DNA of 26,440 bases from a virus. The translations under genes and the position numbers were made by a program. Within the stretch, counting starts at the first letter, position 1. Every line of letters starts with the position of its first letter. This document shows positions 1-26,440 of this stretch, one piece after another. Under the pieces are notes generated by a model. That model did no database searches. It worked only from the letters and a program-made list of their open reading frames with translations, and had not been told where the DNA came from. The stretch spans positions 1-26,440 of IMG/VR virus record IMGVR_UViG_3300020469_002331; one strand, given 5' to 3'.

Positions 1-1
1 G

Positions 2-130
2 TTCGAGACTTTCTATACAAAGAACATTCTTTTAAACGAAGGTATGAGAGCATGGATGTCATCAGTTGACCAACCTCACGAGAACTTCGTGTTCCCAGAG
101 GAAGTATTACCTCGTGGTAACGCATTGTAA
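2..130 (+). CDS. 23: Major capsid protein gp23, C-terminal fragment
   Basis: The reading frame is open from base 2 to the TAA at 128-130 and gives the last 42 residues of a protein cut by the window edge. The fragment contains [10 protein letters not shown], then a DQPHENF segment, and ends in [11 protein letters not shown] recognise this ending from the major capsid protein of T4-like cyanophages, which builds the hexamers of the head shell. A terminator follows 26 bases after the stop, as expected for a highly expressed capsid gene. Only the C-terminus is visible, so maturation cleavage and fold cannot be judged. The call rests on remembered family sequence, not on a search. Confidence 0.85.
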
Positions 131-153
131 TTCATAATAAAATCTGATATAAT
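125..153 (+). promoter_or_regulatory. Possible sigma70-type promoter after gp23
   Basis: A TTGTAA hexamer (125-130) overlaps the gp23 stop codon and is separated by exactly 17 bases from a perfect TATAAT (148-153). A start near base 160 would lie inside the left arm of the following terminator, so a transcript from here could not form the hairpin. The -35 matches consensus at only four of six positions, and AT-rich DNA gives chance TATAAT hits. Confidence 0.35.
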
Positions 154-155
154 AA

Positions 156-181
156 GGGGGTATTGATTACCCTCTTTTTTT
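156..181 (+). terminator. Rho-independent terminator downstream of gp23
   Basis: A 7-bp stem, GGGGGTA (156-162) with TACCCTC (168-174) including one G-T pair, has a 5-base loop and is followed directly by seven T residues (175-181). It lies 26 bases after the gp23 stop and should end the capsid transcript. Confidence 0.85.
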
Positions 182-262
182 ATGTTAACTATATTTGCAA
201 TTGCATTAATTTGTATTATAATTACAGTAGTAACCATTTTCCGTTATGATCCGCACAGATAA
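182..262 (+). CDS. 26-residue single-pass membrane miniprotein
   Basis: An ATG just after the terminator T-run opens a 26-residue ORF ending in TAA (260-262). Residues 2-20 are almost all Leu, Ile, Val, Ala, Thr and Phe, making one transmembrane helix, followed by a short charged tail (RYDPHR). It overlaps the next gene by 17 bases, in the style of the other tightly packed genes here. No good ribosome site is visible because the terminator occupies the upstream bases. I do not recognise a family. Tiny hydrophobic proteins are frequent in T4-like cyanophages, but a chance ORF cannot be excluded. Confidence 0.45.
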   Translation: MLTIFAIALICIIITVVTIFRYDPHR

Positions 263-614
263 CATAGAACACTCTGAATATTGGTACGATTACACTCGTA
301 ATGATCCTGATGCAGAGAATCCATTCACAGATGCTTTTGATTATATGATGGCAGAAACAGTCGTTAATGGATCACCGCAACCAATTGTTGCAGACATAGA
401 TGATATGTATTCACATCACTTTGTAGATGATACAATGATGGGAACTGTAAGTGTAGGTGTTACTGATTCATATGATTTCATGTATCCTTATACTATGACT
501 GGTTCATTCTCATCACAGATGAGACAGGAAATTAAAGACATAATAAATGAAGTCCTAGATGAAAGAGAGTTAAATAAAAAACTAGAAGGTCCTTATGATT
601 TCCCAGAAGAATGA
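246..614 (+). CDS. Hypothetical acidic phage protein
   Basis: This 122-residue ORF starts at ATG 246 and ends at TGA 614. It is strongly acidic and rich in Asp, Met and Tyr (for example DDTMMG and a YDFMYPYTM segment). The C-terminal third (about residues 88-113) is a likely amphipathic helix with alternating charged and hydrophobic residues (QEIKDIINEV). No signal peptide, transmembrane segment or catalytic motif is visible. It overlaps the membrane miniprotein before it by 17 bases and the next miniprotein by 4 bases (ATGA), suggesting translational coupling. I do not recognise a function. Confidence 0.75.
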   Translation: MIRTDNIEHSEYWYDYTRNDPDAENPFTDAFDYMMAETVVNGSPQPIVADIDDMYSHHFVDDTMMGTVSVGVTDSYDFMYPYTMTGSFSSQMRQEIKDIINEVLDERELNKKLEGPYDFPEE

Positions 615-694
615 ACAACTACGCAATAGAAATTTTATTTTGGACTATACTAGGAGTCTATCTTCTAGCAAAGTCAGGAGCATTTAAGAAATGA
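611..694 (+). CDS. 27-residue membrane miniprotein
   Basis: The ATG at 611 overlaps the preceding TGA as ATGA, and the ORF ends at TGA 692-694, one base before the methyltransferase start. Residues 5-20 (AIEILFWTILGVYLLA) form one hydrophobic helix with a basic tail ending FKK, which predicts a small inner-membrane protein with its C-terminus in the cytoplasm. The exact overlap upstream and one-base gap downstream are the main evidence that it is translated. No family is recognised. Confidence 0.55.
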   Translation: MNNYAIEILFWTILGVYLLAKSGAFKK

Positions 695-695
695 A

Positions 696-2413
<1,718 letters not shown>

Positions 2414-2414
<1 letters not shown>

Positions 2415-2998
2415 TGACGATTAAATTATATCCACCTGAGTTTTTATTTCCTACAAAGATACTTACATCAGAGGATACAAAGTTTAGTGCCTACAGAGAT
2501 GACATGATCCAATGGATGATAGATTACTCATATAAACATGAAACTGTTGGTAAAAGTAATCAGGGTGGTTACCAAAGTCCTGATCAATTTTACTTGGAAG
2601 AATCATTTGCTCCTTACTTAAATAATATATCAGAGCATATGATCTCTACAATAGAGGAATATGTTAGAGATGATCTGTCATCTTTACATGTAGATGATCT
2701 AAGGTTATCTAACATGTGGTTTAACTTTAACTATGAGAACTGTTACAATGTACAACACACTCATCCTGGTTGTGTATTGTCTGGAGTTCTTTGGATACAA
2801 ACTCCAGAAGATCAACCAATTACATTCTCTTGTTATGATGAGTTCTCTCGTGCCACTTATGAAAACCGCACTAACGAATCATTCGCACCTAAAGAAGGAC
2901 AGTTACTTTTATTTCCTGCACACCTACCACATAGAGTGGACATAAATCGTAGTAAGAATACAAGAATTTCTATCTCATTTAATATAGTAAGAACATGA
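2414..2998 (+). CDS. 2OG-Fe(II) oxygenase-like protein 2 (HxH type)
   Basis: From ATG 2414, which shares its A with the previous stop (TGATG), the product has 194 residues; a TTG at 2411 is possible but less likely. The core is VQHTHPGCVLSGVLWI (H115 and H117), then a GQLLLFPAHLPHRVD segment with the distal His, and a final strand with TRISISFNIV that carries the 2OG-binding Arg. The HxHP...LSGV pattern is typical of the 2OG-FeII_Oxy_5 (TIGR02466-like) group. It is the second of three adjacent oxygenase-like genes, and the three are clearly different in sequence, so this is not a recent tandem duplication. The substrate is unknown. Confidence 0.8.
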
Positions 2999-3477
2999 AG
3001 ATTGTAGATAACTATTTGCCACAGGATTACTTTGAGCATTTAAAGACAACGATACTAGGACATAATTTTCCTTGGTTGTATGAAGCAGAGGTTGCTAATG
3101 TAGGTGAGAATCAAGACGAACATTTTTATTTTACTCATAGAATATATGAGAACTATCAACCTACTAGTTCTTTCTTTCAAGAGTGCGTACCTTTATTTGA
3201 ACAGATGGGGATGGATGCTATTGTCAGAGCAAGAGCATTATTATATACGAATCAAGGTAAACAAATCGTACATGAAAAACATACCGATTATAATTTCCCA
3301 CATAAAACTATTGTATTCTATATGAATACTAATAATGGATACACTGAGTTTGAAGATGGCACTAAAGTAGAGAGTGTAGAAAATAGAATAGTATTTTTTG
3401 ATGGATCAATACCGCACAATAGTTCTACATGCACAGATCAAAAGGCAAGAGCAGTAATATCCATTAATTATTTCTAA
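2995..3477 (+). CDS. 2OG-Fe(II) oxygenase-like protein 3 (canonical HxD)
   Basis: The 160-residue protein opens with MKIVDNYLP, a start shared by many phage prolyl-hydroxylase-like proteins. It has the complete triad: H96-T-D98 in HEKHTDYNFP, distal H141 in FFDGSIPHNS, and R152 in the final strand (RAVISINYF) for 2-oxoglutarate. An FEDGTKVESVENRIVFF strand pair lies between. It overlaps the preceding gene as ATGA. A very similar architecture occurs again at 17223-17846 (HIDM and a FDGTLYHTAE segment). Substrate is unknown; modification of a phage structural protein or of a host factor is possible. A late-type promoter overlaps the end of this gene and starts the structural block. Confidence 0.82.
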   Translation: MKIVDNYLPQDYFEHLKTTILGHNFPWLYEAEVANVGENQDEHFYFTHRIYENYQPTSSFFQECVPLFEQMGMDAIVRARALLYTNQGKQIVHEKHTDYNFPHKTIVFYMNTNNGYTEFEDGTKVESVENRIVFFDGSIPHNSSTCTDQKARAVISINYF

Positions 3478-3483
3478 TAAATA
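3476..3483 (+). promoter_or_regulatory. T4-type late promoter octamer
   Basis: AATAAATA fits the NATAAATA late-promoter pattern of T4-like cyanophages, read by host polymerase with phage gp55-type sigma. It overlaps the TAA of the third oxygenase. A start about 6 bases downstream would leave a leader of about 18 bases before ATG 3507, the first structural gene. Confidence 0.65.
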
Positions 3484-3506
3484 ACTCAGAAGCGTCTGTC
3501 TAGATA

Positions 3507-3971
3507 ATGCCCACAGCAATAAAACCAAAACGAAGTACGACGGTTGGACAGATACCAGGTCTGTCCGATCTCCAAGATGGAGAACTGGCGATTAATATTG
3601 TAGACCAAAAAATCTACATTAGAAGTGGCGATAACATTGAGACTGTTGCATCAGCAGCAACAGGTGCGGTTCCAGTTTGGACATTATTAAGCACTAGCGG
3701 TCAAATGACAGTCAATAAACGCTATGTTATTGACACATCATCAGCAGAATTAACATTTGCTATGCCCACTGTTGGTTTATCCATCGGTGATAGTATAGAA
3801 ATACACGATGCTGCGAACACATGGGCTATAAATAATGTTATTATTACTGACGCTGTGAACAAATTTAGAGATGCAATAGGAAATTTGGAGTCACCTCCAT
3901 TGATTTTAGATGTCGCCTCTATCACTGTTATGCTTTTATGGAACGGATCTTATTGGAACATCATTAGCTAA
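3507..3971 (+). CDS. Small virion/fibre protein with shared distal module
   Basis: The 154-residue protein has two parts. Residues 1-45 carry a phage fibre signature: repeated basic start (PKRSTTVGQIP), then LQDGELAINI and DQKIYIRSGD, the strand motif seen in many tail-fibre N-termini. Residues about 55-154 form a beta-rich module ending in VMLLWNGSYWNIIS. This module resembles the last 98 residues of the 1345-residue fibre at 4334-8371, with common positions TSS, GDSI/GDSV, DAANT/DVAKT, and W-N/R-I-I near the end. It probably sits on or near the tail fibre. Preceded by a late promoter and followed by a TAATG overlap with the next gene. Confidence 0.7.
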   Translation: MPTAIKPKRSTTVGQIPGLSDLQDGELAINIVDQKIYIRSGDNIETVASAATGAVPVWTLLSTSGQMTVNKRYVIDTSSAELTFAMPTVGLSIGDSIEIHDAANTWAINNVIITDAVNKFRDAIGNLESPPLILDVASITVMLLWNGSYWNIIS

Positions 3972-4321
3972 TGGCACTTACTCTAAGCAACCAACACTAC
4001 CAACCCAAAGACTCTAAAGGATACTTCGTGTATGCTTTGAGAAGAGATGCAGATCATATGCTACATCTCACTAAGGTAAGTACCGCATCAACAACTGAAA
4101 CTTTTGAACCTTTTAGATTAGATGGAACACAAGTTGAAGGGTTCGGTGATTATCAAGATTATGTGGAAGAAACTACTGAACAAAAATCAGCAAGCAACAA
4201 TCCACAAGATAAATATCAACAGATTCGTTTCGATAGACGAAGCATTAATTATTTCCTAGACGCTGAAGGATACCTTGTCCTACAAGTCAACGGATCCCAC
4301 TCATACTCAGGACCTGTATAG
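3971..4321 (+). CDS. Small structural-block protein, function unknown
   Basis: The 116-residue ORF begins in a TAATG overlap with the previous gene and ends 12 bases before the large fibre gene. It is rich in Tyr, Gln, Asp and Ser. It reads as alternating strands (GYFVYALRRD, HLTKVSTAST, GYLVLQVNGSHSYSG) without any catalytic signature, signal or membrane segment. The tight position between two fibre-type genes and behind the same late promoter makes a virion or fibre-attachment role likely. I recognise similar short proteins in cyanophage structural blocks but no assigned function. Confidence 0.65.
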   Translation: MALTLSNQHYQPKDSKGYFVYALRRDADHMLHLTKVSTASTTETFEPFRLDGTQVEGFGDYQDYVEETTEQKSASNNPQDKYQQIRFDRRSINYFLDAEGYLVLQVNGSHSYSGPV

Positions 4322-4333
4322 AGATTACTAACA

Positions 4334-7300
4334 ATGGCAGAATTTAGACTTGGCAGACTAAAGTTTAACTGGCGTAATGCATGGACTGGTTCCACTGCAT
4401 ATGTCATAGATGACATCGTGAGATTCGGTGCGAACTCTTATGTCTGTGTGGGCAACCATACCTCACAAGCCTTAGCGGCTAACTTTACATCAGATGCTGC
4501 CTACTGGCAACTTCATACGAGTGGTTTTGATTATCAAAACGATTGGACTCCTAGCACAGCTTATGTTCCAGACGATATCGTAAAAGAAGGCGGTAACTTA
4601 TACATTTGTACAAACCAACATACATCTACAGGTGTAACAAGTAGTTGGTATTCTAGTGACTTCCCTGCAAACTGGGAACTATTCCAAGAAGGACTTAACT
4701 TTGTTGGTACATACACAACTAATACTTACTATGGTATTAACGATGTTATTACCTATGGAGCAAGAAGATATCGTACTATAGTACCATTCCAATCACCTGC
4801 TGATCAGACTGCCACTGGTGCAGGTAATACATCTCAACATGACTTACTGGGTATTGGGTCAGATAAATTCTTCCCACCAGAGCAAAACTTTGCAGCATTT
4901 GATAACGGATATGTAAATGAAGGTTCATATATTGACACTACAAGATATCAAAGAGGTGACATTGTTGAGTATAAAGGTTCAACATATGTTGCTATCAGTA
5001 CAAACCCATATGGATTCCAACCTAACGAGAGTGAAAATGATTGGAAGTTCCTTAACTTAGGTATCGGTACAGGTGGTAACGATGCATGGGATCAGACATC
5101 ACAATATTCTAAAGGTGAGCTTGTAAGATTTGGTGGTAACACATATCAAGCTGACATATTAAAAATCGAAGCATTCCAAAGACCAACAGGTATAGGTAGC
5201 ACCACATTTGACAAAGGTGTTAATGGTTGGTCACTATTACATAAAGGATTTAATTGGACAGGTACTTACACTACCTCCACATACTATGAGATAGGTGACA
5301 TCGCTGAGTTCCAATCATCAGCATACATCTCAGTTGCTTCTACCAATGTAGGAACAACACCAGGTAGTGACTCTACTATATGGCAAGCATTTGCTATCGG
5401 AGATAGTTCAGCACTACTAACAACTAAAGGTGACTTACTTACTAGAAATGGTACAGGTCCTACAAGACAGGGTATCGGTACTCAAGGTGCTGTATTAAAA
5501 GTTAGTTCAAGTGATGAGATAGAATGGAACTTCTCTGGTAAATTAACTAAGACATATTATGTTGACTCTGAATTAGGTAATAACAATAACTTAGGAGAGA
5601 CACCTGATAGTTCATTCAAAACTATTAGTTATGCATCAACATCAACCAACCCTACAAGAGATATTAGTACAGCAACATATGATGCAACAACTGGTATCAC
5701 AACTATAACTGCTGCTAATCACGGATTATTTGCAGGACAAGAAATCAAACTAGTTGGTTTGATGTTCACTTGTAACTACGGTCTATCAACTACATTCCCA
5801 TCAGGTGCTGAGGGTTACTACTTCAATGTAGAATCAATCACCGACTCTAATACATTTGTAACTCGTGTAGGTCCTTCAACTATCGCACACGAATATGTGA
5901 GTGGTGGTGTTATGACTAACGCAGCTCCAGTTATCTTGAAACTATCTGCAGGTACATTTAAAGAAACATTACCAATAACACTTGGTAAAAACTTCTCTAT
6001 TGCAGGAGATGTTCTTAGAGGTACTACAGTTGAACCTGCTGCAGGTTTAGGAACTGACGGTGTTACACCGAACAATCGTTCAACAATGTTCTTTGTATCT
6101 GACGCTACAACGATCCAGTCAATTACCATGAAGGGATTGAAAGGATTTGATTACGATGTCAACGATGCATTTAATACAGATAAGATGCAACACAAAGTTG
6201 GTGTTGGAACTACTGCTTGTGGTGTTTACATTAGACTTAACCCTAACGAATCTATCTTAACAAGATCTCCTTACATGAAGGATTGTACTACCTTCTCTGA
6301 TGTTGCCAACGATGGCACAGGTCATGGTGGTGCGATAGGTATTCTAATAGAGGGTGGACGACATCATAAGAACCCAGAAGGAAAAGGTTATAAGTCAATG
6401 GTGTTTGACGCATTCACCAACATTAACTCAGGTGGTATCGGATTCATGTTAGAAGACGATGCAGTTGCTGAGGTTGTGTCTTGCTTCACTTACTACTGTG
6501 CTTTCGGTTACTTCTCTGATGATGGATCTGAAATTAGATCACTCTCTGGTAACAACTCTTACGGTACTTACGGTGCTGTTGCTGCAGGATTCTCTACTCA
6601 TGAGACTGCAAGACCAGGTAAGTTGTTCGGTGACAAGATGGAGTTACAGGCAGGTACAGTTGTAGGAACAATTGCTGTTGGTGCTACTATGCGTGGTACT
6701 GAATCAGGTGCTAGAGCAACTGTAACTAACGATCAGTCTTCTGCTGACGCTATCTACTTCAAGTATGTTACAGGATTTGGTAACACTGGATCAAACCCAG
6801 TGAACGCAGCAGTCGGTGTTGGTAGTACAGTATTCAAACCTGGCGAGAACATAGAACTTGATTCTGTCGGTGCAGGTGGTACAGGTTATATGAGGATTGC
6901 CTCTGCTTCAAACTCTGTTACAGGTCAGAAAGATATTCTACTAGAGGTTGCAGGATTAACAACTGCACCAACAGTCGGTGACGCAGTTGGATTTACCACA
7001 ATTGGTATGGGTCAATCTGATACTAGTTCATACATTGTTAGAACACAAACTAACTTTGTCGAACCAACTAAGGTAACTGTATACGATGCATTGTATACAC
7101 CTCAGTCTGGTATCATGACAGTCTTCACTGTTGAGTCACACGGATTATCATTCGGAGACTTTGTACAAGTTAAGACTGGATCACTAGCATTCATATGTCC
7201 TGCAGGTGGAACCGCAATCGCACAGTCATCTGCTTATCCAAGAGCAACTGACCCAATCGCAGGAAACCCAATTCAAATCTCTGGTGTAGGTAATACATTC

Positions 7301-8371
7301 TTCGAGATACAGACATTAAATACTAAGACTATCGGTAACGGTAGAGATACAGAAAATGTACCATCAACTTCTGTTGGTGTTCATACATACATCGGTTCAC
7401 CTGGCGGTATCGGTAAGACTGCATATCAAGCAATCACTCTTGGTGATGGTAGAGCAACAGTTTCTATCGCACCAGGCAAGGGAACTGCACCTGTCATAGG
7501 TAATGACAATCAGGCATTTAATATGAGGAGTAAGTTCTCCAAGATTAGATTGACTGGTCATGACTTCCTATTAATAGGAACAGGTAACACTACTGCAACT
7601 ACATATCCAAATGTAAATGAGAACACTGCTTCTCAAGGTAACGAAACAAATGTGGTCGCACCTGGTAGAATCTTCTTTGTATCAACAGACCAAGGAGGTA
7701 ACTTCAGAGTTGGAGAATACTTCTCAGTTAACCAGTTAACTGGTGCTGCTACCTTGGACGCTTCCGCATTCAACCTTTCTGGTTTGACAGAATTGAAACT
7801 GGGTGCTATCGGTGGACAGATCGGTGAATCTATCGCTGAGTTCTCATCTGATGAGACAATGGGAGGAGATTCAAACGGTGCATGTCCAACTGAGAAAGCA
7901 GTTCGTGGATTCCTCACAAGAGGTAAGATGGACAACACCTCTGGAATGTTAGTTCCACCAAGAGGTCAACAAGCAGCAAGACCAACAGGTGTTGACTTAA
8001 TAGAAGGTGGTATCCGTTATGATACTGACGCAAACGCAATTGAATTCTATAACGGTGCTCAATGGTTACCATTAGGAGCATACGCATCAGTAGATGCAAC
8101 TTCTGGAGTAACTCTTTCAAACAAACAACAAGTATTTGCCAACACATCAAGTGGTGGATTCACTGTTACCCTACCTGGATCTCCAGTTAAAGGAGATAGC
8201 GTTAGAATCTTTGATGTCGCCAAGACATTTGACTCAAACGCATTAACAGTTGGTAGAAACGGTAACCCAATCATGGGTGATACTTCTGATCTAACAATCA
8301 ATACTGAAGGTGCTGCCTTTGAACTTGTGTTCTACGATGGAACTCAAGGTTGGAGAATCATTACAGTTTAA
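4334..8371 (+). CDS. Large tail fibre/adhesin with CBM-like repeats
   Basis: A 1345-residue structural protein. Residues about 13-355 hold six related units of the form W/Y...TxYxxxDIVxxGxxxY...W (WTGSTAYVIDDIVRFG, WTPSTAYVPDDIVKEG, YIDTTRYQRGDIVEYKG and others), the pattern of small carbohydrate-binding (CBM5/12-like) folds. A linker TTKGDLLTRNG follows. A YYVDSELGNNNN...SFKTI unit then resembles the start of beta-helix fibre domains, followed by several hundred Gly/Thr/Ser-rich residues. The end has a region with GGQIGESIAEFSSDETMGG and a final beta module (about 1248-1345) ending GWRIITV, related to the C-terminus of the protein at 3507. No signal peptide, as expected for a phage virion protein. 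Likely role: host surface recognition. A clear terminator follows. Confidence 0.82.
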   Translation: MAEFRLGRLKFNWRNAWTGSTAYVIDDIVRFGANSYVCVGNHTSQALAANFTSDAAYWQLHTSGFDYQNDWTPSTAYVPDDIVKEGGNLYICTNQHTSTGVTSSWYSSDFPANWELFQEGLNFVGTYTTNTYYGINDVITYGARRYRTIVPFQSPADQTATGAGNTSQHDLLGIGSDKFFPPEQNFAAFDNGYVNEGSYIDTTRYQRGDIVEYKGSTYVAISTNPYGFQPNESENDWKFLNLGIGTGGNDAWDQTSQYSKGELVRFGGNTYQADILKIEAFQRPTGIGSTTFDKGVNGWSLLHKGFNWTGTYTTSTYYEIGDIAEFQSSAYISVASTNVGTTPGSDSTIWQAFAIGDSSALLTTKGDLLTRNGTGPTRQGIGTQGAVLKVSSSDEIEWNFSGKLTKTYYVDSELGNNNNLGETPDSSFKTISYASTSTNPTRDISTATYDATTGITTITAANHGLFAGQEIKLVGLMFTCNYGLSTTFPSGAEGYYFNVESITDSNTFVTRVGPSTIAHEYVSGGVMTNAAPVILKLSAGTFKETLPITLGKNFSIAGDVLRGTTVEPAAGLGTDGVTPNNRSTMFFVSDATTIQSITMKGLKGFDYDVNDAFNTDKMQHKVGVGTTACGVYIRLNPNESILTRSPYMKDCTTFSDVANDGTGHGGAIGILIEGGRHHKNPEGKGYKSMVFDAFTNINSGGIGFMLEDDAVAEVVSCFTYYCAFGYFSDDGSEIRSLSGNNSYGTYGAVAAGFSTHETARPGKLFGDKMELQAGTVVGTIAVGATMRGTESGARATVTNDQSSADAIYFKYVTGFGNTGSNPVNAAVGVGSTVFKPGENIELDSVGAGGTGYMRIASASNSVTGQKDILLEVAGLTTAPTVGDAVGFTTIGMGQSDTSSYIVRTQTNFVEPTKVTVYDALYTPQSGIMTVFTVESHGLSFGDFVQVKTGSLAFICPAGGTAIAQSSAYPRATDPIAGNPIQISGVGNTFFEIQTLNTKTIGNGRDTENVPSTSVGVHTYIGSPGGIGKTAYQAITLGDGRATVSIAPGKGTAPVIGNDNQAFNMRSKFSKIRLTGHDFLLIGTGNTTATTYPNVNENTASQGNETNVVAPGRIFFVSTDQGGNFRVGEYFSVNQLTGAATLDASAFNLSGLTELKLGAIGGQIGESIAEFSSDETMGGDSNGACPTEKAVRGFLTRGKMDNTSGMLVPPRGQQAARPTGVDLIEGGIRYDTDANAIEFYNGAQWLPLGAYASVDATSGVTLSNKQQVFANTSSGGFTVTLPGSPVKGDSVRIFDVAKTFDSNALTVGRNGNPIMGDTSDLTINTEGAAFELVFYDGTQGWRIITV
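4370..5398 (+). repeat. Six CBM-like repeats in fibre N-terminus
   Basis: In the fibre protein, six units of about 45-75 residues repeat the pattern aromatic-rich strand, TxY, (D/G)DIV or GEL/NDV, G, then xxY and a closing W. The units begin near WRNAWTG, YQNDWTP, FVGTYTT, YIDTTRY, AWDQTSQ and FNWTGTY. Spacing is uneven because loops differ. They are diverged at DNA level, so this is an old protein duplication rather than a recent DNA repeat. Confidence 0.7.
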
Positions 8372-8378
8372 TTCTTAC

Positions 8379-8399
8379 GGGAGTCCTAGACTCCCTTTT
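8379..8399 (+). terminator. Rho-independent terminator after large fibre gene
   Basis: GGGAGTC (8379-8385) pairs perfectly with GACTCCC (8389-8395) around a CTA loop and is followed by TTTT. It starts 8 bases after the fibre stop codon. Confidence 0.85.
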
Positions 8400-8410
8400 G
8401 TCATATTTTT

Positions 8411-8418
8411 TCTAAATA
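8411..8418 (+). promoter_or_regulatory. Late-type promoter (TCTAAATA)
   Basis: TCTAAATA lies between the terminator and ATG 8441. The same CTAAATA core stands before the genes at 21509, 21876 and 25631, which argues for a true phage late-promoter variant. Expected start near 8424, giving a short leader of about 17 bases. Confidence 0.6.
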
Positions 8419-8440
8419 CTAATACCATAGAGTATAACAA

Positions 8441-9286
8441 ATGGCTGACTATCAAACTTATAAAAAAATTAACGGTACTAATGCCCTGATAGATGGTAGT
8501 GTCCCTTCAACTAAGACGACTGGATTGTCAACTGCGGTTGTAAGACAAAACTATTACTATGATTGCTGTTACTGGGATCCTGAGAATGGTGGTTGCTGTT
8601 TTCTATGGACTGTCCCTTCAAATGTCTCTACTATAAAATTTGAGATGGTAAGTGGAGGAGGATCTGGAGGTCCAGGTCGTTGTTGTTCATCAGGATATAA
8701 CCCAGGTGGATCAGGAGCATACGGTATTAAGACATTATATTCACATACAGGAGACTTTACACCAGGATCATCACAATATACTATCTGTGCTGCAGCATCA
8801 ACAAGATGTTCTTGTTGTGGATGTTGTGTAGGTAGAACTGGTTGTGGATTCTGTGGATGTACAACTTATGTTCAAGGTCCAGGTTTAAATAACTTCTGTG
8901 CAACAGGTGGATCATGGGGTCACCATAAATGTGGATCATGGTGTTATACTTGTAAGATGCAGACACAGTGTAACTGGTGTCGTAATGAGGTACAGGGTTG
9001 TGTTTGTGGTAACTGGGACTTCGCTCTCGGTGGAATCAACGGTTCAGACTCTGCTAACCAGTACTGTAACACTGAGCACTACCCACAAACAGGTGCAGTA
9101 CCAGGTCCTTGGGGTGCATCATTCGTTAGAGGTCGTGCAAAATGTGGTTCTGGTAACACTGTTGGTTGTTGCTACGGTCACGCACTATTCCCAGGCGGTG
9201 GTGGATTTACTGCAGGTACTGAAGGATCTAACTGTTGGGGAAGTTTCGGTGCAGGTGGACTAGTTGTTGTAACATACTGGTCATAA
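8441..9286 (+). CDS. Cysteine- and glycine-rich putative adhesin
   Basis: The 281-residue protein has 28 cysteines by my count (10%), many as CC pairs or CxC/CxxC clusters, for example RCSCCGCC and CGFCGC near residues 122-139. After a short N-terminal part (LIDGSVPSTKTTGLS), residues about 55-75 (LWTVPSNVSTIKFEMVSGGG) look like the start of the glycine-rich domain common in phage fibre tips. Gly-rich runs (PGGGGF, GAGGLVVVTYWS) close the protein. Aromatic residues (Trp, Tyr) are frequent. There is no signal peptide or membrane helix. Position directly after the large fibre, behind its own terminator and late promoter, suggests a tip adhesin or decoration protein, possibly disulfide-linked or metal-bound. 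The function is inferred; I know no characterised homologue. Confidence 0.72.
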   Translation: MADYQTYKKINGTNALIDGSVPSTKTTGLSTAVVRQNYYYDCCYWDPENGGCCFLWTVPSNVSTIKFEMVSGGGSGGPGRCCSSGYNPGGSGAYGIKTLYSHTGDFTPGSSQYTICAAASTRCSCCGCCVGRTGCGFCGCTTYVQGPGLNNFCATGGSWGHHKCGSWCYTCKMQTQCNWCRNEVQGCVCGNWDFALGGINGSDSANQYCNTEHYPQTGAVPGPWGASFVRGRAKCGSGNTVGCCYGHALFPGGGGFTAGTEGSNCWGSFGAGGLVVVTYWS

Positions 9287-9294
9287 TATAAATA
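9287..9294 (+). promoter_or_regulatory. T4 late promoter (TATAAATA)
   Basis: A perfect TATAAATA directly follows the stop of the Cys-rich gene. The predicted start near 9300 leaves a leader of about 24 bases before ATG 9324. Confidence 0.75.
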
Positions 9295-9323
9295 ACAAAT
9301 GAGAGAGAACACTCGAACAAACA

Positions 9324-10112
9324 ATGGCTACACAAGTAAATAAAACATTTATCTTTCCAGTACCAACACAATGGTTGGGACAGGATCAAGATGATGCAAA
9401 CGCAGGAGTTGCAACATACATCGGACCTAAAAATCTAAAGGTCTGGTTAGAGTATGATACAGATGGAGTGACAAAAACAGATAAGATTGTGGATACAGTT
9501 GACCCAACAAGGTCAGACTATCCTGATCCATTACCTGCTAACATATATGCAGTTGATCTAGATGCAGACTTGTATCCAGAAACTGCTGCTGCATTGTATG
9601 GTGGTATCGCAGGTCCTTTACATATAGAAGTGGTAGCAGGTCCTTCATCAGACCCTAACCCTTATATTGAAGATCCCGCACACTTCTCAGAAGTATATGA
9701 CATGTGTAGTTTTGGTTGGGATCCAACTCTAAACTCTGGTGCAGGTGGATGGAAGACTCCAATATATTCACATGAAATTGATGATGTAGAGAAAAGTGAT
9801 ACAACATTTGGTTGGGATTGGGTAAGAAGAATTAGAAACAACATGCTAACAGCATGTGACAATAGAGTTCCTGCAGATGCTGTAGACACAGCATTCGCAC
9901 AAACTTGGAAGGATTATCGTCAGAAGTTAAGAGATCTTCCTTCTGATTGGGTAGGAGTAGGTACTGCAACACACTTGATAGTGTGGCCAAGAGATCCTGA
10001 CATGGTAGTTAAGGACGCAGAAGTTAAAGCAAATAAAGAAGACTCTTCTTTAACTCCAGATGATCCTAACTACTATGGTGGTGTCATAGCAAACGAAAAC
10101 CCTGATGTCTAA
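9324..10112 (+). CDS. Tail accessory/assembly-like protein
   Basis: A 262-residue acidic protein. Residues 1-60 are strand-like (KTFIFPVPTQWLG, NLKVWLEYDTDG). The middle has many Asp, Pro and Trp residues. Residues about 160-205 contain a helical stretch with RRIRNNMLTACD and then WKDYRQKLRDLPSDW. The W..YR..LRDLP pattern is common in phage tail-fibre assembly chaperones and other tail accessory proteins; here it is the only family hint. It has its own perfect late promoter and a strong terminator 26 bases after the stop, so it is probably a single-gene late unit closing the first structural block. Chaperone versus virion component cannot be decided from the sequence. Confidence 0.6.
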   Translation: MATQVNKTFIFPVPTQWLGQDQDDANAGVATYIGPKNLKVWLEYDTDGVTKTDKIVDTVDPTRSDYPDPLPANIYAVDLDADLYPETAAALYGGIAGPLHIEVVAGPSSDPNPYIEDPAHFSEVYDMCSFGWDPTLNSGAGGWKTPIYSHEIDDVEKSDTTFGWDWVRRIRNNMLTACDNRVPADAVDTAFAQTWKDYRQKLRDLPSDWVGVGTATHLIVWPRDPDMVVKDAEVKANKEDSSLTPDDPNYYGGVIANENPDV

Positions 10113-10116
10113 AACA

Positions 10117-10186
10117 AAATTGACTTTTTAGTTACAAGATTCTGGGAAAATTTTTTCCAGAATTTTTTTGACCCTTAAGATTTTTT
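10117..10186 (+). repeat. Intergenic module, copy A
   Basis: This stretch shares its layout with 24066-24134: AAAAT, then ACTTTTT, then TTACAA, a hairpin, a T-run ending in TTTTTTGACC, and GATTTTT. From ACTTTTT to the end of GACC is 51 bases here and 50 in copy B, and from GACC to GATTTTT is 9 versus 10 bases. The hairpin stems differ. Confidence 0.55.
10139..10169 (+). terminator. Rho-independent terminator
   Basis: ATTCTGG (10139-10145) pairs with CCAGAAT (10156-10162), with further G-T and A-T pairs possible inside, and is followed by an uninterrupted T-run to 10169. It ends the transcript of the gene at 9324 and separates the structural block from the sugar island. Confidence 0.85.
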
Positions 10187-10190
10187 CAAG

Positions 10191-11003
10191 ATGCAAGACC
10201 ATGTGAATTATGAAGTAAATAGAACTGGATCAGAGTTTGATCCAATTAAATACTTCAAGATGTTTGACCTAAGCGATGACTTAGAAGTAAAGGTTCTAAA
10301 AGATATAGGACCTCAAAAGAAATCAGTAGTAGTAATAGATAATTTTTATAAAGATCCTGATTCTGTAAGACAGTTGTGCTTGGATTCTCATAAGAGAAAT
10401 GATCCTGGTCTGCTGTCTTATTTGCCAGGAGAAAGAGTTTATCTTGAAACCACAGCAGTAAAACAAAAGATTAAACATATCTTTGATGATTTATGTTTTG
10501 ACACAGATATATGGAGTGGTGGAGAGTGGCAAAATAGAGAATGGTACGAGAGAGAGTGGGGAAAAGCAGCATTTATGTGTAATGTTATTAATGATAGAAC
10601 TTTAAAAGACAAACCAGATGGTATAATTCCTCATCAAGACAAATATGATTTATCAATGCCTCCATTGTTCACACAATTTGGAGCAGTAATATACTTAAAT
10701 ACTCCAGAGGAATGTGCAGGTGGTACAAATCTCTGGAGTTTTGATGGTCAGATGTCCTTACCTAGGAAAGGACCTACAGCTATAGAACCACCTTCATATG
10801 ATCAAGATGCAATGACTCAGGAAGAAATATTTGATCACATTCATTGGTCATTATTTAATAATGATAGATGGAAGGTTGAACATAAGTTTGAAATGGTGTA
10901 TAATAGAATGGCATTGTATGAGTCACGAGTATTGCATAGTCAAAATGTAGATCTTGGTATGTTTACCGAATATGATCGCATAAATCAGGTTCTTTTTATG
11001 TAA
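10191..11003 (+). CDS. DUF6445-type 2OG-Fe(II) oxygenase-like protein
   Basis: A 270-residue protein. The N-terminal VVVIDNFYKDPDSVRQLCLD (residues 46-65) is the hallmark opening of the DUF6445 family. The core has GIIPHQDK with H148 and D150 as a metal HxD pair, then a FGAVIYLNTPEECAGGTNLW strand set, and YESRVLHSQNV with H249 as the distal ligand; R263 in the last strand could bind 2-oxoglutarate. The family is expected to adopt the dioxygenase beta-helix fold but its substrate is unknown. It opens the sugar-modification island, 11 bases before the glycosyltransferase gene, which suggests oxidation of a sugar or glycosylated protein; that is inference. Confidence 0.75.
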   Translation: MQDHVNYEVNRTGSEFDPIKYFKMFDLSDDLEVKVLKDIGPQKKSVVVIDNFYKDPDSVRQLCLDSHKRNDPGLLSYLPGERVYLETTAVKQKIKHIFDDLCFDTDIWSGGEWQNREWYEREWGKAAFMCNVINDRTLKDKPDGIIPHQDKYDLSMPPLFTQFGAVIYLNTPEECAGGTNLWSFDGQMSLPRKGPTAIEPPSYDQDAMTQEEIFDHIHWSLFNNDRWKVEHKFEMVYNRMALYESRVLHSQNVDLGMFTEYDRINQVLFM

Positions 11004-11014
11004 CTATATAAACC

Positions 11015-12052
11015 ATGAGATCCAAAGCATTTTTTATTAATGGTGGAGCAGGTAGAGTCATCTGTTCTATCCCTGCACTTGAAAAGTATGCAGAGAACCA
11101 TGACGATTTTGTAATCGTAGCAGAAGGTGGTATGAACTTCTTCAAAGGTCATCCTGTCTTACATAAACACGCATATGATTATTGGCATAAAGGTTTGTTC
11201 GAGGACAAACTTAAGATGCGTGACTGTGTTACTCCAGAACCATATAGAATGTGGCATTACTACAATCAGAAGTGTAGTCTTGCACAGGCATATGATATGG
11301 AAATCAACGGTTTAGATGAACCTAGAGAACTTCCTAAACCAAATATCAGAGTAACAAAAACAGAGGGTATTAAAGCACTCAACACATTAGAACAAATAAA
11401 AAATACGACAGGAAAAGAGAAGGCAATAGTTATACAACCATTTGGTAGAGGTGTAGTAAATACAGATGGATATATTTTTGATCCAACCTCTCGAAGTTTT
11501 AATTTATCAGATATATCTACAATAATTAATGACTTAAAGAAAGATTATACTGTCTTGATTATGAGTGAGTTCCAATTCGATACAGGAGAAAGTAAGCATC
11601 CACATGCTATACCACAAGTTCCAGACATCAGATTATGGGCAGGTATAATACAGTGTGCAGATCATTTCCTAGGTTGTGATAGTGTTGGTCAACATATTGC
11701 TAGAGCAATGGACACGACTGCAACCGTTGTAACTGGATCTACATTCCCAATCAACATAACATATCCAAATGTAAACTCATTTGATCTCTTTGATATGGGT
11801 GAAGGTATTAGAACCTATTCACCTTTGCGTATGACTGAAGAAGACATGCAAGACATGGCTAATGATGAGTGTATGACCATGACAAAGGATGATGTTAAGA
11901 AAGTAATTGATAGTTGTAGAAAAAGATTAGGAAAATCAACTACTCGTAAGATAGTAAAGCAAGAACCAAAAGAAGAAAAAGAATCATGTTGTGACGATCC
12001 TTATTGTCCAACAAGCACAGTAAAAACTCCAACCAAAGGTTTTAAACAGTAA
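11015..12052 (+). CDS. GT9-like glycosyltransferase (heptosyltransferase-like)
   Basis: A 345-residue GT-B type protein. It opens with FINGGAGRVICSIPALEKYA, matching the nucleotide-free N-domain start of ADP-heptose:LPS heptosyltransferases (usually GxGDxxxxxPxL). Residues about 133-145 (KAIVIQPFGRG) begin the C-domain. Residues about 216-240 (HFLGCDSVGQHIARAM, then TTATVVTGST) match the D-S/T-G-x-x-H-x-A nucleotide-sugar site of family GT9. A charged C-terminal tail of about 45 residues has a Cys cluster (ESCCDDPYCP) unlike typical GT9 enzymes. Given hldE-like and hldD-like genes downstream, ADP-heptose is a plausible donor. The acceptor is unknown. The gene shares one base with the next (TAATG). 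Confidence 0.75.
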   Translation: MRSKAFFINGGAGRVICSIPALEKYAENHDDFVIVAEGGMNFFKGHPVLHKHAYDYWHKGLFEDKLKMRDCVTPEPYRMWHYYNQKCSLAQAYDMEINGLDEPRELPKPNIRVTKTEGIKALNTLEQIKNTTGKEKAIVIQPFGRGVVNTDGYIFDPTSRSFNLSDISTIINDLKKDYTVLIMSEFQFDTGESKHPHAIPQVPDIRLWAGIIQCADHFLGCDSVGQHIARAMDTTATVVTGSTFPINITYPNVNSFDLFDMGEGIRTYSPLRMTEEDMQDMANDECMTMTKDDVKKVIDSCRKRLGKSTTRKIVKQEPKEEKESCCDDPYCPTSTVKTPTKGFKQ

Positions 12053-13914
12053 TGTCAGAATGGATTGCAGCAGTCTCTAGAGGACACAATGCTAGTGTAG
12101 CACTACTAAAAGATGGTGAAGTTGTATTTAATATAGAAGAGGAGAGACTCACCAGAGTAAAGTATGATGGTGCACCATTAGCATGTATCACTAAGATAAA
12201 AGAATACACAGATAAGTTAGACTATCTTATCTTAGTACACACTACAAGATTAGATCAGCATAATTTTAAGATGGATTATTGTGGTGATGATCCTTACTTT
12301 GGTCTTGCTAGAAAGATGGGTTTGGTTGATAAACCTAGAGACATTGAGTTTGGAGAGTTGCCTGATAATGTTATTGACATGGGAGACAATCATCATAGAT
12401 GTCATGTTGCAACAGCATTTTATAACTCAGGATTTGATAAGGCAGTAGGTGTTGTAGTAGATGGTGCAGGTTCATGGGTTAAGTTTGGTAGTAAAGAAAA
12501 ATTTATGGAGGATTATTGGGAGACAGAAACAATATTTGATTGTGGATACCCAGATATATTTGACACAAAATACAAACACATAGGAACTAAATTTGCTGCA
12601 CCTGTCTGTTACTATAATAGATTTGATAGTGCATTCTGGGATGGTTATGGTCAAGGAATAAGATATGAGTCACAGAAGAATGAATACCATGAACTGTATG
12701 CTACACCAGGTGCAGGTATAGTAAAATGTTATGAAGCAGTGACTGAGTATTGTGGATTCCCTGCTATTGAAGCAGGAAAAGTCATGGGATTATCTCCTTA
12801 TGGAAAAGATCCAGAGTATCTACCACCATTTTTTAAACAATTTGGTGTTGCTCCAATGATGTCAGCAAGTAGAGATGTATTCACTCCTTACTATCCTAAT
12901 GGTGCTATCTTTAATATGCATATGTTACCAGAAGTATTAGATATAGGAGATGAAAATGAGAACAATCCTAAGTTATATAATTGCCAGAATAGAAAAGATG
13001 CTGCGTGGAAGATACAAAAAGAAACTCAAGAACAAGTCCTAGAATTAATTCGTAAGGCAGTTAGAGATACTGGACATAAAAATGTAGTGTTGACTGGTGG
13101 ATATGGACTGAATTGTGTTGCAAACTATTGGTTTTTAGAACAATTAAAGGATGAGAACATATGTTTGTATGTCGAACCAGTTAGTAATGATTGTGGTACA
13201 GCACTAGGTGGAGCGTTGTTATGGCATCATAGGGTCAATCAAGACACTAGGAAACGAAAACCAATTAAAGACCTTTACTTAGGTCCCAAATATGATTACA
13301 CTAATAAGGAGATTGAAATGACTAGCGAAAAATATAATGCACAAGTAGCAGAAGCAACACATGAAACTGTTGTAGATCTAATAAAGAATAAAAATATTGT
13401 TGCATTATTTCAAGGTAGATCAGAAGCAGGTCCTAGAGCATTGGGCAATCGTTCTTTTTTATATGATCCTACAGATCCTAATGGAAAAGATCATGTTAAC
13501 TCTGTCAAAAAGAGAGAGTTCTTTAGACCATTTGCAGGTACAATACTAAAAGAACATGTGCATGAGTGGTTTGACCTTCGTGGTATGGATGAGACACCAT
13601 TCATGATGTATGCAGTTAACTGTCAACCAGGTATAGAAGAGAAGATACCTGCTATTATTCATGTTGATAAAACATGTAGGATACAAACTGTAACAGAAGA
13701 ACAAAATAAACATTACTATGATATTATTAAAGCATGGTATGATGCTACTGGTTGTCCTATCATATTCAATACATCATTCAACTTAGGTGGTGAACCATTG
13801 GTTGAGACACTTGATGATGCAATCCGCACAATAACTACAAGTGATGTTGAATATCTATATCTTCCAGAGTATAATAAAATTATTATTTCTAAGAATGAAA
13901 ACCAACTACCTTGA
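12052..13914 (+). CDS. Full-length NodU/TobZ-type O-carbamoyltransferase
   Basis: The 620-residue enzyme has both family domains. The N-terminal Kae1-like domain shows SRGHNASVALLKDG (9-22), IEEERLTR, the metal site DNHHRCH with H114 and H118, VVVDGAGSW with D137, and an LTGGYGLNCVANYW motif. H114, H118 and D137 carry the same numbers as in TobZ, as I remember it. The C-terminal YrdC-like domain starts after about residue 410 and has SEAGPRALGNRS (457-468), KKREFFRPFAG and FNTSFNLGGEPLV. The family makes carbamoyladenylate from carbamoyl phosphate and ATP and transfers the carbamoyl group to a hydroxyl, typically of a sugar. A related metavirome enzyme is known to carbamoylate 5-hydroxymethylcytosine in DNA, so DNA is an alternative substrate. 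Genes on both sides point to a sugar. Confidence 0.92.
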   Translation: MSEWIAAVSRGHNASVALLKDGEVVFNIEEERLTRVKYDGAPLACITKIKEYTDKLDYLILVHTTRLDQHNFKMDYCGDDPYFGLARKMGLVDKPRDIEFGELPDNVIDMGDNHHRCHVATAFYNSGFDKAVGVVVDGAGSWVKFGSKEKFMEDYWETETIFDCGYPDIFDTKYKHIGTKFAAPVCYYNRFDSAFWDGYGQGIRYESQKNEYHELYATPGAGIVKCYEAVTEYCGFPAIEAGKVMGLSPYGKDPEYLPPFFKQFGVAPMMSASRDVFTPYYPNGAIFNMHMLPEVLDIGDENENNPKLYNCQNRKDAAWKIQKETQEQVLELIRKAVRDTGHKNVVLTGGYGLNCVANYWFLEQLKDENICLYVEPVSNDCGTALGGALLWHHRVNQDTRKRKPIKDLYLGPKYDYTNKEIEMTSEKYNAQVAEATHETVVDLIKNKNIVALFQGRSEAGPRALGNRSFLYDPTDPNGKDHVNSVKKREFFRPFAGTILKEHVHEWFDLRGMDETPFMMYAVNCQPGIEEKIPAIIHVDKTCRIQTVTEEQNKHYYDIIKAWYDATGCPIIFNTSFNLGGEPLVETLDDAIRTITTSDVEYLYLPEYNKIIISKNENQLP

Positions 13915-13915
13915 T

Positions 13916-14074
13916 ATGAATAACCCTTTGAGTCCAGTAAAAATGGTAAGAGAATCTTACTCTAAATGGTTACAAAAAAATGTAACAGAAGTACAGGTGC
14001 AATTTGAAGAGGAAGAACCTACATGGATACCTTATGATACTCTACTAGCAATTATGAATAGAATTGAAGCATGA
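13916..14074 (+). CDS. Small hypothetical protein (52 aa)
   Basis: The start is set at ATG 13916, one base after the carbamoyltransferase TGA; the frame remains open further upstream, but that part lies inside the carbamoyltransferase gene. The product has a basic helical N-terminal half (VRESYSKWLQKN) and an acidic middle (QFEEEEPTWIPYDTL). It is a soluble protein with no recognisable motif. It overlaps the next small gene as ATGA, so the four genes from 13916 to 15408 are probably translated in series. No function is recognised. Confidence 0.6.
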   Translation: MNNPLSPVKMVRESYSKWLQKNVTEVQVQFEEEEPTWIPYDTLLAIMNRIEA

Positions 14075-14265
14075 AATTAACACAAGAAATTATTGACCAG
14101 ATACAGGAGGCAATGCTTCATACTAAAAAGAATGGTGATATTAATTGGGAAGATAGTGATGAGATACAAGTTCAATTAGCAGGGACTTGGGCAGCAGATA
14201 AGTTTATTGTGATAAAGAATGTTACTAAGAGTAGCACATCACTTCATAACTTTAAAAGTAAATGA
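14071..14265 (+). CDS. Small hypothetical protein (64 aa)
   Basis: It starts in an ATGA overlap with the previous gene and ends in an ATGA overlap with the adenylyltransferase gene, good evidence that it is real. The N-terminus is helical (LTQEIIDQIQEAMLH). A central part (DINWEDSDEIQVQLAG, then KFIVIKNV) could form two strands. No catalytic, membrane or DNA-binding motif is visible. No function is recognised. Confidence 0.65.
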   Translation: MKLTQEIIDQIQEAMLHTKKNGDINWEDSDEIQVQLAGTWAADKFIVIKNVTKSSTSLHNFKSK

Positions 14266-14663
14266 AAACTATCTTTGTTAATGGTACATTTGATTTACTT
14301 CATCCTGGTCATGTATCGTTACTTACATGGGCAAAAAGTCTTGGAGATTACCTTGTAGTTGGTATTGATACTGATGACAGAGTAAAAGAAAAGAAAGGAT
14401 CTAGTCGTCCCATATATAATCAAACTGACAGAGGACTCATGTTAGTTTCTATGTCAGCAGTTGATGAAGTCAGGTATTTTGATAGCGATGAGTCGTTAGA
14501 AAACTTGGTAAAAGAAGTAAAACCTGATATAATAGTAGTAGGTTCTGATTGGAAAGGTAAAACTATTATCGGATCTTATTATGCTGCCGAACTTAAATTT
14601 TTTGATCGTATAGAAGAGTATGCAACTACAAAGACAATACAATGTATTATTGATAGGGGATAG
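14262..14663 (+). CDS. hldE2-like: HldE-type heptose-1-phosphate adenylyltransferase domain protein
   Basis: The 133-residue protein is a stand-alone nucleotidyltransferase of the cytidylyltransferase fold. Residues 5-20 (FVNGTFDLLHPGHVSL) contain the HxGH nucleotide site (H14-P-G-H17). GSSRP (46-50), SAVDEV, then VVGSDWKGK and a C-terminal YATTKTIQ follow the order of the C-terminal domain of E. coli HldE (KGDSRP, LEAVDWV, VKGGDY, CSTTNII). This domain makes ADP-D-glycero-beta-D-manno-heptose from the 1-phosphate and ATP. The next gene encodes the matching kinase domain, supporting the assignment; alone, glycerol-3-phosphate or other cytidylyltransferases would be possible. Linked by ATGA overlap upstream and a 44-base overlap downstream. 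Confidence 0.78.
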   Translation: MKTIFVNGTFDLLHPGHVSLLTWAKSLGDYLVVGIDTDDRVKEKKGSSRPIYNQTDRGLMLVSMSAVDEVRYFDSDESLENLVKEVKPDIIVVGSDWKGKTIIGSYYAAELKFFDRIEEYATTKTIQCIIDRG

Positions 14664-15408
14664 CTGCACTGATGAATGGGCATACGGATCTTGTGATCGT
14701 CTAAGTCCAGAAGCACCTATACCAGTCATGAAATTTAGGGAGCATCAAAGTGCACCTGGCATGGCAGCAAATGTATATGAAAATTTAAAATCTCTTGGAA
14801 TAGAAGTAAATTTTCTAACCAATAGAGAAAAGATAGTAAAGACAAGATATGTAGATGATAAATCTAATCAACAGATCATGAGATTAGATACAGAACCTGA
14901 TGTAAAACCATTACATCCATCTCAATTAACTATGGCAGCAGCACATAGTCAGTATGATGCTGTTGTTATATCTGATTATGATAAAGGATTTGTAGGATAT
15001 GACATCATAGATTTGTTAGCAAGACAAAATCCTAACATAAAAATTTTCATCGACACTAAGAAAAAGAAGTTACCTACACAATACAGTAATATAATTTACA
15101 AAATTAATAAGAGAGAGTTTGAATTATTAGATCCTAACCATATACCTAGAGGAGAAAATATGATTGTTACTCATGGTGCTAATGGTGCACTGTGGGATCA
15201 CAAAACATTTCCTGTTCCTATCACTAGAGTATTCGATGTGACAGGTGCAGGTGACACATTCTTAGCAGCATTAGTATTCTATTATATACAATTGCCATCA
15301 CTTGATGAGTGTATTAATTTTGCAAATAGATGTGCAGCAATTGCAGTCCAGAATCCTGGCACATATACATTGACAATGGAGGATGTAGATGGAATCATTA
15401 AACCCTAG
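14620..15408 (+). CDS. hldE1-like: HldE-type heptose-7-phosphate kinase domain protein
   Basis: The 262-residue PfkB-family kinase follows the HldE kinase domain closely: VLLIGDSCTDEW (9-20), RLSPEAPIPVMKF, a PGMAANVYENLKSLG segment (Gly-rich sugar site), the NQQIMRLDTE substrate region, and FDVTGAGDTF with D212 as the likely catalytic base. HldE kinase phosphorylates D-glycero-D-manno-heptose 7-phosphate at C1. The domain is shorter than the roughly 320 residues usual in HldE. ATG 14620 overlaps the adenylyltransferase gene by 44 bases. An alternative TTG/GTG start nearer 14650 would cut into the first beta strand, so ATG 14620 is preferred. In many bacteria the two domains are fused, kinase first; here they are separate and reversed. 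Confidence 0.82.
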   Translation: MQLQRQYNVLLIGDSCTDEWAYGSCDRLSPEAPIPVMKFREHQSAPGMAANVYENLKSLGIEVNFLTNREKIVKTRYVDDKSNQQIMRLDTEPDVKPLHPSQLTMAAAHSQYDAVVISDYDKGFVGYDIIDLLARQNPNIKIFIDTKKKKLPTQYSNIIYKINKREFELLDPNHIPRGENMIVTHGANGALWDHKTFPVPITRVFDVTGAGDTFLAALVFYYIQLPSLDECINFANRCAAIAVQNPGTYTLTMEDVDGIIKP

Positions 15409-16552
15409 GGTATTAGGATATCATACATCACATAATGCATCTATCGCTGTTGTAGAAGATGGAAAGATAAGTTGGGGAATAGAAGAAGAAAGAATTAGTC
15501 GTAAAAAACATGATCAAGTTCCTGCTCTAGCAATCACTAATTATATTAATAAAAATATTGATATCGCATTACATTCCTCACTGATACATCCAGATCAGAT
15601 AGACAATATTAATTATGTAATGAAAGTATGTCAAAGTTTAATTACTAAAGCAACTAGCAAACAAATACAACCAAAGAAAACAATATTTGTTGATGAGCAA
15701 GGTGAGATGTCTGGTTGGTTTAAACGACCACCAGAACCTGAGTTCGTTGACTGTAGTGAGAACCATCATTTATATCATGCTGCATTAGGATTTTACAACT
15801 CAGGATTTGAAGAGGCAGCAGTGTTAGTTGTTGATGGTGCAGGTGCATGGGTAAATAAATCTGGTCATGAAGTAGAAACAATATACAAAGCATCTTATCC
15901 TTGTAATTTTGAAAAGATATCTCAATCAGCAGCTCCTTGGCATACCTTAATGGACACACATGAGATTGAAAGTCCTGCTTATGGTATTGGATTTGTTTAC
16001 TCTGCAGTAAGTGCTTTCCTTGGGTTTGGTACTCTAGAATGTGGTACACTTATGGGACTGTCAACATATGGTGAGGAAGATCCTAACATAAAACCTTTTG
16101 TTGTTGATGGAAAGATTGATGAGTCATTGTTCACAAGATATGTGCATGGTATAAAACTAAATCCATATCCTTACATTCAAGATAGAGAAGGATGGTGTGA
16201 TGTAGTTAATAAAAAATCTGTAGATCTTTCTAAACATAAACATCTAGTTAATCTTGCATGGAGATGTCAAAAAGATTTTGAAACTTATATGATTAATAAA
16301 ATTAAAGAAACATTAGAAGTTAGTAATAATATAATAATAACAGGAGGTTGTGCATTGAATTGTGTAGCAAATTATGAATACTTGAAACATCTACCAAAAG
16401 ATGCTAAACTATATGTTGAACCAAATTCTAGTGACGCAGGAATTTCTATGGGAATGGCAATGTATTGTTGGAGAGATATCACTCAATCAAAAGAGATATT
16501 TCCTCTTAAAAATCTTTACTTAGGACCTGAAGAGAATGAGATATTGTATTGA
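15389..16552 (+). CDS. Truncated carbamoyltransferase: Kae1-like domain only
   Basis: The 387-residue protein is clearly related to the full-length enzyme at 12052: YHTSHNASIAVVEDG (11-25), IEEERISRKKHD, the metal site ENHHLYH with H126/H127/H130, VVDGAGAW with D149, GTLMGLSTYG, and ITGGCALNCVANYEYL. It stops at NLYLGPEENEILY, exactly where the other protein enters its C-terminal domain (about residue 410). The YrdC-like domain that makes carbamoyladenylate is therefore missing, while the visible catalytic residues of the transferase domain are intact. There is no sign of frameshift: the next gene follows with a 17-base overlap and encodes an unrelated HAD protein. It may work with the full-length enzyme or another activity in trans. 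Confidence 0.85.
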   Translation: MESLNPRVLGYHTSHNASIAVVEDGKISWGIEEERISRKKHDQVPALAITNYINKNIDIALHSSLIHPDQIDNINYVMKVCQSLITKATSKQIQPKKTIFVDEQGEMSGWFKRPPEPEFVDCSENHHLYHAALGFYNSGFEEAAVLVVDGAGAWVNKSGHEVETIYKASYPCNFEKISQSAAPWHTLMDTHEIESPAYGIGFVYSAVSAFLGFGTLECGTLMGLSTYGEEDPNIKPFVVDGKIDESLFTRYVHGIKLNPYPYIQDREGWCDVVNKKSVDLSKHKHLVNLAWRCQKDFETYMINKIKETLEVSNNIIITGGCALNCVANYEYLKHLPKDAKLYVEPNSSDAGISMGMAMYCWRDITQSKEIFPLKNLYLGPEENEILY

Positions 16553-16886
16553 TATAGACTCAACAATCTGTACACCTGGCAAGTGTGGAACTTGTAGGTA
16601 TGAGGGTTCTACACCCATGCAAAGTAGAATAGATAAGATTAATAATCTTTATGATGAGGGTCACTATATAATATACTTTACTGCTCGTGCTATGGGAAGG
16701 TCTAGTGCTTTACCACATGAGGAGGCAAAGAAAAAGGCAGAAGATTTATTCAAACCTCTTACTGAAGCACAACTAAAGATGTGGGGATGTAAGTATCATG
16801 AATTGATTATGGGTAAACCACATGCTGACATCTTTATAGATGACAAAGCAATGAATAGTGAGGATTATTTTGAAAAAACAACCTAA
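16536..16886 (+). CDS. HAD-superfamily phosphatase
   Basis: The 116-residue protein starts MRYCIDIDST, where D6 and D8 are the HAD nucleophile and acid/base. YFTARAMG supplies motif II (Thr), and DIFIDDKAMNSEDYF near the C-terminus supplies the paired aspartates of motif IV. A short Cys pair (PGKCGTC) follows motif I. The compact length and motif arrangement fit small phosphatases of capsule and sugar-nucleotide clusters. In this operon it is a candidate for the missing heptose-1,7-bisphosphate phosphatase step (GmhB role), but it lacks the zinc-binding loop typical of GmhB, so that assignment is inference. Confidence 0.72.
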   Translation: MRYCIDIDSTICTPGKCGTCRYEGSTPMQSRIDKINNLYDEGHYIIYFTARAMGRSSALPHEEAKKKAEDLFKPLTEAQLKMWGCKYHELIMGKPHADIFIDDKAMNSEDYFEKTT

Positions 16887-17223
16887 ATTCGTACACAAAG
16901 GTTGGGGATATGAGAAGTGGATTGCAAACTCCTCAGAATATTGTGGTAAGTTATTGTTTATAAAAAAGAATCATAGATGTTCATGGCACTATCATACATT
17001 GAAAGATGAGACTTTCTATCTACAATCAGGAAAGATTCAACTATCATATAGCACAGAAGACGATAGAGATAAAGCAAATACAATAACACTAGAACCTGGC
17101 GATGCATTCCATTGTACTAGAGGAACTAGGCATCAAATGTTAGCACTAGAAGATGCAGAACTATTTGAATTTTCTACTGAACATTTTGATTCAGATTCAA
17201 ACAGAGTTATACCTGGCGACTAA
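16870..17223 (+). CDS. Cupin protein, mannose-6-P isomerase-like
   Basis: Residues about 35-55 show the cupin motif 1 pattern: CSWHYHTLKDETFYLQSG gives HxHx4Ex6G. GDAFHCTRGTRHQM is motif 2 with the second metal-binding His. The opening KPWGYE-like KGWGYEKW and the general layout resemble the C-terminal cupin of GDP-mannose pyrophosphorylase/mannose-6-phosphate isomerase. The start is uncertain: a GTG at 16858 extends the frame, but GAGG at 16860-16863 sits six bases before TTG 16870, which I prefer (117 residues). It overlaps the HAD gene and shares one base with the next gene (TAATG). Likely a sugar-phosphate isomerase or sugar-nucleotide tailoring enzyme. Confidence 0.72.
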   Translation: MKKQPKFVHKGWGYEKWIANSSEYCGKLLFIKKNHRCSWHYHTLKDETFYLQSGKIQLSYSTEDDRDKANTITLEPGDAFHCTRGTRHQMLALEDAELFEFSTEHFDSDSNRVIPGD

Positions 17224-17846
17224 TGGATATAAGAAATAAAGTAGAAGTAATTGACAACTTCATTCCTAAAGCATATCAAGATATGATACACCAAGTTTTA
17301 ATGGGAGATGAAGAGTTTGAAGTTGAAGATAAAAATGATCGAGGATTTCCTTGGTATTATACTGAAGATATAACAGCAGCAGGTTCTTCAGAGAGTCAAC
17401 ATAGAGCTGGTTTTAGTCATCAATATGTTTCATTTTATGATGATGATGATGATGCATTACCAGAACCATTCATAGAGAGTGAGTATCATAGATTATTTGT
17501 ACCTATGTTAAGAAGGGTATGCCAACATTTAGATATAAAGGGAATGAATGTAATACAAGGAAGATCTTTCTTACAACTACCTTTAGGATTAAGAAGCACA
17601 ACTCCTGACCTACCACACATAGATATGAATGATAAAGAACATCTTGTAGCACTATATTATGTTTGTGATAGTGAGGGAGATACTATTATATACAACGAAA
17701 GAAAAAAGAGTCTTAATTATACAGTTAAAGAAAAAGTAACACCAGTGAAAGGTAGAATAGTTCTTTTTGATGGTACATTATATCATACAGCAGAACAACC
17801 TAAGTATAGAAGTAGATGCGTAGCAAATTATAATTTAGATTACTAG
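17223..17846 (+). CDS. 2OG-Fe(II) oxygenase in sugar island
   Basis: The 207-residue protein begins KVEVIDNFIP, a usual opening of phage dioxygenases. It has H132-I-D134 (LPHIDMND), then a GRIVLFDGTLYHTAEQP strand with distal H188, and YRSRCVANYNL with R198 for 2-oxoglutarate. It is related in layout to the protein at 2995-3477 but longer. Residues 73-77 are five Asp in a row, encoded by a (GAT)5 run at 17439-17453, which could vary in length by slippage. The gene is last in the + strand sugar operon and its end overlaps the end of the opposite-strand epimerase gene by 12 bases. Substrate is unknown. Confidence 0.8.
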   Translation: MDIRNKVEVIDNFIPKAYQDMIHQVLMGDEEFEVEDKNDRGFPWYYTEDITAAGSSESQHRAGFSHQYVSFYDDDDDALPEPFIESEYHRLFVPMLRRVCQHLDIKGMNVIQGRSFLQLPLGLRSTTPDLPHIDMNDKEHLVALYYVCDSEGDTIIYNERKKSLNYTVKEKVTPVKGRIVLFDGTLYHTAEQPKYRSRCVANYNLDY

Positions 17847-18653
17847 AGCTTGACCTGGTAAATTTAATCTCTCAATATATTCTTTAACTGTTAAGAAATT
17901 ATAATCTTTTAACCAATCCATATCTGCTATGGTATAATATTGATACTTACCCTTAAGATGAGGAGGAAATGGTATTGGAACAAGTGACGACCCAGTTTTT
18001 AGTGAAACTAATCGAGCTACAGTGTCAATTGATGTTGGCTGCCCTGTGCCAAGATCGAATATGCCAGAACCCGCAGTGTTTTGTAAAACTATCTTCACCA
18101 GATCTCCCACCCATACATAGTCCCTCAGAACCTCATCAGATCCCTCGAAGGGATGCACCTGTTGAGTCGCACGAGCCTGCCACCAGAACTGAGACACTAA
18201 ACTCGCCATCAAACCCTTAGACTCTTCACCAGATCCATAGACATTAAAGTATCTGAACCCTTGTATGTGTTCAAACTCATCTATGTTATCCATAACCCAG
18301 TAGTCAACTGTAATTTTAGATAGAGCATAATAATTTAATGGATTTATTTTATCTTTTTGTGTACCATATACTGATGCTGAACTAGCATACTTGACTGGGA
18401 TCTTATGTTTGATTGCTTTTTTAAATAATTCTATAGAAAATACAATATTATATTTGTAGATAGCATCAATATTAATATTAGTTGTGGATGATAGTGCACC
18501 CTGATGTATTATCATGGATACTTTATCCCATTCGTTAAAATTTTGTATAAAATTAAAACAATTATCTATATTAACTTCGATCAAACCATCGTATGAACAC
18601 ACTGTTTGAAAGTGCTTCCCAATGAATCCATCAGATCCTGTGAGGATAATCAT
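17835..18653 (-). CDS. hldD-like: ADP-heptose 6-epimerase-like protein (HldD-like)
   Basis: A 272-residue extended short-chain dehydrogenase and the only gene on the minus strand. TGSDGFIG (5-12) binds NAD(P). HQGALSSTT (50-58) matches the HldD signature HEGACSSTT. SSASVYG follows, and Y109-A-L-S-K113 is the catalytic pair. RYFNVYG comes next, then LRDYVWVGD and LGTGQPTS, and KGKYQYYTIAD near the C-terminus matches HldD (KYQ.FT.AD). HldD inverts C6'' of ADP-D-glycero-D-manno-heptose. It is about 40 residues shorter than E. coli HldD (310). The gene has its own sigma70-like -10 and runs convergent to the + operon, so it probably arrived separately. A UDP-glucose-4-epimerase relative is less likely. 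Confidence 0.82.
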   Translation of the reverse strand: MIILTGSDGFIGKHFQTVCSYDGLIEVNIDNCFNFIQNFNEWDKVSMIIHQGALSSTTNINIDAIYKYNIVFSIELFKKAIKHKIPVKYASSASVYGTQKDKINPLNYYALSKITVDYWVMDNIDEFEHIQGFRYFNVYGSGEESKGLMASLVSQFWWQARATQQVHPFEGSDEVLRDYVWVGDLVKIVLQNTAGSGIFDLGTGQPTSIDTVARLVSLKTGSSLVPIPFPPHLKGKYQYYTIADMDWLKDYNFLTVKEYIERLNLPGQALVI

Positions 18654-18674
18654 GCTATATTCTTTACTTTATAT

Positions 18675-18680
18675 ATTATA
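18675..18680 (-). promoter_or_regulatory. Sigma70-type -10 for the minus-strand epimerase
   Basis: On the minus strand a perfect TATAAT (complement of 18675-18680) lies 22 bases before the epimerase ATG (18653). No good -35 is seen 17 bases further upstream. It overlaps the region of the divergent late promoter at 18686-18693. Confidence 0.45.
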
Positions 18681-18685
18681 GCATA

Positions 18686-18693
18686 GATAAATA
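18686..18693 (+). promoter_or_regulatory. Late-type promoter (GATAAATA)
   Basis: GATAAATA fits the NATAAATA pattern and stands before the large fibre-type gene. Its predicted start near 18699 would leave only 4 bases before GTG 18703 but about 16 bases before GTG 18715, favouring the latter as the true start. Confidence 0.6.
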
Positions 18694-18702
18694 CTAAAAA
18701 AA

Positions 18703-21486
18703 GTGCTTAGAGCCGTGATAGGAAGACTTTCATCGTTAAAAACTACATTTCAACTGGGTACAGTATCTAATACCTTATTATATACTGCTACCGATTTGAT
18801 TACATTAACTGTCTCGGCAGCAAACCAGACAGAGGATAAACTAACTCATTCAGTTTCCATATCAGGTGACAGTGGTATTAGGAACGCAATAATTAAGACA
18901 GGTGGTAGTGGATATGTTGATGACACCAACGCATCACCTACTGGAGGTAATGGATCAGGAGCAGTCGTTGCTTATACAACAACAGGTGGAGTAGTAACAG
19001 GTTTAGATTTTGTATCAGATGGTGCTGAGTATTTGGTGGGTGATATTCTTACCCTTACTAACCCTAATGCAGGTGGTGTTACATCTATTGGTGGTCTTAT
19101 TGAGGATTCTCAGACAGGAAAGACAGGTGGTAGTGGGTATTCCCCAGAAGGATATGTCTATGGTGTTGCTACAACTGCAGAGACTGGAACTGGAACAGGG
19201 TTAACGGTTGACATATATGTTGATGGAAATAACGAGATAACTTCTGCGGTGCTTAAAGATCAAGGCCAGGATTATGAAGCAGGAGATATCATTGAAATAA
19301 CAGGTGCTAATGGTGCTGATGCAAAGTTTGCTGTATCTACAGTTCATGGTAACGGTGCTACATTAGAAGTAACTGAAGTCTATGCTAATTCTGACTCAGA
19401 CTACCTAGCATACGGTATACCATTAGAAGTTGGTGGTAATGCACTGTATGAGAACATCACATTAAAGAAAGGTGATACAGTTTATGTCTCTTCATCTGAA
19501 CCAGGCGTTAGTTTCGTAGCGATAGCATCTAAGATATATCCAAATATAAAATTAGATATACAAAATAAATTAGGTAGACAAAATGCATATATTAGTAGCA
19601 CTGCTTTCCCTCAGATCAATGACAATGTAGGACTAGCAACTGCTGAATACGATGGTGTTGCAACTTTACATGTATCAAATAGAAACTCTGATAAAGGTGC
19701 AGCAGTATCATTAGGTATTGCATCAGGAAATATTGATAGTTTTACTGTTGCTGACTACTTCTTATTTGGATTAAGACTTAAACCATTACAAGATTTAACC
19801 ATTGACAACATTGGTATTGCTAGTGGTCAAACTCTAGTTACAAGAGCATCACAAACTGATGTGGCATTTGCTGCATACACAGAACCAACTATTGATGGAG
19901 CTAGTGGTGTCGGTACTGATGGTGATGTTAATACATCAGGTATTATAACTGCTGCTCAGTTCATTGGAGATGGTTCTGGACTAACTGGTGTTACTGCAGC
20001 AGGTTTTGGTGTCAGTATTACTGACAATGGTAGTAACATAGGTGTTGCTGCTACTATAAACTTTGGAACATTCTTAGAAGTCACTCCTCTCTCTGCAGGT
20101 ATTGCTACTGTTAATGTACCAAACCTAGTAGGAACAGCACAGACTGCACAAGTTGCTAATAGTCTTGCTGTAGGTGTTGCTGTTACTCTTGCAACTAAAG
20201 CAACTAATGCTGACTATGCATCAGTAGCAGCGATAGCAGGAGTTTCATCAGCATGCTCAGGTAATGCAGAGACAGCTAGTGTTGCATCTGGTATTACAAG
20301 TGATTTTGATATCATTACAAACAATCCAATCACAACATTTGATTTCTTCATAGGTGATGGTTCAAAACTAACAAATGTTACTGCAGTAGGAACAGGTATT
20401 GAGATAAAGAATAATGGATCTACTGTAGGAACTGCATCAACAGTAGACTTTGGTTTAAGTTTAGATGTTAGTGCCATATCAAATGGTATTAGTACAATAT
20501 CAGTACAGAAAGTTCCTCATGCTGACATCTGTGGTGTTGCTAGTTACTCTGACAAGTGTGGTGTTGCTACCTTTGCAACCAACGCAGGGATCGCTTCTAA
20601 TGCCCTTAATGCTAACTTTGCTGCTGCTTCATCGTTCTCTACCTTAACAGGTGCTGCAGAGACTTCTAAGAGTCTTTACACTGAGTACCAAGCACCATTT
20701 AAACCACTACCAACAACCATAGGTAACAAGACTGCAAACCATAGATATCTTGGCATCGGATCTGATAGATCAGTCAATGTCCAAGGTTATGAATCACCTT
20801 ACTTAAGGTTTGAAGTTGGTCAAACATATAGATTTACAAATACAAACAACAGCACCTATCCTCTTAGATTCTACTACAATGCTGCAGGAACTGGAGTTGG
20901 ATATGGTACTACAAGTCCAGTAGAGATGACTCAGGGTGTTACTGAGACTGGATCATATACAGAAATATCAGTTACTGAAGAGACACCTCAGTTATTCTAC
21001 TATGGTATGGGTGTTGGATCTACTATGGGTAGCATGGGTAACTCTGTGCAGGTATTCAATTATGAATTCCATAAGTGTCTTAAAGTAGGAGAATATAAAA
21101 ACCTAGCAGGACTTAAAACATGTACTCATACTCAAATGTTTGAGGGTCGTGCTACTGCATGGTACATGAACACAAACTTAGGTGTAGGTAACAGTGACTA
21201 TGTACCTGGCGATAGATCACACAATGTTAGTTCTATTGAACAGCAATCCACAGGTGTCTACCAAGTAAACTTTGCTGATGCAATGAATGATGAAAACTAT
21301 GCAGTGATGATTGATGGTAGAGGAACTACCAATTTTCCTGGCGGTATAGTAAGAGCAACAGTATATGATAGAACCGTGACAGGATTTGGTGTAACGATTT
21401 ACAACAGCATACCTGCAGTAGAAGATCTAAGGGATATCAACATAGCTGTGTTCGGAGGTCAAGACGGAGAACCTACATTCCTCTAA
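18703..21486 (+). CDS. Second large fibre-like structural protein
   Basis: Up to 927 residues from GTG 18703; GTG 18715 (MIGRLSS) is a better start given the late promoter. Residues about 66-121 and 140-201 are two TGGSGY...GDI units of the kind found in phage and surface beta-rich proteins. Residues 420-472 and 549-601 are a 53-residue duplication starting FIGDGS (29 identical positions by hand). An Ala/Val-rich stretch lies between. From about residue 650, SPYLRFEVGQTYRFTNTNNS and LRFYYN form a cupredoxin-like module common in marine phage structural proteins, and the end (NYAVMIDGRG, INIAVFGGQDG) resembles fibre C-terminal modules. No signal or membrane helix. Probable tail fibre or whisker. 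Confidence 0.8.
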   Translation: MLRAVIGRLSSLKTTFQLGTVSNTLLYTATDLITLTVSAANQTEDKLTHSVSISGDSGIRNAIIKTGGSGYVDDTNASPTGGNGSGAVVAYTTTGGVVTGLDFVSDGAEYLVGDILTLTNPNAGGVTSIGGLIEDSQTGKTGGSGYSPEGYVYGVATTAETGTGTGLTVDIYVDGNNEITSAVLKDQGQDYEAGDIIEITGANGADAKFAVSTVHGNGATLEVTEVYANSDSDYLAYGIPLEVGGNALYENITLKKGDTVYVSSSEPGVSFVAIASKIYPNIKLDIQNKLGRQNAYISSTAFPQINDNVGLATAEYDGVATLHVSNRNSDKGAAVSLGIASGNIDSFTVADYFLFGLRLKPLQDLTIDNIGIASGQTLVTRASQTDVAFAAYTEPTIDGASGVGTDGDVNTSGIITAAQFIGDGSGLTGVTAAGFGVSITDNGSNIGVAATINFGTFLEVTPLSAGIATVNVPNLVGTAQTAQVANSLAVGVAVTLATKATNADYASVAAIAGVSSACSGNAETASVASGITSDFDIITNNPITTFDFFIGDGSKLTNVTAVGTGIEIKNNGSTVGTASTVDFGLSLDVSAISNGISTISVQKVPHADICGVASYSDKCGVATFATNAGIASNALNANFAAASSFSTLTGAAETSKSLYTEYQAPFKPLPTTIGNKTANHRYLGIGSDRSVNVQGYESPYLRFEVGQTYRFTNTNNSTYPLRFYYNAAGTGVGYGTTSPVEMTQGVTETGSYTEISVTEETPQLFYYGMGVGSTMGSMGNSVQVFNYEFHKCLKVGEYKNLAGLKTCTHTQMFEGRATAWYMNTNLGVGNSDYVPGDRSHNVSSIEQQSTGVYQVNFADAMNDENYAVMIDGRGTTNFPGGIVRATVYDRTVTGFGVTIYNSIPAVEDLRDINIAVFGGQDGEPTFL
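18898..19305 (+). repeat. Two TGGSGY repeat units in fibre protein
   Basis: Residues about 66-121 and 140-201 both run KTGGSGY, a Gly/Ala/Thr-rich middle, a turn with Gly (GGVVTG or DGNNEI), then EYLVGDILTLTN or DYEAGDIIEITG. Similar as protein, diverged as DNA. Confidence 0.65.
19960..20118 (+). repeat. 53-residue duplication, copy 1
   Basis: Encodes residues 420-472, starting FIGDGSGLTGVTA and ending GIATVNV. Pairs with 20347-20505; same length, 29 of 53 residues identical by hand alignment. Confidence 0.8.
20347..20505 (+). repeat. 53-residue duplication, copy 2
   Basis: Encodes residues 549-601, starting FIGDGSKLTNVTA and ending GISTISV. No gap is needed to align with copy 1. Confidence 0.8.
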
Positions 21487-21489
21487 ATA
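21482..21489 (+). promoter_or_regulatory. Late-type promoter (TCTAAATA) over stop codon
   Basis: The octamer contains the TAA stop (21484-21486) of the fibre-like gene and precedes ATG 21509 by 19 bases. Confidence 0.55.
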
Positions 21490-21508
21490 ATATTTTACCT
21501 GTGCTATA

Positions 21509-21853
21509 ATGAATCCAATGGGAGGATGTGCCACCTGTGGCGAACAGTCTGTGCCTGAGACTGAGATACGAGTCCCTGATGTATCTAATTTTTTAAATGA
21601 TAACATGTTTATAGTATATTCAATGAATGGATGTCCATATTGCGAGAAAGTAAAAGAGTTAATGAGGTTGACAAAACAACAGTATGTGGTGTATACTTTA
21701 GATCAGCACTTCACTATAGAAAACTTTGAAGAAGAGTTTGATACAAGAATCTTTCCTCAAATTGTTGTCGATAATAAGACAACAAGTGAAAGAAACCATA
21801 TAGGTGGTGCTGCTGAGCTTGCTCAGTATTTTAAGGAGAATCTCTCTTCCTAA
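21509..21853 (+). CDS. Glutaredoxin with extra N-terminal Cys pair
   Basis: The 114-residue protein has the dithiol glutaredoxin site CPYC at residues 42-45 after a hydrophobic strand (FIVYSMNG), RIFPQIVVDN with the cis-proline, and HIGG near the C-terminus for glutathione binding. It likely reduces disulfides in the infected-cell cytoplasm, for example of phage ribonucleotide reductase. The N-terminal 30 residues are an extension not needed for the fold and hold a second CxxC (GGCATCGE, C7 and C10). A second ATG at 21518 is possible. Late-type CTAAATA octamers overlap the stop codons on both sides, so this gene may form a single-gene late unit. Confidence 0.88.
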   Translation: MNPMGGCATCGEQSVPETEIRVPDVSNFLNDNMFIVYSMNGCPYCEKVKELMRLTKQQYVVYTLDQHFTIENFEEEFDTRIFPQIVVDNKTTSERNHIGGAAELAQYFKENLSS

Positions 21854-21856
21854 ATA
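21849..21856 (+). promoter_or_regulatory. Late-type promoter (CCTAAATA) over stop codon
   Basis: The octamer contains the TAA stop of the glutaredoxin gene (21851-21853) and lies 19 bases before ATG 21876, the same arrangement as at 21482. Confidence 0.55.
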
Positions 21857-21875
21857 AAATCAATTACTGGAGATA

Positions 21876-22109
21876 ATGGTGCTAGCTCTATCATTAACTT
21901 TTGGCACATTCCTACTCATAGGAACAGCAATCGTATCAGGTATGATTGGTTGGGTGCTTAGAGAATACATGTTCTATCATCATGATCGACCTAATGGAGG
22001 GATGCCAACGCACCCAGAGATGTATGATGAAGATGGGAATCTTATCCCAACTGATCTCATTGCTCTCAGATTCGATCCTACATTAACTGAGGATGACGAA
22101 GAAGACTAA
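21876..22109 (+). CDS. Small single-pass membrane protein
   Basis: A 77-residue protein. Residues 3-28 (LALSLTFGTFLLIGTAIVSG and onward to WVL) form one long transmembrane helix, followed by REYMFYHH and a soluble acidic tail ending TEDDEED. The ribosome site TGGAG lies 7 bases before the ATG. Charge distribution suggests the N-terminus outside and the acidic tail in the cytoplasm, though the signal is weak. I recognise this type from T4-like cyanophages without a known role. Fourteen bases separate it from the next gene. Confidence 0.75.
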   Translation: MVLALSLTFGTFLLIGTAIVSGMIGWVLREYMFYHHDRPNGGMPTHPEMYDEDGNLIPTDLIALRFDPTLTEDDEED

Positions 22110-22123
22110 CTATTGAATTTACT

Positions 22124-22573
22124 ATGGCAAAATTACCACCGAAACCAACGGTCGCAGAAATCCTAGACGCTGTTCATAAAGCAAAAACAAAAGCAAAGAA
22201 GATAGAGGTACTACGAGAGTATGACTCTAAAGCATTAAGGTACTGTCTCATCTGGAACTATGATGAGAGTCTTAAGAGTGCCTTACCAGATGGTGATGTC
22301 CCTTACACACCTAACGATGCTCCAACTCCAGAAGCACAAAGCAAACTTGCATCTGAGTACAGAACATTGTATAATTTTATTGTAGGAGGAAACTTCGATA
22401 TCAATAACACTCGAAGAGAGGTATTGTTTATCCAACTCCTTGAGTCACTTCATGCTGAAGAAGCAGAAGTATTATGTTTAGTAAAGGACAAAAAACTTGC
22501 CAAAAAATACAAAATCAGTTTCCCAGTCGTTAAAGAAGCCTACCCCGACATCAGGTGGGGGAACAGGGTCTAA
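22124..22573 (+). CDS. DUF6433-like phage protein
   Basis: A 149-residue, mostly helical protein with a Lys-rich start (VAEILDAVHKAKTKAKKIEV), a conserved-looking NYDESLKSALPDGDVPY segment, and an end reading FPVVKEAYPDIRWGNRV. This layout fits a family of T4-like cyanophage proteins that I associate with DUF6433; function is unknown. Similar charged helical proteins of this size can bind nucleic acid or structural proteins, but nothing shows this here. Good ATG 14 bases after the previous stop. Confidence 0.72.
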   Translation: MAKLPPKPTVAEILDAVHKAKTKAKKIEVLREYDSKALRYCLIWNYDESLKSALPDGDVPYTPNDAPTPEAQSKLASEYRTLYNFIVGGNFDINNTRREVLFIQLLESLHAEEAEVLCLVKDKKLAKKYKISFPVVKEAYPDIRWGNRV

Positions 22574-22574
22574 A

Positions 22575-22886
22575 GTGTGGACTGCTGAAGATAAAAAAGA
22601 AGCAAAAGAAGTGTATTCACTAGTGATACATGAAGCTGATTGCACCAAAGAAAAAGCAGAGGATAAAAGTCTTCCTACAACTGCATATCTTGTTGAATAT
22701 ACAGTTGACAACTCCGAGAAGTTACACTATGATATAACTATCGCAGGAAGAAAAGTTGATATATTTAATTTCTATTATGACAAACTGAAAAAAGGTCTAA
22801 AAGATATTAAGTATGCAGGAGGAACAAGAAATCCAACTCTTTGGAACAACAGTCCTACCCCTGCTAAAACTCGCAAAAAGAAATGA
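22575..22886 (+). CDS. Hypothetical phage protein, non-ATG start
   Basis: I place the start at GTG 22575, one base after the previous TAA, with AGGG (22565-22568) six bases upstream; this gives 103 residues from MWTAEDKKEAKEVYS. The frame is open upstream to a TTG at 22497, but that would overlap the previous gene by 77 bases with a Pro/Lys/Gly-rich stretch that is probably not coding. The middle has strands (TAYLVEYTVDNSEKLHYDITI) followed by a helix (VDIFNFYYDKLKKGLK), and the tail is Lys-rich (TRKKK). No family is recognised. It overlaps the next gene as ATGA. Confidence 0.65.
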   Translation: MWTAEDKKEAKEVYSLVIHEADCTKEKAEDKSLPTTAYLVEYTVDNSEKLHYDITIAGRKVDIFNFYYDKLKKGLKDIKYAGGTRNPTLWNNSPTPAKTRKKK

Positions 22887-23356
22887 GTGACATTAACTTT
22901 AATAGACATCGTGTGTTCAGAGAAACAGACGATGTTATTTTTTATGATATATCAGTAGAGGAATCAAATGCAGCAGACTTAGTTGTTCATGAAGGTGCTG
23001 CAATATCACCTCCACCTGATTGTGTAGGAGGTAAACAGTTCTATATTCATAGTTTTCAAGATGATTGTAATAGAGTGGTACAGGGAGAAAGAACCTTTGA
23101 GTTAATCAATAGAGACTGGAAGAATCAATATCATATAGTACACCTCAACAGATACAGTGGTGCGTTAGTTATACCACGCAACACATTCCATAGGTCAGTG
23201 TCAGGTGAGGGTGGATCAATAGTAATCAATCAAGCAACGAGGTACGATGGGTTCGATCCTCATGCTGAGTTCTATCCAGTATCCACAGCAGAGAACAGAG
23301 AGTTATATAATATACTAAGAAATGTAGTTCCCGTAATTCACACAGTGGGAGAATGA
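22883..23356 (+). CDS. Cupin-like protein in nucleotide-sugar pair
   Basis: The 157-residue protein is mainly strands. KQFYIHSFQDDCNRVVQGERTF is followed by YHIVHLNRYSGALVIPRNTFHRSVSGEGGSIVINQATR, which reads like cupin motif 2 (PxxTxHR then a closing strand). Motif 1 HxH is weak: only IHSFQDD is seen. Phage and bacterial sugar clusters often hold such WbpE/FdtA-type or dTDP-sugar epimerase-like cupins. It is coupled by ATGA on both sides, next to a sugar epimerase, which supports a role in nucleotide-sugar or glycan tailoring. Metal dependence and reaction are not decidable here. Confidence 0.55.
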   Translation: MSDINFNRHRVFRETDDVIFYDISVEESNAADLVVHEGAAISPPPDCVGGKQFYIHSFQDDCNRVVQGERTFELINRDWKNQYHIVHLNRYSGALVIPRNTFHRSVSGEGGSIVINQATRYDGFDPHAEFYPVSTAENRELYNILRNVVPVIHTVGE

Positions 23357-24057
23357 AAGCACTCATCACAGGACACAAAGGTTTCATAGGATCATTTCTA
23401 TATGATCATCTTACATATCAATTTGGTGATACTATAGATGGTCTTGATTTCCCTGATGATATTGGAGATTTTAAGACAGATAAAATATATGACATTGTAA
23501 TACATCTTGCTGCATTTGCTGCAATTAGAGACAGTATAGATAATCCAGATAAGTTTTGGGAAAACAATGTCGAAAAAAGTAGACCAATATTCGATTATTG
23601 TAGAAACAATAATGTTCGACTACTTTATGCTAGTACCGCACAAGTTGAGGAGTGGTGGCAGAATCCATATGGTATTACAAAGAAAGTAAACGAGTTCATG
23701 GCTCCACCTAACAGTGTAGGTATGAGATTTCAAACTGTTTATGGTGAGAACAGCAGACCAGACATGCTGTATAGAATGTTAGAAGACAAGACTGCTAAGT
23801 ACATAACCAACCATAGAAGAGACTGGATTCATGTTAAGGATGTAGTTAGAGCAATATGTTACCTCATTCCTAGCACATATACAGGTACGGTTGATGTAGG
23901 CACAGGATTGACAGTATCAGTGAAGGAATTGGCAGAGAAATTTGGTCAAGGTGACCTACCTGTGAAGGCAGACACACCAGGCGAGAGAGACATCACATGT
24001 GCTGACACCACTACGATGAGAGAGTTAGGTTGGTTTCCAACCATTGAAATTCTATAG
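23353..24057 (+). CDS. NAD-dependent nucleotide-sugar epimerase/dehydratase
   Basis: A 234-residue extended SDR. GHKGFIG (7-13) is the NAD-binding glycine motif. HLAAFAAIRDS (51-61) follows, then ASTAQVEEW in place of the usual SS-VYG, and Y106-GIT-K110 is the catalytic pair. VGMRFQTVYGENSRPDM and RRDWIHVKDVV match the C-terminal substrate region, and VDVGTGLTVSVKELAEK closes it. It is short compared with the roughly 310-340 residues of typical epimerases, mainly through short loops and C-terminus. Only weakly like the minus-strand epimerase at 17835. Substrate sugar unknown. It is followed by the second copy of the intergenic terminator module. Confidence 0.85.
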   Translation: MKALITGHKGFIGSFLYDHLTYQFGDTIDGLDFPDDIGDFKTDKIYDIVIHLAAFAAIRDSIDNPDKFWENNVEKSRPIFDYCRNNNVRLLYASTAQVEEWWQNPYGITKKVNEFMAPPNSVGMRFQTVYGENSRPDMLYRMLEDKTAKYITNHRRDWIHVKDVVRAICYLIPSTYTGTVDVGTGLTVSVKELAEKFGQGDLPVKADTPGERDITCADTTTMRELGWFPTIEIL

Positions 24058-24065
24058 TCAGGGGA

Positions 24066-24134
24066 AAATCAACTTTTTGTTTACAAAAAAGGGCAAAAAA
24101 AATTCGCCAAATTTTTTGACCGTACAGGATTTTT
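24066..24134 (+). repeat. Intergenic module, copy B
   Basis: Shares with 10117-10186 the ordered blocks AAAAT, ACTTTTT, TTACAA, a hairpin, TTTTTTGACC and GATTTTT at almost the same spacing (50 versus 51 bases from ACTTTTT to GACC). The stem sequence between is different. Confidence 0.55.
24084..24118 (+). terminator. Probable terminator after the epimerase gene
   Basis: GGC (24092-24094) pairs with GCC (24106-24108), flanked by a run of A upstream and a run of T downstream that can extend the stem with a small bulge, then the T-run to 24117. It is weaker than the other terminators here but sits in the expected place. Confidence 0.5.
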
Positions 24135-24164
24135 GAAAAAGTAACAATTACGACATAGTTGCAA

Positions 24165-24172
24165 TATAAATA
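24165..24172 (+). promoter_or_regulatory. T4 late promoter (TATAAATA) with 5' hairpin
   Basis: A perfect TATAAATA. The predicted start near 24178 coincides with a small hairpin, TGTGT (24177-24181) with ACACA (24188-24192), at the extreme 5' end of the transcript. ATG 24209 follows about 31 bases later. Confidence 0.7.
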
Positions 24173-24208
24173 ATAATGTGTTAGAATACACACATCGTTC
24201 ATCCATAG

Positions 24209-24412
24209 ATGATAGAAGCAGTCCTACTGGCATCGCTCCTTGCTGAACATAACCCTTCCCATTGGGAAATGACCTGTTCAGAATGGAACAATAATAGGAT
24301 CGAGATACTTAGCGATAAGGATCTTGGATCTGATGCACAGGAGTACCTAATAGATTATTTTCTGACCAAAGTGTCAGGAGACTGTGATGCTTACATCATC
24401 GGACGCAAGTAA
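24209..24412 (+). CDS. Small hypothetical protein (67 aa)
   Basis: A 67-residue protein with a short hydrophobic start (MIEAVLLASLLAEH), then EMTCSEWNNNRIEIL, an acidic middle, and KVSGDCDAYIIGRK at the end. Two Cys (23 and 59 by count) could form a disulfide if the protein is exported; the hydrophobic start is too short for a confident signal peptide. Behind a perfect late promoter. The next small gene has a similar plan. The repeated 27-base motif lies over its stop codon. No function is recognised. Confidence 0.7.
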   Translation: MIEAVLLASLLAEHNPSHWEMTCSEWNNNRIEILSDKDLGSDAQEYLIDYFLTKVSGDCDAYIIGRK

Positions 24413-24428
24413 GCCGACTCGGAACGGG
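24402..24428 (+). repeat. 27-base intergenic motif, copy 1
   Basis: Three blocks, GACGCAA, AAGCCGACT and GGAACGGG, recur in the same order at 24601-24627 with spacer changes of two bases each. Here the motif spans the stop codon of the 24209 gene, in a different reading frame from copy 2. Confidence 0.75.
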
Positions 24429-24441
24429 TTCGTTCATCTTT

Positions 24442-24618
24442 ATGTACCAAATTCTTCTTAGTCTAATAACGATTGGAGCACCACTTGATTGTGAGCATGC
24501 TGCCGAATTATTAGACATAGCAGCAAACAATCCTGATAAATCTGAGCAATTGGAAATAACAAGGGTTGTGGTAGCACATACTAATCCTATGTGTTTTAAA
24601 GACGCAAAAGCCGACTGA
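24442..24618 (+). CDS. Small hypothetical protein (58 aa)
   Basis: A 58-residue ORF from ATG 24442 to TGA 24618. It opens with a hydrophobic stretch (YQILLSLITIGAPL) and has Cys at 17 and 51, a plan similar to the gene before it: short hydrophobic start, one Cys early, one Cys late, helical acidic middle (AAELLDIAANNPDKSEQ). It might be exported to the periplasm. No Shine-Dalgarno is seen, apart from the GGAACGGG of the repeated motif 14 bases upstream. No function is recognised. Confidence 0.6.
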   Translation: MYQILLSLITIGAPLDCEHAAELLDIAANNPDKSEQLEITRVVVAHTNPMCFKDAKAD

Positions 24619-24627
24619 AGGAACGGG
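24601..24627 (+). repeat. 27-base intergenic motif, copy 2
   Basis: GACGCAA, AAGCCGACT and GGAACGGG as in 24402-24428, 199 bases downstream. It covers the stop codon of the 24442 gene and is followed by a palindrome GGATTAATCC (24626-24635). Confidence 0.75.
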
Positions 24628-24661
24628 GATTAATCCACCCTACTACTTTAGGAGCAAACCA

Positions 24662-24772
24662 ATGGCAAAAGTCACTTATCGTGGTGTCGTCTATGACACA
24701 GACACTAAGAAAGCTACAGCAAAGAAAAAGGTCGATCTCACATACCGTGGTATCGTTCATACTGCAAAGTGA
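24662..24772 (+). CDS. DUF4278-like small protein with two TYRG units
   Basis: A 36-residue ORF with a clear ribosome site, AGGAG at 24650-24654, seven bases before ATG. It reads KVTYRGVVYDTD, a Lys/Ala linker (KKATAKKKVD), then LTYRGIVHTAK: a duplicated TYRGxxY/H unit. YRG...Y is the signature of DUF4278, a small domain of unknown function that is widespread in cyanobacteria, which supports a cyanobacterial host. Very basic. The stop codon overlaps a GTG start of the next gene as GTGA. Confidence 0.65.
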   Translation: MAKVTYRGVVYDTDTKKATAKKKVDLTYRGIVHTAK

Positions 24773-24858
24773 TTGCAACTTTAGAGATAATGGCAGCATC
24801 TGCTGTCTTTCTCACAATCATTTACGCTGAAGCTAGAATATTATACGGAAGGGGTTGA
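24769..24858 (+). CDS. 29-residue membrane miniprotein
   Basis: From GTG 24769 (overlapping the previous stop as GTGA) the product has 29 residues; ATG 24790 would give 22. Residues 8-21 (MAASAVFLTIIYAE) are hydrophobic, suggesting a short membrane helix, with a basic end (ARILYGRG). The stop codon lies in the loop of the following terminator. No function is recognised; similar tiny ORFs occur in T4-like cyanophages. Confidence 0.5.
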   Translation: MIATLEIMAASAVFLTIIYAEARILYGRG

Positions 24859-24873
24859 ACCCCTTCTTTTTTT
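24848..24873 (+). terminator. Strong rho-independent terminator
   Basis: GAAGGGGT (24848-24855) pairs perfectly with ACCCCTTC (24859-24866) around a TGA loop, followed by seven T residues. The loop is the stop codon of the preceding ORF. Confidence 0.92.
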
Positions 24874-24883
24874 ATGTTATACT
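24855..24883 (+). promoter_or_regulatory. Sigma70-type early promoter inside a terminator
   Basis: TTGAAC (24855-24860) lies within the terminator hairpin and is separated by exactly 17 bases from TATACT (24878-24883). The transcript would start near 24890, after the T-run, and reach ATG 24904 with a leader of about 14 bases that holds AGGA. This matches the promoter-plus-stem-loop cassettes (PeSL) described in T4-type phages. Confidence 0.6.
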
Positions 24884-24903
24884 ATTTGAAATAGGAATTT
24901 TTT

Positions 24904-25140
24904 ATGTTACACATGAGAGAACAAATGCTGAGAGCATTACTAGCACATGCTCAAGGCGATATTGCCAAACATAAGGCAAATGTCGAAATTTATCTAGAAC
25001 ACCCTGCAGGTGTTGGTGAACATACTGATATATTAGAGTCTATTGAAAAGGAATTAGACATAATAGCAAAATATCAAGATCAAATTGATATTATCAACAA
25101 ATATTTTAGATCACCTTCTGATAAAACCTTAAATGGATAA
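24904..25140 (+). CDS. Small helical phage protein (78 aa)
   Basis: A 78-residue protein that is almost entirely helical: MREQMLRALLAHAQGDIAKHKANVEIYLE, then HPAGVGEHTD as a turn, then ILESIEKELDIIAKYQDQID. The heptad-like spacing suggests a helical hairpin or coiled coil. I recognise this as a conserved hypothetical of T4-like cyanophages. The promoter just upstream suggests early expression. It overlaps the next gene by 8 bases. Confidence 0.75.
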   Translation: MLHMREQMLRALLAHAQGDIAKHKANVEIYLEHPAGVGEHTDILESIEKELDIIAKYQDQIDIINKYFRSPSDKTLNG

Positions 25141-25300
25141 GGGTAAATTAAAACTAATTGTACAGAACCTTAAATCTCTGATTGAATTATTAGAATCAGA
25201 GGTTTATTCTGAACCAGAGTCTTATTTGGAAGGTCAACAGAATTTGCCAGTTGATGATTATGATGAAATTTGGGAGGACGATGATGGATATCCAGACTGA
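25133..25300 (+). CDS. Small acidic hypothetical protein (55 aa)
   Basis: From ATG 25133, overlapping the end of the previous gene by 8 bases, to TGA 25300. The N-terminal half is helical (LKLIVQNLKSLIELLESE) and the C-terminal half very acidic (DDYDEIWEDDDGYPD). The next gene starts within it, 17 bases before the stop. No function is recognised. Confidence 0.6.
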   Translation: MDKGKLKLIVQNLKSLIELLESEVYSEPESYLEGQQNLPVDDYDEIWEDDDGYPD

Positions 25301-25499
25301 CGCATTTTACCATAAAAGAGCGTTTATACTCAAAACCCTCCTTGCTAAATACAGTAAAAGTACCTATCCAAATGCTTCATTTTATAAATGTGCAGATGAA
25401 TGGATAGCAAGAAACGAATCATATCCTGGCGGATTATACGGATTTTACAAGGACTACTATGCAAAAGAAGACTATCAAATTGGTAAAAGAAGCACTTAA
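25284..25499 (+). CDS. Small hypothetical protein (71 aa)
   Basis: Two adjacent ATGs (25281, 25284) are possible; GGGAGG at 25272-25277 has a better distance (6 bases) to 25284, which I use. Upstream in-frame ATGs fall in the previous gene without a ribosome site. The product has a basic helical N-terminal half (FYHKRAFILKTLLAKYSKS) and an aromatic-rich end (PGGLYGFYKDYYAKEDY). It overlaps the previous gene by 17 bases and the next by 41. No function is recognised. Confidence 0.6.
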   Translation: MDIQTDAFYHKRAFILKTLLAKYSKSTYPNASFYKCADEWIARNESYPGGLYGFYKDYYAKEDYQIGKRST

Positions 25500-25611
25500 A
25501 AACCCTCATCTTTACTCAGAAGCAGAAATGACTTACATGAGAAAAGCAAAAAAAGAACTTAAAAACCAATTAAAAGCACAAAAATTATCTGAACTTAAAA
25601 ACTCTAAATAG
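25459..25611 (+). CDS. Small basic helical protein (50 aa)
   Basis: ATG 25459 lies inside the preceding gene in another frame; the ORF ends at TAG 25611. The product is one long, lysine-rich amphipathic helix (EALKNPHLYSEAEMTYMRKA, then KKELKNQLKAQKLSELK). About a quarter of the residues are Lys, fitting nucleic-acid or acidic-partner binding. The end of the gene carries the late-type octamer TCTAAATA, which serves the next gene. I recognise the type from cyanophages, without function. Confidence 0.6.
   Translation: MQKKTIKLVKEALKNPHLYSEAEMTYMRKAKKELKNQLKAQKLSELKNSK
25603..25610 (+). promoter_or_regulatory. Late-type promoter (TCTAAATA) over stop codon
   Basis: The octamer runs into the TAG stop (25609-25611) of the preceding gene and lies 20 bases before ATG 25631, the same layout as at 21482 and 21849. 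Confidence 0.5.
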
Positions 25612-25630
25612 GAGTACACATTACTTTACA

Positions 25631-25876
25631 ATGCCAACATACCCTGTAATTAACTTAAAGACAAAAGAAGAGAAAGAACTCTCTATGTCTATGAAAGAAT
25701 ACGATCAGTGGAGAAAGGATAATCCAGATTGGGACAAAGATTGGTCAAAAGGTATCGGTGGAACTGCCGAAGTAGGAGATTGGCGAAATAAATTAGATGG
25801 TGGATGGAATGAGGTACTCGATAGAGTTGGGAAACAATCCCCTCGTTCTAATGTCAAAAAGTTTAACAACTATTAA
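25631..25876 (+). CDS. FmdB-like small phage protein
   Basis: The 81-residue protein begins MPTYPVINLKTKEEKELSMS and continues MKEYDQWRKDNPDWDKDW. The start MPTY..xN..T.E..E...S..E...W...NP resembles the N-terminal and post-zinc-ribbon layout of FmdB-type regulatory proteins, but the zinc-binding Cys pairs are absent. A C-terminal WRNKLDGGWNEVLDRVGKQ helix follows. It is of a type common before phoH in T4-like cyanophages. The only SD-like AGGAG (25610-25614) is 16 bases upstream of the ATG, longer than usual. Function unknown. Confidence 0.7.
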   Translation: MPTYPVINLKTKEEKELSMSMKEYDQWRKDNPDWDKDWSKGIGGTAEVGDWRNKLDGGWNEVLDRVGKQSPRSNVKKFNNY

Positions 25877-25880
25877 CTAA

Positions 25881-26440
25881 ATGCCAAGAAAAAGAAAAGC
25901 TGCTGCTGCAGTAGGAATTGGACTAAGTGCTAAACAGATGAGGAGAAAGAAACCCATCAGTAGCGACTATTTGGTAGATATAGTTCCTATTACAGAAAAT
26001 CAGAAAAAGTTTTTTGCTTACTATGGCGAAGGTAAGCACATATTTACATATGGTGCTGCAGGTACAGGAAAGACATTTATAACCCTCTATAATGCACTTA
26101 AAGAGGTATTAGATGACAGTACACCTTATAATAAAATATACATGGTCAGGAGTCTTGTAAGCACTCGTGAGATAGGTTTCCTACCTGGTGATCATGAAGA
26201 TAAATCAGCATTGTATCAGATACCATATAAGAATATGGTAAAGTATATGTTTGAGATGTCTACTGATGCTGAATTTGAGATGTTATATGGAAATTTAAAG
26301 ACTCAGGAGACAATATCCTTCTGGAGCACCTCATTTATAAGGGGTACAACACTTGATAATGCAATTGTTATAGTTGATGAATGCCAAAACTTGAATTTTC
26401 ACGAATTAGATAGTATAATAACAAGAGTTGGAGAAGATAC
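25881..26440 (+). CDS. phoH: PhoH-like ATPase, N-terminal part (cut by window)
   Basis: The ORF starts at ATG 25881, four bases after the previous stop, and stays open to the window end, giving 186 residues. A basic leader (MPRKRKAAAA, residues 1-24) is followed by ITENQKKFFAYYG, the Walker A motif GAAGTGKT (58-65), the family segment VRSLVSTREIGFLPGD (89-104), and Walker B VIVDECQN (163-170). PhoH proteins are ATPases related to the N-terminal part of superfamily I helicases; in cyanophages they are common, and some are induced by phosphate starvation, but their role in infection is unsettled. No Pho box is recognisable upstream. Confidence 0.93.
   Translation, partial: MPRKRKAAAAVGIGLSAKQMRRKKPISSDYLVDIVPITENQKKFFAYYGEGKHIFTYGAAGTGKTFITLYNALKEVLDDSTPYNKIYMVRSLVSTREIGFLPGDHEDKSALYQIPYKNMVKYMFEMSTDAEFEMLYGNLKTQETISFWSTSFIRGTTLDNAIVIVDECQNLNFHELDSIITRVGED

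Follow-up and report, generated by a model that had tools for sequence, protein, structure and literature searches.

A cyanophage gene module predicted to make ADP-heptose, with a cupin as candidate replacement for the isomerase GmhA

The window analysed here, a stretch of 26,440 nucleotides, represents part of a T4-like cyanophage genome and contains a block of sugar genes between structural genes. An earlier note had proposed that this block directs ADP-heptose-type synthesis, with the GmhA-type isomerase step missing. According to the same note the LPS of marine Synechococcus has been reported to lack heptose, and a review agrees, naming the strains WH8102 and CC9311 (PMC4515613). Among 81 sampled picocyanobacterial genomes, only 15 encode an HldE-like kinase scoring at least 170 bits, and 21 have a GmhA-like match. 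All open reading frames named in the note are present at the positions and on the strands given there.

Features of the window discussed in the text. Proposed functions are predictions.
Feature	Position	Strand	Evidence
Tail-assembly-chaperone-like gene, upstream context	9324..10112	+	PF16778 E=1.3e-9
Conserved terminator-like hairpin, separating tail gene 9324 from module	10136..10168	+	stem and T-run kept in L018
DUF6445/2OG-Fe(II)-oxygenase-like protein, part of unit	10191..11003	+	PF20043 E=1.6e-10; directly 5′ of GT9-like gene in 70/87 viral loci
GT9-like (GT-B) glycosyltransferase, proposed heptosyltransferase	11015..12052	+	AF2 fold match
NodU/TobZ-type O-carbamoyltransferase, full length	12052..13914	+	PF02543 and PF16861
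HldE-C-like nucleotidyltransferase (predicted heptose 1-phosphate adenylyltransferase)	14262..14663	+	TIGR02199 E=1.1e-32
HldE-N-like PfkB kinase (predicted heptose 7-phosphate kinase), shortened middle	14620..15408	+	TIGR02198 E=5.9e-43
Second carbamoyltransferase, N-terminal (Kae1-like) half only	15389..16552	+	PF02543 only
EcbF/BcbF-type HAD phosphatase, proposed 7-phosphatase in GmhB slot	16536..16886	+	TIGR01689 weak; PDB 9iqw profile E=8e-19
Cupin, proposed sedoheptulose-7-phosphate isomerase replacing GmhA	16858..17223	+	D-lyxose isomerase 2y0o profile E=3.9e-9; AF2 fold
2OG-Fe(II)-oxygenase-like protein, accessory	17223..17846	+	PF13640 E=1.8e-4, below cut-off
HldD-like predicted ADP-heptose 6-epimerase	17835..18653	-	TIGR02197 E=9e-55
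Fibre-like structural gene, downstream context	18703..21486	+	tail fibre gene annotated here in relatives

Three of the proteins resemble known enzymes of ADP-heptose synthesis. The best NCBIfam model for the kinase 14620 is TIGR02198 with 147 bits (ribokinase model: 50 bits; curated equivalog cut-off: 345 bits). The adenylyltransferase 14262 scores 113 bits with TIGR02199 compared to 71 bits with the TagD-type model TIGR01518 (equivalog cut-off: 181.5 bits), and the epimerase 17835 scores 186 bits with TIGR02197 compared to 40 bits with GalE (equivalog cut-off: 274.6 bits). The motifs expected of an HldE kinase (RISPEAPVPV, K(T/L)R, SDYxKG and the catalytic Asp in GAGDT) are present in 14620 as RLSPEAPIPV, KTR, SDYDKG and GAGDT, together with QQ..RLD; Asp212 aligns with Asp264 of E. 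coli HldE, GGAAN is changed to GMAAN and a middle segment of HldE is missing. The adenylyltransferase retains HxGH and groups with HldE-C in a tree that splits off TagD with 100/100 support, TagD being represented by only three sequences (L208-L210), which were named from sequence. A TagD-type glycerol-3-phosphate cytidylyltransferase was rejected on score margin and tree. Residues S116, Y140, K144 and K178 of E. coli HldD correspond to S92, Y109, K113 and K146 in the epimerase. The proposal of ADP-heptose-type synthesis is supported by the separation from the glycerol-3-phosphate cytidylyltransferases, by the retained catalytic residues and by the predicted fold of 11015, which resembles that of ADP-heptose transferases.

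The three enzymes might instead make another activated sugar, such as an ADP-hexose or a CDP-polyol, their resemblance to the Hld proteins being ancestral. Scores below the equivalog cut-offs and the shortened kinase would fit this, and pentoses and hexoses are the substrates of the lyxose/mannose isomerases to which the cupin is related. We consider this improbable, since the margins between best models, the retained HldD Lys178, the position in the nucleotidyltransferase tree and the predicted heptosyltransferase fold of the GT9-like protein all argue against it. In addition, the virus of L196 encodes in the same setting a bifunctional HldE and a cupin with a GmhB-like HAD beside them, and the same pair of GT9-like transferase and carbamoyltransferase.

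The phosphatase was identified differently from the earlier note, since profile searches place HAD 16536 with the EcbF/BcbF type and not with GmhB. Its only family match is a weak one to TIGR01689, and like the EcbF/BcbF capsule-biosynthesis HADs, including PDB 9iqw, it can be matched by profile over its whole length; in contrast to them it sits among heptose genes, and its score is below the TIGR01689 cut-off. The catalytic DxD and the downstream K and D residues are invariant. The label of isomerase in PHROG and GenBank was rejected, since the protein is an EcbF/BcbF HAD and has no SIS domain. It seems likely from this setting that HAD 16536 serves as the 7-phosphatase in place of GmhB.

A search of the window and of 56 further phage or viral records found no SIS_2/GmhA protein. 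The gap in the pathway is probably filled by cupin 16858, for which genomic context, homology and predicted fold suggest the role of sedoheptulose-7-phosphate isomerase; its earlier reading as a tailoring gene is not supported. The HxH..E..H metal site and the KxE motif of D-lyxose-type cupin isomerases are present, with H44, H46, E51, H92 and K49 invariant. The PF07385 score (17.5 bits) lies below the gathering score of 20.8, which a viral relative (L028) exceeds with 22.3 bits. The AF2 model (pLDDT 96.5) has D-lyxose isomerases as its four best Foldseek matches; quercetinase is the top-scoring match by local profile, and in the VIA ranking D-lyxose isomerase comes slightly after Pac13 and CapF. 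Proteins with a cupin fold serve many different functions. With the D-lyxose/D-mannose ketol-isomerases (2y0o, 7nzo) the phage protein shares fold, metal ligands and the motifs N-x3-YC-x-K, K-x-ETF and E-x-S; it differs from them in being shorter, with approximately 25% identity, and in having heptose genes as genomic partners.

Further evidence comes from cellular genomes. HldD-HldE-GmhB-NT operons with this cupin in the GmhA slot are found in archaea and CPR bacteria, and fusion proteins join it either to the HldE kinase or to both GmhB and NT. Of 47 HldE-type kinase genes from 194 genomes of one phylum, 12 have the cupin nearby, 19 have GmhA and none has both (Fisher p=6e-4, with neighbours read by eye, genome G136 counted twice and kinship ignored). 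The kinase tree, which has long branches (L222, L221 and L067), meets the kinship problem in part: the partner switched nine times by parsimony, at least five of these switches being forced by well-supported branches, and one is seen between the closely related operons L216 and L226. Some genomes contain the cupin plus a GmhA-sized SIS protein elsewhere, and the records of six related viral kinases (L019, L021-L023, L031 and L035) contain no cupin. A literature search, mostly outside subscription journals, found no paper that ties a cupin to this isomerase step.

The 7-phosphate could also come from a host GmhA, in which case the cupin would be regulatory or would catalyse a different reaction, for example an epimerisation further along the pathway. 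The 21 host-family genomes with a GmhA-like match would allow such a supply, and both the range of reactions covered by cupin folds and the genomes with cupin and SIS protein would be compatible with another role. This alternative is unlikely, as GmhA is without a match in 60 of the 81 genomes, and the cupin takes the GmhA slot, occurs in fusions, excludes GmhA and was repeatedly exchanged with it on the kinase tree, all of which argues for an isomerase. The earlier note had the 7-phosphate necessarily coming from the host or from elsewhere in the phage. This is not supported: with the cupin as a strong candidate for the isomerase, sedoheptulose 7-phosphate would suffice as the starting compound.

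The glycosyltransferase 11015 has no Pfam or NCBIfam match. The structures closest to its AF2 model (pLDDT 81.7) are WaaF, TibC, WaaC and the GT9 structure 3tov, with Foldseek E-values of about 1e-9 to 1e-7, VIA Z of 18-23 compared to 11.9 for the first non-GT9-like entry, and an rmsd of 3.3-4.1 over 250-278 residues of the GT-B fold. A DxxxxH motif aligns with D261/H266 of WaaC. The predicted fold over the whole length and this motif are thus common to 11015 and WaaC, WaaF and TibC; the phage protein has a sequence identity of only approximately 10% to them and differs by the missing Pfam match and by an Arg at the position of the catalytic base Asp13 of WaaC, which is Arg14 in all sequences of both alignments (A5 and A9). 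We propose 11015 as a candidate heptosyltransferase. TibC heptosylates protein.

Of the two NodU-type carbamoyltransferases reported earlier, only 12052 has both NodU/TobZ domains, and 15389 is confined to the N-terminal one. Similar short forms occur in S-SSM7, Sf-FS3 and L018, and L143 and L155-L157 have a full-length protein in this slot. Likewise, one of the two oxygenase-like genes, 10191, could be assigned as DUF6445/2OG-like, while 17223 is 2OG-like only weakly and varies between relatives. Since a carbamoyltransferase follows the GT9-like gene in 81 of 81 viral loci, a carbamoylated, oxidised heptose product is plausible. A phage carbamoyltransferase has been linked to 5-hydroxymethylcytosine modification (PMC8670742), and the block could accordingly serve genome modification, with the carbamoyltransferases acting on modified DNA bases. 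The constant position behind the GT9-like gene and among the heptose genes makes this very improbable, and no hydroxymethylase was found among the window ORFs examined. A defence role was also rejected, as a PADLOC search gave no match except a weak one to 2OG.

The module is not the singular case that it had seemed but widespread, and it has already been grouped as LPS genes (PMC3037559, PMC7378029). All nine complete cyanophage genomes examined encode the nucleotidyltransferase together with the kinase, the HAD and the cupin, and so the gene set is far beyond chance; seven of the nine have the epimerase gene. A host origin as a rule was rejected, as only 3 of the 81 picocyanobacterial genomes contain the cupin.

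The location of the module bears on the acceptor of the sugar. In the window, P-SSM2, S-CAM1, S-CAM3, S-SSM7 and Sf-FS3 the module genes lie among tail or neck genes, and in S-SM2, P-TIM68, S-T4 and Sf-CH8 the core genes lie in larger sugar/glycosyltransferase cassettes away from tail genes. ATAAATA late-promoter-like sites are located 30 nucleotides 5′ of the start of 9324 and at 18687, before 18703. These fit late co-transcription; four of the six sites lie 10-45 nucleotides 5′ of starts (binomial p=6e-5, with ORF list and distance window chosen post hoc). The motif is not enriched overall (6 sites, 11.5 expected). The hairpin, which keeps stem and T-run in L018 with changes on both sides of the stem (z-score only -1.76), sets the module partly apart from the upstream tail gene. 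Late co-transcription was therefore not accepted as proof of a virion target, which it would allow but does not decide.

As acceptor, a protein on the virion surface, for example a tail fibre, tentatively seems slightly more likely to us than the host LPS. Alternatively, the product of the same ADP-heptose pathway, with the cupin perhaps still as isomerase, might be put on the LPS or a different surface glycan of the infected host, where it could for example prevent superinfection. This has been proposed for the LPS clusters of P-SSM2 (PMC2984593; see also PMC3037559), LPS serves as a cyanophage receptor in some hosts (PMC4390846), and the sugar cassettes away from tail genes point in the same direction. 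The location among tail and neck genes in the other phages and the presence of TibC among the nearest folds of 11015 argue against it, and host LPS remains a serious contender.

Taken together, we regard the block, with a probability of roughly 0.7, as a self-sufficient pathway that starts with sedoheptulose 7-phosphate and ends with ADP-heptose, together with a pair of genes for transfer and decoration. The analysis shows homology and retained catalytic residues for kinase, adenylyltransferase and epimerase and a matching predicted fold for the transferase; from these and from the genomic setting we infer both replacements and all activities. The cupin would convert host sedoheptulose 7-phosphate to D-glycero-D-manno-heptose 7-phosphate, kinase 14620 would form the 1,7-bisphosphate, and HAD 16536 would release the 1-phosphate, which 14262 would turn into ADP-D,D-heptose and epimerase 17835 into ADP-L,D-heptose. 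The GT9-like protein 11015 would transfer the heptose to an acceptor and its constant partner 12052 would carbamoylate it, with possible oxidation by 10191 or 17223. A more far-reaching reading seems possible rather than probable: the cupin, unrelated to GmhA, would be a second, convergent sedoheptulose-7-phosphate isomerase, which archaea and CPR bacteria repeatedly exchanged with GmhA. Cyanophages would use it in a complete pathway to put carbamoylated heptose on their own fibres via the Arg-for-Asp GT9-like enzyme.

The old puzzle of what P-SSM2-type 'LPS' genes produce would thereby become a testable prediction, namely that an intermediate of the Calvin cycle is turned into ADP-heptose in cells whose own LPS reportedly contains no heptose. 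The predicted isomerase family would supply the missing step of the pathway in those archaeal and CPR genomes that encode HldE but not GmhA, and the labels 'cysteine dioxygenase' for the cupin and 'phosphoheptose isomerase' for the HAD in phage records would be corrected.

Compared to the E. coli ADP-L-glycero-D-manno-heptose pathway (GmhA-HldE-GmhB-HldD), kinase, adenylyltransferase and epimerase of the phage are homologous and keep the catalytic residues checked. In contrast to E. coli, GmhA is apparently replaced by the cupin and GmhB by an EcbF/BcbF-type HAD, and kinase and adenylyltransferase are separate proteins, the kinase being shortened. Also among the closest known systems are the cyanomyovirus 'LPS' clusters T4-GC 302-308 (P-SSM2, S-SM2, S-SSM7), noted in PMC3037559, which have the same gene families in mostly the same order as the window; their HAD carries the label 'phosphoheptose isomerase' in the records. 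PMC7378029 treats the same families as heptose genes. The module is on record as LPS genes from 2010 and 2020, and these accounts, as far as their text was available, propose neither a complete pathway nor a role for the cupin. Apparently new are the function assigned to the cupin, the phosphatase of a different type and the Asp-to-Arg change in the transferase.

The window is a viral record of 26,440 bases without known ends, and all ORFs named in the earlier note are present as it described them. The bilin reductase marks the predicted host as cyanobacterial, and because of this gene and the relatives P-SSM2, S-SSM7, S-CAM1, S-CAM3 and Sf-FS3 the window is assigned to a T4-like cyanophage. 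The Cys/Gly-rich protein, a possible adhesin or acceptor candidate, has three relatives in S-SSM7.

Features of the window and of two fetched loci (NT, adenylyltransferase).
Feature	Position	Strand	Basis or context
Ferredoxin-dependent bilin reductase	1186-1854	+	PF05996
281-aa protein, very Cys-/Gly-rich (28 Cys, 52 Gly)	8441-9286	+	between two fibre or tail genes
Second carbamoyltransferase, C-terminal domain absent	15389-16552	+	domain search
Second short NAD-dependent epimerase-like protein	23353-24057	+	close P-TIM68 relative adjoins heptose genes there
Prochlorococcus AG-409-P03 kinase and cupin ORFs	L207 4926-5273 and 17282-18022	both -	
GmhB-cupin-NT fusion, single ORF	L222 2105-3532	-	fetched locus

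The top-scoring models of the kinase (14620), adenylyltransferase (14262) and epimerase (17835) are HldE-N, HldE-C and HldD, with wide margins over the ribokinase, TagD and GalE models, respectively; all three proteins score under the curated equivalog cut-offs. The checked catalytic residues of E. coli HldE and HldD are conserved, and in the adenylyltransferase tree three TagD sequences split from all phage and HldE-C sequences. Related viral kinases (L019, L021-L023, L026, L031, L035), approximately 40% identical, adjoin other epimerases. No cupin or HAD was found near them (in the L026 record a cupin lies elsewhere), and they possibly act on a different sugar.

In our reading of the module as an ADP-heptose pathway, the cupin (16858) would take the place of GmhA. 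Searches of the window and of 56 other phage or viral records gave no SIS_2 protein. The cupin is present in 9/9 complete phage genomes examined, and distant viral kinases (L024, L025, L027-L030, L032-L034) have it as a neighbour too. Scanning cellular genomes using the phage cupins as query revealed cupins within HldD-HldE-GmhB-NT operons (e.g., L084, L086, L089, L090, L106) and cupin-kinase fusions (L067, L083, L097, L101). Kinase, cupin and SIS_2 matches were then listed across 194 genomes of one phylum. The 47 HldE-type kinase genes divide into 12 near a cupin, 19 near GmhA and 16 near neither, and none is near both. The two replace each other in one slot (L213 has cupin-HldD-HldE-GmhB-NT, L224 and L225 have GmhA-HldD-HldE-GmhB/NT), and the kinase is fused to a cupin in L217-L220 and to GmhA in L227 and L232. 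Parsimony on the kinase tree gives nine partner changes, at least five of them forced by supported branches. An exception to the exclusion is a GmhA-sized SIS protein encoded elsewhere in several cupin-bearing genomes.

K49 and the metal ligands H44, H46, E51 and H92 of the cupin are all invariant. Its profile matches D-lyxose isomerase 2y0o across most of the length (E=3.9e-9), and the four best Foldseek matches of its AF2 model (pLDDT 96.5) are D-lyxose isomerases. In the VIA ranking, Pac13 and CapF stand roughly one Z unit above these, so the fold alone is not decisive. The literature searched yielded no report of the cupin as an isomerase.

The HAD 16536 is of the EcbF/BcbF type with invariant catalytic residues; the label "phosphoheptose isomerase" (PHROG, GenBank) for its family is unsupported by sequence. 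Viral locus L196 carries the same type of GT9-carbamoyltransferase pair as the window plus bifunctional HldE, cupin and a GmhB-like HAD. This suggests that the EcbF-type HAD occupies the GmhB slot in the other loci.

The family of Prochlorococcus AG-409-P03 was sampled with 81 genomes: an HldE-like kinase (at least 170 bits) occurs in 15, 12 of which also have a GmhA-like gene no more than 5 kb from it, and the cupin occurs in three. AG-409-P03 itself has a phage-type kinase approximately 12 kb from a cupin, and its genome gave no GmhA match. The earlier claim that marine Synechococcus LPS was reported heptose-free agrees with a review, which describes LPS without heptose for WH8102 and CC9311 (PMC4515613). 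In L036-L038, MAG contigs labelled Planctomycetaceae and Euryarchaeota, the NT-kinase-HAD-cupin sets are phage-like and close to the window NT; the contigs are probably misbinned viral sequence. In S-SM2 (L007) and P-TIM68 (L008), the genes just ahead of the kinase encode a zinc alcohol dehydrogenase and a TPP enzyme that carries the annotation "transketolase"; they may provide a branched sugar or sedoheptulose precursor.

The module lies among tail genes and 11015 has a TibC-like fold, both of which favour a virion protein as acceptor; other phage cassettes and the proposal published for the P-SSM2 LPS clusters (PMC2984593) favour the host surface. A conserved hairpin separates the heptose module from the tail gene upstream. 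T4-GCs 304, 305, 307 and 308 co-occur and were described as LPS genes in 2010 (PMC3037559), and heptose genes of a cyanophage were named in 2020 (PMC7378029).

A carbamoyltransferase follows the GT9-like gene in 81/81 viral loci, and a DUF6445 gene precedes it in 70/87. The short 15389-type form is kept in several phages, with a full-length protein in the same slot in others. A Pfam search with 11015 gave no match. The best structures found by VIA for its AF2 model (pLDDT 81.7) are the GT9-type 3tov, WaaF, TibC and WaaC (Z 18-23), a range shared by three chloroplast NDH-complex chains; the next row is at 11.9. 11015 is predicted to work like a GT9 enzyme, yet it lacks one defining feature. Compared with WaaC, it has the same DxxxxH donor motif, aligned to D261/H266, and differs by an Arg, invariant across the aligned sequences, at the position of the Asp13 base.
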